From a virus: a DNA stretch of 48,251 nucleotides. Location: the IMG/VR virus record IMGVR_UViG_3300022924_000006, positions 1-48,251 of that record; one strand, written 5' to 3'. Shown one piece after another: positions 1 through 48,251 of this stretch. Position 1 is the first letter of the stretch; each line of letters starts with the position of its first letter. Made by a program: the position numbers and the translations under genes. The notes beneath the pieces were generated by a model. It searched no databases, had not been told where the DNA came from, and saw only the letters and a program-made list of their open reading frames with translations.

Positions 1-127
1 TGTATTTCATCGCTGAGAAGTGGCAACTGGTTCGACCATGAAAGAAAAAGCTGGTTAAGGTTCTGTACAGATGGAACCTCTCTGAAAAGCCCCTGCAATT
101 GCATGCCTATGCCATCGTATCCAGATT
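1..127. repeat. Left copy of 127-bp terminal direct repeat
   Basis: The first 127 bases are identical to 48125-48251. The repeat lies inside the tape measure gene, and joining the copies keeps that gene in frame. It is therefore best read as the overlap of a circular assembly (127 is also a common assembler k-mer) rather than as a biological terminal repeat. Confidence 0.95.
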
Positions 128-779
128 TATAGTTCCCCACATTCCTTTGGTTTTGCCCAACGGCGGCCTCAATTGCAACAAGCTGGTCAGATAAGGCTTT
201 TGCGGATTTGCTTGCCGCTATTGCAGCAGGGTCGGTCAGCCCTAATTCGGCATTCAGTTTCTTGGCCTCATTTGCCGCGTCCCTATACTTTATTTTCAGT
301 TGCTCGTAAGCATTATTTAGCTTGTCAGTTGCAGCAGCCTGTCGTGCTGATATTGCAGCCGCCTTTTCGCTTTGCGCGTTTGCGGTTGCCTGTTCTTTAT
401 TTACCCTGCTTTGCTCCCTTGCATTTATCGCTAACGTCTTTGCCTCGGCCGTTCTCTTTTGGGCCAACGTCGTTGCCGTTCTTGCCTCTGCTGAACGCAC
501 TTTCTCTTCCAACTCAAGCTGCCGGATGACTTCGCTTTCTGATTTGGCTAGTTGCAGGTTTGCTTTCGCAAGTTCGGTTTGCGCCTTAGCCGCCTCTGTT
601 TGCGCTTTCGCTAGGTCGGTGAGGGTCTTTGCACTACCCAACGCATCCGATGCAGCCTTGAGGTTTTTGGTTAGTTCGGCGGCTACGGTAACGCCTTTCT
701 CCATCAAACCGATACTCCGCCCCAGCCCCGCTTCGGCTTCCGGCGTTACAAACTGGCTTATGTCCTGACTTGCTGCCAT
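1..779 (-). CDS. Tape measure protein, N-terminal part (continues at window end)
   Basis: The ATG at 779 opens a frame that runs off the left end and continues, after circularisation, from 48124 to the stop at 45409, giving 1164 aa. This part encodes about the first 260 residues. They are rich in Ala, Lys, Glu and Gln and form a long predicted coiled coil with repeated AKAQTE-type heptads, as expected for a protein that spans the tail lumen and sets tail length. It overlaps the upstream gene by 22 nt. By the usual rule of about 1.5 angstrom per residue, the tail would be roughly 170 nm long (inference). Confidence 0.93.
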   Translation of the reverse strand, partial: MAASQDISQFVTPEAEAGLGRSIGLMEKGVTVAAELTKNLKAASDALGSAKTLTDLAKAQTEAAKAQTELAKANLQLAKSESEVIRQLELEEKVRSAEARTATTLAQKRTAEAKTLAINAREQSRVNKEQATANAQSEKAAAISARQAAATDKLNNAYEQLKIKYRDAANEAKKLNAELGLTDPAAIAASKSAKALSDQLVAIEAAVGQNQRNVGNYKSGYDGIGMQLQGLFREVPSVQNLNQLFLSWSNQLPLLSDEI

Positions 780-967
780 TCTTTCAAATATTGTTCCGCC
801 TTATCAGCGGATTGTTCTGCAAATATCGCGTTCTTTTCGGCCTGCTGATGAAGTAATACATCCAGCCTGACCAACGCACGCAATGCCAGCTTCTCAGCAC
901 GCGTTCGGGCTATGCCAGTACGCAAAATGCGGGTAGCGGCAGCCAATTGTACCCTACTCAGCCACAT
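758..967 (-). CDS. Small protein before tape measure, possible tail assembly chaperone (GT-like)
   Basis: This 69-aa frame starts at an ATG overlapping the end of the upstream gene by 14 nt and ends 22 nt inside the tape measure gene. The product is helical, basic at its N-terminus and rich in Ala, Leu and Glu. An open frame directly before the tape measure, overlapping the gene above it, is where long-tailed phages keep the second tail chaperone, often made by frameshifting. Here the frame is +1 to the upstream gene, and a CCTAAAAATG stretch sits in the overlap. Whether it is translated from its own ATG or by frameshift cannot be decided from sequence. The same frame is open back to an ATG at 1033. 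Confidence 0.6.
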   Translation of the reverse strand: MWLSRVQLAAATRILRTGIARTRAEKLALRALVRLDVLLHQQAEKNAIFAEQSADKAEQYLKEWQQVRT

Positions 968-1541
968 TTTTAGGCGCAGCATTCTGTCTTTCCACATAAG
1001 CGTGATAGTCTTTGTAATAGGTGCAAAATTCAAGCGTTGTCAGCTTGTGATAATCCAACTGAAATTTAAAGTGTTGCGACATCCTGACCAATGCGGTCAC
1101 ATAGCGGGCCTTAGTGGGCACAGTATCAGGCACATCGGTAGGCAACAGGTCTTTTAGCTCGGCCTTTTTTACCTCCCTGTTCATTATGAAAGCCTTCGCC
1201 CGCAGTGCCACCCGTTCCAAATCGGTTCGGTAGCTTTCTTCGGTATAATCGGCCTCAAATCCCATCCCCCTAAGCTGATCACACCACTCCTGCTTAGGCC
1301 CGCACTTTGTAATAAAATCAATCAGTGACTGGGTAACCTCAATCAGCATATCCTGCTGCGCTATCTCCCCGCTCAATTCGGCAATCCGGCACATTCTTTC
1401 GCCGCCTATGGCCTCATTGAACTCCGCCTGTATAATCTGCCAGCCTTCATAGCCGATTGCCCCGTATTGCCCCGTTACAGCCATATCAACGTATGCGCTG
1501 AACGGCAATGCGTCAATTGATATATAAACGGGAGTATTCAA
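954..1541 (-). CDS. Conserved Bacteroidota-phage tail protein upstream of tape measure
   Basis: The product is 195 aa from a TTG start. I chose this start because the family-like opening (VYISIDALPFSAYVDM) lies just after it; the first ATG would be at 1484 and cut that motif. The frame is open further upstream to 1721, but that part overlaps the neighbouring 74-aa gene. The protein is mostly helical, with two Cys in a KCGPKQEWC stretch. Proteins with an I/VYIxIxxLPxSxxxD opening recur in Bacteroidota phage structural operons. Position suggests a tail assembly chaperone (G-like) or a similar early tail assembly factor. Confidence 0.7.
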   Translation of the reverse strand: MNTPVYISIDALPFSAYVDMAVTGQYGAIGYEGWQIIQAEFNEAIGGERMCRIAELSGEIAQQDMLIEVTQSLIDFITKCGPKQEWCDQLRGMGFEADYTEESYRTDLERVALRAKAFIMNREVKKAELKDLLPTDVPDTVPTKARYVTALVRMSQHFKFQLDYHKLTTLEFCTYYKDYHAYVERQNAAPKNVAE

Positions 1542-1737
1542 CCCCGCGTGGCTCTTCGTCAGGGTGGTGGAATCCGAATCCCCCGTTGACTGTTTCAAAG
1601 ATGACAACGGCGCGCCCGCTGAATCCGGTTCGTGCCGCCCAATCCTTAGCGCGTTCTTCAGCCGCTGCCACCTTGTTAAGTTTGGCTTGGAGTAATTGTT
1701 TGTCTGATAGGTTGCTTCCACAGTCGTTGCAGGCCAT
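1513..1737 (-). CDS. Small tail-region protein with N-terminal CxxC
   Basis: This 74-aa protein begins MACNDCGSNLSDKQL, continues as an Ala/Lys/Glu-rich helix, and ends in a Gly/Phe/His-rich segment. The stop of the upstream gene and this ATG share the base at 1737, and its 3' end overlaps the next gene by 29 nt in another frame. No function is recognised. The tight coupling on both sides supports its being a real part of the tail operon. Confidence 0.6.
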   Translation of the reverse strand: MACNDCGSNLSDKQLLQAKLNKVAAAEERAKDWAARTGFSGRAVVIFETVNGGFGFHHPDEEPRGVEYSRLYIN

Positions 1738-2207
1738 TATTTAAAACCGTATTGTGATTTAATACCCGCCATGACAACGGGGCTGTAAGTCGTATTGTAC
1801 AGGGTGCGGGAATCGTCGACACTCAAGCCAAATGCCTGCCCGCCTGTCTTAGGTTCAATCTTGTTACCCCATGATACGCTGGTGCGGACGCTGAATGCTG
1901 TGCCGTTGACCGTAAGATACATCGCATTATGGGTATCACCCTTAATAAAGTAGTTGGGCGTATCGTATGGGGTCTGCGGAGTAACGCGGGCCTTGAAGTC
2001 GGCGTATGATTTGGCGGAGGCCGGGGACTTAAAATAAGGGTCTGCACTGAACTTTGGCCCCAACGGGCGATCATCAACGCCTAAGCCCTCCATCAACTGC
2101 GCTTTGTTGGCATCGAGTACAGCCACGGGGTTTGCCCTGATGGCATCAGCGGTCAGCAGGGTTAGGTTAACCCCTTTCAGTGCCTCCAACATTGCGCCAA
2201 AACCCAT
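1737..2207 (-). CDS. Tail-region structural protein, unknown role
   Basis: The product is 156 aa. The N-terminal half is helical (ALKGVNLTLLTADAIRANP). The C-terminal half is beta-rich, with a YFIKGDTHNAMYLTVNG segment like those of small tail completion or tube-associated proteins in Bacteroidota phages. It is the first tail gene after the inserted cargo cassette and is coupled to the next gene. No promoter box is visible upstream, so expression probably depends on read-through from the cassette. Confidence 0.6.
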   Translation of the reverse strand: MGFGAMLEALKGVNLTLLTADAIRANPVAVLDANKAQLMEGLGVDDRPLGPKFSADPYFKSPASAKSYADFKARVTPQTPYDTPNYFIKGDTHNAMYLTVNGTAFSVRTSVSWGNKIEPKTGGQAFGLSVDDSRTLYNTTYSPVVMAGIKSQYGFK

Positions 2208-2222
2208 GACACGAAGTTATAC

Positions 2223-2248
2223 AAAAAAGCCCGACTGGTTAGGTGGGG
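2223..2248 (-). terminator. Imperfect terminator after the cargo gene
   Basis: On the minus strand, CCCCAC, loop CTAACCA, GTCGGG is followed by TTTTTT. One C-C mismatch interrupts a 5-bp stem, so it is probably leaky. It is almost the same sequence as the strong terminator at 30693-30720, differing mainly by one extra C that breaks the stem. Confidence 0.6.
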
Positions 2249-2261
2249 TGGATAGAGCCAT

Positions 2262-3149
2262 CTATTCAACAATCTCTCCTTTTGGCCGCCTAACATAGCC
2301 GTGCTTCTCAAATGCAGAAATCCAAATCAGCTTTCTATCAAACATGCCTACACCGCATGGCTGCAATCTAAAATGCCCCTTAACTGCAAATCCTGTCGTT
2401 CTAATAATAAGCTGATTCCAAGATGAATCAACAACGTAAACTTTGCAATCGCCGCCGTTGGTTATTTTACCCTGTTTATTTGTCTTTCCATTATTCCGAC
2501 CACCTTCTAACTCAATTACTTCTATGTCTCCAAGCTCTATAAATGTGATGATCTGGATTATGCGTTCAAAGGATTCTGTGAATATCTCATTAAAGTGTAT
2601 CCCGTTGTTATATAGATCCAGAAGAAATGTGAAGCACTCTTTATTAGCCTTATTCCAAAAATACCCGCCTATCGACTTCCCCTCAACCGTGAACTGGCAA
2701 ACCTCATCCTTCCCTAATAAATATGTGTACCTGCCATGCTTCATGTTACGAAGCATGGTGCTAGTAAAACCGCCATTCATTTTAATCATTTTGGCAGGCT
2801 CTTTAACCCCCGACGTTATCAAGAAAACCCTGCCTATTGATATATGTGTTGGCCTATCAAAGTTTTTGTCCTCCACCTCAATGAGCCATTCAGGCTTGCC
2901 TTTTTCTCCTACCCAATTTGTCTGATTTTGAAGAATTCTATATACTTCTAAATCTTTTTGGTCTGATTCGTCAAAACTAACTGTAAAGCTCTCCTCACCA
3001 TCCCTCTTGTTTTGCTTTATCTTTTCAGAAACTCGATCCAAAGCATCAACATACTGCCTTTTGCAAGATAGAGCATGATCAAAAAAGTCTGCCAATTCAT
3101 ACGGGCTGTCAATCTGTAGGCCTAGCTGAGTTTTCTTGGAAATAAGCAT
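2262..3149 (-). CDS. Cargo (moron) protein of unknown function inserted among tail genes
   Basis: The product is 295 aa with no recognised enzymatic motif. The C-terminal 55 residues carry a strongly patterned module: GFAVKGHFRLQPCG, then RKLIWISAFEKHGYVRRPKG. I recognise this GHFRLQPxG...KLIWI...F.KHGYxR pattern as a module of many uncharacterised bacterial and mobile-element proteins; it is not a phage structural domain. The central part is mixed alpha/beta. The gene is visibly richer in A+T and Lys than its neighbours. It is flanked by a strong terminator upstream (3211-3231), its own TAGGTTTG box 4 nt before the ATG, and a leaky terminator downstream, which is the classic moron layout. 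A role in altering the host or in superinfection immunity is inference only. Confidence 0.8.
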   Translation of the reverse strand: MLISKKTQLGLQIDSPYELADFFDHALSCKRQYVDALDRVSEKIKQNKRDGEESFTVSFDESDQKDLEVYRILQNQTNWVGEKGKPEWLIEVEDKNFDRPTHISIGRVFLITSGVKEPAKMIKMNGGFTSTMLRNMKHGRYTYLLGKDEVCQFTVEGKSIGGYFWNKANKECFTFLLDLYNNGIHFNEIFTESFERIIQIITFIELGDIEVIELEGGRNNGKTNKQGKITNGGDCKVYVVDSSWNQLIIRTTGFAVKGHFRLQPCGVGMFDRKLIWISAFEKHGYVRRPKGEIVE

Positions 3150-3153
3150 CCCT

Positions 3154-3161
3154 CAAACCTA
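3154..3161 (-). promoter_or_regulatory. Bacteroidota -7 box for the cargo gene
   Basis: TAGGTTTG on the minus strand matches TAnnTTTG and ends 4 nt before the ATG at 3149, so the transcript would be leaderless. No clear TTTG lies at -33; the region there has TTTTTC. Confidence 0.6.
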
Positions 3162-3210
3162 CAACAAGCCTGTCGAAAAAGCCTGAAACTGTCCACAAAC
3201 AGCACAAAAA

Positions 3211-3231
3211 AGCCCGCGAATTACGCGGGCC
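3211..3231 (-). terminator. Strong terminator upstream of the cargo gene
   Basis: A 7-bp GC-rich stem (GCCCGCG / CGCGGGC) with a 5-nt loop is followed on the minus strand by TTTTTT. It would stop transcription coming from the head and tail-tube genes just after 3253. Confidence 0.85.
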
Positions 3232-3252
3232 TTTCTGGTTGGTCAGGGTAGC

Positions 3253-3504
3253 TTATGGCTTTGGCTTCTCTGCGAGCTTGTCTGCCGCTTTGCTGCCGAA
3301 TTTGTCAACAGCAGTCTGGTAAAGGGCAGTCAGGCGAAGATTACGGGCTTCGTCACTGAATGCCGGGGCAGGGAACGCAGCTTGTGCCATAGGTGACTTT
3401 ATAAAGTCAGCCTGTGACATACCCGCGATGTGCTTGCCGTTGAAAGAACCCAGTTCTTGACCCTCGTATTTCAGGGTGATGAAGTCGTTTGCTTGTGCTT
3501 GCAT
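3253..3504 (-). CDS. Small tail protein following the tail tube gene
   Basis: The product is 83 aa: a short beta N-terminus (ANDFITLKYEGQELGSFNGKHIAGMSQADF) and a helical, Lys/Ala-rich C-terminus. It starts 10 nt after the stop of the tail tube candidate and ends 22 nt before a strong terminator. Its function is unknown; the place fits a small tail or head-tail joining protein. Confidence 0.65.
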   Translation of the reverse strand: MQAQANDFITLKYEGQELGSFNGKHIAGMSQADFIKSPMAQAAFPAPAFSDEARNLRLTALYQTAVDKFGSKAADKLAEKPKP

Positions 3505-3514
3505 GGTTCAGGTA

Positions 3515-4504
3515 TTAAGAGCGAAGGAATGTGATGGTGTTGGCCTCGTAGTAGTTGCCCAGTGCGGTGAAGAGCGAAGTAACGCCAGTCAGAGTCAGCT
3601 CGATGTAACCGGTAGCAGGGTAGTCGGGGTCGGTGGTATCGAGCGTAAGGATGTAAGGGGCAGCGTCGGTAGCCTGAACCACGAAGGAGGTCACAGTGAT
3701 AGGCGCGCCAGTGGTCTTGTTCTTAGCAACCACATTGGCAGCAGTAAGGGCCGCACCGTAGGTTTTACCAATGCTCACATCATTGCAGCCTTCTGCAACG
3801 AATATGGTGAACACACCAGATGCTGCGCCAGATGGGGTCAGGTTGGAAAGGAATACGTCCTTTACAGCTTGGCCCTTTGCATAGGCAAGCGGGTTAAACT
3901 TGATGCCCTGAACATCCTTCGCATCCATCATCATGACGCGGTCGTTCATTTCGGTAGCATCAGCCAAATCCAGCGTCAACCAGTAGCCTACCGCCTCGGC
4001 TTGCGTTGCGCGGGTCAGGTTAGGGATGTGGATGCGGGAAAGGTCGAAGCCGTACAGCATCTCAAGACCTGCGGCATTGTAGCCAGCCACGCCTACAAGA
4101 CGGCCATCCTTGTCAACTTCCAGATAGTCGTACTGCTCCTGCCGTCCTTCAAAACGGCGCAGCGATTGGTGGAAGCATTGACCGTTCAGGTGGCGGTACA
4201 TAGCGGAATAGTAACCATCACGGTTAGTATAGCTGCTGCCGTCCTCAAAGGTCTGTGTTACCTCTTCTTGGTCTTGTGCGGTGATGGTATTCCAGTTGCC
4301 TACTGGGTGCCAGCGGTCGGCGTATGCGGCGGCATGTACCTTACCAGCAAGAAAGGCTTTCAAGTTGACTGCGTCAGCGGCAGATATACCAGTGCCTTTA
4401 GGGATAAAGAAGCCACCTACCGCAGCCTGAAGCATACGAACGCACTTGCCGATGCCGGTGTTGCCGGATGCGGTGTCGCACGTCAAAAGGTTTAGTGTTG
4501 CCAT
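3515..4504 (-). CDS. Probable major tail tube protein
   Basis: The product is 329 aa and is the largest gene between the connector genes and the tape measure, where siphoviruses encode the tail tube. It contains aromatic and Gly-rich beta regions (GYYSAMYRHLNGQCFHQSLRRFEGR) and a C-terminal beta domain with TxPITVTSF and GYIELTLTGVT strands, reminiscent of an Ig-like extension found on many tail tube proteins. It starts 3 nt after the upstream stop. No clear sequence family is recognised, so the call rests on order and size. Confidence 0.65.
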   Translation of the reverse strand: MATLNLLTCDTASGNTGIGKCVRMLQAAVGGFFIPKGTGISAADAVNLKAFLAGKVHAAAYADRWHPVGNWNTITAQDQEEVTQTFEDGSSYTNRDGYYSAMYRHLNGQCFHQSLRRFEGRQEQYDYLEVDKDGRLVGVAGYNAAGLEMLYGFDLSRIHIPNLTRATQAEAVGYWLTLDLADATEMNDRVMMMDAKDVQGIKFNPLAYAKGQAVKDVFLSNLTPSGAASGVFTIFVAEGCNDVSIGKTYGAALTAANVVAKNKTTGAPITVTSFVVQATDAAPYILTLDTTDPDYPATGYIELTLTGVTSLFTALGNYYEANTITFLRS

Positions 4505-4507
4505 AGT

Positions 4508-5071
4508 TTAGCAGTTAGAATTTGAGTAAATGAGTTGAATGTTTAATCGGAAGCAATGCCACGGGTGTATGTTCTGAAACTTAAGCTCTGACTTATTGCG
4601 CCATGCAGTGAACTCTGCAAATACCTGTTGTTGACCTGTGACAACGCCGGTAAGGTTCGCCCCGTTGACCGGTGTGGTAAAATACTTCATGATGGTATTC
4701 CTTATCTCTTCATCATTTCGCTGCGTTGGAACGTAGCCAGCGAATCGCGAAAGGTTCATCATAAATATAATCCCAACCTGTGCGGTGTTTTGTCCTTGGT
4801 CGGGGTCAACCGATATGGTGTCCGGCACTACAAAGAAGGATGCTATCTTATTCTGGTCATCTAAGTAGGCATCTCTGTATTCTCCTTTGCCGCTGTATGC
4901 CTCGGCAACCAATCCTTCTTCACCTGCCCTTACGTTCTTGTAAGCCCGTCCATAGCTTTGGTAATCTTCATTCTCAATCCCGAGTTCTGCCATGATGTAC
5001 TCAAAAAGCCCCAATTGAAGCTCCTGAATAGGCCGGTCTATGCCTACGGGATGAAGTTTAGTGATTACCAT
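4508..5071 (-). CDS. Head-tail or tail terminator protein
   Basis: The product is 187 aa, overlapping the upstream gene by 7 nt. The sequence is mixed alpha/beta (SFFVVPDTISVDPDQGQNTAQVGI, a strand-turn-strand) and resembles the size and position of tail terminator or neck proteins, which lie between the head connector and the tail tube gene. No diagnostic motif is visible. Confidence 0.6.
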   Translation of the reverse strand: MVITKLHPVGIDRPIQELQLGLFEYIMAELGIENEDYQSYGRAYKNVRAGEEGLVAEAYSGKGEYRDAYLDDQNKIASFFVVPDTISVDPDQGQNTAQVGIIFMMNLSRFAGYVPTQRNDEEIRNTIMKYFTTPVNGANLTGVVTGQQQVFAEFTAWRNKSELKFQNIHPWHCFRLNIQLIYSNSNC

Positions 5072-5703
5072 TTGTGCGAAGCGTTGCGGATAATAGGTCG
5101 GGCACGTTCAGGCCACAGAATATTTGTGAGGTTCTCCACAGCCTTCCGAAGCTGCCCCCGAACGCCGGGGCTAACGAATTGCCCTGTTGTGTCGGTGTAG
5201 CCGTCCAAGTCAAGGCGCATATCAGCCATAGCCTCCTGCATCAATCGTTGTTCAAAGTTGCTACGGTTCGATGCTATTGCCATTTCAATAATCTCTACGG
5301 CCATTGCATAACCTATCACCTCATCCAAAAGATAAGGGCGGGCAGCAATGATGTTGTCGTATTCGTTGGCTGAAATATCAACGGCTTGGTCAAAGGCAGC
5401 TTTGTACTGATTGGCACGCGGGTTGTTATCGAATACTTTACCCAGAGCCCGCAACACAGCAGACCTTTTCAGGCTTGCCAGTTGCGGGTTAGGGTCAGTA
5501 ACGGGTGTCGCACCGTTCTTGATTGACTTGGGCTGTAATTTACTAACCACTTCCACCGTTGACAGCTTGCAATAATCGCTGAACAGACGGCCCGAATCGC
5601 TTTGCAGATTCGATGTCGTAACAGCGAAGTCCGCAGGCGGTACAGGCGGTGCCCATCCGATGCGGTTTTGCAGGTTGGTGATGGTAGTTGCGGAGTAGTA
5701 CAT
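5065..5703 (-). CDS. Head-tail adaptor protein (DUF6712-like)
   Basis: The product is 212 aa, largely helical, starting MYYSATTITNLQNRIGW and carrying long helices through residues 95-205. Proteins of this size and character (DUF6712-type, recalled, not searched) occupy the slot after the capsid gene in Bacteroidota phages and are likely head completion proteins. The start ATG shares a base with the upstream stop at 5703. Confidence 0.6.
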   Translation of the reverse strand: MYYSATTITNLQNRIGWAPPVPPADFAVTTSNLQSDSGRLFSDYCKLSTVEVVSKLQPKSIKNGATPVTDPNPQLASLKRSAVLRALGKVFDNNPRANQYKAAFDQAVDISANEYDNIIAARPYLLDEVIGYAMAVEIIEMAIASNRSNFEQRLMQEAMADMRLDLDGYTDTTGQFVSPGVRGQLRKAVENLTNILWPERARPIIRNASHKW

Positions 5704-5894
5704 TATTCAGCTTCTTCGGTCGTTTCAGGGGCAGTTACCAGACCGCGCTCAACCAAGGAGGCGAGGCGGGCAGGCTCCATGTGGCTTACATCGTCGCCTA
5801 CTGCGTACTGATTAGGTACAGCATTGGTGGCGTATTCGCGGGCATCCTGAAACGGGGCCGCTACGATGTAGGATGTTTGCTTCTTCTTTGCCAT
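5703..5894 (-). CDS. Small head protein
   Basis: The product is 63 aa, MAKKKQTSYIVAAPF then YAVGDDVSHMEPARLASLVERGLV and an acidic tail. Short proteins with this VGDDVSH...RLxxLVxxGLV pattern follow the capsid gene in many phages and are thought to be head-tail joining or decoration factors. It starts 3 nt after the capsid stop and is coupled to the next gene. Confidence 0.65.
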   Translation of the reverse strand: MAKKKQTSYIVAAPFQDAREYATNAVPNQYAVGDDVSHMEPARLASLVERGLVTAPETTEEAE

Positions 5895-5896
5895 GA

Positions 5897-6994
5897 TTAA
5901 GCAGCGGTTATTGTGGAGTCAAGAGTGTAGATGCTCTGAACGTTGTTGATAACTGGGACAACGCGGGCCTGCATCTTCGTAACCTCAGACAACGATGGTT
6001 CGTGCTGGCGGTACTTAGAAACGAGCATGAAGTTGTCGGCCAGTTGGTAGTCAACGCCGTTAACCGGTGCATCCTGCTCTGCAAGGCGGGCGTAAGCCAG
6101 TGTGCCTATCTGTGGTGTGGTAACCGCAACGACGCGGCCAGCAGCCCAAGGGATAGTCGGAGTGTTTACCCCGTTCTTTTGCAGGATAACAGAACGCTCG
6201 ATAAGCTCAATCTGTGGCAGGCGGTTGCGTTGCAGTGCCTGATTGAAGTTGTCAAAGGTTGCGGTCGGAGGGTTCGCACCGGCAAAGCCGATAGAAGCGG
6301 CGTACAGGTTCTTGCCCTCTGCGCTGCCTGCCATGTTGTTGAACGTTGGCGCATCCATCATGAGCGTAGTGATTACGTCACCGTTGGAACGGGCGCGATC
6401 CATCAGCTTCTGAAGGTCGGTCAGTGGCTTGGCTGTTGCGATGGTTGCCCACGGAACAGAGGAAGTGAAGGCGTTCTGAGCAAGGTAGCCGTAATCCAGA
6501 CGGATGCCGGTGCCCACTGTTTCGGAATCGTGTACGATGGTCGTACCGGTAGACAAGCCTTCAAGGAACATTGCCTCAATACGCTCGTAACCGCCACCGA
6601 TAACCGAATCCGTATCACGGAACAGACGGGCAACGATTTGGCTTTCCTGTGCACTGCCGTTGAACTGGAGGCGGGCAACAAGGCTGTACAGGTCGGTAAG
6701 TTCCTTTTCGTTCAGGCGCAGCTTCATGCCCATCTTAGGGATGTCGCCGGTAGCCATGCCCATAGAAGGACGCTTTTTCAGAGCAATGTCTGAATCCATA
6801 GCCACGATGTCGGCAGCAACACGGGTGTTGTTGACGCTCAGGGATGACCATTTACCGTCGATGCTGAACTCCGGCCGCAGGTGCTGGCGGTAGTAGTAAG
6901 GCAGCGGGAAATTTGTGCCGTTGTACTTCTCTACAATGCTTGTAACAAGCGAAGGGAAATACTGCTGGATGAGTTGAAGTAAGATCGGATTCAT
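5897..6994 (-). CDS. Major capsid protein (lambda gpE-like, HK97 fold)
   Basis: The product is 365 aa, the usual length for the lambda-E-type capsid family. Seen: an N-terminal YYYRQHLRPEFS stretch, a middle segment VNNTRVAADIVAMDSD, a P-domain-like helix, and a late beta region with GVDYQLADNFMLVSKYRQHEPS. It follows the scaffold and decoration genes and precedes the connector genes, the canonical order. It starts 2 nt after the decoration gene stop. No prohead protease gene is visible, which fits lambda-E-like capsids that use a separate scaffold. Confidence 0.85.
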   Translation of the reverse strand: MNPILLQLIQQYFPSLVTSIVEKYNGTNFPLPYYYRQHLRPEFSIDGKWSSLSVNNTRVAADIVAMDSDIALKKRPSMGMATGDIPKMGMKLRLNEKELTDLYSLVARLQFNGSAQESQIVARLFRDTDSVIGGGYERIEAMFLEGLSTGTTIVHDSETVGTGIRLDYGYLAQNAFTSSVPWATIATAKPLTDLQKLMDRARSNGDVITTLMMDAPTFNNMAGSAEGKNLYAASIGFAGANPPTATFDNFNQALQRNRLPQIELIERSVILQKNGVNTPTIPWAAGRVVAVTTPQIGTLAYARLAEQDAPVNGVDYQLADNFMLVSKYRQHEPSLSEVTKMQARVVPVINNVQSIYTLDSTITAA

Positions 6995-6996
6995 GA

Positions 6997-7656
6997 TTAG
7001 TCAGCGTAGGCGGTTATAGTAGGAAGAGCCGTCTTGAATGCCGCTGCGATAGTGGCGAAGTCATACGGTGCTGCTACTGGGTTAAAGTTGCCCCTTACCA
7101 TGATACCGGCAAAAGGTTTTGCTACGGGGATGCTGGCTTCAAGTATGCCTACATAGGCGTGGGAAGCGGGGAGTGCGGCGTAAGCACCGGCAGCATGGAT
7201 AGACGCCACCGTAACGGCGAAGCCTGTGCCACCTGTGCCGATATTGGCAGCAGCAGCGGAAAGAACGTCGTTCTGCGCGTAGCCGGTGCCTTTAGCAACG
7301 ATTTCAACGGCAGTAACAGCACCTTGCCATACTGTGATGTTGGCGGTAGCACCGCTACCAGTGCCGCCTGTAAGGGCAACAGCGGCATAAGTGCCTGCGT
7401 TTACATAACCGGAGCCGGGTGTAATAACGCCGAGGCCAGCAATGGAGTTAACGCCTGAAACCGGCATTGGTTTGTATTCGCCTCCGGGTGCGGTAGCGCG
7501 AATGATGACGTGGCCCTTTCGGATGTAGGTGCCGGGGAATCCGGTTACATCCAAAGTGCGGCCACCGGGAACGGATTCGAAGTTCTGGCGAATGACAATG
7601 GAATCGAGTCCATCATCAAAAGTCAGCGCAGCATCCGTAAGGTTAGCGATTGCCAT
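6997..7656 (-). CDS. Head decoration or head fibre protein with Gly-rich repeats
   Basis: The product is 219 aa. The N-terminal third is beta-rich and contains a GGRTLDVTGFPGTYIRKGHV segment. The middle (about residues 72-150) carries two tandem copies of the phage structural repeat GxGYxxG...LTGGTGSGATANITV...VTAVEIVAKGTGY. This repeat is common in virion surface proteins. The remainder resembles the C-terminus of capsid-bound decoration proteins. It lies between scaffold and capsid genes, supporting a head role. Confidence 0.75.
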   Translation of the reverse strand: MAIANLTDAALTFDDGLDSIVIRQNFESVPGGRTLDVTGFPGTYIRKGHVIIRATAPGGEYKPMPVSGVNSIAGLGVITPGSGYVNAGTYAAVALTGGTGSGATANITVWQGAVTAVEIVAKGTGYAQNDVLSAAAANIGTGGTGFAVTVASIHAAGAYAALPASHAYVGILEASIPVAKPFAGIMVRGNFNPVAAPYDFATIAAAFKTALPTITAYAD

Positions 7657-7675
7657 TCTTTTTACGTTTTTGGGG

Positions 7676-8320
7676 TTAGGAAAGTTGACTCATTACGTCC
7701 TTCACCTGTTCGGTGGAAGCCGGTTTAACTTTACCATCTGTGCCAATGGGTAGTGCTGCACCCGCTGGTCTATCGTTACCAAAATTCGCTTGCTTCATTC
7801 CTGCCGCAAGTTCTTTCAGTTCCGTAAGGCTGGCACCGTATCCATCATCAGATGTCGGGGTAAAGCGGGCAACGGTAGAGGCTGGGAGTGCTACACCCAA
7901 CTCTTGCTGCATCTTTTCAACATCTGACTGGTAACGTTGCGCAATAGTCTGCTGAGATTGCTGAGACCGGAAACCGTTGATTTCCCCTCGCATTTCAGCC
8001 ATCTGCTTCATCAGTTCCGCAACATATGCGGGCTGATTCGGGTCGGCTGTGGGCTGTGCGGGTTCATCTTTCGGCGGGTTTAGGGCATCTAAAGCATCCT
8101 GCTTTGCCTTCTTTGTAGCGTCTGTGGCGCGACGGTCTGCTTCGGAAACGGCCTTAATGATGATGCGGGACTGGTTATTGAGGAACGCCTCAATCCCCTC
8201 TTCCGTATCAATCATATCAGCGTACTCCGCCGCCAACTCGTCCTTAAAAGTCTTGGATGCTGACTTGCCCTTGAGAATGTTCTCAAGTATTGGCAGCACC
8301 TTATCCTTTGCAACTGGCAT
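7676..8320 (-). CDS. Scaffolding protein
   Basis: The product is 214 aa, highly charged and almost wholly helical, with a Pro-rich break (PPKDEPAQPTADPNQP) and a central coiled coil (ELMKQMAEMRGEINGFRSQQSQQT). It lies upstream of the decoration and capsid genes. That combination is typical of capsid scaffolding proteins. It is the first gene of the minus-strand head operon; a TATTTTTG promoter box lies 28 nt upstream of the ATG. Confidence 0.8.
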   Translation of the reverse strand: MPVAKDKVLPILENILKGKSASKTFKDELAAEYADMIDTEEGIEAFLNNQSRIIIKAVSEADRRATDATKKAKQDALDALNPPKDEPAQPTADPNQPAYVAELMKQMAEMRGEINGFRSQQSQQTIAQRYQSDVEKMQQELGVALPASTVARFTPTSDDGYGASLTELKELAAGMKQANFGNDRPAGAALPIGTDGKVKPASTEQVKDVMSQLS

Positions 8321-8348
8321 AAATTGGTAAGTTTGGTTTTGTATAGCC

Positions 8349-8356
8349 CAAAAATA
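8349..8356 (-). promoter_or_regulatory. -7 box of the head operon promoter
   Basis: TATTTTTG on the minus strand matches TAnnTTTG, 28 nt before the scaffold ATG. No good -33 TTTG is visible at 19-21 nt. It shares the intergenic region with the plus-strand box at 8392. Confidence 0.45.
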
Positions 8357-8391
8357 GGCACGAAACTAAATATCCGTGTTAACTATCGGTG

Positions 8392-8399
8392 TACCTTTG
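8392..8399 (+). promoter_or_regulatory. -7 box of the plus-strand small-gene operon
   Basis: TACCTTTG matches TAnnTTTG exactly and ends 7 nt before the ATG at 8407, predicting a leaderless or nearly leaderless mRNA. The -33 region is weak. Confidence 0.55.
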
Positions 8400-8406
8400 G
8401 GGCTAT

Positions 8407-8625
8407 ATGACTACACAGGAGGCATTGACCTATGTTTTCGGCAGGCCAAAGTGGTACATTGGTGTAAAGTCTGCCCATAGCAAGGATGGGCGCATTACAC
8501 CGCAGGCAGCCCACAAGATTAAACGCCGGTTCCGGTCGGGGAAGCTGCAATCCCCCCTGATTGAGGCTATTTTGATGGCAAATGGTTACACTAAAAACGA
8601 AATAACATGGACGAGAAGCGAGTAA
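8407..8625 (+). CDS. Small basic protein, first gene of plus-strand cluster
   Basis: The product is 72 aa, starting MTTQEALTYVFGRPKWYIGVK. It has a helix-turn-helix-like pattern in residues 30-65 (AAHKIKRRFRSGKLQSPLIEAILMANGY) and a net positive charge, so DNA binding is possible. I preferred the ATG at 8407 to the GTG at 8389 because the GTG overlaps the promoter box. The next gene overlaps its end by 19 nt. Confidence 0.6.
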   Translation: MTTQEALTYVFGRPKWYIGVKSAHSKDGRITPQAAHKIKRRFRSGKLQSPLIEAILMANGYTKNEITWTRSE

Positions 8626-8894
8626 ATAAGATGGATATTATGCCGGACTGGGATTACTGCATGCCTGAAGAGCCAACCAACTATTCTGACTTCTTTGCAG
8701 CAGAGTCGTTCGACAGTATACAGAAATCAATATACGACTTAAACCACATATCACTATTGATTAGTTCATACTCCAACAATTTGGATATTTTTATAGCAGA
8801 GCGACAAATGTTGGTTGAACACTATGATTCTATACTTTCAGGATGTGGAACCATTTTCTTGGTGGTGTTGGCCATAATATCAACTATCGTCTGA
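8607..8894 (+). CDS. Small protein with C-terminal membrane anchor
   Basis: The product is 95 aa: an acidic N-terminal half, a helical middle with conserved-looking LLISSYSNNLDIFIAERQML, and a C-terminal hydrophobic segment (CGTIFLVVLAIISTIV) that would anchor it in the inner membrane with the bulk in the cytoplasm. Function unknown. It overlaps both neighbours (19 nt upstream, 1 nt TGATG downstream). Confidence 0.65.
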   Translation: MDEKRVNKMDIMPDWDYCMPEEPTNYSDFFAAESFDSIQKSIYDLNHISLLISSYSNNLDIFIAERQMLVEHYDSILSGCGTIFLVVLAIISTIV

Positions 8895-9178
8895 TGCTCA
8901 TGACTAAACACACCTCCCCACTATCACCCCGCGTACTGGTAGAGTTCGGCAACCGTAATGGGGTGCCTTATGTGTGCGACGAATCAATCTACGGCAGGCG
9001 ACTATCTATTCAGGTCAAGTCGGGTATCATGCCTATTACGGTATCTAACATTGGATACCCAACGCTGCCACCCGTGTTCTACCTATGGACTCAGCGCGTC
9101 CGGCATTACCGGTTGCGCAAGGCTGTGGCTACTGTGCATGATGTGGATGGCATATTAAAAGCTATTGGCAATGCTTAA
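8894..9178 (+). CDS. Small protein, unknown function
   Basis: The product is 94 aa starting at the ATG that shares a base with the upstream stop; a second ATG lies at 8900. It is beta-rich and basic, with many Tyr, Arg and Val (RVLVEFGNRNGVPYVCDES; HYRLRKAVATVHDVDGIL). No family recognised. Overlap with both neighbours supports translational coupling. Confidence 0.6.
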   Translation: MLMTKHTSPLSPRVLVEFGNRNGVPYVCDESIYGRRLSIQVKSGIMPITVSNIGYPTLPPVFYLWTQRVRHYRLRKAVATVHDVDGILKAIGNA

Positions 9179-9392
9179 CCCACACACGCCACTACTCAAC
9201 CCGTTCGCCCGCGACCATATCCAAGGCATATCGGTTACGGTATCACGCCTGTTCGCGGGATGGGTAGCATACGGCAGGGTGGACTTTAGCCGTGGCAATA
9301 CGTTCGGCTCACAATCTTTCACCGGCAACACTTTTGATGAAGTGGCTGCCGATATTGCTCGGTTTATTAAAACGATGGAGAATGAATCATAG
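9171..9392 (+). CDS. Small protein, unknown function
   Basis: The product is 73 aa, with a beta-rich ISVTVSRLFAGWVAYGRVDF segment and a C-terminal helix. It overlaps the gene before it by 8 nt and the gene after by 11 nt. No motif recognised. Confidence 0.55.
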   Translation: MLNPHTPLLNPFARDHIQGISVTVSRLFAGWVAYGRVDFSRGNTFGSQSFTGNTFDEVAADIARFIKTMENES

Positions 9393-9546
9393 CACAACGC
9401 CTGCATGCGCATTAACTGACAAGGTAGTGTCGGTATTAATAGTACCGATACCGTCAAGGTACATGGTGAAGAAATACGGTCGGGCTGAAGCTGGCAAGAG
9501 GTGTTTCGATCGCGCAATCAAATCAGGCAACTACACCCGTCTATGA
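9382..9546 (+). CDS. Small protein, tandem paralogue 1
   Basis: The product is 54 aa. Its C-terminal half (SRYMVKKYGRAEAGKRCFDRAIKSG) matches that of the next gene (SPYLVKKYGREKAEVLHLAHCIKRG). The start is the ATG overlapping the upstream stop; the frame is open further 5' but antisense-like there. Function unknown. Confidence 0.6.
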   Translation: MNHSTTPACALTDKVVSVLIVPIPSRYMVKKYGRAEAGKRCFDRAIKSGNYTRL

Positions 9547-9704
9547 AACGCCCACCCGACTACACCCCTACAAAACGTGTTTCGCCCTATCTTGTCAAGA
9601 AATATGGCAGGGAAAAGGCTGAAGTGTTGCACCTTGCCCATTGCATCAAACGCGGCTTCATGCGGCTGAATTACGAGATATGCCCACTAACTACGAAACC
9701 CTGA
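9543..9704 (+). CDS. Small protein, tandem paralogue 2
   Basis: The product is 53 aa, beginning at an ATGA overlap with the preceding gene. It shares the SxYxVKKYGRxxA core with that gene, indicating tandem duplication. The helical, basic core could contact nucleic acid (inference). It overlaps the next gene by 25 nt. Confidence 0.6.
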   Translation: MKRPPDYTPTKRVSPYLVKKYGREKAEVLHLAHCIKRGFMRLNYEICPLTTKP

Positions 9705-10054
9705 AGGAAACATTTAAGAACCTCTGCGCCGAACGCAACAGGCGAATCAACGCGGGGGAATCCTGTGCTGAACTAATGACGGAGATTGATATTGTCGCAG
9801 GGAAGCTAAAGGCAATACAGGCAGGGCTGGTGGGCCAATTCGGGCGATACATCGGCCTGCTCGCAGTGCTGCTCCTCACATCCTGCCAGCCAAAACACTG
9901 CTACCAATGCTTTGTCGACAACGTGCAACAGGAAGTCTGCGGCGAAACGGACAAGACTATTGAGCAATGGGAGGCGGCACACTCAAGGGAGCGCACCGAT
10001 ACGGTCGGCAATGTGCTTGTCGTTACTGTGCCTGTTGTTGAGTGTTATCGGTAG
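9680..10054 (+). CDS. Small membrane or lipoprotein, last gene of the plus cluster
   Basis: The product is 124 aa from the ATG at 9680: a soluble helical N-terminus, a hydrophobic segment at residues 58-68 (GLLAVLLLTSC) and a Cys-rich C-terminal part (CQPKHCYQCFVD). LLTSC is a good lipobox. If translation started at the in-frame GTG at 9830, the product would be a 74-aa lipoprotein with an 18-residue signal peptide. Small lipoproteins of this type include outer spanins. The last 32 nt overlap the 3' end of the portal gene on the other strand. Confidence 0.6.
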   Translation: MPTNYETLKETFKNLCAERNRRINAGESCAELMTEIDIVAGKLKAIQAGLVGQFGRYIGLLAVLLLTSCQPKHCYQCFVDNVQQEVCGETDKTIEQWEAAHSRERTDTVGNVLVVTVPVVECYR

Positions 10055-11399
10055 GCTGCGCAAGGATATCCGCAACAGTTTGCGCAGGGTCATCAGACAA
10101 ACCAACGTACTGCACTGAATCCTTCTGTGTCATAACGGGCTTGTTGCCGTTTGCGCTCATGGCAACCTTTATCAGTTCGGCCTCATCATTGATGCGGTAA
10201 AGGCTAAACGACGGTTCAATCTCTAGTTCTTGCCCCGCATTGAGCGATGGGTTAGCCGCGATAGCTGCCGCCTTAAGGAAGTTCAGCCTGCGCTGCACAC
10301 CTTCGCCATACCATCCTTCTTGCGCCCTGATTGCTTTAAGGTGTGGGTCTATCAACATCCGGTCGAATGCAACGCCTGAAATATCGCCAAGCCCTGACAT
10401 GGCCTCAAACGAAAGGTCTGGAGTCTGTGTAAGCCCAAAGATGTTTTCTTGGAGTGCATCCTTTTCCGCAATAAGGCCGGATGGCTCCACATCCCAGGTA
10501 ACGTACTTAACATCCCCTTCCGGCTCAACCTCAACAGCTCTGTTAGACTGCCCCTTTTCACCCAATGAATTTACCAGCCCTTTAAGTACCAGCATTGGGC
10601 TGCTGTGGTATTGGTTGGTATCCCCCCATTGGCTCATGAGAAGCTCGAGCCGGTCGATCATGGTCTGCACATCCGCCCACTCTGATTTAGGCTTGCTGAA
10701 GTAAATGACGGGTATTTTGCCGTATGGCAAGTCAACCTCATCAATCAATTGCCACCCGCGTCCATCCTGAACGTATCTGCGCAACACTTTATCGGTGTAC
10801 ATATCCAGATACCGCTTACGCGCTGTTGTGTCCTCGTACTGGATGCTGAAGGCTATCAGGTCGCCGTGGTTGTCGAAGGTCGGTATAAGGTCATATCCTT
10901 TGGATGGAAAGTAGTATTTGCACCGCATCACTACGGTCTTAGTAACGGGGCTTACCTCGCTGTACCAAATCTCTGCTGCCTCGAGCTGGCTCATTACCGC
11001 CTCGGCAAGCGGGCCTGCTTTAAACCGCATCTTATTTAGCTTGCACCAATCTTTCACCTTCTGCAATAGTTGCTCTTGCGGAGCGTTGACAGGCTTGCCA
11101 TCTATGCTCATGCCGCCACCCGTCAGAAACGTAACAGCCCGTGTCACGATTATCTTTTGCAGGGCCAAGGATATCCGTGTAGCGTACTCTATCCGTGCAG
11201 GCGATATGGTTTGCCCTTGGTCATCCTTTTGCTCTGCCACAAGCCGGTCAGGGCGATAAACAGGGCTGTTAATCTTGTGCAACTCGGGCTCGTACTGCTT
11301 GAAAGCGTCGAGTTCAAACTTTGGCCGCCATTCTTTAAGAATAGCGGGTATCAGCGTAGCGGGATTGGAGAAGTTTGTGGCAAATAAATTAACATCCAT
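10023..11399 (-). CDS. Portal protein (SPP1 gp6-like)
   Basis: The product is 458 aa, a normal portal length, directly downstream of the large terminase. Features typical of the SPP1-type family are visible: an N-terminal helical region, a TFLTGGG wing segment, a long stem region with IPVIYFSKPKSEWADVQTMIDRLELLMSQWGDTNQ, and a FEAMSGLGDISGVAFDRML crown-proximal segment. The C-terminal end is Gln-rich. It forms the dodecameric ring at one capsid vertex through which DNA is packaged. Confidence 0.9.
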   Translation of the reverse strand: MDVNLFATNFSNPATLIPAILKEWRPKFELDAFKQYEPELHKINSPVYRPDRLVAEQKDDQGQTISPARIEYATRISLALQKIIVTRAVTFLTGGGMSIDGKPVNAPQEQLLQKVKDWCKLNKMRFKAGPLAEAVMSQLEAAEIWYSEVSPVTKTVVMRCKYYFPSKGYDLIPTFDNHGDLIAFSIQYEDTTARKRYLDMYTDKVLRRYVQDGRGWQLIDEVDLPYGKIPVIYFSKPKSEWADVQTMIDRLELLMSQWGDTNQYHSSPMLVLKGLVNSLGEKGQSNRAVEVEPEGDVKYVTWDVEPSGLIAEKDALQENIFGLTQTPDLSFEAMSGLGDISGVAFDRMLIDPHLKAIRAQEGWYGEGVQRRLNFLKAAAIAANPSLNAGQELEIEPSFSLYRINDEAELIKVAMSANGNKPVMTQKDSVQYVGLSDDPAQTVADILAQPTDNTQQQAQ

Positions 11400-11416
11400 A
11401 TTGTAAAGATAAAGGG

Positions 11417-12682
11417 TTAGCCAAACATTGAACGCACGGCTGCGGTATTCCTTTTCGGCTTAGTAAGGTCTGGCATAAGTTCGGCAGCGGCCCACACCAA
11501 TGCGTCTATGCGGTTGGGGGATTTCTGGCCTTTCTTAGCCTCCCATGTGGTCATTTCGTACTCTAGTTCCACCAGTCGCCCGACAATCGAAGCCTGCCCG
11601 GTCTCCCACAACGATGCAACGGGTTCGGCACGGGTGAACTTATCGCGCGTGGCATGTACGCCCCTGTAAGGGATGTTGCGGTCGACGGTTCGCAAAGTCG
11701 CTTCTATGAGGTCGCCACCGTTGTTGACTTCCCCTATGATGCGATCAGCCTTCCACTTATTAAACGCAGCCACCGCAGCGGTTGACCATTGAGCTGGGGT
11801 GTAGCGACCTGTCAGGTCTTCCAATACATACAGCCGGTTGTCTACCCCCAGCCCAGCCACGACAATACCTGTTTCATCGCTGGTATCCTTACTGGTAACG
11901 GCAGGGTCAATAGCAACGACAACGCGGCGCAATGGTGGAGCTGTGATGCTGCGCGTGGCAACAATAAGCGCGTCCTTCCACAACGCCTGCTCTTCATCGT
12001 TATCCACCCAATCCCCCATGCCGAGGTGATTATACTTTCGCAGGTTGGTCAACTTCAACTGCTCCATCTCCTCAATGAAGGACGGGTCCAGGTTGTCTAG
12101 GTTGTCTAGGTAAGTAGTATGGATGTAGGTAACGTTCCCGACTACACCGTTAAACCGGTTGGGTATATTGAACGGCTCAAAGAATCGTTTGTAAATCCAA
12201 TGCTTCTTTTTAGCAGGGTTCAGCATGATAATAACCCTGTTCTGCACGCCCTTTTGCCGGACGGACAGGTTCACCTTATCAAAAACCTCTTCCTGTACAA
12301 GCTCTTCCGCTTCATCCACCAGCCAACATGATATGCCGGTAAGCGACTTCAACTGTGCGGTATTGCTGCCCGAACTGGATTGAATGCCCTTGAATATAAT
12401 ATCGCTGCCAGAATCAAGGTTTGCTATCTCGGTCTTGTTCACCGCGAACTTACCCTCTGCATCCATCAGCTCAATCTTCTCTTTGAACTCCGGAATGATT
12501 GACAAGTGGGCCGAACTCATTGTCTGGCGCGTGTACAATATCCGCTGTCCTTCCTCAAATGACAAAAGGCAGGTGAATGTACCTGCCCCAAATGACTTGC
12601 CCGAACCTCTGCCGCCTATGATAATGTAAAACCTTGTTTCACCGGCGAACAGTGCTTTGTACTTAGGATTGAGTACTACCAT
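11417..12682 (-). CDS. terL: Terminase large subunit
   Basis: The product is 421 aa. The N-terminal ATPase domain has a Walker A GGRGSGKS at residues 23-30 and a Walker B SCWLVDEAEEL near residue 120. The C-terminal RNase H-like nuclease has VVAIDPAVTSKDTSDETGIVVAG, then DRIIGEVNNGGDLIE and SPNRIDALVWAAAEL, supplying the acidic residues that bind metal. It cuts and pumps DNA together with the small subunit and portal. The 5' end overlaps the small subunit gene by 20 nt. A 9-bp tandem duplication (TTGTCTAGG twice on the plus strand, near 12100) encodes LDN-LDN. Confidence 0.95.
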   Translation of the reverse strand: MVVLNPKYKALFAGETRFYIIIGGRGSGKSFGAGTFTCLLSFEEGQRILYTRQTMSSAHLSIIPEFKEKIELMDAEGKFAVNKTEIANLDSGSDIIFKGIQSSSGSNTAQLKSLTGISCWLVDEAEELVQEEVFDKVNLSVRQKGVQNRVIIMLNPAKKKHWIYKRFFEPFNIPNRFNGVVGNVTYIHTTYLDNLDNLDPSFIEEMEQLKLTNLRKYNHLGMGDWVDNDEEQALWKDALIVATRSITAPPLRRVVVAIDPAVTSKDTSDETGIVVAGLGVDNRLYVLEDLTGRYTPAQWSTAAVAAFNKWKADRIIGEVNNGGDLIEATLRTVDRNIPYRGVHATRDKFTRAEPVASLWETGQASIVGRLVELEYEMTTWEAKKGQKSPNRIDALVWAAAELMPDLTKPKRNTAAVRSMFG

Positions 12683-13097
12683 CAGCGAACTTCACCGCGT
12701 CTTTAATGCTAAAGTTTTTCAGAGTATGGTTACTATCAACCTCCGTCTTGTCCTTCCAGCCCATGTTTTTTAGGGCGAAGATTGCGCCGGTGACACTGTT
12801 GCCTTCTGTATCCATAAGCCTGCCTTCATAAGAGCTTTCAACAAAAGACCTTGCTCTTTTTATAATGTAGGAAAAGTCGCCACCTCTTGCCTCCTGGTCG
12901 TCCAAGGAACACCGATGTGCAAATCCAAGGAATAGAGCAAGCCCGGTAACCTGAAAGGGCTTGCCTTCTTCAAGGCAGTATTCAAAGTAATTAGTAACGG
13001 CTTCTGCGAGTTCTTCTGCCGTACCGTATTCAGCAGGTCGCCCGAATGTCTGCCCCGGCCCGTAGACTGGTTCTTTCTTTTCGTTCTTCTTTGCCAT
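12663..13097 (-). CDS. terS: Terminase small subunit (P22 gp3-type packaging protein)
   Basis: The product is 144 aa. It has the pattern of the gp3-type small terminases: FQVTGLALFLGFAHRCSLDDQE (DNA-binding helix-turn-helix), FSYIIKRARSFVESSYEGRLM, and GAIFALKNMGWKDK near residue 115. It recognises the phage packaging site and stimulates the large subunit. It overlaps that gene by 20 nt. Confidence 0.9.
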   Translation of the reverse strand: MAKKNEKKEPVYGPGQTFGRPAEYGTAEELAEAVTNYFEYCLEEGKPFQVTGLALFLGFAHRCSLDDQEARGGDFSYIIKRARSFVESSYEGRLMDTEGNSVTGAIFALKNMGWKDKTEVDSNHTLKNFSIKDAVKFADGSTQS

Positions 13098-13108
13098 CTA
13101 TTTAGTTT

Positions 13109-13390
13109 TTAACTAACCACATCATCATACCCACAAACCCTCGCGACCTTCTGGATTGCAGTCTTTCCTTGCCCATCGCAAACTTCGCAGGTTACCATCT
13201 CATCACCCAACCCGTCTTTAACGCCACTGTATTGCCCTTGACCGCCACACTTAGGGCATGGATAAGCAAAGGCTGCATCACGTTCAGACGTTTCCGCAGC
13301 AAGTGCATCAGCCAAAGTGGTTGTGCCGTCGTACTTCACGACTGCCTCTTTCAGGTGGTGGACGCGTAATCCGCTAAGTGGTGTGGCCAT
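13109..13390 (-). CDS. Small zinc-finger protein (DnaJ-like CxxCxGxG motifs)
   Basis: The product is 93 aa. Two Cys pairs, CPKCGGQGQ and CEVCDGQGK, form a DnaJ-like zinc ribbon, and the N-terminus is a short helix-rich region. Its function is unknown. It heads the packaging operon: a TATCTTTG promoter box ends 5 nt before its ATG, so the mRNA is probably leaderless. Confidence 0.75.
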   Translation of the reverse strand: MATPLSGLRVHHLKEAVVKYDGTTTLADALAAETSERDAAFAYPCPKCGGQGQYSGVKDGLGDEMVTCEVCDGQGKTAIQKVARVCGYDDVVS

Positions 13391-13395
13391 CCCCC

Positions 13396-13425
13396 CAAAG
13401 ATACATCATCTTTCGGTTACGGCAA
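13396..13425 (-). promoter_or_regulatory. Promoter of the packaging operon
   Basis: On the minus strand TTG, 19 nt, then TATCTTTG matches the Bacteroidota promoter pattern. The -7 box (13396-13403) is 5 nt from the ATG at 13390. Confidence 0.65.
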
Positions 13426-13432
13426 GGGGTGG

Positions 13433-14200
13433 TTAGAACAGGGTGGGCGCAGTGGGTGGATAGTTGGTAACGAGTATCTCGGTGCGGCGGTTCTTCATGT
13501 TGACCCGTTCGCCAATAGTGATGACGTTCAGCTTACGTTCAGCAGCCTGCTGCAATATAAACGGATGGTCAAACTCCGACATTGCGAAGTTGAACCCCGT
13601 TGACTGTAGTAGGTCGAATAGGTCACGGCTGTCCTGCTCTGTGAAACCTGCGGAGTAGTTGTTAGTGCTATCGAGGTATGGCGCATCACAATAGATTAGA
13701 GGGAGTGCCCCCGCTTTAGAACTTAGCCCAACTTTAGCAATCATACTCCTGAAATCAGAGTTTGTAAACCTATTTTCACCTTTAACTAATTCTGAGTATG
13801 CGTTTTCTATGCCTCTTATTATGCCTTCTTTGTTGTTATCTACTGTGAAAGACATTGTGTCAGGCTTCCCCATGTAACCACAGTTTGACAACAACAGGAA
13901 CCATGCTGCACGTTCGACATTGTCCCGTGGAGCATCAGTCTTTGCCCTATACCATAGCCTCTCACAATACGGCATCATCTCAACATACTCCGACAGCTCT
14001 TCCTTTTGCTTCATCAATACATCAAAGCAGTTTATCACTTCCCCATCAAGGTCATTCAGGAAGTTGTATTTGGCGCGGGGCTTATTGAAGAACATGCCAC
14101 CTGCGCCAAAGAATGGCTCTATCCAGACATTGTGCTTCGGGAAGTGCGGCACAATCTTGTGCGCTATGGCCTGTTTGTTGCCTAATCTTCGTAAAATCAT
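13433..14200 (-). CDS. DNA adenine methyltransferase (Dam/D12 class) with altered DPPY motif
   Basis: The product is 255 aa, the standard length of D12-class N6-adenine methylases. The SAM-binding motif EPFFGAGG is at residues 28-35 and the N-terminal LRRLGNKQAI segment matches the family opening (YxGGKxxL in Dam). The catalytic motif, normally DPPY, reads DAPY at 172-175 (GAT GCG CCA TAC). One base (CCG to GCG) separates it from DPPY. Asp, the second Pro and Tyr are kept, so activity is possible. It could protect phage DNA from restriction or mark it. No cognate restriction gene is visible. Confidence 0.88.
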   Translation of the reverse strand: MILRRLGNKQAIAHKIVPHFPKHNVWIEPFFGAGGMFFNKPRAKYNFLNDLDGEVINCFDVLMKQKEELSEYVEMMPYCERLWYRAKTDAPRDNVERAAWFLLLSNCGYMGKPDTMSFTVDNNKEGIIRGIENAYSELVKGENRFTNSDFRSMIAKVGLSSKAGALPLIYCDAPYLDSTNNYSAGFTEQDSRDLFDLLQSTGFNFAMSEFDHPFILQQAAERKLNVITIGERVNMKNRRTEILVTNYPPTAPTLF

Positions 14201-14294
14201 TTTAAACCTGTTTTTAGCCCCTCAAATCGGTCGGGGTAGGGTGATGTATTGGTGGGGTGGTTACTGGTCTGTGTTTGGCATCGCATAGGTCATA
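14201..14294. other. Short intergenic region, nothing recognised
   Basis: This 94-nt gap between the methylase and the zinc-ribbon gene has no hairpin with a T-run and no TAnnTTTG box on the minus strand. The methylase is probably transcribed by read-through. Confidence 0.5.
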
Positions 14295-14801
14295 TCAAAC
14301 GATGTGAGTCCTGCCGCAATTGGGGCAGGCGATTTCAGAGCATGAAGCGGGGTAAAGAGCCACCCAGTTGTATTCGCAGATGTCGCACCGGAACGGATGT
14401 GTTTTCCATTCGTCTGTTCCGGTAGTATCGAATGGTTGCGAATGCACATTGAATGCTTCCATGAACTTCTGCATCCATTCCGGCTCTTGCGGCGAAGGTG
14501 GTATCATTTCAGCCTTTGTGATTACGCCTGCCGCCTGCATTTCATGAAGGACGTAGTGTTCCGGCAATGTACCAGTATGCTGAATGCCCCATTCGTTGCC
14601 GCCCATGTCGATGTCTTGTGTGATGGTTATCCCATAGCATTCGGTTAGCGGGATTGTGCGCTCTTCGATGTGGTATTCGTTGAAGTAATCATCTGGCATC
14701 ATGATTGCATTGTCCCCTTCGATGCGTTCCACGGTCATGTAAGCTGCGCACATGGGAACGGACACTATGCAACCGGGCTTTAGGTTCTTTGCTTGTTCCA
14801 T
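14295..14801 (-). CDS. Protein with C-terminal zinc ribbon, unknown function
   Basis: The product is 168 aa from MEQAKNLKPG; I chose this ATG because the longer frame overlaps the nuclease gene. Residues 1-60 look like a small beta domain, with a TVERIEGDNAIMMPDDY strand pair. The C-terminus has CDICEYNW...CPNCGRTH, a four-Cys zinc ribbon. Located between the VRR-NUC nuclease and the methylase, so a DNA-related role is plausible but unproven. Confidence 0.65.
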   Translation of the reverse strand: MEQAKNLKPGCIVSVPMCAAYMTVERIEGDNAIMMPDDYFNEYHIEERTIPLTECYGITITQDIDMGGNEWGIQHTGTLPEHYVLHEMQAAGVITKAEMIPPSPQEPEWMQKFMEAFNVHSQPFDTTGTDEWKTHPFRCDICEYNWVALYPASCSEIACPNCGRTHIV

Positions 14802-14805
14802 TTCT

Positions 14806-15228
14806 TTACTTTTTATCCCCATCCTTCGCGTCGGGGGTGGTGAGGGATGAAAGATGCAGGTCGAACACATCGCAGACCTGATGTGGGGTGTAGCAAACGT
14901 ATGTTGTTATCCCTCGGGATTGCCATAAGGCGTGCAGTGCCGCTTGTACGGGTGACAACTTGCCTTGTGGCAGCTTCAATTCAATCCAGAAATAAGGGGC
15001 GGCATGCCCCAGATCCATTACCCCGGGCAGCACACCCATAGATTTTGCCACCGATATGCGGCGGACGTGTGATGCCTGCGATTCTCCGGGCAATCTTTCC
15101 AATTCATTCTTCACATGAAACAGTAAATGCCGGTATGCGGGATAGTTCGCATTGTGGTAGGCATAGGTGGCGGCTGTGAACTGCTGCTCGGTTTTGTACT
15201 CGGTTGTGAGGTATTTTTCGCGTGTCAT
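14806..15228 (-). CDS. VRR-NUC domain nuclease
   Basis: The product is 140 aa. The stretch GVLPGVMDLGHAAPYFWIELKLPQGKLSPVQ contains the G-x-x-D, E-x-K and Q elements of the VRR-NUC branch of PD-(D/E)xK nucleases (Asp near residue 92, ELK near 103-105). The family acts on branched DNA. It is the gene after the primase-helicase and could process recombination or replication intermediates. Its upstream gap holds the repeat cluster at 15245-15485. Confidence 0.85.
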   Translation of the reverse strand: MTREKYLTTEYKTEQQFTAATYAYHNANYPAYRHLLFHVKNELERLPGESQASHVRRISVAKSMGVLPGVMDLGHAAPYFWIELKLPQGKLSPVQAALHALWQSRGITTYVCYTPHQVCDVFDLHLSSLTTPDAKDGDKK

Positions 15229-15244
15229 TTGGGGTTGATTTTTT

Positions 15245-15485
15245 GGTTACAGAGAAAGCTCTGTAACCTTTTTGGCGCAATGTGCTGTATTAGTGTGATT
15301 TAATCAGGTTACAGAGAATTGAAAAAAAACACGAAAACCCTACAGGAAATAATGTGTGCGTTTTTGTGTACAGTGTGCCTATCATTTACTATAACCCTTA
15401 CGTAATTTACAATATTCTCTGTAACCCTGTAACCGTATAAAAGACAGCATTTTGTTCTGTAACTTTCTCTGTAACCTCTGTAACC
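15245..15485. repeat. Cluster of CTCTGTAACC iterons, candidate replication origin
   Basis: Six perfect copies of the 10-mer CTCTGTAACC lie here: 15245-15254 (reverse), 15259-15268, 15307-15316 (reverse), 15417-15426, 15467-15476 and 15476-15485. Two variants (CCTGTAACC at 15426-15434, TTCTGTAACT at 15455-15464) join them. The first two form a perfect hairpin with a 4-nt loop. Between copies lies an A-rich stretch (15320-15328). The cluster fills the only sizeable gap in the replication block and abuts the stop of the primase gene. Iterons plus an AT-rich stretch suggest an origin; a multi-site operator is the alternative. Confidence 0.7.
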
Positions 15486-17678
15486 TTAGAATGGCGCTTC
15501 TTCCTGTGGGCCTAGTGGTGTGCTGACTGCTGAATTCTCGCCGGTGAATGTTAGTACGCGATAAACCCAAACAGTTTTCCCATTGACCTTTTTCGGCCTG
15601 CGCTCCACTCCCATCCGTTTGAGTTCCTGCCCTAGCTTCTGCTGTATTATTTTCTGCATCGATTGCTTTTCGAGGAAGACTTTTATCTCGGTGCTGCTCC
15701 ACTCCATTGCGGGGTCGGAATCGGCAGGGAATGTCATGTAACGCTGCAAAAGTTCGTATTCGATGCTGTATTGCTCGAATGATTCAGATGCAGTGGATAG
15801 CATGGAAATATCGATGCTGGATAGTTCCCACTTGTAACCGGCTTTCCAAAGATGGTAAGCCTCCATCAGCAGGTCTATTCGGTCAACTGCATTTATCTTG
15901 TCGAAGTCTATCCCAGTAACCTCAATCGGGATTATTCGGCGGTTCCCTGTTGGGTCGTTTAGCAGGCTTGTTTCGTTGCTGGTGCCACATAGTACCGCCA
16001 GACGCTGGATATCCTCGTTGCCGCGCCCGTATGGCACACGCAGCGAGAACACTTGCTTGGATGTAAGTTCCTTTAGCCGCTGGCTGTCGCGCTTGCTCTT
16101 GCCTCCCATTTCGTCATCCATGATCAACAGCTTCTCACACATCAGGATTTCGTCGTCCTTCCCTGCATCCAGCTTGCTTTCCGCGTAGTATGGCTGCAAC
16201 TCTTTTGGGAACATTCGCCGGAATACCTCTGTTTTGCCAGTATTACCCGCGCCGGTAAATACAAGCACCAAAGGGGAGTGTTTGCCATGTGCCGCGCTAA
16301 TTAGGCCCACTAGCCACTTCTCGCCAAAGTGTTTGAGCAAGCCCTCTTTGACCTTAAACGCATTGAAGTAACGGTCGATAGTGCCAGTCGGCTCCCTGTG
16401 CTGGTAAGACTGGAAGAACTCCAACAATGGGTTAAATTCCGGTGTGGCATCAGAAAGAAGTATGCGGGTAAAAAGGTCAAAGTTTATATCGTCGAATGCT
16501 TTTTTGCAAGATAAAAACATGGTGTTGATATCACTGTCCTTCATCACACGCCCGTTGTTTTCTAATCGGCGCGATACCATATTGCGCCTGACGCTGTGGT
16601 TATAGCGCAGCCAGTTTTCCACAAGTGTTATTGTAGATTCGTCGGTTTCTACCGTAACCCCATTTTGCAATGCCTGTTCTACAATATCCTGCGATTCTTC
16701 CGGCGCGATATCCTCAAACTTCTGGAGGTTCGATACTATGCCACCTGCGGTGAGCCCCGATTTGTGCAGTACGCTAGTGGATGAAAGAATGCGATTAGTC
16801 TTTTCGGAATACATCGGCACACCGTGGAGCTTCGCATAGTAGAATATCGTGGATATGCTGGCGTATTTGTCCTTCCCTCCTGAATTGTTTTTCAGGAAGG
16901 CAGAATATTGCCGGTCGCAAACAGATGGGTCGTAGCTGCTGGCGGTGGATGAAAGGGCATGAAAATAGTGGCGACCACCTTCTCCGAACTTATCAATCAG
17001 GGCATACCCAACACTGCGCCAATCGGAATAGGATTCGCAGATGTTTTTGGGTGCCAATAATGAAATCATCTGATCGAAATCATCCTGCACATAAACCGTG
17101 CGCGGTGGTTTACGCTCTTTCTCTTTCTTTGGGTATAGTTTGAACCGCAACGCAGCAGGGTTGTGCGTGCAGTCAGGGTCATAGCTGACAAACCTTGCCC
17201 GTGACACATCTTTACCGGATGGGTCAACCACCATGCGGTATTTTTCGTGCATATATTCGGTCAGTCCGGCAAATGCTTCGGAGTGTTTTGCGGGGTCAAC
17301 CGGAACAATAGCACATAGACCACGACCCGAGCAACTCGTAAATACACTGTACACGTATGGGTCATCCCGCAACAAAGCACGGTATGATTCCACCTGATCA
17401 TTGAGATTGTCAAAGTCCAGTGAGATAAAGCCGCTGTGAGTGGTCACGCTGCCTGCTTTACGTTCAGTGGCAAAAAAACCAGATATGGTAACTGCAGGGA
17501 GGGTCTTTTTCAGTGCTTCTTTTTCTTCTTTGGATTTCGCAACCCGCACCGATAGCACAATGTCCTGCCATTGCCCCGTACGTATTCGCTCAATGAAGGT
17601 ATCGAGTTCAATATCTGTGCCCTGCTTTTGCTGCACTCTTTCGTACAGGCTTATGCGGGTTGTTGGTTTGGCTCCCAT
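15486..17678 (-). CDS. Primase-helicase (BT4734-like N-terminus, VirE/D5-type ATPase)
   Basis: The product is 730 aa. The N-terminal third is of the BT4734 type, with HSGFISLDFDNLND and the CSGRGLCAIVPVD segment, the metal- and nucleotide-binding core of this primase-polymerase-like fold. A PriCT-like helical region follows (SDWRSVGYALIDKFGEGGRHYF). The VirE-like helicase domain has Walker A TGAGNTGKTEVF, Walker B KLLIMDDEMGGK and a sensor GTSNETSLLNDPTGNRR. It would prime and unwind DNA at the phage fork. The 5' end overlaps the helicase gene by 28 nt; the 3' end abuts the iteron cluster. Confidence 0.9.
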   Translation of the reverse strand: MGAKPTTRISLYERVQQKQGTDIELDTFIERIRTGQWQDIVLSVRVAKSKEEKEALKKTLPAVTISGFFATERKAGSVTTHSGFISLDFDNLNDQVESYRALLRDDPYVYSVFTSCSGRGLCAIVPVDPAKHSEAFAGLTEYMHEKYRMVVDPSGKDVSRARFVSYDPDCTHNPAALRFKLYPKKEKERKPPRTVYVQDDFDQMISLLAPKNICESYSDWRSVGYALIDKFGEGGRHYFHALSSTASSYDPSVCDRQYSAFLKNNSGGKDKYASISTIFYYAKLHGVPMYSEKTNRILSSTSVLHKSGLTAGGIVSNLQKFEDIAPEESQDIVEQALQNGVTVETDESTITLVENWLRYNHSVRRNMVSRRLENNGRVMKDSDINTMFLSCKKAFDDINFDLFTRILLSDATPEFNPLLEFFQSYQHREPTGTIDRYFNAFKVKEGLLKHFGEKWLVGLISAAHGKHSPLVLVFTGAGNTGKTEVFRRMFPKELQPYYAESKLDAGKDDEILMCEKLLIMDDEMGGKSKRDSQRLKELTSKQVFSLRVPYGRGNEDIQRLAVLCGTSNETSLLNDPTGNRRIIPIEVTGIDFDKINAVDRIDLLMEAYHLWKAGYKWELSSIDISMLSTASESFEQYSIEYELLQRYMTFPADSDPAMEWSSTEIKVFLEKQSMQKIIQQKLGQELKRMGVERRPKKVNGKTVWVYRVLTFTGENSAVSTPLGPQEEAPF

Positions 17679-19183
17679 TTTGGAAAGTGTTTTTGTAGTT
17701 CTTTGGTGAAAGTTTCTTTAGCGCGTTCCTTATGCCAGTCATTATACCGCTTCTCCAGCAGGCGGCACCACTCTTTGCATTTGATATGTACGTTGCCCAT
17801 AAGCTCGTCGAATATCTCGTTGCTCATCTCCTTAAAATGCCGCTTGGCAGCACCTGCGATCATGGTAGGAATGCGAAAGAAGGGGTAATATTCAGCGGCC
17901 GATGTAGATTTATCGATCACTTCCTGCACATCGATGTTCTGTGAAAAAACAATCAGTTGTGCCGGTATCTCTACTTTCACTTTGACCGGATAGATATAGC
18001 CGCACTCATCTCCTTTTATCGTGATGCCCTTGCATACTTTAGCAGATGCATGGCAAAGCGCAAAGCATTCAGGGCATTCTTTAGTCGGTGCCACGCCGTC
18101 CTTTGGCTTGCTTGGGAAGTGGAATTTTTCGCGCCAATCGCGGGGATCGTCCCAATCTCCAAATTCAACTGCATTCCCCCCTAAGTCAAGAACGATAAAA
18201 TACTTTTTCAGCGGGTAAGTTCTTGCACCGCGTCCTACGGCCTGTATCCATAACGATTCTGATGTTGTCGAACGGTTGACAACAACGCACTCAATACTAG
18301 GTTCATCGAATCCAGCGGTAAGGATATTCACGTTGTTTAGTATTGCATCGGGTGTCTTGGCAAACCAATCGAGGATCTCACGCCTTTCATCCGCAGTGCA
18401 GTTGCTATCCAGATGCCGGGAGTTTAACCCGTGCTGCAAGAAAAGGTCGTTTACCTTCTGGCTGTGCTCGATCGTACAGTTGAAGATTACAGTTTTCATT
18501 CCCAATGCGTGCTTCATGTACGCAGCAAGTGTATTTTCGACATTGTGAGCTTTGGAAAATTCCTGCCCCATCGCCTTTTCGTCAAACTCCCCTTTGGATA
18601 TTTTAAGGGAACTGCGTTTTACGCTACCTGCAACATGGTAGGTGCAATTCTTAACCAACGCTCCGTGCTGTATCAGTTCGCCAATAGTGGCACCGCAAAC
18701 AATCTCTTTGAAGTGATTTTTAAGCGGGTCACGTTTGCGTGCGGATATCGGTGTTGCTGTAAACCCAATGATAAATCGGTCGCGGAATGGCTCCAGTATC
18801 TTAAGGTGATTGCCGACGTGGGCCTCATCGATGACAACCAGTCCAACATCATCAAAGTATTTCGGCTCTTTCTTGAGCTTGTTATTCAGCGTTTCAACCA
18901 TCGCAATGTAACACTCTGATTTGCGCATTCCTTTTGTCACGCGTTCGGCAATGATGCCGTACCAATCGTAAAGGGTTCTGCTTGCTTGGCTGATAAGCTC
19001 TTCCCGGTGTACCACAATCAAAACACCTTTGCCGGACTTCTCAATAAAGCGTCCGGTAATGTTGGCAAATGTGACGGTTTTCCCGCCGCCTGTACTTAGT
19101 TGGGCTACTACGTGTTTGTAGGATTGCACACCCCTTGCAATCTCGTGGGCGAAAGATTCCTGATAAGGTCTTAATTCTCGCAT
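17651..19183 (-). CDS. SF2 DEAD/DEAH-box helicase
   Basis: The product is 510 aa from MRELRPYQ, the usual start of the family; an upstream TTG at 19201 lies within the leader hairpin. Motifs in order: Q-motif RPYQ, Walker A STGGGKT, DEAH box VVIDEAH, GFTATP (motif III), TAGFDEP and QAVGRGAR (motifs V and VI). A zinc-ribbon-like insert with paired Cys (CPEC...C...C) lies near residues 370-395. UvsW/RadD-like helicases of this kind act in recombination and fork repair. The leader RNA before it can fold as a pseudoknot. Confidence 0.92.
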   Translation of the reverse strand: MRELRPYQESFAHEIARGVQSYKHVVAQLSTGGGKTVTFANITGRFIEKSGKGVLIVVHREELISQASRTLYDWYGIIAERVTKGMRKSECYIAMVETLNNKLKKEPKYFDDVGLVVIDEAHVGNHLKILEPFRDRFIIGFTATPISARKRDPLKNHFKEIVCGATIGELIQHGALVKNCTYHVAGSVKRSSLKISKGEFDEKAMGQEFSKAHNVENTLAAYMKHALGMKTVIFNCTIEHSQKVNDLFLQHGLNSRHLDSNCTADERREILDWFAKTPDAILNNVNILTAGFDEPSIECVVVNRSTTSESLWIQAVGRGARTYPLKKYFIVLDLGGNAVEFGDWDDPRDWREKFHFPSKPKDGVAPTKECPECFALCHASAKVCKGITIKGDECGYIYPVKVKVEIPAQLIVFSQNIDVQEVIDKSTSAAEYYPFFRIPTMIAGAAKRHFKEMSNEIFDELMGNVHIKCKEWCRLLEKRYNDWHKERAKETFTKELQKHFPKWEPNQQPA

Positions 19184-19193
19184 AAAAACAGTA

Positions 19194-19301
19194 ATCCCCA
19201 ACAGGTGCAGATGGGTGAGAGTAGGAATCGCGTGCAGGCTATCCGTTATCCAAATGCTCCCTGTTGGGGATAAATATTTTAGTACACTACGGCTCTCACC
19301 C
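19194..19301 (-). ncRNA. Pseudoknot-capable 5' leader of the helicase gene
   Basis: Two perfect inverted repeats are interleaved. ATCCCCAACAGG (19194-19205) pairs with CCTGTTGGGGAT (19260-19271), 12 bp. GGGTGAGAG (19213-19221) pairs with CTCTCACCC (19293-19301), 9 bp. Since they cross, the RNA can form an H-type pseudoknot or switch between two hairpins. Read in the minus-strand mRNA, connecting segments are 21, 38 and 7 nt. The structure begins a few nt after the promoter box at 19311 and ends 10 nt before the helicase ATG, so control of translation is likely. I know no named riboswitch that it matches. Confidence 0.75.
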
Positions 19302-19310
19302 CGCGTTTTG

Positions 19311-19318
19311 CAAATGTA
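19311..19318 (-). promoter_or_regulatory. -7 box upstream of the helicase leader
   Basis: TACATTTG on the minus strand matches TAnnTTTG. Transcription would begin near 19305, just ahead of the first strand of the pseudoknot. The -33 element is not obvious. It lies in the gap between the SSB-like gene and the helicase leader. Confidence 0.55.
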
Positions 19319-19323
19319 CGAAA

Positions 19324-19734
19324 TCAGAACGGAAGATCATCAGTTCCGCTGGTATTTTGCGGCACATTTTGCTGCTGTTGGGGCGCATTATTGTATCCGC
19401 CAAAACTCTGCTGGTTACCGCCGTTGCCGTATCCTGTCTGCTGCTGTTGGGCGGGTTGGTTCTGGGCGGCAGGGGAAGTGATGGCCCATGCTTGCAGGTT
19501 GACCCATGCGCTGTTTGGGTTGTCGCGCTTGATGGTGCCGCGCAGGTTAAACTTTACGGTTACCATGCTTCCCTGTTGTGGAAGCTGCGTTCCGATAAGA
19601 GCCTTGCCTAGGCCAAGCTCAATGTTCTGGGGGTATTGCTCCTGCGTTTCAACCAGAATTGATTGGTTAGTGTACTGCCCATTCTGCACTGGCTGGCCGA
19701 TGTGCTTAAGGATTCCTGTTACTTCGTAGGACAT
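19324..19734 (-). CDS. Single-stranded DNA-binding-like protein (DUF3127 type)
   Basis: The product is 136 aa. The N-terminal 85 residues form an OB-fold-like beta domain (MSYEVTGILKHIGQP, SILVETQEQYPQNIELGLG, GSMVTVKFNLRGTIKRD, WVNLQAWAI) of the DUF3127 type found in Bacteroidota. A Gln/Asn/Gly-rich linker follows, ending in DDLPF, the acidic tip used by SSBs to recruit partners. It probably coats single-stranded DNA at the phage fork and lies just before the helicase and primase genes. Confidence 0.88.
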   Translation of the reverse strand: MSYEVTGILKHIGQPVQNGQYTNQSILVETQEQYPQNIELGLGKALIGTQLPQQGSMVTVKFNLRGTIKRDNPNSAWVNLQAWAITSPAAQNQPAQQQQTGYGNGGNQQSFGGYNNAPQQQQNVPQNTSGTDDLPF

Positions 19735-19738
19735 GATA

Positions 19739-19981
19739 TTAATGAATTGGGGGATTAATGAGGAGGTGTTTCGGGCCGTCGCCGAGCATTACTTTGCCAT
19801 CAGGGTTGTCCCATTCATCTTCTGGCACGGACGTATCGAGGTAGGACGTGTCTGACGTGAGTAGCACACGGTCTTCATCGAAAGGGAGAATGGTCTCGTC
19901 TTCCGTTGGGTCGACGCAAAGTCGCACCTCAAGGTTGTCGGGGAATGTAGCAAGCAGTGCCTGCAACTCTTTGTTTGTCAT
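19739..19981 (-). CDS. Small acidic protein, unknown function
   Basis: The product is 80 aa and very acidic. It opens with TNKELQALLATFPDNLEVRLCVDPTEDE, a helix-strand pattern seen in many small phage proteins (LxxxLxxFPDxxxV). It precedes the SSB-like gene by 4 nt. DNA mimicry by an acidic protein is possible but speculative. Confidence 0.65.
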   Translation of the reverse strand: MTNKELQALLATFPDNLEVRLCVDPTEDETILPFDEDRVLLTSDTSYLDTSVPEDEWDNPDGKVMLGDGPKHLLINPPIH

Positions 19982-20033
19982 ATTCTGTAAATTATTGCCT
20001 TGCGGCGGTTAGGGGTTAAAACTTAATAGAGGT

Positions 20034-20456
20034 TCAATCACAATTTCCTTGGTGAATGAATCCAATTGTATTTATTTCGGGTCTGTTGTCAGCATATTTG
20101 TCAGCCGGTATGCGAACAATCACTGGCCACCAGCCTTCTTGCAACTCATCAATTCTTGAGAAGTCAAATGAAAGATGAAATTCTCTTTGGACATTGCCAT
20201 GCTTAATAGCAGCGTCTATGATCCTTGCAAGCGTATCTCTATTGCTACGGTTAGTATGGTGTTGCATGTTGTCGCATCCATATTTGCAATCATCAATCTG
20301 CCTTACAGATATTGGCAGGCAGATTCCCTCCATTTTAGGGTGGTCACAATCCATCCCGTTGGTTTGCGCAGTCCAGAATAGTCCGGTGGGCAGATTTATG
20401 ATTAGAGCACTCTGGTCGCTTAGCCAGTCTGATGCGATATTAACGTCAAATGTCAT
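20034..20456 (-). CDS. Protein resembling DUF6210, unknown function
   Basis: The product is 140 aa. The segment ALIINLPTGLFWTAQTNGMDCDHPKMEGICLPI resembles the DUF6210 opening (PTGxxYxNQxGGxxCxxPxxEGxFLP), recalled, not searched. It includes several Cys. The start overlaps the upstream stop (ATGA, 4 nt). A 52-nt gap separates it from the next gene. No catalytic motif recognised. Confidence 0.6.
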   Translation of the reverse strand: MTFDVNIASDWLSDQSALIINLPTGLFWTAQTNGMDCDHPKMEGICLPISVRQIDDCKYGCDNMQHHTNRSNRDTLARIIDAAIKHGNVQREFHLSFDFSRIDELQEGWWPVIVRIPADKYADNRPEINTIGFIHQGNCD

Positions 20457-20617
20457 CTCAGTTTAATTTTAGGCACCACCACCTCCTTATCAAACCTGTA
20501 ATCGGTGGGGCAGATGGTGTCGCCGTTAAGGTAGCCAAGTCGGCTAAAGTGCAGTCGGGTGGACAAAGGTAGCGGGTAAGGTCGCTGGTTCAGTATTAGG
20601 GTGTGGTTGTGGAGCAT
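20453..20617 (-). CDS. Small protein, unknown function
   Basis: The product is 54 aa, starting MLHNHTLILNQRPYPLPLSTRLHF and ending DKEVVVPKIKLR. The ATG follows the stop of the frameshifted gene upstream by one base, and its stop overlaps the next ATG, which supports this start over the longer open frame to 20728. Unknown function. Confidence 0.6.
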   Translation of the reverse strand: MLHNHTLILNQRPYPLPLSTRLHFSRLGYLNGDTICPTDYRFDKEVVVPKIKLR

Positions 20618-20618
20618 G

Positions 20619-20775
20619 TTAGAAGTGATAAGCGAGGTTGCCCACGCCAACACGGCGCAGGTGTATGATAGATTCTCCGTTCCATTCGGAGTGAAAGGCG
20701 CGTCGTGCGTCGCCTTCGCTTTTGGCAATTATTATGCTGCCAATGAAAGGTGCCAGTTACAGCGTAGGTTTTCAT
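20619..20775 (-). pseudogene. Small gene interrupted by a single-base frameshift
   Basis: The ATG at 20775 lies one base beyond the upstream stop. Read straight, the frame turns into an Arg-rich sequence ending within an overlap. If one T is skipped in ACCTTTCATTGG (near 20745), the product is 51 aa: MKTYAVTGTF, then IGSIIIAKSEGDARRAFHSE and a C-terminus ending NLAYHF. This stops at 20619, one base before the next ATG. The perfect fit at both ends shows the shifted product is the intended one. Cause: sequencing error, mutation, or +1 slippage at TTT-C. Confidence 0.65.
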
Positions 20776-20776
20776 T

Positions 20777-21034
20777 TTACAGTTGTTTTAAAAATTCGTG
20801 AACGGATTGGGTGGGGATATACTCAAGCCCATTAAAAATCTGCTCTTTGCCATAATGAAAGCGAGAGTACCAACGTGGATTTATAGACATTGGGTCTAGG
20901 AATATTACGCAGGGTAACGAGAGGTTTTGCGCTTCGACTACGTTTGCCCCTATTACCCGATTCAACTCCTCTACCGTCCCATCATTCACCACGGCGCATT
21001 TGCCGTCGCGCAGGTCTTGGATTGTGTAGGTCAT
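20777..21034 (-). CDS. Small protein, unknown function
   Basis: The product is 85 aa: MTYTIQDLRDGKCAVVNDGTVEELNRVI, a helical domain typical of small phage proteins that begin with an xxxDLxxGKxxVxNDGTxEEL pattern, then a beta segment and a C-terminal helix. The stop is one base before the ATG of the next gene. Function not known. Confidence 0.7.
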   Translation of the reverse strand: MTYTIQDLRDGKCAVVNDGTVEELNRVIGANVVEAQNLSLPCVIFLDPMSINPRWYSRFHYGKEQIFNGLEYIPTQSVHEFLKQL

Positions 21035-21036
21035 GG

Positions 21037-21393
21037 CTAAAACGCTTTGCCGCCATCTTTGGCGCGATTAGATAGTTGGTGGTCAGCACGGGTACGGTTG
21101 TAGGCCATCTTCTCTATAACGGCACCTTCCAAGTCGTAACCATGCAGGCCGCAGTAGTCGCCAATTCGGATAACTACATCCGCCAATTCAACTTCAGCCA
21201 TGCGACGGTGTGGTAGGTGGTCGTCCATTAGGTTCTTCCGTTCTCCTTCCATTGCCTCGGAAAGTTCGGAGTGCATCAGGCATATCATCTCTGCCTTATT
21301 GCGTTGTAGTGGCTCTCCGGTTGTCCGGTCGCTGTGCCAGCCTGCTTCTTTTGATGCGGTGTAAGCTGCGGTTACGAGTTCTTTGATTGTCAT
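21037..21393 (-). CDS. MazG-like nucleotide pyrophosphohydrolase
   Basis: The product is 118 aa from MTIKELVTAAY; the longer start at 21432 overlaps the DnaA-like gene. It has the all-alpha NTP-PPase pattern: HSELSEAMEGER (ExxE metal-binding helix), AEVELADVVIRIGDY (ExxD), and a later KMAYNRTR. Phage MazG-like enzymes hydrolyse non-canonical nucleotides or (p)ppGpp during infection. It starts 1 nt before the stop-adjacent end of its neighbour, so the two are co-transcribed. Confidence 0.85.
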   Translation of the reverse strand: MTIKELVTAAYTASKEAGWHSDRTTGEPLQRNKAEMICLMHSELSEAMEGERKNLMDDHLPHRRMAEVELADVVIRIGDYCGLHGYDLEGAVIEKMAYNRTRADHQLSNRAKDGGKAF

Positions 21394-21394
21394 T

Positions 21395-21790
21395 TTACAG
21401 TTGATTTTTTGTAGGTAAATTTGTGAGCTCAATTGAATCTACCCAATCGGAGTATTCTTTATCTGATAAAATCTTATTTTCAACCTCATTATAAGCATGC
21501 ACTACGGTAGTGTGATGCCTCCCCCCGAACATAATCCCGATTTCAGAGAAAGACTTGCCGGTGTGCTTCCTTATTAAATACATAAGGGCATGGCGTGGCT
21601 TAACTAATCGTCGCTCCCTGTTGCTAGACCTCAATTGAGATAGCTTGATATTCTCAGCCCGGCAAAAAGATTCGATAATACCAAGTGAGCTTATAATGTT
21701 TGGGTATGGGCTATCCATAAAACAACCCGGGAATACATACGGGCTAATCATCCGTTGCGCTGCGGCTTCTGTTGGTGTGGTGTGGGTCAT
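21395..21790 (-). CDS. Stand-alone DnaA domain IV protein
   Basis: The product is 131 aa. Residues 55-115 match the C-terminal DNA-binding domain of DnaA: SSNRERRLVKPRHALMYLIRK, then SFSEIGIMFGGRHHTTVVHA, whose GGRxHTTV core is the signature for DnaA-box recognition. There is no AAA+ ATPase domain. It could bind DnaA-box-like sites to help or block initiation. Start M at 21790 overlaps the upstream gene by 4 nt; the longer frame to 21871 is unlikely. Confidence 0.88.
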   Translation of the reverse strand: MTHTTPTEAAAQRMISPYVFPGCFMDSPYPNIISSLGIIESFCRAENIKLSQLRSSNRERRLVKPRHALMYLIRKHTGKSFSEIGIMFGGRHHTTVVHAYNEVENKILSDKEYSDWVDSIELTNLPTKNQL

Positions 21791-22116
21791 GGAAGGGCTG
21801 GGATTGGCATGAAGTGGGTAGGCTGATTGGGGTAGTTGTGGCTGACCCAACACTGGTGTCGGCTGCTCCACGCTGTATCAGTACAATTCATACCGTTGTC
21901 GGGGAACTTGCCTATCACAACTGTCCCATCCTTTGCTGCCTGCTCTATCGGCAACCACTGCGGCTGTGTGGCGAGGTAGCCTGCAACGTAACCCATACGC
22001 TTCAACATGATTTCTGTAGCATGGTCTTGCATGTCGGCAATATCTCCTTCATGAGCTTCAATCTCGTAAGGGTACTTGGCTCCTGCTTTTTCGTGGGCTC
22101 TTTCCTGTACTGTCAT
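21787..22116 (-). CDS. DUF551-like small protein
   Basis: The product is 109 aa. The second half has PQWLPIEQAAKDGTVVIGKFPD, then a Trp/His/Asn-rich stretch and PTHFMPIPALP at the end. WxPIxxAxxDGTxV...THFMPxPxxP is the pattern of DUF551-type proteins common in phages and prophages. Function unknown. It overlaps both neighbours by 4 nt. Confidence 0.75.
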   Translation of the reverse strand: MTVQERAHEKAGAKYPYEIEAHEGDIADMQDHATEIMLKRMGYVAGYLATQPQWLPIEQAAKDGTVVIGKFPDNGMNCTDTAWSSRHQCWVSHNYPNQPTHFMPIPALP

Positions 22117-22616
22117 TTCTGTGTGTTTTTGTGGGTGGATAGGGCGGCGCGGGTATCGTGAAGAATGAAATCCATGATTGTCTTGTGTCCTTGTGGGCCA
22201 TCTTCGTTGTTCCACTGTGTAGAATCATGGATCATTTTACTGGCCTTCTTTATCTTCCCTTCTACGCCCTCCAACGCCTCCACCAGCGGCTGCATGTGGG
22301 CGGTAGCGAGGGCGGCGCAGGATGCGGCGGCTTGCGGTATGTTTTCAATTATTGGCCATGTGTCTACCCCGCTCTGCTTGTACACTGCCTTTATTGTTTC
22401 CTCTATCGCTCTGCCCATCCGCTCCACCAACCCTTCATCCGTCTGCGGCTGGATGGTGGTGATAATAGATAGGACGGCATCTTCGCAGTCGTCGCAGGCA
22501 TCTGACCACCCTTCATTGTACTTGTCGTATGTATCCATGCGCCCGACTACCTTGTAGGGGTGTCGCTGCTCTACAGCTGCTATAGCCTTTTTTACCGCTT
22601 CTGGTAGGTTGTTCAT
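22113..22616 (-). CDS. Helical protein, unknown function
   Basis: The product is 167 aa from MNNLPEAVKKAIAAVEQ. It is helix-rich with repeated Ala and Glu and a middle region AIEETIKAVYKQSGVDTW, similar in style to Bacteroidota phage accessory proteins with several short helices. The start was chosen at the ATG after a 16-nt gap rather than at 22664, which lies in the preceding gene. Confidence 0.65.
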   Translation of the reverse strand: MNNLPEAVKKAIAAVEQRHPYKVVGRMDTYDKYNEGWSDACDDCEDAVLSIITTIQPQTDEGLVERMGRAIEETIKAVYKQSGVDTWPIIENIPQAAASCAALATAHMQPLVEALEGVEGKIKKASKMIHDSTQWNNEDGPQGHKTIMDFILHDTRAALSTHKNTQK

Positions 22617-22632
22617 GTTAGGGGGTGGGTGG

Positions 22633-22866
22633 TTAGTGCTCGTACTCGTGAAGATTAGCGGCATCTTCTGGGGTCATGTAACGCCGCTTGATAGTGATTA
22701 TAGCATCCCCTGATTCGTCGACGCAACCGCCTTCAAGTTCGTCTGTAAGATAATCCTGAGCAGACTTCCAATCAAAACAGGTCATTTCGCCTGATTCAAG
22801 TGATGGGCAATTAATTAGATACACCTCAACGGTGTGTTTGTCTGTTTTTTTCTTGTTGTATTTCAT
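22633..22866 (-). CDS. Small protein, first gene after a leaderless promoter
   Basis: The product is 77 aa: MKYNKKKTDKHTVEVYLINCP, then an acidic middle and CVDESGDAIITIKRRYMTPEDAANLHEYEH. It looks like a compact alpha/beta protein. A TAAATTTG promoter box lies 6 nt upstream of the ATG. Function unknown. Confidence 0.65.
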   Translation of the reverse strand: MKYNKKKTDKHTVEVYLINCPSLESGEMTCFDWKSAQDYLTDELEGGCVDESGDAIITIKRRYMTPEDAANLHEYEH

Positions 22867-22872
22867 AATTTC

Positions 22873-22880
22873 CAAATTTA
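22873..22880 (-). promoter_or_regulatory. -7 box of an internal early promoter
   Basis: TAAATTTG on the minus strand matches TAnnTTTG, 6 nt from the ATG at 22866. No TTTG is at -33. It would start a sub-operon with the small gene, the DUF551-like gene and the DnaA-domain gene. Confidence 0.5.
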
Positions 22881-22932
22881 CCCCCACGCCTGCTATTAAC
22901 AGGGCGCAAGGTTGTGAACGGCGGGGTTATGG

Positions 22933-23466
22933 TTACGAGATGATGGTTGCGTTAACGGTGGGGTCGTATTCGGCTACGATTACGGGGTCGCCTTTAGGGA
23001 TTGTAACCTTGGGGCCATCGCCCGACGTGCGTACAGGCGGATAGATTGTCGTTACCTCACCTGTTTCTTTGTCCACCACATCAAAGGCTTTTTTAATGCC
23101 CTTTAGAAATGCTTCTCGAGCACGCAGATTTGCATTGGCTTCTTTCACAAGGTCATTCAACCCCCGCCATTGCGCGTCTGCTGAATAATCATATTTAACG
23201 CCTGTTTCTACCAGTTCAATCAACACTCCATTAACTGTTGCCCCCTCTTTTGGGTATTTCTTCAATTCCAGCTTTGCAGCGTCCTTTGTTAACTCTATTG
23301 CTGATTCAACCGCCTTAGCAAAGAAGTGGAGCCTGCTAACGGCATCCAGTGTGCTTATGTCGCCATCATCGCAGGCTGCTGCAATCTTCTGTCCTATCAT
23401 CTCCGCATTAGCCTTTGTTGGGGCTAATGACGGAGTGAGCAGGGATAGTGGGTTATTGGGCTGCAT
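22933..23466 (-). CDS. Helical protein paired with RecT, unknown function
   Basis: The product is 177 aa from MQPNNPLSLLTPSLAPTKAN. The region 20-120 is helical, with AKAVESAIELTKDAAKLELKKYPKEG, and the C-terminus is beta-rich. It overlaps the RecT gene by 14 nt. A gene next to RecT often encodes an exonuclease or an accessory factor, but no nuclease motif is visible here. Function unknown. Confidence 0.65.
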   Translation of the reverse strand: MQPNNPLSLLTPSLAPTKANAEMIGQKIAAACDDGDISTLDAVSRLHFFAKAVESAIELTKDAAKLELKKYPKEGATVNGVLIELVETGVKYDYSADAQWRGLNDLVKEANANLRAREAFLKGIKKAFDVVDKETGEVTTIYPPVRTSGDGPKVTIPKGDPVIVAEYDPTVNATIIS

Positions 23467-24106
23467 TGAGTATTTGTTGTTTGCGGGTGGAGAATATGGC
23501 CTTTGCTTCGTCGTTGTGGTCAAGATGAGCACGCTTAGCGCGATACAAGGCATTCAGGTCTTCCTCAGTGTGGATGGCATCAACAGCCATTTGCCAGTCG
23601 GTAATGACTTCTTCGTGTTGGATGTCCTCGGTTACCACGTCGAAGTCTTCTGGAGTGTACACAGGGGCATTAAATACGTCAGGACAATACCACTTGACAC
23701 CGTTGCTGATGGCACGGGCAAAGAGCATGTTTTTCGGGAACTTGTCAATGTTCTTCGTGCCCGCTTTCTTAGCATCTTCAATGGTGAAGGTGCTGTTGCC
23801 GATCATGTCCTTGCCCTGATAGAAATCAATGGAGCAGGCTTTCTCGTCGTGCTGCAACACTTTGTAATCGTACTTGGGGTTGGATTTGACACTGGCTGCC
23901 ATCAGTCCGGCCCCAATTGTAGGCTTTCCTTGGATGATATGGATGCCGCTCATTGCTGCAAATGGCTGAATGCCAAACTCCTGACCTGCTTGCACCTTCA
24001 CGAATGCTTGGGCCATTGTCTTTGTGTCGCTGAACATGCCGGATTCGACAAAGTTCTTTGCGATGTTCATGATGTCGTTTGTGCTGATTGTTGAAAGCTG
24101 GTTCAT
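23453..24106 (-). CDS. recT: RecT-family single-strand annealing protein
   Basis: The product is 217 aa, shorter than E. coli RecT (269). RecT-type segments are visible: AKNFVESGMFSDTKTMAQAFVKVQAGQEFGIQPFAAMSGIHIIQGKPTIGAGLMAA (residues about 16-70) and FPKNMLFARAISNGVKWYCPDVF (about 125-150). It anneals complementary single strands in phage recombination. No RecE-like exonuclease is seen nearby; the VRR-NUC nuclease or the endonuclease VII-like gene could be partners (inference). Confidence 0.88.
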   Translation of the reverse strand: MNQLSTISTNDIMNIAKNFVESGMFSDTKTMAQAFVKVQAGQEFGIQPFAAMSGIHIIQGKPTIGAGLMAASVKSNPKYDYKVLQHDEKACSIDFYQGKDMIGNSTFTIEDAKKAGTKNIDKFPKNMLFARAISNGVKWYCPDVFNAPVYTPEDFDVVTEDIQHEEVITDWQMAVDAIHTEEDLNALYRAKRAHLDHNDEAKAIFSTRKQQILNAAQ

Positions 24107-24121
24107 TGTTATTGTTGGGGT

Positions 24122-24343
24122 TTAAATTGAATCTTCGTTAGGGAAATCGGGGTGTTCGGTGCACTTGCCGCAGCAGAGTTTACCAGTCGTGATGTGTAAG
24201 AGTTTGTTCAGTTCAGATGCTGGGCGCATTGAAACTACAACTGGCGGTGCCAACTTTGCCTGTAGTAGCTGCTTTAATAATTCTTTTTCTACTGTAAGCA
24301 TCTCCTGCACATCATCGCTGAACCGTTCTTTACCATTGGGCAT
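24122..24343 (-). CDS. Small protein with C-terminal Cys pair
   Basis: The product is 73 aa, helical, with CCGKCTEHPDF near the C-terminus. It overlaps the upstream gene by 14 nt and lies 15 nt before RecT. Function unknown. Confidence 0.6.
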   Translation of the reverse strand: MPNGKERFSDDVQEMLTVEKELLKQLLQAKLAPPVVVSMRPASELNKLLHITTGKLCCGKCTEHPDFPNEDSI

Positions 24344-24644
24344 CTTGCATCTGTTTTTTGGTGAATGTTTTGATTGGTTTCTTTTTGCCTTCGCACTCTC
24401 CCCAACACCAGCCCAAATTGTCTTGCTCTTTGAACAGGATTGTCTTTACCACGAATCCCTGCAATTTGTACTTAGCGCATTGGTAGCTACCGGGCCTGCC
24501 TCTGAAGAAAGTGTCGCCGCATTTGCAGCAGGCTATTTCAACCGGCATTTCATCGCGTTCATCTGGAACGCGTTCAGTCTTTCCCATTGTTTGGAACCCT
24601 CCGGGTATGAACCGTTCGCGGGTGGGGGTGTTAGGTTGTGGCAT
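24330..24644 (-). CDS. Cys-rich, probable zinc-binding small protein
   Basis: The product is 104 aa. It contains CCKCGDTFFRGRPGSYQC, then WCWGEC, and a basic C-terminal tail (KKKPIKTFTKKQMQ). This is a zinc-ribbon-like pattern. Start ATG at 24644 overlaps the preceding gene by 14 nt. Function unknown; nucleic acid binding is plausible. Confidence 0.65.
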   Translation of the reverse strand: MPQPNTPTRERFIPGGFQTMGKTERVPDERDEMPVEIACCKCGDTFFRGRPGSYQCAKYKLQGFVVKTILFKEQDNLGWCWGECEGKKKPIKTFTKKQMQDAQW

Positions 24645-24813
24645 GGGGTGGGAATAGTTTAGGATGGGTTAATAACAGCGTGTTCAAAAGGTCTGTGTTT
24701 TTCCGGATATGATTTTCTGCCTTGTATCGCTCTGCTGCTGATTTAACTTCCGGTAGCGGACGGAATCCCCATGTGTCAGGGGCATTTGGTGTTTTCTTTT
24801 TTCGTTGTTTCAT
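24631..24813 (-). CDS. Short basic protein, unknown function
   Basis: The product is 60 aa, starting MKQRKKKTPNAPDTWGFRPLP, highly basic at the N-terminus with a helical middle (SAAERYKAENHIRKN). It overlaps both neighbours (38 and 14 nt). Function unknown. Confidence 0.6.
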   Translation of the reverse strand: MKQRKKKTPNAPDTWGFRPLPEVKSAAERYKAENHIRKNTDLLNTLLLTHPKLFPPHATT

Positions 24814-25075
24814 TTTTAATGTTTTCGCTTATAAATAGTTGGTATAATTCAGAGATAGTCCAGCTTTGTGATTTGTAGCTAAACAGTATGCCTGAATGGT
24901 CTGTGTTTTCAATAAATTTCACATCATTCTCGGCTATCCAGTATAGCAATTGCTGGGTTGTATTCATGGCAAATACTGCCATCATCTTAGCTATTTCCTC
25001 CTTAGAAAACCACTCTGGGAAATTGGTTAATGGCTCTTTAATGTCCAGCCATCTTGTTGCGGTTGTTATATCCAT
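24776..25075 (-). CDS. Small protein, unknown function
   Basis: The product is 99 aa. The N-terminal half is helical (EWFSKEEIAKMMAVFAMNTTQQLLYWIAEN), then a beta segment and a Lys/Glu/Asn-rich C-terminal tail that overlaps the next gene. Follows the first gene of the operon by 2 nt. Function unknown. Confidence 0.6.
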   Translation of the reverse strand: MDITTATRWLDIKEPLTNFPEWFSKEEIAKMMAVFAMNTTQQLLYWIAENDVKFIENTDHSGILFSYKSQSWTISELYQLFISENIKNETTKKENTKCP

Positions 25076-25077
25076 TT

Positions 25078-25269
25078 TTATAAAATTGAAAAGGTTCCGT
25101 TAGTATATTCTGCGATTGCAACCAGTGCGCCATTCTTGCCTTCTGCATGGTGAATTGCTTTCATGTTCTTATAGGCTGAAAACAGGGCTGGTGAATGTTC
25201 AGCAGTTATCGTTTCAAATACGTTGTATTGGCGGATTGTGCGGCGGCGAACTTCTACTGAAATGGTCAT
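25078..25269 (-). CDS. Small protein at head of the RecT operon
   Basis: The product is 63 aa, beta-rich with a short helix (MTISVEVRRRTIRQYNVFETI; GALVAIAEYTNGTFSIL). It is the first gene after a strong promoter with a palindromic operator at 25281-25321. Function unknown; a regulator would fit the position, but no HTH is seen. Confidence 0.65.
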   Translation of the reverse strand: MTISVEVRRRTIRQYNVFETITAEHSPALFSAYKNMKAIHHAEGKNGALVAIAEYTNGTFSIL

Positions 25270-25280
25270 GGCTTTTTGCT

Positions 25281-25321
25281 TTTGTTACACAAAGGTATCA
25301 CGCGTTTGCAATGCAAACAAA
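25281..25321 (-). promoter_or_regulatory. Early promoter with two operator-like palindromes
   Basis: On the minus strand: TTTG (25318-25321), 20 nt, TACCTTTG (25290-25297), ATG 20 nt further. This is a perfect Bacteroidota promoter. In the spacer lies GTTTGCATTGCAAAC (25304-25318), a 7-1-7 perfect palindrome. The -7 box is overlapped by TTTGTGTAACAAA (25281-25293). The 18-nt stretch around the -7 box recurs exactly at the promoter near 28721. Confidence 0.8.
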
Positions 25322-25356
25322 TCTTTCCCACCCAAATCCCCGTCGTTCATGCCCGT

Positions 25357-25584
25357 TCATGGGTTATGATGGCCACAGTACGGGCAGGTGTAGTTTGCGC
25401 TGGTGAATGGCGGCTCATACAGCCACTGTTTGTTGCAGGATTCGCACATACGGCGTTCCATTATGCGCTGCCCTGTTGTGGCTATGGATGCCACGTTCGC
25501 GGCAATGTTCAACAGGTTTTCTTTGCTTGGGAAGAACCCCGCCTCCCACGTCTCGTGGATGTAGGTCTGTATTGATATGTTCAT
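25357..25584 (-). CDS. Small zinc-ribbon protein
   Basis: The product is 75 aa. The N-terminal 45 residues are helical (MNISIQTYIHETWEAGFFPSKENL) and the C-terminus has CESCNKQW...YTCPYCGHHNP, a four-Cys zinc ribbon. Starts at an ATGA overlap with the microgene upstream and is the last gene of its operon before the promoter at 25290-25321. Function unknown. Confidence 0.7.
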   Translation of the reverse strand: MNISIQTYIHETWEAGFFPSKENLLNIAANVASIATTGQRIMERRMCESCNKQWLYEPPFTSANYTCPYCGHHNP

Positions 25585-25637
25585 GCTGCTTGTATTAATT
25601 CGCCTTTAAGGCAGTAGAATCGGAAGGGGTGGGTCAT
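25581..25637 (-). CDS. Possible 18-aa micropeptide gene
   Basis: MTHPFRFYCLKGELIQAA (18 aa) is coded between two genes and is joined to each by an ATGA overlap. The arrangement suggests at least translational coupling across the gap, whether or not the peptide has a function. Too short for ordinary gene finders. Confidence 0.4.
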   Translation of the reverse strand: MTHPFRFYCLKGELIQAA

Positions 25638-25792
25638 GGGTGGAGGTTGAAGCGTGAAGGGGTGCGTTTGCGGCGGGATAGGAAAAGGCGGGGCGGCACC
25701 CTCATTGTCTTGGTGTGGTCTTGTATAATTCTTTCAGCACGGATATACCACCTGACGTTCCTGTGCCCACTCCACCATGTTACTTTCCTCAT
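25634..25792 (-). CDS. Small basic protein (52 aa)
   Basis: A 52-aa ORF, MRKVTWWSGHRNVRWYIRAE, then many Arg and Pro, linked to the upstream gene by ATGA and to the following microgene by ATGA. Strongly basic, so nucleic acid binding is possible. No family recognised. Confidence 0.55.
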   Translation of the reverse strand: MRKVTWWSGHRNVRWYIRAERIIQDHTKTMRVPPRLFLSRRKRTPSRFNLHP

Positions 25793-26160
25793 TTCACTTG
25801 GTTTTTATAAGCCAGATATTCGGCTTCGGTGGCGGGGAGGAAAGAGGTGTATTGGCCTTGGTTTGGTGTGTGCCATAACCCTTCAGCGGTACTGCCAACC
25901 CGGCGCACCTGAATCTCGCCATCACATTCTCGCCACTCAACATGAAATACCGAGGTTTGATTTTCTTTTTTAGCATTTACATATTCTGGGAGCTCTGCAA
26001 CACCACGTTGCCACCATTTCTGCTCTACCACAAGGTGTGGGTAATCATCAAAATTGTTACTGGGCCCGTTTACAGTAATAATCTCGCCAACTTTAAAGCA
26101 ACATCCCGGCCACAAGGCAATCACCTTATATCGCGGCCTCATTAGTTGTTCTGGTGTCAT
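25789..26160 (-). CDS. Protein with WxC-rich beta domain, unknown function
   Basis: The product is 123 aa from MTPEQLMRPRYKVIALWPGCCFKVGEIITV. It is beta-rich: the YKVIAxWPGxxFKVGEIIxV opening recurs in small Bacteroidota phage proteins and may form an SH3-like barrel. The longer frame to 26238 overlaps the membrane protein gene, so the ATG at 26160, in an ATGA overlap, is preferred. Confidence 0.7.
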   Translation of the reverse strand: MTPEQLMRPRYKVIALWPGCCFKVGEIITVNGPSNNFDDYPHLVVEQKWWQRGVAELPEYVNAKKENQTSVFHVEWRECDGEIQVRRVGSTAEGLWHTPNQGQYTSFLPATEAEYLAYKNQVK

Positions 26161-26288
26161 GGTATAAGTGTATAAATGGTTAGCGGTACAACAATCAGCA
26201 GGGCGACAACAAACGCCCATACAGCGATATTGCCCCAATCCGTCTTTTCGCGGGGCTGGCTGGGGTGGGTGTAGAGGTGGTTAGGCAT
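26157..26288 (-). CDS. Small single-pass membrane protein (43 aa)
   Basis: A 43-aa ORF, MPNHLYTHPSQPREKTDWGN, followed by one hydrophobic segment (IAVWAFVVALLIVVPLTIY). ATGA overlap with the next gene and a 3-nt gap after the previous one support it. Probably sits in the inner membrane. Function unknown. Confidence 0.65.
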   Translation of the reverse strand: MPNHLYTHPSQPREKTDWGNIAVWAFVVALLIVVPLTIYTLIP

Positions 26289-26291
26289 GGG

Positions 26292-26906
26292 TTAGAGGAT
26301 ATTGTCGCCGTATAACCAGCAGTGACGAATGATAGATTTGGCTGCGCTTTGCTGGTAGCCTGTTATGCCAAAAACATCTGCTTCAAATGATGTAGGTTCA
26401 GATACGATGGTAATAGGATTTCCGTTAGATAGTTCTGCCTGCATCAGTTTTGCCCACAGTTCGGCGTACTCATAAACTGCATTCCCGTATGGGTCAGTGT
26501 TATTTGCGCGGCCTTTTTCCCATAGTGCCTCATCTGAAAATTCCATGCGCACCCCTGAAACCTTCGCCCTGATAGCAGACTCCTTTGCTTGCCGTTCTGC
26601 CTCGTATTGGGCACGCTGTTCTTCGTTACGCTTGTCCTGTGCTCGCCTTGCAGATTGGATTTTCTCCTTTAGTTCTTGACTATATTCAGCAACCGGCCTA
26701 GGGCCTATTTCCCCCCACTCCATAAGAAACGCATTGTCGTAGTCCCGCATTAGATTGTCGGTATTGGTGTAGGATGCAATTACCACCGTTACGCCGTTAA
26801 AGTCAAATGATACCTCTGCATCATTTTTATCCGCCAGTTCTTTTGCTTCTGAAATAATTTTTGAGATATGGCCCCCAAATTGCGTCTGAATTTTGATTTG
26901 TTTCAT
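26292..26906 (-). CDS. Charged coiled-coil protein, unknown function
   Basis: The product is 204 aa. The N-terminus is beta-alpha, the centre a highly charged helix (KEKIQSARRAQDKRNEEQRAQ), and the C-terminus is globular with YGNAVYEYAELWAKLMQAEL. Function unknown. Confidence 0.7.
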   Translation of the reverse strand: MKQIKIQTQFGGHISKIISEAKELADKNDAEVSFDFNGVTVVIASYTNTDNLMRDYDNAFLMEWGEIGPRPVAEYSQELKEKIQSARRAQDKRNEEQRAQYEAERQAKESAIRAKVSGVRMEFSDEALWEKGRANNTDPYGNAVYEYAELWAKLMQAELSNGNPITIVSEPTSFEADVFGITGYQQSAAKSIIRHCWLYGDNIL

Positions 26907-26912
26907 CTTTCG

Positions 26913-27278
26913 TTATTTATATTGGTTATAAATTAAAATCTCCTTCATCCCATCGAACGCGGTCAGGTCGCCGCCTCTCAGGTCTTGTGGGCCGAACACG
27001 CACAGCTCCAGTGCTGATGCAACGGTGTCGTGCTCTTCCTGCTCCAGCCATTCCGGTACGGTACGCCATACTTCAATGTCGTGCGGTTCGGTGTAGCGGT
27101 AGCCTATTTCATCCGTCCGCGTCCGGTTGTCCTGCACCACCATGTACAGCTTGTCGCCATCTGATAGGCGCGACCGGAGCAGTTCGGCGAACGTAACCTC
27201 ATACTCTGACATATCCTCGCAGATGCACAGGATGGTGTGGGCGTCTGTTACCCATGATTCGATTGGTGAGTGGGTCAT
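26913..27278 (-). CDS. Acidic protein, unknown function
   Basis: The product is 121 aa, very rich in Glu and Asp, with EVWRTVPEWLEQEEHDTVA and a final GMKEILIYNQYK. It overlaps the upstream gene by 4 nt (ATGA). Function unknown; local G+C seems higher than in its neighbours. Confidence 0.65.
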   Translation of the reverse strand: MTHSPIESWVTDAHTILCICEDMSEYEVTFAELLRSRLSDGDKLYMVVQDNRTRTDEIGYRYTEPHDIEVWRTVPEWLEQEEHDTVASALELCVFGPQDLRGGDLTAFDGMKEILIYNQYK

Positions 27279-27490
27279 GATATGTACACTTGTTTCAGGA
27301 TGATGTAGGTTTCGTATCTCTTTTTAGACTTTACTAGAGCTGTAATTGCATGTTCTTCGCTTTCAAAGCTGTTGGGTTGCCAATCTTCGTCACCGTAACT
27401 GTTTAGATTGACTTCTTCTAATGCAAGGTGCTGCTCACTGCCCATTACTCGGTTTAATTCGTAGACTACGAACTTAGTTCTTACTCCCAT
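27275..27490 (-). CDS. Small protein, unknown function
   Basis: The product is 71 aa: MGVRTKFVVYELNRVMG, an acidic middle, and FESEEHAITALVKSKKRYETYIILKQVYIS, an alpha/beta pattern seen in many small phage proteins (FxSEExAxxAL...YxILxxYxx). It overlaps the neighbour by 4 nt at one end and touches the upstream stop at the other. Function unknown. Confidence 0.7.
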   Translation of the reverse strand: MGVRTKFVVYELNRVMGSEQHLALEEVNLNSYGDEDWQPNSFESEEHAITALVKSKKRYETYIILKQVYIS

Positions 27491-27867
27491 TATTTCTCAA
27501 TTTTACCCGCCTCAAGTGCGGAGGTGATGGTTTGGTATAGCTTACTGTGAGCAAGGCGGGTCGCCACTTCTGCCCCAGTAGGGTATCTGCCAGCGGAGTC
27601 CATTTCGGTGTGCGCTGCGGCTCGTATGCTTGTTTTCACATCCTCCAGCGCGTTACGCATCCTATCCATCTGCGCCTGCATCGCCTCTACTTCAGGGGCT
27701 GGACGGAGCCAGTGGGTGACGACATCCCACGGTTCGCAAGACCAACCTGTTGTATCGAACCCCGCCGAGCATGGATAGCCGTCTGTTGTTATGATTGGGT
27801 AATCTCCTATCCCCTTCGGCAACTCCTGCTCAACAGGCACCGCTACGAAATATTGTGGGTTAGTCAT
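27490..27867 (-). CDS. Bacteroidota-phage accessory protein
   Basis: The product is 125 aa from MTNPQYFVAVPVEQELPKG. It has VTHWLRPAPEVEAMQAQMDRMRNALED, a Trp-Leu-Arg-Pro motif ahead of a helix. This is similar in layout to DUF551-type proteins, where WLxP precedes the end. The longer frame to 28107 is shadow sequence of the upstream gene. Function unknown. Confidence 0.65.
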   Translation of the reverse strand: MTNPQYFVAVPVEQELPKGIGDYPIITTDGYPCSAGFDTTGWSCEPWDVVTHWLRPAPEVEAMQAQMDRMRNALEDVKTSIRAAAHTEMDSAGRYPTGAEVATRLAHSKLYQTITSALEAGKIEK

Positions 27868-28363
27868 TGGTGGTGGTTTTATCCTGTGAACGGCCGGCAA
27901 GCATGGCGTCTGCGTAAAACCAACGCCAGTCGATAAATCTTTTCGTCTGAACAAACTTCGCTTCTTCTCTGCTGTTATTTGTGTGTGCTTTCTGGGCTGC
28001 ATCCCACTCGTTGCACTTCTCGCAGTGACCTGATTCGCGTACGTGTGAGCATCCACCATGAGGGAAAGGAGCATGGAAGATATCGCCGTACTGCATTGGA
28101 TAATCAATCCTGAACCAGTCGGGCACTTCTGGGGCTTGCCCTGCGAACCAATCCCGCAGCGTTGCGTCTTGTGCCATCAGGGGAGCGGGTGGGGTGTTTT
28201 TTTGGGTGTTCGGCATTGGTCCCTCGGGCCGGATAACCATTTCGCCTTTGTTGGCTTCATCAGCTGGGGCTTTGGGAGTAGGTCTTTCTTCAAAAGACCT
28301 TTCTACAAATCTGCCTATCCCATGCTGCAGCTTCGCAACTATTTCTTCGTTTTTCTTATTCAT
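27860..28363 (-). CDS. Protein of unknown function with Cys/His region
   Basis: The product is 167 aa from MNKKNEEIVAKLQHGIGRFVE. A Pro-rich middle is followed by HAPFPHGGCSHVRESGHCEKCNEWDAAQ, a possible Zn site. It overlaps its neighbours by 8 nt each. Function unknown. Confidence 0.65.
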   Translation of the reverse strand: MNKKNEEIVAKLQHGIGRFVERSFEERPTPKAPADEANKGEMVIRPEGPMPNTQKNTPPAPLMAQDATLRDWFAGQAPEVPDWFRIDYPMQYGDIFHAPFPHGGCSHVRESGHCEKCNEWDAAQKAHTNNSREEAKFVQTKRFIDWRWFYADAMLAGRSQDKTTTND

Positions 28364-28544
28364 GGTCAACTTGTTTAAAGTAGTAAGGATTGTTCACCCG
28401 CCCTGCCGCAGTCCGGCTGTCGTCTTCGTCAATGATGCGCTGCCACTTGGCAAGGTCGGACACAGACCAGCGGTACAGGCCGTAGAGGGTGAACAGGATT
28501 AGCGCGGTGTAGGCGGCTATTGTTTCGGGGCTGATGGGGTGCAT
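28356..28544 (-). CDS. Small single-pass membrane protein
   Basis: The product is 62 aa. One N-terminal hydrophobic segment (TIAAYTALILFTLYGLYRW) and a charged cytoplasmic tail (SVSDLAKWQRIIDEDDSR). It overlaps the next gene by 8 nt. Function unknown. Confidence 0.65.
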   Translation of the reverse strand: MHPISPETIAAYTALILFTLYGLYRWSVSDLAKWQRIIDEDDSRTAAGRVNNPYYFKQVDHE

Positions 28545-28699
28545 GGTTTAAGTTTGAAGTATTCAACAAAGATGCTTTCGATGGTCTCAGATCGGGACTG
28601 CAATCGGAACTGCTTTTGATGCTTGTCTAATGCTTGCCGAATAGCATTGGCATATCGCTTTCGGGGTCGGTAGGGGATGATTGGCTCTTTCAATTCCAT
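28517..28699 (-). CDS. Small basic protein at head of an early operon
   Basis: The product is 60 aa: MELKEPIIPYRPRKRYANAIRQALDK and a C-terminal helix (TIESIFVEYFKLKP). Basic and helical, a possible ribbon-helix-helix-like DNA binder. First gene after the strong promoter near 28721. The ATG at 28699 is preferred over 28723, which lies within the promoter box. Confidence 0.6.
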   Translation of the reverse strand: MELKEPIIPYRPRKRYANAIRQALDKHQKQFRLQSRSETIESIFVEYFKLKPCTPSAPKQ

Positions 28700-28711
28700 T
28701 GTTCCTTTCGT

Positions 28712-28751
28712 TTTGTTACACAAAGGTAATACACTATTTCAATCCAGCAAA
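28712..28751 (-). promoter_or_regulatory. Second early promoter, twin of the one at 25281-25321
   Basis: On the minus strand: TTTG (28748-28751), 19 nt, TACCTTTG (28721-28728), then ATG at 28699. TTTGTGTAACAAA overlaps the -7 box exactly as in the 25 kb promoter. The spacer palindrome found there is absent here. Confidence 0.75.
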
Positions 28752-28792
28752 CGCAATTCCCCAAACAACCCAAAAACGGGCACGAACGTCAT

Positions 28793-28822
28793 AAAAAGAC
28801 CCGCCATGATGTGTGGCGGGGT
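28793..28822 (-). terminator. Rho-independent terminator
   Basis: On the minus strand CCCGCCA, 7-nt loop, TGGCGGG, then TC and TTTTT. It ends transcripts from the 29-kb genes before the next promoter. Confidence 0.8.
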
Positions 28823-28861
28823 TTAACCTTGTCTATTTCTGTCCATTATTGACCAATAAGC

Positions 28862-28890
28862 AAAAAGCGACACAGTTCATGCTGTGCCGC
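28862..28890 (-). terminator. Rho-independent terminator, upstream of the one above
   Basis: On the minus strand GCGGCACAG, loop CATGAA, CTGTGTCGC, then TTTTTG. The G-U pair is only possible in the minus-strand RNA, so it is minus-specific. Confidence 0.8.
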
Positions 28891-28924
28891 CTTTCGAACA
28901 GAGTAGCCCTGATGGTGCTATCTA

Positions 28925-29065
28925 TCATTTCCCGCTACCGCCGATGTAAGGGGTGTCGCACTCATCGTGCAGGGTAACGAGATCGCCCTCTTTGCAGAAC
29001 GATGCAAGTTCAGGATAACGATTCAGGTCATCTTGTGTAATCGTGTACTCGATTGGATTTTTCAT
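28925..29065 (-). CDS. Small acidic protein (46 aa)
   Basis: A 46-aa ORF, MKNPIEYTITQDDLNRYPEL, ending CDTPYIGGSGK. Compact and acidic, lying after the endonuclease gene with a 36-nt gap and followed by two terminators. Function unknown. Confidence 0.55.
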   Translation of the reverse strand: MKNPIEYTITQDDLNRYPELASFCKEGDLVTLHDECDTPYIGGSGK

Positions 29066-29101
29066 GTCGTATGGTTTAGGTGTGAAGTTACGGATTCGCC
29101 T

Positions 29102-29635
29102 TTATCCCGTTCGGTGTCTATATTTATTTCGGTATTGAAGACTATTGTCTGTTGCTATAAGTCCTGAATATTTTTCGAGATATGCGACAGCAGACAGCAA
29201 CACTTCTTTAGAGTCCTTGCTCATGCCAATCATCGTATTACAAGCAGTGCAAAGCAAGCCACGGACTTGCCCTGTATCGTGACAGTGGTCAACTGACATT
29301 TCAAATGTTTTCCCAGTGCGCTTATCCTTGTTTGTTTCAGCATTCCCGCAGATCGCGCATTTGTAATCTTGGGAGATTAGCAAGTCCTCAAACTTGTATT
29401 CATCAATACCATATCGCAGGTGCATTCTCTGGCATTTTGCGCCACAATATTTTGCCGCCTTACCGTAGCCGGTAGTTATAAACGGGTCATTACAGGCAAG
29501 GCATCTTTTGTATAGTTGTTCGGGGTGCTTGCACCTGCATGCTTTACATGTTTCTCGAAACCCATCTTTTCTACTTTTATCTTTATGGTATTCAGAGTAT
29601 GGCTTTTCAATGTTGCAACTATAACACCTTTTCAT
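29102..29635 (-). CDS. Endonuclease VII-like HNH nuclease
   Basis: The product is 177 aa. N-terminal Cys pairs (CYSCNIEKPYSEY, CKACRCK) and CLACNDPF...YCGAKCQ form zinc knuckles. The C-terminal domain has CAICGNAE, FEMSVDHCHDTGQVRGLLCTACN, the endonuclease VII HNH core with the catalytic His. It cuts Holliday junctions in the family; alternatively a free-standing homing nuclease. A TATATTTG box lies 4 nt before the ATG. Confidence 0.92.
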   Translation of the reverse strand: MKRCYSCNIEKPYSEYHKDKSRKDGFRETCKACRCKHPEQLYKRCLACNDPFITTGYGKAAKYCGAKCQRMHLRYGIDEYKFEDLLISQDYKCAICGNAETNKDKRTGKTFEMSVDHCHDTGQVRGLLCTACNTMIGMSKDSKEVLLSAVAYLEKYSGLIATDNSLQYRNKYRHRTG

Positions 29636-29639
29636 GCTC

Positions 29640-29647
29640 CAAATATA
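29640..29647 (-). promoter_or_regulatory. -7 box before the endonuclease VII-like gene
   Basis: TATATTTG on the minus strand with TTG 20 nt upstream. It ends 4 nt before the ATG at 29635, so the transcript is probably leaderless. Confidence 0.6.
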
Positions 29648-29670
29648 CGAAGCCTTGCCCTATTAACCAA

Positions 29671-30369
29671 CTATAAAACAACATATCCCGAAGAATCAAC
29701 CTTACGGGCGTTGTACAATGCTTGCAGCTTCTGCCATGAATAGCCGAAAGTAAATTCAAAGTGCGGCGCATCTTTTATAGACTTGAAGTCTCCGCCCCAT
29801 GTCCAGCCGCGCCGTTTAAAGATGGCTACAACTTCCATCCAGTCGGCTTGCTTGTCGCCGTCAAAGTCCGTGGTGGTTGACCAGCTTATTTCTTTGCCGT
29901 CTATCAGTAGGGCTATATCAAAAGCTAGTCCGTAATTATGGAACGTTTGCCCTGGCTTCGCATTAGTAACCTTACTGCCCGGCGTTGTCCGGCCCTGCGC
30001 GTACAATGCAGCCTGTTCCTGCATCGTGCGCAGACCTTGTACAATCCTTACCTGCGCATGGCCTGTAAGGGCAGCATTGGCCTCGTTAATGCCGTCCGTG
30101 ACCATCTGGCGTACTTTCGGGTGCAGTTGTGCTATCCGTTGCACTGTGATTGCATCCATTGAGCGCGGCGCAGCGTTCTGTGTGTTGCCAAACATCACCC
30201 CATAAGCCCGCTCAAAGTCCGCAAAAGGTGCCAGTCCGCGCCGCGTTTCCCATGCCATCAGGGCTGCCTTGCTCTTGGCACCGATTAAGCCGTCCGCTAC
30301 CAATCGCGGCAGGTCGGGCAATGCGGCGTTAAGGGCTGTCTGTATCTGCTGGATTTCGGAGCGGGTCAT
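29671..30369 (-). CDS. Endolysin, M15-type peptidase
   Basis: The product is 232 aa from MTRSEIQQIQ. Residues 1-60 look like a peptidoglycan-binding domain (EIQQIQTALNAALPDLP...DGLIGAKSKAALMAWE). The catalytic M15 domain has TFHNYGLAFDIALLI, with the HxxxxAxD zinc site, then WGGDFKSIKDAPHFEF, with the PHFE ligands. It should act as an L-alanyl-D-glutamate or D-Ala-D-Ala peptidase in cell lysis. It lies far from the holin-like genes. Start chosen from the domain and from a TATCTTTG box 3 nt upstream; the longer frame runs through the ncRNA region. Confidence 0.92.
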   Translation of the reverse strand: MTRSEIQQIQTALNAALPDLPRLVADGLIGAKSKAALMAWETRRGLAPFADFERAYGVMFGNTQNAAPRSMDAITVQRIAQLHPKVRQMVTDGINEANAALTGHAQVRIVQGLRTMQEQAALYAQGRTTPGSKVTNAKPGQTFHNYGLAFDIALLIDGKEISWSTTTDFDGDKQADWMEVVAIFKRRGWTWGGDFKSIKDAPHFEFTFGYSWQKLQALYNARKVDSSGYVVL

Positions 30370-30372
30370 GTC

Positions 30373-30380
30373 CAAAGATA
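30373..30380 (-). promoter_or_regulatory. -7 box before the endolysin
   Basis: TATCTTTG on the minus strand, ending 3 nt before the endolysin ATG. No -33 element is clear. It diverges from the plus-strand promoter at 30401-30430. Confidence 0.5.
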
Positions 30381-30400
30381 AGCTGTTTGTGCCATTGGAT

Positions 30401-30430
30401 TTTGTGGTGTGGAATGGGTGCGTACCTTTG
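30401..30430 (+). promoter_or_regulatory. Plus-strand promoter facing away from the endolysin
   Basis: TTTG (30401-30404), 18 nt, TACCTTTG (30423-30430). Close to the Bacteroidota pattern. Transcription would begin near 30436 and run toward the terminators at 30494 and 30693. Confidence 0.6.
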
Positions 30431-30493
30431 GTGCCGCTTGCAATAGCAAAGTACCTCGCCACTCCACTGGCCGTACAGTCCATTCCCACACCG

Positions 30494-30514
30494 CCCCGCT
30501 TCGTGCGGGGTTTT
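30494..30514 (+). terminator. Terminator-like hairpin inside the ncRNA unit
   Basis: CCCCGC, TTCGT loop, GCGGGG, then TTTT on the plus strand. An outer CCACA/TGTGG stem can extend it. It could attenuate or end the upstream transcript. Confidence 0.7.
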
Positions 30515-30692
30515 GTGGTGAGAGGTGGCGGAATAGAGACGCACCGTCGTGTGGTGTCGCAGGGCATAGAAATCCCTGCCCCTAATTGTCGGGTAAGCGA
30601 GGCAGAGGCACACACGGTTACCCATGCAGGTGTCGAATCCTGCTCACTCATCAGGTAGTAAGCATGCACGTATATCGCCGTGTCTACCTATT

Positions 30693-30720
30693 AAGCCCAC
30701 CTAACCAGTGGGCTTTTTTA
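30693..30720 (+). terminator. Strong terminator closing the ncRNA unit
   Basis: AAGCCCAC, loop CTAACCA, GTGGGCTT, then TTTTTA on the plus strand. It overlaps the end of the convergent small gene (stop 30721). Nearly the same sequence forms the imperfect terminator at 2223-2248. Confidence 0.9.
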
Positions 30721-30990
30721 TTACCCAAACAGGTATCGCAGAAGCCGCGCACCCCACCATTTAGGCTCCTTCCGTAACGCCCGCTTCAATTCGGCTTGCA
30801 ACGCCTTAAGAATCCGACCCACAGCCCATTCAATGGCATCATCGGCGTACTGGTTGCCCGTGTCGGGAATGGCCTGCAATATCAGCTCCTGTATGCGCGG
30901 CACCAATACGCCAGCGTTGACTAGTTCGGTTGTAATGTGCATCACCCGCCCGTCCTGTTGGGCTGCTGCTGTGAGGTCGGTGTAGTTCAT
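30721..30990 (-). CDS. Helical small protein, unknown function
   Basis: The product is 89 aa, all helical: MNYTDLTAAAQQDGRVMHIT, then LVPRIQELILQAIPDTGNQYADDAIEWAVGRILKALQAELKRALRKEPKWW. Starts 7 nt after a TAATTTTG promoter box (leaderless). Function unknown. Confidence 0.65.
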   Translation of the reverse strand: MNYTDLTAAAQQDGRVMHITTELVNAGVLVPRIQELILQAIPDTGNQYADDAIEWAVGRILKALQAELKRALRKEPKWWGARLLRYLFG

Positions 30991-30997
30991 ATGAGGA

Positions 30998-31005
30998 CAA
31001 AATTA
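30998..31005 (-). promoter_or_regulatory. -7 box of the minus-strand gene at 30990
   Basis: TAATTTTG on the minus strand, 7 nt before the ATG. It shares the divergent region with the plus-strand promoter. Confidence 0.5.
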
Positions 31006-31022
31006 GGCTGTTTGGGCCATTA

Positions 31023-31055
31023 ATTATTTTGGGTTGCAAAATAATGTTAGGTTTG
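31023..31055 (+). promoter_or_regulatory. Promoter and operator of the plus-strand early operon
   Basis: TAGGTTTG (31048-31055) matches TAnnTTTG and ends 4 nt before the ATG at 31060. Just upstream, ATTATTTTG and CAAAATAAT (31023-31031 and 31037-31045) form a perfect 9-bp inverted repeat with a 5-nt spacer. It covers the -33 area, where a repressor or activator would act. Confidence 0.65.
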
Positions 31056-31059
31056 CATC

Positions 31060-31557
31060 ATGGAAACGAAGACATACGAATTTCACCAGAATAACAGCGG
31101 CGGGTCGTTTGATACCGACGAAAACGTTTGTGCAAGGGTATTCATTGAAGCGATAAGCTATGAAGATGCGATTCGAAAGATTGAACCCATGATTGAGAGT
31201 CAGTCAAGCTCGTGCCCATGCTGCGGTGACAGGTGGTATTTGAGTGAAAAGATTGTTGACATCCAACATTTTAAAGAAACAGGGTACGAGGTTCACACAT
31301 ACACAGATATGAATGAAGATGCATTCAAAGAGTGGGAAAGAAAATACGGCATGTTCCCGCGGCTGTCTGAGCCAGTACTTGACAATACCGGGATTTTCGA
31401 AAAGGTTTCTGCTCGTATTTATTTTGAAAGTGTTGATCATTACATTCAATTTATGGTAAATGAATATGGCAGATGGACAACACCGGATGCTAGACTACAC
31501 AGAATTGATGGGAGAAAAAAAGACTTTTACTACAATGCAGACAACGAAGAAGCATAA
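31060..31557 (+). CDS. DUF7296-type protein with Cys motif
   Basis: The product is 165 aa. FHQNNSGGSFDTDENVCARVFIEA at the start is the hallmark of a phage family I recall as DUF7296; the middle has a CPCCGDRW zinc-like motif. It is the first gene of the plus-strand operon and likely leaderless. Function unknown. Confidence 0.75.
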   Translation: METKTYEFHQNNSGGSFDTDENVCARVFIEAISYEDAIRKIEPMIESQSSSCPCCGDRWYLSEKIVDIQHFKETGYEVHTYTDMNEDAFKEWERKYGMFPRLSEPVLDNTGIFEKVSARIYFESVDHYIQFMVNEYGRWTTPDARLHRIDGRKKDFYYNADNEEA

Positions 31558-31723
31558 CCCCGTAGGCCGGCCGCGCCTACCCGACAAAGATGTAAAGTCC
31601 GTGCGCATCAGCACAGGCATTACCGCAACACAATGCGACCTATTAGGCGGTCGTGCAGCAGCCCAATCCATCGCCGCCACAGCCCTTGCAGAAGCGGTCA
31701 AAAAGAAAATGAAAGTATCGTAA
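31535..31723 (+). CDS. Small DNA-binding-like protein
   Basis: The product is 62 aa from MQTTKKHNPVGRPRLPDKDV, with a GRPRLP AT-hook-like segment followed by VKSVRISTGI and a Ala-rich helix, similar to ribbon-helix-helix proteins. It overlaps the first gene by 23 nt. It could bind the operator at 31023-31045 (inference). Confidence 0.65.
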   Translation: MQTTKKHNPVGRPRLPDKDVKSVRISTGITATQCDLLGGRAAAQSIAATALAEAVKKKMKVS

Positions 31724-31747
31724 ACAAGGCTGCAATTGCCGAAATAA

Positions 31748-31963
31748 ATGAAAATGGAAATGACAAAGATTGAGATACTAAACGACATAGATGCCGAGAT
31801 AGTCCGCTTTACAAAGAAATTGCGACTGGCTATTAAGGAAACTAAAGACCCTACAATTTATTCGCGAAAAAGCTACGCAAGCGCAAAGCGTGCTGCGCTT
31901 GACCTCAAAAACGAACTCACCAAACTAACACAGGACTCCAAGCTTATATGGGGCCGCGACTAA
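31748..31963 (+). CDS. Small coiled protein, unknown function
   Basis: The product is 71 aa, Lys/Glu-rich and helical (EMTKIEILNDIDAEIVRFTKKLRLAIKET). A later ATG at 31760 is possible. Function unknown. Confidence 0.6.
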   Translation: MKMEMTKIEILNDIDAEIVRFTKKLRLAIKETKDPTIYSRKSYASAKRAALDLKNELTKLTQDSKLIWGRD

Positions 31964-31973
31964 CCCTCTAACC

Positions 31974-32222
31974 ATGCTCAAACTAACCATCCCGCAGCAG
32001 GCGGCAGAAGAACCGATTGATTGGAGCAAGCCGCAATGGGTGATAGATGAAGACAGCCACGAGGTAGTATTGACAAGTGGGTGGCACGAGGGTTCTATAT
32101 TCAGCGGAACTTGTATGCCATGTACTGCTTGGCCAAATGGGAAGCACACAATAGATTGGGACAAAAATGACTTCCGCCCCCTCACAATCGACATCCCCTT
32201 CACCATTTCAAATAACGACTGA
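31974..32222 (+). CDS. Small protein, unknown function
   Basis: The product is 82 aa with several Trp and an EDSHEVVLTSGWHEGSIFSGT beta pattern and a CMPC-type Cys pair. Its stop shares a base with the next ATG (TGATG). Function unknown. Confidence 0.65.
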   Translation: MLKLTIPQQAAEEPIDWSKPQWVIDEDSHEVVLTSGWHEGSIFSGTCMPCTAWPNGKHTIDWDKNDFRPLTIDIPFTISNND

Positions 32223-32458
32223 TGGAACTGAAAGACAAGATACACGATATGCTGGTTGATGCTGGCTATTCTGACACGGTGCGGGTGTCCGCTAACATCG
32301 CCACCCTTTCCGCAGCGCATTATGGGAAGGAGATAGAAAGGTTGAAAGAAGCCATACAGCAGGCTGTCACAATACTTTCCGAGAAGCGGCCTAACACGCC
32401 GGGGCTTGGCGGGCCATTATTCATACTTAAACAGGCTTTGAAAGATGATACCAACTAA
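32222..32458 (+). CDS. Small helical protein, unknown function
   Basis: The product is 78 aa, MELKDKIHDMLVDAGYSDTV, then a helix with YGKEIERLKEAIQQAVTIL and a C-terminal GGPLFILKQALKDD. Overlaps the next gene by 14 nt. Function unknown. Confidence 0.65.
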   Translation: MELKDKIHDMLVDAGYSDTVRVSANIATLSAAHYGKEIERLKEAIQQAVTILSEKRPNTPGLGGPLFILKQALKDDTN

Positions 32459-32831
32459 CGAACTCCGCATCGGGAATTGGGTGCTGATACAGGGAGATGA
32501 GCAGAAGCAAATAAAAACACTCCAACAGCAGCATTGCACGTTGTACGATGATGGCTTCGATTGGCACCGCTATGATGCTATCCACCCCATCCCCCTCACG
32601 CCGGAAGTGCTGGTTAAGTGTGGATTTGTAGTGATGCAATCCGGCCACTACAGCCTTATGGATGAAAACATCTGGCTAAGCCCCAACAAGCACAAAGGGT
32701 GGAACTACTATGTTTCATACAGTTCAAATACTGGGGAGCTGGCGCTTGCCGCGGAAGAAATCGAATCGCTTCACAGGCTACAGAACGTGCTGCATGCATT
32801 GGAAGAAGTAGAAATAACTTATGTCCCATGA
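32445..32831 (+). CDS. Conserved Bacteroidota-phage protein (NELRIGNWV type)
   Basis: The product is 128 aa beginning MIPTNELRIGNWVLIQGDEQ, with IHPIPLTPEVLVKCGFVV later. This xNELRIGNWVL...PIPLTxExLxKCGF layout is common in Bacteroidota phages and prophages. Function unknown. It overlaps both neighbours. Confidence 0.75.
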   Translation: MIPTNELRIGNWVLIQGDEQKQIKTLQQQHCTLYDDGFDWHRYDAIHPIPLTPEVLVKCGFVVMQSGHYSLMDENIWLSPNKHKGWNYYVSYSSNTGELALAAEEIESLHRLQNVLHALEEVEITYVP

Positions 32832-33232
32832 CACCCATAACCCTTAACTCCGCCGAATATCTGCTGGTTCCGGTGCCAGAGTATGTGAGCTTGGTAAAGA
32901 CTAGGCTGAAGATATCGGGATTAGGGTATCTGTGCCACTTCAACGATGGGGCAGTACTTGAAATATGGCACCCCATTGGCGACCCTCCTATACGTCTTCC
33001 TTCCGGCTCATGGCAAATCGCCCTGCGCAGTTGGGATATGAGCGAGGAGGAAGCGGCGGCATGTATGCCATTGGAGCAACGCCCCGACTTTGACAATGCT
33101 TGTGAGCCTGTTGATGCAGGATACACAGACTTTCATGGGAGTGGCTTATTTGACACCGCCCTCCAATCCGCACAATCCCTATTCTCTCACTACGGCATCA
33201 CTTATGGGGTGCTGGTAAAATTGATGAAATGA
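32828..33232 (+). CDS. Small protein, unknown function
   Basis: The product is 134 aa from MTPITLNSAEYLLVPVPE, starting at an ATGA overlap. A WQIALRSWDMSEEEAAACM segment follows. Function unknown. Confidence 0.7.
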   Translation: MTPITLNSAEYLLVPVPEYVSLVKTRLKISGLGYLCHFNDGAVLEIWHPIGDPPIRLPSGSWQIALRSWDMSEEEAAACMPLEQRPDFDNACEPVDAGYTDFHGSGLFDTALQSAQSLFSHYGITYGVLVKLMK

Positions 33233-33420
33233 GTTACACTCCAGCCAGCGTCCAAGATGTAAAGGACAACATTCAAGAAATAGACCGAACCCTTAAAACG
33301 CTTCGCAAAGCAATTGCCGCAGCACAAGAATATCCCGATTCAGATTGGGTAGATTTCGTTGATAGATGTGACGACTTTGCAATTGAGCTGCGCGACCTTA
33401 TAAAGAAACACCAACTATAA
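33229..33420 (+). CDS. Small helical protein, unknown function
   Basis: The product is 63 aa, almost all helix (DVKDNIQEIDRTLKTLRKAIAAAQ), ATGA overlap with the preceding gene. Function unknown. Confidence 0.65.
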   Translation: MSYTPASVQDVKDNIQEIDRTLKTLRKAIAAAQEYPDSDWVDFVDRCDDFAIELRDLIKKHQL

Positions 33421-33427
33421 CCACCCC

Positions 33428-33655
33428 ATGAAACGAACAGCTAGATTTGAGATAATGAAGGGCGGCACGCGCCCCAACGCCTATTACTATTGGTTGCGCC
33501 TTACAGGAGGCAACGGCGAGACAATAATGGTGTCCGAACCCTACACCCGCAAATACACGGCAAAGAAACGGGCAGAGCGCATCAATGCAATCTTTGGCGG
33601 CACACCGCTGCCTATTCTGGATAAAACAAATGAAATGCCATGTGCCAAAAAATAA
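33428..33655 (+). CDS. Small protein, unknown function
   Basis: The product is 75 aa, MKRTARFEIMKGGTRPNAYY, then WLRLTGGNGETIMVSEPYTRKYTAKKRAER, a compact beta-alpha fold resembling DUF1508-type proteins (YYWRLxxxNGxxIxxSExYxxK). DUF1508 members are small proteins of unknown role. Overlaps the next gene by 16 nt. Confidence 0.7.
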   Translation: MKRTARFEIMKGGTRPNAYYYWLRLTGGNGETIMVSEPYTRKYTAKKRAERINAIFGGTPLPILDKTNEMPCAKK

Positions 33656-33870
33656 TAGTCAACCGAGGCGAGATTGAGATAGAAAGCGTAGGCGACCTAT
33701 GCCGCTATTTCAGTTTGGGCAATATTGAAAGCGAAGGCAGAAAACTGAACCCGTCCGAATGCCTTTGCCCTGTTGATATTGAGGCTTTGCTTCAATACCG
33801 GAAGGTGCGGTTTGTCTATACTGGCGGGGATTATTTTATTGGAACCGGATTAAAAGACCTAAAGCCATGA
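33640..33870 (+). CDS. Small protein, unknown function
   Basis: The product is 76 aa: MCQKIIVNRGEIEIESVGDLCRYFSLGNIE, alpha/beta, with two Cys near CLCPVDIEAL. Function unknown. Confidence 0.65.
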   Translation: MCQKIIVNRGEIEIESVGDLCRYFSLGNIESEGRKLNPSECLCPVDIEALLQYRKVRFVYTGGDYFIGTGLKDLKP

Positions 33871-34040
33871 CTAAACCACGATGGATGGGTCGCAAAGCGT
33901 ACAGAGATTATCCCCGCTGGCTTAGGCCCACTAGATTAAATAAAAGAACATTGCTTAAATGGGAGCGTTCAGCAGAAAGAAAATGGAACTGCCGCTCCCG
34001 ATTCAATCGATTCCCTCAAAGAAGCCCAAACCATTATTAA
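33867..34040 (+). CDS. Small very basic protein (57 aa)
   Basis: A 57-aa ORF joined by ATGA to the previous gene: MTKPRWMGRKAYRDYPRWLR, then many Arg, Lys and Trp. Strong positive charge suggests nucleic acid binding. Function unknown. Confidence 0.6.
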   Translation: MTKPRWMGRKAYRDYPRWLRPTRLNKRTLLKWERSAERKWNCRSRFNRFPQRSPNHY

Positions 34041-34057
34041 CCCGAAAAATTGAAAGG

Positions 34058-34441
34058 ATGAAACGAAAGAAATCAGGTAGCGAGTTTAATGCAGGGCGGG
34101 ATTTTCCTATTATCACCTTCTCGATATCATGCAGGAATCGCATTTACGACCAATTATCAGCAGAGGACAAGCGTTCGGCAGCGGGATGGGTAGACGAACA
34201 GATTGAAACGCTAAAGTCATGGCGAAAGGAAATCATTGCCGATGCCCAAAGTACTCCCGACCCGAGGTTGTCCGAATTGCCCGACCAAATTTCTCACTAT
34301 GGCAAGCCACACCCTGTCGCAAAGTGGGTGCCCTTTCTTGGCAGCTACAACGCTTGTATTGACGTTGCCGGCACTCGATACATAATCCCGCTGTCACGCT
34401 GTGCCTTCCCCCTCACCCCAACCCCCGCACCGGAACAATGA
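34058..34441 (+). CDS. Protein of unknown function
   Basis: The product is 127 aa from MKRKKSGSEFNAGRDFPIITFS. The open frame extends upstream to 33959 but overlaps the 57-aa gene; this ATG lies 17 nt after that gene. It has helix (DEQIETLKSWRKEIIADA) and a Pro-rich C-terminus. Function unknown. Confidence 0.65.
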   Translation: MKRKKSGSEFNAGRDFPIITFSISCRNRIYDQLSAEDKRSAAGWVDEQIETLKSWRKEIIADAQSTPDPRLSELPDQISHYGKPHPVAKWVPFLGSYNACIDVAGTRYIIPLSRCAFPLTPTPAPEQ

Positions 34442-34662
34442 AGAAGATAATTTGCAGCATCATGGGGCACAAATACAGGCTGTTCCGTAAGATAACGCCC
34501 ACAATCAGGGAAATAAAGTGCATTAGATGCAATCAGCACTTTGGTATGAATGACGAGACACAATCTGTTCTACCAATGGATGCTGAACTATACCGGCTGC
34601 ACCTTGACCTTTTATCCAACCCCCCCCCGCCGCGCACGGGTAAAGAGCGCAGAAGGAGATGA
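34438..34662 (+). CDS. Small Cys-containing protein
   Basis: The product is 74 aa: MKKIICSIMGHKYRLFRKIT, then REIKCIRCNQHFGMNDETQSVLPMDAEL. The GHKYxxxRKI...KCxRCxxxFGMNDxxxxVLP layout is common in Bacteroidota phages. Two CxxC-type Cys could bind Zn. ATGA-coupled on both sides. Confidence 0.75.
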   Translation: MKKIICSIMGHKYRLFRKITPTIREIKCIRCNQHFGMNDETQSVLPMDAELYRLHLDLLSNPPPPRTGKERRRR

Positions 34663-34808
34663 AAGAAGTAGAAGTAATACAAGTGATAAAGACTACCCTG
34701 CAAAGGCTTGGAGACGGCATAAACGACCCGATACGGGTAGTCACGCAGTATTGGGACATGCAGGGCAACTTGCTGTGGGAAGTTGACTCTTTGCCACCGA
34801 AACAATAA
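34659..34808 (+). CDS. Small protein (49 aa)
   Basis: A 49-aa ORF, MKEVEVIQVIKTTLQRLGDG, then INDPIRVVTQYWDMQGNLLWEVD. It fits by ATGA overlap. Alpha plus beta hairpin, resembling the many small phage proteins with YWDxxGxLLWxxD endings. Function unknown. Confidence 0.6.
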   Translation: MKEVEVIQVIKTTLQRLGDGINDPIRVVTQYWDMQGNLLWEVDSLPPKQ

Positions 34809-34847
34809 CCCCTAAATCCGTGGCGCGGGAATACGCGCAGAAAATAT

Positions 34848-35051
34848 ATGAAAGAGGAATTTATTAACAGACTAAACGCCGTTAACCCTAAACAGGAAGG
34901 TTGGCACGACTTCATCCTTGAGCCATTAGGTAACACCTACGCACATGGCTACTTAGATGCAAAAATGTCCCACTTCACAGATTCCAGCGATGACTACGAA
35001 GAACTGTTGGAAGAACTTTTGACGTGGGCAGAGCACGATATTTGGCAATAA
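34848..35051 (+). CDS. Small acidic protein, unknown function
   Basis: The product is 67 aa, helical and acidic (DSSDDYEELLEELLTWAEHD). A 15-nt sequence, CAATAACCCCTAAAT, lies 30 nt before its start and recurs before the next gene. Function unknown. Confidence 0.6.
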   Translation: MKEEFINRLNAVNPKQEGWHDFILEPLGNTYAHGYLDAKMSHFTDSSDDYEELLEELLTWAEHDIWQ

Positions 35052-35080
35052 CCCCTAAATTTGCCAAAACACAAACCGAC

Positions 35081-35332
35081 ATGGCATTTATCCCCGAAAA
35101 TGAAGTAGAATGGCCCGAATCATACGAGGTCAGCGCACAAGAACAATTCAGCACTGAGACAGCCGCCGAAGCCCAAGCCGTAGCATGGGAGGCCGACATC
35201 GATACCAACGAAGCCCCCGAAGGATTCAAGGATAAGGTTGTTCGGTATGCGAAGCTGGTTGGAGAAGTGATTGTATACGTTGTAACCTGGATTCGTTATC
35301 AGCTACTAGCGCCGCGCGCTGCGACTGCCTAA
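35081..35332 (+). CDS. Small membrane-associated protein, last gene of the plus operon
   Basis: The product is 83 aa from MAFIPENEVEWPESYEV, an acidic first half and a C-terminal hydrophobic helix (KLVGEVIVYVVTWIRYQLL). The longer frame to 35024 is not needed. Ends before a terminator shared with the convergent operon. Function unknown. Confidence 0.6.
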   Translation: MAFIPENEVEWPESYEVSAQEQFSTETAAEAQAVAWEADIDTNEAPEGFKDKVVRYAKLVGEVIVYVVTWIRYQLLAPRAATA

Positions 35333-35352
35333 CAATCAACTGAACATTAGAC

Positions 35353-35376
35353 AACGGCTCCTTAATTGGGGCCGTT
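35353..35376. terminator. Convergent terminator
   Basis: AACGGCTCC, loop TTAATT, GGGGCCGTT (one G-T pair) then TTC on the plus strand. It overlaps the stop of the minus-strand gene at 35362 and follows the plus-strand operon, so it could serve both. Confidence 0.7.
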
Positions 35377-35673
35377 TTCAATGGTCGCATTGAATACGCT
35401 GTCAAGACTATCATAGCGCTGCATATTATCCCATCGTGCTGTTGAAATATCCATGATGCGCTTGCTTTGAGCATTGATAGTATTGTCCTTTGTGTTGTCA
35501 ATCTTTTGCTCGAGTAATTCAACCCGGGTTTCATGCTTAATAGCGGCATCTCTCCATTGCTCATTTGACCGCCACAATTCGAACCATGCTGCATAGATGA
35601 AGTATTTTTGAAGTCGCTGGAATAAGGTTGGCTTCTTTACAGTTGTTGGTTGTGTTGGTGTGGTTGGCTCCAT
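35362..35673 (-). CDS. Last gene of the lysis region, coiled-coil protein
   Basis: The product is 103 aa. A Thr/Pro-rich N-terminus, an aromatic stretch (FQRLQKYFIYAAWFELW) and a charged coiled coil (IKHETRVELLEQKIDNT). Such a membrane-anchored coil could be a spanin-like lysis protein, but the hydrophobic segment is weak. Start base shared with the upstream stop at 35673. Confidence 0.6.
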   Translation of the reverse strand: MEPTTPTQPTTVKKPTLFQRLQKYFIYAAWFELWRSNEQWRDAAIKHETRVELLEQKIDNTKDNTINAQSKRIMDISTARWDNMQRYDSLDSVFNATIENGPN

Positions 35674-35963
35674 TACTCATGTTCCTTGAGACTTTTGGTA
35701 TAAAGTATTAGCGTAATAAAGCACAAGGTACCCACAATTTTTGAAAGCCATATCTGCGTAAAGGTAGGCCCGTTGTTAAGGGCATGAACCTGCGCAAAGG
35801 CCATTAATACATCCATCAGAAGGAATGTAGATACCACACGCTGGTCGGCCTTAGGAATGCGCCTATGGTTTATAAAGTAAACCCCGCACCATGCGAAAGC
35901 AAACGAGCACCCCACGACATTCAGCCATGAAATGATGTAGAAAAGACATTCGCTATAGTTCAT
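35673..35963 (-). CDS. Three-span membrane protein, possible lysis protein
   Basis: The product is 96 aa with three hydrophobic helices (YIISWLNVVGCSFAFAWCGVYF; TFLLMDVLMAFAQV; LSKIVGTLCFITLILY) and few charges. It overlaps the upstream membrane gene by 11 nt. Holin-related role is inferred from position. Confidence 0.6.
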   Translation of the reverse strand: MNYSECLFYIISWLNVVGCSFAFAWCGVYFINHRRIPKADQRVVSTFLLMDVLMAFAQVHALNNGPTFTQIWLSKIVGTLCFITLILYTKSLKEHE

Positions 35964-36315
35964 CAGTTTGTTTTTTTACCCATGTTCCCACTTTCTTAAT
36001 CCACCCTCGCTGAAACAATGGGAATGTTTTATCAACAAAAGCCGCGCAAGCAGCCGTTATTATTTCGTGTATACTTTGCGGGAGAAGAGTAGCATTACGG
36101 AGTAGGTAGGCTACTAATACTCCTAAAAGAATCCCGCCAATAAGAACCTTGAAGGTGTGAACAACGCCCTTAAACTGAAAAATCAAGGCGCGCACGGAGG
36201 CACTTACTGCGCCTATCATGCACCCCTTGACCATCAGATTTATCTCCTCCGTGGTGAAAGCGTCTATGATGTACAGCGGCATGAACAAGAATAGCACTTT
36301 CACCGTAGTATGCAT
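35953..36315 (-). CDS. Putative holin
   Basis: The product is 120 aa. Hydrophobic helices at about residues 5-20, 27-45 and 54-72 (KVLIGGILLGVLVAYLL), and a C-terminal amphipathic charged tail (RGWIKKVGTWVKKQTDEL). Size and layout fit phage holins of class I. It lies just after the second candidate holin gene. Confidence 0.65.
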   Translation of the reverse strand: MHTTVKVLFLFMPLYIIDAFTTEEINLMVKGCMIGAVSASVRALIFQFKGVVHTFKVLIGGILLGVLVAYLLRNATLLPQSIHEIITAACAAFVDKTFPLFQRGWIKKVGTWVKKQTDEL

Positions 36316-36319
36316 GCCC

Positions 36320-36586
36320 TTATGTTTTGGCTACAACCTTTGCCTCTGTAAACAGGTTCTTTAATAAATAGGCCACGAACGCAGCAAGGGATGCCATCCC
36401 CACAATCTTCACATCTGCCATATTAAAGCTGCCTTTATCCTCAATCAACCTGAGAATGCCGGTTGTCGCGGCAGTCAGGGCTGCGGTAATTGCCCCCTTC
36501 CCTACGTCTCTCCAGTTTAGTTGGAACATAGGGCTGCTGACAACCTTCAGTGGTGTGCCTGCCTGTACTGTGTTTTCGGTGGTCAT
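36320..36586 (-). CDS. Small membrane protein, holin-like
   Basis: The product is 88 aa. Two hydrophobic segments (GAITAALTAATTGILRLI and ADVKIVGMASLAAFVAYLLKNLF) and a C-terminal Lys/Glu tail. Family-like to class II holins. Follows the fibre gene by 4 nt. Confidence 0.65.
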   Translation of the reverse strand: MTTENTVQAGTPLKVVSSPMFQLNWRDVGKGAITAALTAATTGILRLIEDKGSFNMADVKIVGMASLAAFVAYLLKNLFTEAKVVAKT

Positions 36587-36590
36587 AATA

Positions 36591-38300
36591 TTAGTTTATC
36601 AATGTTTCCTGCCCGCTGCCATAGGTTGCCGTTCCTCCCCCCGCTGTTACGGTGCGAATGCGAACGTAGTACCCCGCTGGCACGGCGCATTGCAGGTTAT
36701 AATAGGATGTTTCGTTTATACCAAGCGTGATTGCAACCGACAAGGTGCGAGTAATGCCCGCACTGTTTATCGTTGTCCACGTCGAGTTGTTGGGCGATAT
36801 TTCCAGAAACGCCGTCGCACTACTATTGAGATTGAGTAACGATATGGCCGTGGTGAGCGTAACGCTATACGATACCAAGGCTGCACGGGTTGCGGACGGC
36901 TGAAAGCCCGTGTTTAAGGCGCGCGTTGGCGTACTGAATGCCGGAGCGGGGATGGTGTAGGTGTTGCTGATAACCCCGCCTGTTATGGCAATCCCTGAGC
37001 CAGCCGTGTAGGTTGGTGCCGTATAGCTTGCAGGCTTCCACTTGCCCGTTGTGTCGCTGATGTTGAGTTTGCCTGACACGTCGGGGATGGTGGGCGTACC
37101 GGTCAGGTCAGCATAAGCCCCGGACGTTGCAACCGCCGCGAAAGAGGGCTTACCTGTAATGCTTGCCCAAGTCTGCGCAGGCACGGTAGTAAGGTATCCG
37201 GCACCATTGGTAAGCTGGTTTGTGTTGGTAGGGATAGTTGGCTTCCCTGTCAGGTCGTTGTATGCACCCGAGAATAGTACAGGCTGCCCGATAAGGTCGC
37301 CATATTGCCCTGTAGTGGCTACTGTGGCAAATGACGGTTTACCCGTTACTCCAGCCCATGAAATGCCGCTGATGTAACCCGCAGGATTGCTAATCGAATA
37401 GTATAGTCCATCGTTCTGCGTTTTGGTGCGATAGCCTGAAGCCGCAGCGCTCCATACTGGGTCTGATTCGCTGGTGAGGTATGCTCCCGCGGCCTGCTTC
37501 CCATTGATGCGGTTGCTGAGGCTGGTTGTATCTGTTACAGGCAAAGCGACGTTGTTCCCAGCGCTGATGTACAGTCGCCCATCCATCACGGACAAGGTCT
37601 GCAACTCATTAGTCACACTCCCATCCTGCTCATAGGTCAAATACGGCCCTTTAGGCTGATACAATGCCTCTGCCTCATCGAAGGCCAACCGCGCTGAAAT
37701 AGCCGCTTGTTGGGCAGCATTAGTGCTGTCTATGCGTGATATGGTCTGTTGTGCGCGCCATGCAGTCATCATGACGGCTGTATCTGCCATTACCCATGTT
37801 GTATCAGCAACGGGCGCTATAACAACGCCGCGTCCGGCTTCGAGCTTTGGCACTTCTTCCTTAGTTGCGAAGGTCTGCCCTGCGAACTCCGCAAACTGAA
37901 TCATTACGCTGTCAAGGTGTACGTTCTTCGCATACAAACCCATGTTGCTTTGCAGCTGGAACCGTGCATCAGCCTGCGCCTTGGTGTAGTGGTTGCCCGT
38001 GATTGCCGCTGTCCATGCCGCTAACAGGTCGCTGTTGACCTGCTGGTTCCATTTCGTGCCGTTGTGGATGTACACTACCCCGGCCTGCACTATTGCGCTA
38101 CCGGCCCGGTTAAGTGATGGATACGTTGATACCATCAGGTTGTTGGCCGTTGTGGTGTCGGTAGCAGGTAGCCAGAACAGCCTGCCTGTCCATGAGCCGC
38201 CCAAATCCTTGCGAACCGCGTTCGCTGCTGTGCCTACTGGTAAATTCTGCCCTGCTGCAATGGTTGGTATCAGCAGCAGGGCAAGGAGGAAGTGTTTCAT
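36591..38300 (-). CDS. Tail fibre protein with signal peptide
   Basis: The product is 569 aa. It begins MKHFLLALLLIPTIAAGQ, a typical Sec signal peptide, which is unusual for a virion protein. The middle has tandem tail-fibre repeats with TGKPSFATVATTGQYGDL, then DLTGKPTIP twice. The C-terminus (YNLQCAVPAGYYVRIRTVTAGGG) resembles fibre tips. It is likely a receptor-binding fibre; the signal could be a relic of host origin, a wrong start, or real export. Confidence 0.85.
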   Translation of the reverse strand: MKHFLLALLLIPTIAAGQNLPVGTAANAVRKDLGGSWTGRLFWLPATDTTTANNLMVSTYPSLNRAGSAIVQAGVVYIHNGTKWNQQVNSDLLAAWTAAITGNHYTKAQADARFQLQSNMGLYAKNVHLDSVMIQFAEFAGQTFATKEEVPKLEAGRGVVIAPVADTTWVMADTAVMMTAWRAQQTISRIDSTNAAQQAAISARLAFDEAEALYQPKGPYLTYEQDGSVTNELQTLSVMDGRLYISAGNNVALPVTDTTSLSNRINGKQAAGAYLTSESDPVWSAAASGYRTKTQNDGLYYSISNPAGYISGISWAGVTGKPSFATVATTGQYGDLIGQPVLFSGAYNDLTGKPTIPTNTNQLTNGAGYLTTVPAQTWASITGKPSFAAVATSGAYADLTGTPTIPDVSGKLNISDTTGKWKPASYTAPTYTAGSGIAITGGVISNTYTIPAPAFSTPTRALNTGFQPSATRAALVSYSVTLTTAISLLNLNSSATAFLEISPNNSTWTTINSAGITRTLSVAITLGINETSYYNLQCAVPAGYYVRIRTVTAGGGTATYGSGQETLIN

Positions 38301-38306
38301 TAATTG

Positions 38307-40637
38307 TTAAATACTAAGGTTGGTAAACTTAATCGCGTACATGGTTGCTGTCCCAGAGGTATTATCTAAGTAGAACATTGTCGTGTTAGGCGGGAATCCG
38401 GTGGTGTCAATAATGCCAGATGGGTTGCCCCCGGGAAGATCAAGATTGAATATTGGCGAGCCATTAGACAATGTAAGGCGAATGTTTGCACCGCTGCCAT
38501 AAACAAGGTCTGTTACTTCGTATTGCAATTGGTCTCCAGGTGTGAAAGCAAATGACCTTGATATATTGTTGAACGCGCCGCCTTTTATCATTCTTAGCTG
38601 GTCTTCCCCTGCTATATTGGCTATTTCTATAGTAGCACCACCATCAGAACTAGCTGTCCACCCTGTCAAACTATCCCACCGCTTATCAAAGATAACGGCA
38701 CCGGCTGGTGCGATTGCATCCAGCCCACGCTCATTATCAAACCGCACGCCGCCGCCAAAGTTCGTACCGGAAACGACCGCATAACCTATTTGAGTTGCAG
38801 AGCTATAAGTAGAATCTGTTATTGAGATGACCTGAGTTCCATTTTTGTAAATAGTATGCACATCTCCATCTACATTGACGCTGACAGTATTGTTGCCAAT
38901 GTTTCCAATGGCGTCTGAGTGGCTAGCTACCGGGCTACCGAACGAGCCGGATACCATTTTGTACAGGTTCATATTGCTGCCGTCAACCTCGAGATACCAA
39001 AGGTTGTTGCCATCAACTGCACGATATATAATACCAGCTCCGGCTCTGGTGTTGAGTATTACATCTACACTACGATAGTAATCAGACTCTCCGCAGTCTA
39101 CTAGCAGCCTTTGTGCCACGACAGACCCAGTGCTGCCTTCAGAAGAACACTTCAACCGCCCCATGCTGTCAATGCCCCAATCCCCTGAAAATGGATTGTA
39201 GGTAGCTGTATTTGGGGCAATCATTTTGCCTACCGAAGTATTGTTTGCAGGCCGATTGAAGCTGTCGTAGAACTTGTAGATAGAAGAGTCCGGCACGTCA
39301 TAGAAAACGTTTTGGCCTGACCCGCTAAGGACTTTAAGATTGATGTCGAAGTCTGCGGAGAATTCCCTCGCATAACCTATGGATGCCTTAATCGCAGCAC
39401 ACTTTACAACAGTAATGTCAGAAAGGCCAGTATTGTAATCAAAATCCTTTTCCCAACTGTAAAACTCTCCTGCTGGAAGGTGCTCTGTTCCCAATAACCC
39501 AATTGTCCCCACGGTGTTCCCATTAACCCGGAAATTAAACCTGTTACCTTCTAGTTTGACATTTGAATGGTACCAAGGGTGGTTACCTGCTGTCAACTCG
39601 ATCCCCCATACGCATCCATTTACTATAAGATCCTCTCCTACAAAATGCTCGTTGTGCTGGACGCCTATTTCAAATCCTTCAACTTTGCACCTGCGCAAGG
39701 CCACAACTGCTTTGTTGTTTATCCGAGGCATTATGATGCCGTATGTACCCGATGGGGTTAAAAGATTTGCCGGGATACTCTCACTCTGAACACCCATTTC
39801 ATATCCGGTCAGTGCTACAAGATGGTCGCCATTAATGCCAAGCATGGTTGAGGGTATTTCGTCGCCATCATCATCCTTTGTCCGCACCTCAATCATAAGT
39901 CTTTCAAATGCAACATAGGTATAATTGAACTCGCCGTATTGAGTGGCTATCCAAGGAGATCCAAAAACACAAGGCCTAGAACCAGTGCCTATGATTGTGG
40001 ATTTTATCTTATTAATCTTAGTGTTGCGTTCGGATTGTTGAGCGCTTACTATAACCTCAGACGCCCATTGTAAAAAGCCCTCCCCTTTATACTCTATACT
40101 TATCATTTCATCTCCCGATTCGCTGATAGGTATATAAATCTGGCAGTTTGGGTTACTCCCTTGGAACGCACTAAGATTGGTAAGTAACGGGCCTGCAACT
40201 TTCCAAAATCCCGAAGGCATAGGGAACCACACAGTGCCTCCACCAGCAGCAAAACAAGCGTTGGTTGCAGCCTGTATTGCAGCAGTATCGTCGGTTACCC
40301 CATCTCCTTTCGCGCCAAAACGAACGACATTATATACCTTAGGCATCCACCCCAGCAACATGAACAACCATTGCACCCATGACCACAAGAAGCTGAACCA
40401 CTGCAATATGGTATTTGTAGCCGTAAGAGGCGGGGTAGGCTCTGTTGTTGGCGGCGTAAGGTTAATTCCCGTAAGTGGAGTAGCACGCACACCCGCTTCA
40501 GTTACGCCGCCTGTGCTACTGCCCAAATCGGCAATATCTTGTGCAGTCACCTTCTTGGTTGCCCCCGCCTGATTTACGGCGAGCGTTTCGGTTCCGGTCA
40601 GGGCCGACGCGGCAGGCAGTTGGTCAAAATTTGGCAT
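38307..40637 (-). CDS. Tail spike with pectate-lyase-like beta-helix
   Basis: The product is 776 aa. An N-terminal particle-binding segment (PAASALTGTETLAVNQAGAT) and a Trp-rich hydrophobic stretch (ILQWFSFLWSWVQWLFMLLG) precede YNVVRFGAKGDGVTDDTAAI, the signature of pectate-lyase-3-like tail spikes, near residue 105. It is likely a polysaccharide depolymerase or binding protein; specific substrate unknown. A C-terminal beta-sandwich follows. Confidence 0.88.
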   Translation of the reverse strand: MPNFDQLPAASALTGTETLAVNQAGATKKVTAQDIADLGSSTGGVTEAGVRATPLTGINLTPPTTEPTPPLTATNTILQWFSFLWSWVQWLFMLLGWMPKVYNVVRFGAKGDGVTDDTAAIQAATNACFAAGGGTVWFPMPSGFWKVAGPLLTNLSAFQGSNPNCQIYIPISESGDEMISIEYKGEGFLQWASEVIVSAQQSERNTKINKIKSTIIGTGSRPCVFGSPWIATQYGEFNYTYVAFERLMIEVRTKDDDGDEIPSTMLGINGDHLVALTGYEMGVQSESIPANLLTPSGTYGIIMPRINNKAVVALRRCKVEGFEIGVQHNEHFVGEDLIVNGCVWGIELTAGNHPWYHSNVKLEGNRFNFRVNGNTVGTIGLLGTEHLPAGEFYSWEKDFDYNTGLSDITVVKCAAIKASIGYAREFSADFDINLKVLSGSGQNVFYDVPDSSIYKFYDSFNRPANNTSVGKMIAPNTATYNPFSGDWGIDSMGRLKCSSEGSTGSVVAQRLLVDCGESDYYRSVDVILNTRAGAGIIYRAVDGNNLWYLEVDGSNMNLYKMVSGSFGSPVASHSDAIGNIGNNTVSVNVDGDVHTIYKNGTQVISITDSTYSSATQIGYAVVSGTNFGGGVRFDNERGLDAIAPAGAVIFDKRWDSLTGWTASSDGGATIEIANIAGEDQLRMIKGGAFNNISRSFAFTPGDQLQYEVTDLVYGSGANIRLTLSNGSPIFNLDLPGGNPSGIIDTTGFPPNTTMFYLDNTSGTATMYAIKFTNLSI

Positions 40638-41128
40638 TATAGTATTGTTAGGTTTTCGCCGTTAATTGTTGTTATTAATTGTCCGTCAATCGTTACTAAA
40701 TACTGCTCTCCCGGCACCACCCCGAACGCCTCCCGGTGAAGATAGATGTTGCAGGCGTTCAGCGGATCTGCGAAGATCATTTTACCCAGAACGCTATCCA
40801 GTGAATAGCCCATATCTTCAGGGGAGTACGGCAGATTACCAACCCGCACCCCTGTTGCAATGTAGCCTATCAGCTCTGGTATGGTAAATTCTGTGGTGCC
40901 GTCCGGATAGGTGTAATCTGGTGTTCGTCCGTCAAGCAGTGTGGGCGCATCTCCAACGGCTATGACAAGCTCTTTGAGGCCTCCACCGCCACCAATCAAC
41001 GCGATAAGCTGTGTGAGCGTAATTGATGAAGTAATGCCATCTGCCGACTGAACCGGCAGCCGCATATCGTTAACCAGATTGATTACCGGTGGAAGCTGCT
41101 GTATTTCGATTATATCGTAATCTGGCAT
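40637..41128 (-). CDS. Tail fibre or spike adaptor protein
   Basis: The product is 163 aa. LPPVINLVNDMRLPVQSADGITSSITLTQLIALI near the start is similar to particle-binding segments of Bacteroidota phage fibre proteins. A Gly-rich hinge (GGGGG) follows. Start and stop share bases with neighbours. Likely links the tail tip to the spike. Confidence 0.65.
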   Translation of the reverse strand: MPDYDIIEIQQLPPVINLVNDMRLPVQSADGITSSITLTQLIALIGGGGGLKELVIAVGDAPTLLDGRTPDYTYPDGTTEFTIPELIGYIATGVRVGNLPYSPEDMGYSLDSVLGKMIFADPLNACNIYLHREAFGVVPGEQYLVTIDGQLITTINGENLTIL

Positions 41129-41508
41129 TATGATACTTTGATTAGTTGGTTCTTCTCCGTTGCAATGTAATAGTCATTCTCAGTACCCAATACGGCTACA
41201 ATCGGCTCCTTTATTAATATTTCACCCGTTTCTCTCCCGTCTGCATTCAGATACAGCAATTGTCCATCAACGAACGAAAATTGACCCGAAAAACCCCATT
41301 CGCTAACAAAGATAGTATTTAGGTACGTTATTAATCCGGCTACATTATCGAACTGCTGCCCTACATTGTAGGTTATCCCGTCGAATATCAAGGACACGAC
41401 AAAGAAGCTGCCAATCAGGTCTTCCCCACCTATGATAAGCAGGTATTGCGGCCCTGCACCAACTATCGTGGCGCATCCCCCGCATGATATGGCAAATTGC
41501 GGTTCCAT
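41128..41508 (-). CDS. Small tail-tip protein
   Basis: The product is 126 aa, beta-rich, with CGGCATIVGAGPQYLLIIGG. Function unknown; it lies between tail-tip and adaptor genes with one-base overlaps, so a baseplate or adaptor role is likely. Confidence 0.6.
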   Translation of the reverse strand: MEPQFAISCGGCATIVGAGPQYLLIIGGEDLIGSFFVVSLIFDGITYNVGQQFDNVAGLITYLNTIFVSEWGFSGQFSFVDGQLLYLNADGRETGEILIKEPIVAVLGTENDYYIATEKNQLIKVS

Positions 41509-43262
41509 TAGTCAGTATATACCGCCCATCCTGCGGAGATTAAGTATCCAACAGATGCAGATGTAGGCACATTAGGCGGCGCAGGCGGGGTTTGGTTCTC
41601 CATAACCCATGTGCCAGCGTGTGCGTAAGACGCATTGTCCGTGTATCCCACAGTGATTATCTCGAGCGCATCATCATCGAGAAGGTTGTCGGATATGTCC
41701 AGCAAGGTAAGGTTGGCGAACTGTGGCAATGGTGTTGCCCATGCGGTGCCGGTGAATGATTCAACATTGCTGCTTCTCATAATGAATTGGCTAAGCGTAT
41801 TGCCCGAGCCGTTCAGCACTTCAAGATTGAATGCGGGTATATCCTGATCCTGTATGCGAATCGACACCAGATTATTAGGCAGTGATGCAATAGAAGTCAG
41901 GCGGCTAAGTACAGCCTGTGTTCCGAAACGGAGCGTATTGAAGTTGTTGTTGTGGTAGAAGCGCACATCTGTTGCCGTACTGGCTGCAAGTCCGGTAATG
42001 GTCTTGCTCGTAAGCACCATCGGCGGGCCTTGCACATACTCAACAGTGCTGCCGTATGAAAGGACGTGTGAAGCGTCTAGGAAAGCGTATTGGTAGGTGG
42101 TTACCGCCGTGCCAGTGGTGATGGTAACTTCAGAATGCGAGGCAAAGTTTATGCCGGATGCGGAGTTAAACCCTTCTGCTGGCCCGTTGGCATAAATGAT
42201 ATCCCCTGCCTGAATACTGAAGGTGCCAGTGATGCCCATTACGGCATTCAGCGACGCAAGCAGCGCCGTTTCATCTGCCCCGGATAGTATTTCTACCGGT
42301 TGCATCGCCGTAAGCTCTACCGTGGTCACGCCATCGGTCATGCGTAGGGGCGACAATGCGTAGGGGTAAGATGCAGTCGAAGCAATAAACAGGTCGGCAG
42401 TTCCAGCCTCTGTCGTTTCGTCGGGGTTGGATTCATAGACCCGCAGCACGGCGGTTGATAGCGGTGTCGGGGTGCGTGTAGTGATGTCGAATGCCTCGCC
42501 ATTGGGCCGGACAACCTGCTTGCCGTTAACTGATGTGAACCGCAACAGGAAGATGTGGGCCAGAATATCAAGCAGCCACATCGGCACCCCTGGCTCACTG
42601 CTATATTTTGTTTTCGCCCCTATCCGCAACTCAAACACCCGTACAAGTTCGGCATGGAGCAGGTCGGTTCGGTTCTGCTGGTCAACATAAGTGTTGTCCG
42701 TGTATTCAACCCCTGTGTACTCAAATTCAGCCTCTACCCGGATCGAGAAGTTGGGCGAAAGTCCGAACAAGGTGTTATATTCGTTGCGGTCGTGGTTGTA
42801 CTCAATCAGCTTGGTATAATTCCACACTTCACGGGCAAAGAAAGGCTCCGAGATGTACAGTTTATCCACATTGGGCACGCTGTAATCAACCGTAATGAGG
42901 AAGCAGTATTTACCCTCCCCTAAATCATAGTCGGTCAGCCGCAGCTTATACTGGTACATTGCGCTGTCTGGTAGCACACCTTGCGAAGTGTCAAGGGCAA
43001 TATCCGCGACAACCTTAGCATTGCAATCTATCACCTCCAGTTTTACAGAGGTGACATTGCTGTTTGGCACAAGGAACTGGATGGTTATGTTGTCGGTAAG
43101 CTCCCATTTCTGATTGTACTTAACCTTTCGCTGCCACCATAGTTGCGACAATTCAAACCAATCTGCTCTGAACTGTTGCCCGTGATAAAGCGGATTTACA
43201 GCCGCGTTAAGCTCCACGAAAGGAACGGGGCAGGCATCAGCAGGGCGAAAGATAATAGCCAT
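41508..43262 (-). CDS. Tail tip / baseplate protein with leucine-rich C-terminus
   Basis: The product is 584 aa. The N-terminal 200 residues are a beta-rich tail domain (WFELSQLWWQRKVKYNQKW). Later regions are sandwich-like, and the C-terminal part has repeats such as NLVSIRIQDQDIPAFNLEVL and FANLTLLDISDNLLDDDALE that look like leucine-rich repeats, a possible binding module. It is joined to the next genes. Confidence 0.7.
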   Translation of the reverse strand: MAIIFRPADACPVPFVELNAAVNPLYHGQQFRADWFELSQLWWQRKVKYNQKWELTDNITIQFLVPNSNVTSVKLEVIDCNAKVVADIALDTSQGVLPDSAMYQYKLRLTDYDLGEGKYCFLITVDYSVPNVDKLYISEPFFAREVWNYTKLIEYNHDRNEYNTLFGLSPNFSIRVEAEFEYTGVEYTDNTYVDQQNRTDLLHAELVRVFELRIGAKTKYSSEPGVPMWLLDILAHIFLLRFTSVNGKQVVRPNGEAFDITTRTPTPLSTAVLRVYESNPDETTEAGTADLFIASTASYPYALSPLRMTDGVTTVELTAMQPVEILSGADETALLASLNAVMGITGTFSIQAGDIIYANGPAEGFNSASGINFASHSEVTITTGTAVTTYQYAFLDASHVLSYGSTVEYVQGPPMVLTSKTITGLAASTATDVRFYHNNNFNTLRFGTQAVLSRLTSIASLPNNLVSIRIQDQDIPAFNLEVLNGSGNTLSQFIMRSSNVESFTGTAWATPLPQFANLTLLDISDNLLDDDALEIITVGYTDNASYAHAGTWVMENQTPPAPPNVPTSASVGYLISAGWAVYTD

Positions 43263-45409
43263 TAGCGGTTAATCAGTTGGTTTGTGTCCGTCGTTGGGTG
43301 GGCAAGCAATATGCACTCATAGGTTTCATGTGTAGCGGGCCTTGTGCCTATATCCATTGGGAATCCCTTAAACGTCATTTCATCGCTTGTAAAGGTAAAG
43401 TACCCGTGTGGATTGACCGCCATTAATTCAAGCAGGTTTATTGGCGTTTTAGCCGTGAATTTAAACAGGATGGGCTTATAAAGCATCGGGCCAAGTTCGG
43501 CAGCAGGTATATCGGCATTCTCCGTAACCGTTCCGGCTCCTAAGTTTACCGACAATGCAGCATTCTTATCCGCTGTTTGGAATGTAAGTACGCCGCCTGG
43601 GACAAGGTGAAAAGCAGGCGCAATGCGCGGCCCATTGCGCCGTATATCCCGTGCAGGGGTCATGCTAAAATTGAACTTACTGGATGGCGAAAACACACCC
43701 GTTGCAGCGTTCTGTGATGCAGGACGATACAATGGATAGAATCCGTCTATCAGGAAATCCCCAATGTCGGCTAAGAATGTTTCATTATCCTGCCCGCTGT
43801 CGGTCGTTGTCTTCCCGGCAAGGTTCGCCATATGGAAGTCTATCCCGAGCGGGTCATACCGGTACGGGGAAGTCCAATCTCTGTCCTCGGACAGCGTGCC
43901 GTCCCCACTGTTGCGGGTCTGCCCTTGGTTGTACTCATCGCGCCCGTTCAGGCTATCGTAGTCCTGCGCTTGCCCACCGTTCTTCAGGTTGTTGAAAAAG
44001 GCTGATTCATACTCTGATATTTCAAGCCCGGATACTTCGCCCAATGAAGCAATCTCCACGTCCTGATACACCGCTGCAAGTGGCACTATGCTAAGTTGGT
44101 TGTTTAGCTGTGTCATTGCCAGCATCCCCGCATTGCAGATGTGCTTTGCGCAGTCGGCAATGGTGGTTTTAATCTTTGCCGCTGTTGCTGGCGCGGATCC
44201 ATCACCTAACCCACGCAACGCATCCCCGCATGTGGCAGCGATGTTAAAGAAGCGCATATCCCAGTTGCTATTCCGGTCTAGGAATGGGTTTGTAAGTATT
44301 GGCGAGCTGCCGACCGCAGCAGGGCTGATAGCTTCTGATACTACCTTTTGGAACAGCTGGAAGTACCGGTACGATGGGACTTGCCGCTGTGCCTGCCGAG
44401 AATCATAGGCAATTTTCAGGGATGGCGGGGATGTTGGCGTAATGGTGCCGTATATGAACGACGCGGGGCCGGATGGGCTACCGGCAAGGCGAGTCGTATA
44501 GTATAACTTGTCGCCAGCGTTCAGCGCAATGGTTATCTGGCCTATCGGGTGATAAGTCGTGCCAAGGTAAATGACCGAGTTATTTTCAGAAATAAGATTG
44601 TAAGAGGTAGATGTAGTATTGCCTGCATCTATGACAACGAAGCCTGATCGCAACAGTGCAAGCCCGTAGTTTATCCCCGGCAGCGAATTGGTAGTGAGCG
44701 TGAAATCATAGTCGATGACCACCGATGTAGCAACGGATGCCTTAAGGAACCAACGCGGATCATCAGGCGGGCCTGTGCCCTCAGTGTACTGCACGCCTTG
44801 TGTATTGTTGCCGTAGGTATCCAGTGTACTTACGATAAGCTGCGGCGTATGTGCCGTGTTCTCGTTGTCGCCAGAGGGGTTGCCAGTCATAAAGAAGCTG
44901 GCACTGTTCTTCAGGATAACGCCGTTGAATAGAACCTTGATAGCATCAGCATTAAGGAGAGGAATTTCAACAGGCGTGCGCTGTTTCGCCTTTAGCACCT
45001 CGGCAATGCCAGTGCCTAGCAATGTGGCGGCAACGCCATCACGGGTATCAACCGCCTTTGCAATGTCAATGTCGGCAGCATACCAAGGCTTGTATTGCCA
45101 GACGCTGCCAAGGTCGAATTCTTCGCGCAGATTGATAATCAGCCTTGCCTTGCCGCGTCGGCCGTAGGTGTATTTTACATAACGCAGGATATCCTTGGCA
45201 TCATGCACAGCCTCGTAAGGCGTGGTAGCAAAGCTGCCGATGCCGTGATATTCAGGGTCACGAATCCAGCTTATGGTTGTTTCTTCCCACCCTTTAAGGG
45301 CGAACTTTAGATAGTAGGGTTCAGGACGCTCATACACGGTGCCGTCAGGATGTAGGGCATACCATGTATTATCGTCCTTCTTAATCTCAAATTGGAATGT
45401 TGGCCCCAT
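43262..45409 (-). CDS. Distal tail / baseplate hub protein
   Basis: The product is 715 aa, the first gene after the tape measure, in the slot of distal tail or tail-lysin hub proteins. The N-terminus has FEIKKDDNTWYALHPDGTVYERP and WEETTISWIRDPEYHGIG. The centre and C-terminus are beta-rich. The ATG shares a base with the tape measure stop. No peptidase motif is seen. Confidence 0.75.
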   Translation of the reverse strand: MGPTFQFEIKKDDNTWYALHPDGTVYERPEPYYLKFALKGWEETTISWIRDPEYHGIGSFATTPYEAVHDAKDILRYVKYTYGRRGKARLIINLREEFDLGSVWQYKPWYAADIDIAKAVDTRDGVAATLLGTGIAEVLKAKQRTPVEIPLLNADAIKVLFNGVILKNSASFFMTGNPSGDNENTAHTPQLIVSTLDTYGNNTQGVQYTEGTGPPDDPRWFLKASVATSVVIDYDFTLTTNSLPGINYGLALLRSGFVVIDAGNTTSTSYNLISENNSVIYLGTTYHPIGQITIALNAGDKLYYTTRLAGSPSGPASFIYGTITPTSPPSLKIAYDSRQAQRQVPSYRYFQLFQKVVSEAISPAAVGSSPILTNPFLDRNSNWDMRFFNIAATCGDALRGLGDGSAPATAAKIKTTIADCAKHICNAGMLAMTQLNNQLSIVPLAAVYQDVEIASLGEVSGLEISEYESAFFNNLKNGGQAQDYDSLNGRDEYNQGQTRNSGDGTLSEDRDWTSPYRYDPLGIDFHMANLAGKTTTDSGQDNETFLADIGDFLIDGFYPLYRPASQNAATGVFSPSSKFNFSMTPARDIRRNGPRIAPAFHLVPGGVLTFQTADKNAALSVNLGAGTVTENADIPAAELGPMLYKPILFKFTAKTPINLLELMAVNPHGYFTFTSDEMTFKGFPMDIGTRPATHETYECILLAHPTTDTNQLINR

Positions 45410-48251
45410 TATCTTCTATTGTATTTCTGCCATTCGTACCACTTCTCAACGCCTGTGCTGCCCTTTGGCGCGGTGCTACGGATGGCGCGTTCCTGCCTAC
45501 TCCCCCACTTATCCAACCGCTCGGTGATGTCGCTGTTATCCTGTCGCATCATGCCCTGTTGGCGTTGCGAAACTACGGCATTTAGCATCCCGTATCCGAG
45601 TGCATTAATCCGGTCTTGTGGCGCAACGATGGTATTTCTCGGCAAATCCCTCACTTGGTCTGAATCCACCATGTACGGCTTGCGACCCGGCTCAATGATA
45701 AGCTCTGCGCCTGCTTCACCAACACGGGCAAGACCGCCCTTGTGCTTTGGCCTGCCGGGGATGCCTGCACCCAACGCGTATTCAGGCAGAGGGGTTGCAA
45801 GGACGGTGGCAAGCTGTACAGCACCTATTGCAGCAGCTACGGCAGCAAGACCGATACCAGCCCCGGGCACGGACAACTGTGTGAGTACTGCCTCGGCTGT
45901 CTTGGCAATGATTTGAGCGATGGTTATGCCCCTCTCAAACTGCGCCTGCCTCTTTCGTACCGCACGCTCTTTCTCGGCAAGCTGGTCACGTTGGGCTTGG
46001 GCTCTCGCCTCGGCCTCGGCAATTTTGCGTTGCTTTTCTTCCTGACTTGCGGTCGTTGCATTAATTGCCTCAATCTCTTTGTCTTTGTTCTTATCTATCT
46101 GGTCCCCCTGCTTTTGCAGTCGTGCAAGCTCCTTGTCAGCCTGCGCGGATATGATAGTGCCAATGCCGTTCAGTATCTCCTGTGCGAGGTCGCCCAGTGC
46201 GCGGAGAAGCTTTGCCCTGCGTTGCCCCGCCTGAACATCCGCAGCCTCAATCTTGGCGTTCTTCTCGTTGTTGATGGCAACAATAATATCAGCCAGCTTC
46301 TTCTCCTCTGCTTCCGTATCAGCCCCAAGATTCTGCAATTCCTGCATCTTCGCCATCGTAAGGTCACGCGCGCCCTCAAGCTCCCTCATATCGTAAGCCT
46401 TATTCATGGCCTCCAAATCGGCTCGATACCTTGCCTCACTTATTGCCCCGGATGCAAAACGCTTGTTTAGCGCACGGCGTTCCTCTGTTTCCTGCTCAGA
46501 TAGGTTCGCTTTTAGGTAGGCAATGTTGTTGTCGAGCAGTGCCCGGCGCGTTGCTATCTGCTTCTCTAAATCCTTAGTTACCGCATCTTGCGAAAACTTG
46601 TTGTTCTCGCGTTCGGACTTAGCTTGCAACGCGGCATATTTGTCGGTAATAACCAGCCTCTCTGCTTCAAATGCTTCTTTCTGCCGAACCAGATTCTTTT
46701 GCTCATTACTCAGCTTGCCTCCTTTACCCTCCAACTGTGCAATCTTCTTTAGATTCACATCTATATTGTCAAGCTCTGCCTTGGCAGCTACCTTTTGCTG
46801 TTGCAGCTCTTTCTGATAGAACTCCTCTCGGGCAGAAAGACGCATTGCCAACCCTTCCTGTTCATTCTCAAATATCGCCTGCAAGTCCTCTTTGTTGCCC
46901 TGTAAGCGTTGCGATTGAAGATCCGCACGGGCTTTGTTAAGCCGCTCCTCAATATTGATTACCTCGTTGGTGGTATCCTGCGCCGCCTTAACCCGTTCTT
47001 CCTTTTCTTTTTTAGTTATCTGTATGTTTAGTTCACTTGCAAGCGTGTCTGATTCTATCTGGCTATTTTGACCGATGTTCATGAGGTCTTTAGCTTGCCT
47101 GCGAAGAGTTTCAATGTTCTTGTCCCTTGCTGCCAATGCGCCGCGTTCCGTTTCAGAATAAGATGAAACAGCCTTTTCAATCCCCGCTGCGAAAGATTCA
47201 TAGCCTGTCAATATTTCTTCGCTCCCCTTTTGCGCCTCAAGCTCCGCCTCAAGCGTCTTCTCTGCTGCTTTTGTGAACGCCACCTGAGCCAGTGCTTTCT
47301 TGTATGTATATTCTATATACTTTTCTGCATTCTTTATAAACGTTGCCTCCGCTTCATTCAGATCGTTCGACTTGCCCCATGTTTCCCCCAATGTATCATT
47401 ATACAGTTTTAGCGCGTCCTCCTTTGATATGATGCCTATACGGGCCTCACTGAACCTGATGCGCATCGTTTCAACTTCGGCAGTGGTTCTGGCTACGGTT
47501 GAGCGTGTATCTGCTATCGCATCGTTAGCTGTCTTGATTGATTCAGCAAGGTTGTCGGCTTCATCAGATGCGCTGCTAAGAGAATCGGCAATGGCGGAGG
47601 CCGCATCAGCACCGAATGCAGTTAGCAACAAGATCCCGACTGTCAGGGCTGTGTTTAGCGAAAAAATAGATTTTAGCAGGCGCGCACCAACTGACAACTG
47701 AGCTGTTTGCGCTGCGGTAGCCTGTGTAGTGGCGACTGTTTGGGCTTCCAAGGCGGCGGTTGCATTTGCGGCGGCAACAACATTTGCGCCGTTTGCCCGA
47801 ACCTGTGCCCCAATGGCTGCTGCATCCTCAACCGATGCCCCTGCATTTACCAGCAAAGCCTCGGTGTTCACGCCAGCAGCGGCGGCGGCCTCTAATGAAG
47901 CCCCTGACGCGGCAATTTGTTCACCAATCTGCTCTTTAAGGGCAATCGCTTGCTCCCTGCTTGCTGAAATGGTGCCGACAACTGAGTCGATCTGGTCGCC
48001 CAATGATTCAGCCGTTGCATCAGCCGCTTGCTGGGCAGCCGTCTGTGCCGTTTGCGCCAGTGCTTGGGCCGCATTCGCCTCTTCTGTCGCGGCTTTAAAG
48101 CCTTTCAGCTCTGCGGTTGCCCGTTGTATTTCATCGCTGAGAAGTGGCAACTGGTTCGACCATGAAAGAAAAAGCTGGTTAAGGTTCTGTACAGATGGAA
48201 CCTCTCTGAAAAGCCCCTGCAATTGCATGCCTATGCCATCGTATCCAGATT
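45409..48251 (-). CDS. Tape measure protein, main and C-terminal part (joins 1-779)
   Basis: This is the main body (about 905 unique residues) of the 1164-aa tape measure; its 5' end is at 1-779. It has a hydrophobic segment (TALTVGILLLTAFGADAASAI, near residue 420 of the full protein), long charged coiled coils, a second hydrophobic stretch (GAGIGLAAVAAAIGAVQLATV) and the tape-measure C-terminal motif GGLARVGEAGAELIIEPG. The hydrophobic parts may insert in the host membrane on DNA entry. The last 127 bases duplicate 1-127. Confidence 0.93.
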   Translation of the reverse strand, partial: SGYDGIGMQLQGLFREVPSVQNLNQLFLSWSNQLPLLSDEIQRATAELKGFKAATEEANAAQALAQTAQTAAQQAADATAESLGDQIDSVVGTISASREQAIALKEQIGEQIAASGASLEAAAAAGVNTEALLVNAGASVEDAAAIGAQVRANGANVVAAANATAALEAQTVATTQATAAQTAQLSVGARLLKSIFSLNTALTVGILLLTAFGADAASAIADSLSSASDEADNLAESIKTANDAIADTRSTVARTTAEVETMRIRFSEARIGIISKEDALKLYNDTLGETWGKSNDLNEAEATFIKNAEKYIEYTYKKALAQVAFTKAAEKTLEAELEAQKGSEEILTGYESFAAGIEKAVSSYSETERGALAARDKNIETLRRQAKDLMNIGQNSQIESDTLASELNIQITKKEKEERVKAAQDTTNEVINIEERLNKARADLQSQRLQGNKEDLQAIFENEQEGLAMRLSAREEFYQKELQQQKVAAKAELDNIDVNLKKIAQLEGKGGKLSNEQKNLVRQKEAFEAERLVITDKYAALQAKSERENNKFSQDAVTKDLEKQIATRRALLDNNIAYLKANLSEQETEERRALNKRFASGAISEARYRADLEAMNKAYDMRELEGARDLTMAKMQELQNLGADTEAEEKKLADIIVAINNEKNAKIEAADVQAGQRRAKLLRALGDLAQEILNGIGTIISAQADKELARLQKQGDQIDKNKDKEIEAINATTASQEEKQRKIAEAEARAQAQRDQLAEKERAVRKRQAQFERGITIAQIIAKTAEAVLTQLSVPGAGIGLAAVAAAIGAVQLATVLATPLPEYALGAGIPGRPKHKGGLARVGEAGAELIIEPGRKPYMVDSDQVRDLPRNTIVAPQDRINALGYGMLNAVVSQRQQGMMRQDNSDITERLDKWGSRQERAIRSTAPKGSTGVEKWYEWQKYNRR
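48125..48251. repeat. Right copy of 127-bp terminal direct repeat
   Basis: Identical to 1-127. See the left copy: it marks the circular join inside the tape measure gene. Confidence 0.95.

Follow-up and report, generated by a model that had tools for sequence, protein, structure and literature searches.

A predicted kissing-hairpin leader at the start of a phage replication operon

Organization of the locus

The window – the whole stretch of 48,251 bases analysed here, from an IMG/VR virus record – carries a replication operon on its minus strand. The first gene of the operon encodes an SF2 helicase (ResIII/DEAD and Helicase_C; phrog_16; 17651–19183, with its ATG at 19183–19181) and the second a primase/helicase (BT4734-like N-terminal part, PriCT_2, VapE-like; 15486–17678). 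Upstream of the helicase, on the same strand, is a gene for an SSB-like protein (DUF3127; phrog_4932; 19324–19734), which is predicted to lie outside the leader transcript. The spacer between the SSB stop codon and the helicase ATG measures 140 nt (19323–19184), rather than the 122 nt given in a preliminary description of this DNA.

All elements of the leader lie on the minus strand. A –7 promoter box of the Bacteroidota type (TAnnTTTG), TACATTTG, is recognizable in the sequence at 19311–19318. Downstream of it is a small hairpin, S0, whose 5′ arm GCGG (19301–19304) and 3′ arm CCGT (19289–19292) were identified by folding; these four pairs are the best pairing for S0 in the window, where the hairpin is weak, and it is stronger in most relatives. 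The loop enclosed by S0 is the 5′ arm of a predicted kissing helix, S1 (GGGTGAGAG, 19293–19301). An A/U-rich linker, AGTGTACTAAAATATTT (19272–19288; the linkers of relatives are first A-rich, then U-rich), leads from S0 to the 5′ arm of the next helix, S2 (ATCCCCAACAGG, 19260–19271). The 3′ arm of S1 (CTCTCACCC, 19213–19221) is located within the S2 loop and precedes the 3′ arm of S2 (CCTGTTGGGGAT, 19194–19205). The arms of S1 and S2 were recognized both as repeats and by reference to relatives. Between S2 and the start codon is a U-rich stretch, TACTGTTTTT (19184–19193), brought out by a comparison of helicase leaders with A-rich control genes; it occupies the 10 nt that separate the last S2 arm from the helicase ATG. 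The preliminary description had reported interleaved inverted repeats of 12 and 9 bp, in the order box, four arms, 10 nt and ATG; both repeats are present where it placed them, and the coordinates bear out the order. The S0 hairpin around the first arm and the U-rich stretch after S2 had escaped it.

Chance is an unlikely origin for these repeats, as had also been proposed. When the 140-nt spacer was shuffled 1,000 times with dinucleotide content preserved, a repeat of at least 12 bp was never obtained, a repeat of at least 9 bp appeared 18 times, and two repeats of at least 9 bp never appeared together. In an automated scan of helicase leaders the crossing of S1 and S2 in the window has a z of –6.3, and each repeat arm occurs as a single copy per strand within the window.

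Elsewhere in the window two repeats of at least 9 bp fall within 140 nt only at a cluster of GGTTACAGAG repeats at about 15.2 kb. This cluster (15245–15490, minus strand) comprises direct and inverted repeats of GGTTACAGAG/TTACAGA, stretches over the last part of the primase gene and the gap behind it, and includes a terminator-like hairpin at 15245–15268. Clusters of a GGTTACA/TGTTACA type precede the helicase in four relatives (L072, L065, L086 and L033); such clusters are possibly iterons or regulator sites. In a further relative, L029, a 14-bp inverted repeat, ATCCGTATGCAAAT, and extra copies of TATGCAAA lie ahead of the helicase at about 4430–4500, and these look like regulator sites rather than a kissing-hairpin RNA.

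Architecture and covariation among relatives

Relatives were gathered by scanning IMG/VR with the window helicase and primase, which recovered proteins of 25–65% identity. Those with a non-coding gap before the helicase hold the same interleaved pairs in different letters; where the preceding ORF runs into the helicase start, that site has no such element. The automated scan recovered the crossing of S1 and S2 in relatives at 34–65% helicase identity. Helicase leaders with interleaved pairs are those of L101, L018, L099, L020 (identical to L106), L103, L045 (L113), L110, L129, L026 (L292), L109, L108, L019 (L135), L145, L174, L260 and L038. Altogether at least 20 distinct relatives share the layout and differ in sequence.

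The shared order runs: –7 box, S0 5′ arm, S1 5′ arm, S0 3′ arm, A/U-rich linker, S2 5′ arm, an optional hairpin S3, S1 3′ arm, S2 3′ arm, U-tract and ATG. The S0 loop is about 8–10 nt, S1 6–9 bp, S2 6–17 bp and the S2 loop about 15–60 nt. When the 5′ region was folded under the constraint that the 5′ arm of S1 stay open, S0 closed around that arm in 15 of 16 leaders; L038 lacks it, and taken singly it is weak in the window and in L113, L026, L106 and L109. The L038 leader (1250–1405) also showed an extra pairing, AGCTGCC/GGCAGCT, besides S1 and S2 when the descriptor scan was being tried out. The distance from TTTG of a TAnnTTTG-like box to the start of S0 has a median of 6 nt in relatives (the box was a requirement of the descriptor described below, and the helicase leaders were gathered without it), which places the 5′ end of the structure near the predicted transcript start. 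The position of that start is inferred from the known form of Bacteroidota promoters, and this form, together with the gene relatives, also points to Bacteroidota as the host phylum. The topology – two hairpins joined at their loops by the kissing helix S1, forming an intramolecular pseudoknot – is well supported by the sequence comparisons that follow.

MAFFT left the stems of all 17 helicase leaders unaligned, and arm-swap tests and covariance-model alignments were used instead. In the arm-swap test of 25 leaders each arm was paired with its own partner and with the partners from other leaders. Mean duplex energies for cognate and non-cognate pairs were –12.5 and –3.4 for S1, –16.6 and –5.9 for S2, and –4.8 and –0.2 for S0, effect sizes that are inflated because the arms were picked by complementarity. 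The cognate arm was the best of the 25 in 24 leaders for S1, 24 for S2 and 17 for S0. Free of this bias are a five-leader alignment, the comparison of L108 with L109, the changes in L145, L174 and L260, and the S1 helices of leaders found by covariance model. The alignment (L108, L109, L294, L257 and L135) has 93% of its cells paired, with 15 of 36 pairs changed on both sides, and none of 500 shuffles was as good. L108 and L109 are 99% identical across the helicase DNA (1,502 of 1,515 positions) and match at only 101 of 130 positions in the leader. Between them S1 changes from GTGAGAAC/GTTCTCAC to GTGGAATC/GATTCCAC, with compensation; in S2, TAGGGC is replaced by CAGGGC, and the partner arm is altered to match. 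The two leaders (L108 391–516 and L109 1110–1235) are thus a hotspot of compensated change and diverge much more rapidly than the helicase gene next to them. Among L145, L174 and L260 too there are compensated changes, which affect S0 and S2.

These data bear out the earlier proposal of a pseudoknotted RNA in a short leader: the covariation check that had been suggested yielded compensated changes in both pairings, and relatives either keep both pairings or are without the leader; none was seen to have lost one pairing uncompensated. Behind a promoter, perfect inverted repeats could instead be a pair of palindromes in duplex DNA, bound by protein and only resembling RNA structure. This is extremely improbable: the arms retain their complementarity although their sequences differ between phages, near-identical ones included, their interleaved order is fixed, and the pairings tolerate G–U. 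For the specific case of tandem operator palindromes, variation of sequence under persistent pairing led us to reject the candidate. We conclude from the comparative evidence that the leader is a real RNA element and apparently an undescribed one.

A covariance model of the nested helices S0 and S2 (R2), in which S1 is not modelled, recovered two leaders from outside its training set: L031 (E = 0.0064) and L091 (E = 0.039). Both hold a crossing S1 that the model had not seen, GTGGTAG/CTACCAC and ACTGGAAG/CTTCCAGT, respectively. The window scores E = 1e-5 under R2, of whose training set it is a member, but only E = 1.6 under R1, which was trained without it. A descriptor scan covered 4,752 –7-like boxes in 2.05 Mb and returned 29 matches at E ≤ –40, compared with none in a shuffled control (one shuffle of each). 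After double-counted boxes were merged there were 20 distinct elements with an ORF start 7–21 nt past S2. Six of the 29 matches have no ORF close downstream and are probably other palindromes, and one more is doubtful; any one match weaker than about –36 is uncertain. A pattern scan with a linker motif returned mostly chance matches, together with further leaders of the L091 type.

Other searches were negative within their scope. The region has no DNA similarity to annotated phages, and the SSB, when used to probe viral contigs, found no relatives. A covariance-model search of 297 genomes from the phylum of a Muricauda genome gave no match at E ≤ 0.01, a result that carries little weight because the filters were strict. 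The collection searched included few cultured relatives. Six named-phage records with related helicases were checked, and a clear leader was not found in Cellulophaga phi18:1 and phi46:1, Flavobacterium lotta8-1, Nonlabens P12024S or part of Parabacteroides PF672P1; Flavobacterium FPSV-S1 gave only a doubtful match, leaving no convincing leader among these cultured relatives. The FPSV-S1 element (L322 31966–32106, minus strand) is leader-like, with a 13-bp S2 and a run of seven T, and has no ORF downstream; it is possibly a free small RNA or a chance occurrence.

Genes behind the leader and comparison with known RNAs

The first genes behind the leader include the helicase, a BT4734/VapE-like primase (L074 and L030) and ORFs without assigned function. 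In L294 an HNH endonuclease with NUMOD4 (571–1507) stands between leader and helicase, as does a QSregVF_b-like protein of 92 aa in L257 (752–1156); over the upstream 300 nt both loci are 92–96% alike with L109, whereas their downstream genes are unlike, so that the leader resembles the boundary of a module. Leaders of the L091 type precede a 174-aa protein without a Pfam match. One genome, L079, holds two leaders with different S1 sequences. By these comparisons what the leader marks is the beginning of a replication operon, not the helicase, and the variety of first genes suits control at the level of the operon.

The preliminary description had favoured an autoregulatory site for the SSB-like protein or the helicase, or a ligand-binding riboswitch. 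Neither is supported for a leader that heads operons with such varied first genes: the same structure fronts primase, HNH endonuclease, QSregVF_b-like and unknown genes, and control of the leader by the product of its own first gene cannot hold as a general rule. For the riboswitch, moreover, Rfam gave no match and the lineages share no conserved aptamer-like core. Binding of the SSB-like protein to the leader is possible, and nothing in the present analysis points to it.

At the Rfam 15 gathering score no cis-regulatory RNA was found in the window or in 24 related loci, only tRNAs. This negative covers STAXI (RF01728), if retained in that release, and ssNA-helicase, if present in it. Sensitive Rfam scans of five leaders returned only sub-threshold, chance-like matches, with neither STAXI nor ssNA-helicase among their names. 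A hammerhead- or HDV-like ribozyme, suggested by the topology, was rejected: the linkers are of the wrong form and no Rfam ribozyme matched.

Among known systems, the replication initiators of plasmids offer one comparison. ColIb-P9 repZ and the repA genes of IncB and IncL/M plasmids have pseudoknot leaders regulated by antisense RNA; in repZ the loop of a hairpin in the leader base-pairs to a distal segment, and in pT181 a leader terminator, also under antisense RNA, gates the replication gene. Studies of such systems are cited in PMC10724649. The phage leader is alike in placing a loop–distal segment pairing (as in repZ) or a leader terminator (as in pT181) ahead of a replication gene. Unlike the antisense-regulated plasmid leaders, the few phage leaders inspected by eye showed no conserved antisense box. 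The ssNA-helicase motif is located upstream of helicase genes. It resembles the phage leader in name and position, and a relation between the two is conceivable; cmscan, with its model if present in the release, gave no match in the scanned leaders. A passage of PMC10044938 names it as an RNA family. STAXI RNAs (Rfam RF01728) form pseudoknots close to genes for SSB and other proteins that handle DNA (PMC2864571), but differ in being tandem repeats with UUCG loops in Enterobacteriales, and cmscan found no match to them in the phage leader.

The leader of T4 gene 32 has a pseudoknot of about 28 nt followed by more than 40 nt of unstructured RNA of UUAAA type before the start, and regulates SSB itself (PMC535899). 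Like the T4 and RB69 gene 32 leaders, the present element is a phage mRNA leader with a pseudoknot at the 5′ end – the crossing of S1 and S2, backed by covariation and close to the predicted transcript start – in a replication-protein context. It differs in having kissing hairpins of about 120 nt and a U-tract, in standing before a helicase, primase or other gene, and in its position relative to SSB, whose gene (19324–19734) lies upstream of the leader rather than behind it. Finally, the put RNA of HK022 is a cis-acting RNA of about 70 nt and two hairpins in phage early transcripts, and put RNAs share sequence similarity (PMC9378689). The phage leader likewise presents two hairpins in cis on phage transcripts, but put has no described kissing helix or terminal U-tract, and the phage leaders have no shared sequence. 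T4 gene 32, put, STAXI and the plasmid leaders are offered only as comparisons of how such an RNA may work.

The U-tract and the putative mode of action

The 12 nt before the ATG of helicase leaders are 65% T and 18% A, compared with 32% T and 40% A at the starts of 311 other genes in these loci, which served as control; a run of five T is present in 81% of helicase leaders and in 20% of control genes. Where S2 and the ATG are at least 12 nt apart, T makes up 78% of positions beside S2 and 50% beside the ATG, which shows that the tract follows S2. Unbiased tail statistics come from the helicase set only (L260, from a later rescan, excepted) because descriptor-found tails were selected to be U-rich. 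S2 and the U-tract thus have the make-up of an intrinsic terminator, a stable hairpin with a U-tract directly behind it, which is enriched over control starts; some 10 nt separate S2 from the ATG that opens the operon. This evidence speaks for a terminator-like unit rather than an ordinary ribosome entry site.

The leader probably acts as a gate on the genes behind it. The best explanation, to which we give not quite even confidence, is a cis-acting kissing-hairpin leader at the 5′ end of the replication-operon transcript, in which S2 and the U-tract would attenuate transcription as a promoter-proximal terminator or attenuator. S1 would form while the nascent RNA emerges and would bring the arms of S2 together; its formation would decide whether RNA polymerase stops before the replication genes or reads through. 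Blocking of the S0 loop, by some factor or under some condition, would then raise expression. Several observations count against attenuation. The S2 loop of about 15–60 nt is long relative to those of classical terminator hairpins; the tract in the window, TACTGTTTTT, is imperfect and less terminator-like than those of relatives; and a short-loop terminator scan of the window did not list S2 and the U-tract. No conserved alternative (antiterminator) pairing that would support a classical two-state switch was noticed.

The fairly tight spacing between S2 and the ATG (median 10–11 nt) would fit translational control as well, and this is the main rival: the kissing structure, some 10 nt from the ATG and inside the ribosome footprint, may limit initiation at the first gene until it is opened. 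A protein or the ribosome might open it, and the arrangement could amount to autogenous repression by a phage protein, as at T4 gene 32. We regard such a gate as a possible but less than likely explanation. The spacing has a median of 10 nt and a range of 7–21 nt in helicase leaders and is still short before other first genes; a 5′-terminal structure followed by a less structured stretch before the ATG is also what has been described for T4 gene 32 (PMC535899). However, at longer spacings the U-tract tracks S2 and not the ATG, U-rich start regions are atypical in these phages, and the variety of first genes excludes general autoregulation by the first-gene product.

A promoter-proximal RNA of two hairpins at phage operon starts, present more than once per genome in L079, also recalls HK022 put, a type of antiterminator characterized by contact with the zinc finger of the polymerase, in which case the nascent leader would bind RNA polymerase and cause it to ignore later terminators in the operon. 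This is improbable, since put RNAs share sequence (PMC9378689), whereas the helix sequences here are private to each leader, and a U-tract directly after the structure would be unexpected. The element lies mostly beside replication or recombination genes, and STAXI pseudoknots near SSB genes have been discussed as possible single-stranded DNA (PMC2864571); the fold might work in the form of single-stranded DNA, or serve as an origin element that signals replication or priming, instead of being a regulatory mRNA leader. We consider this very doubtful, given that S0 starts a few nt past a promoter box, the element ends just before an ORF, the site has no sharp switch in GC skew, and multiple copies are possible per genome.

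Once released, the leader of about 120 nt might also act in trans, its kissing loop, which diversifies quickly and matches itself, serving as a private recognition code that limits operon expression from co-infecting or replicated copies of the same type. It would amount to copy control resembling incompatibility in phages of Bacteroidota, and it fits both the hotspot of compensated divergence between L108 and L109 and the two private S1 codes in L079; we nevertheless attach little probability to either the trans activity or the copy control that it would bring.

The leader represents an apparently undescribed class of structured RNA, with strong covariation, at the starts of replication operons in phages inferred to infect Bacteroidota, a major phylum whose phages have been little studied with regard to gene control. 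Its helices diverge fast in matched pairs, so that RNA searches based on sequence miss it, and this may explain the missing Rfam entry. If the attenuator reading is true, then replication of these phage genomes would be gated by a contact between two RNA loops.
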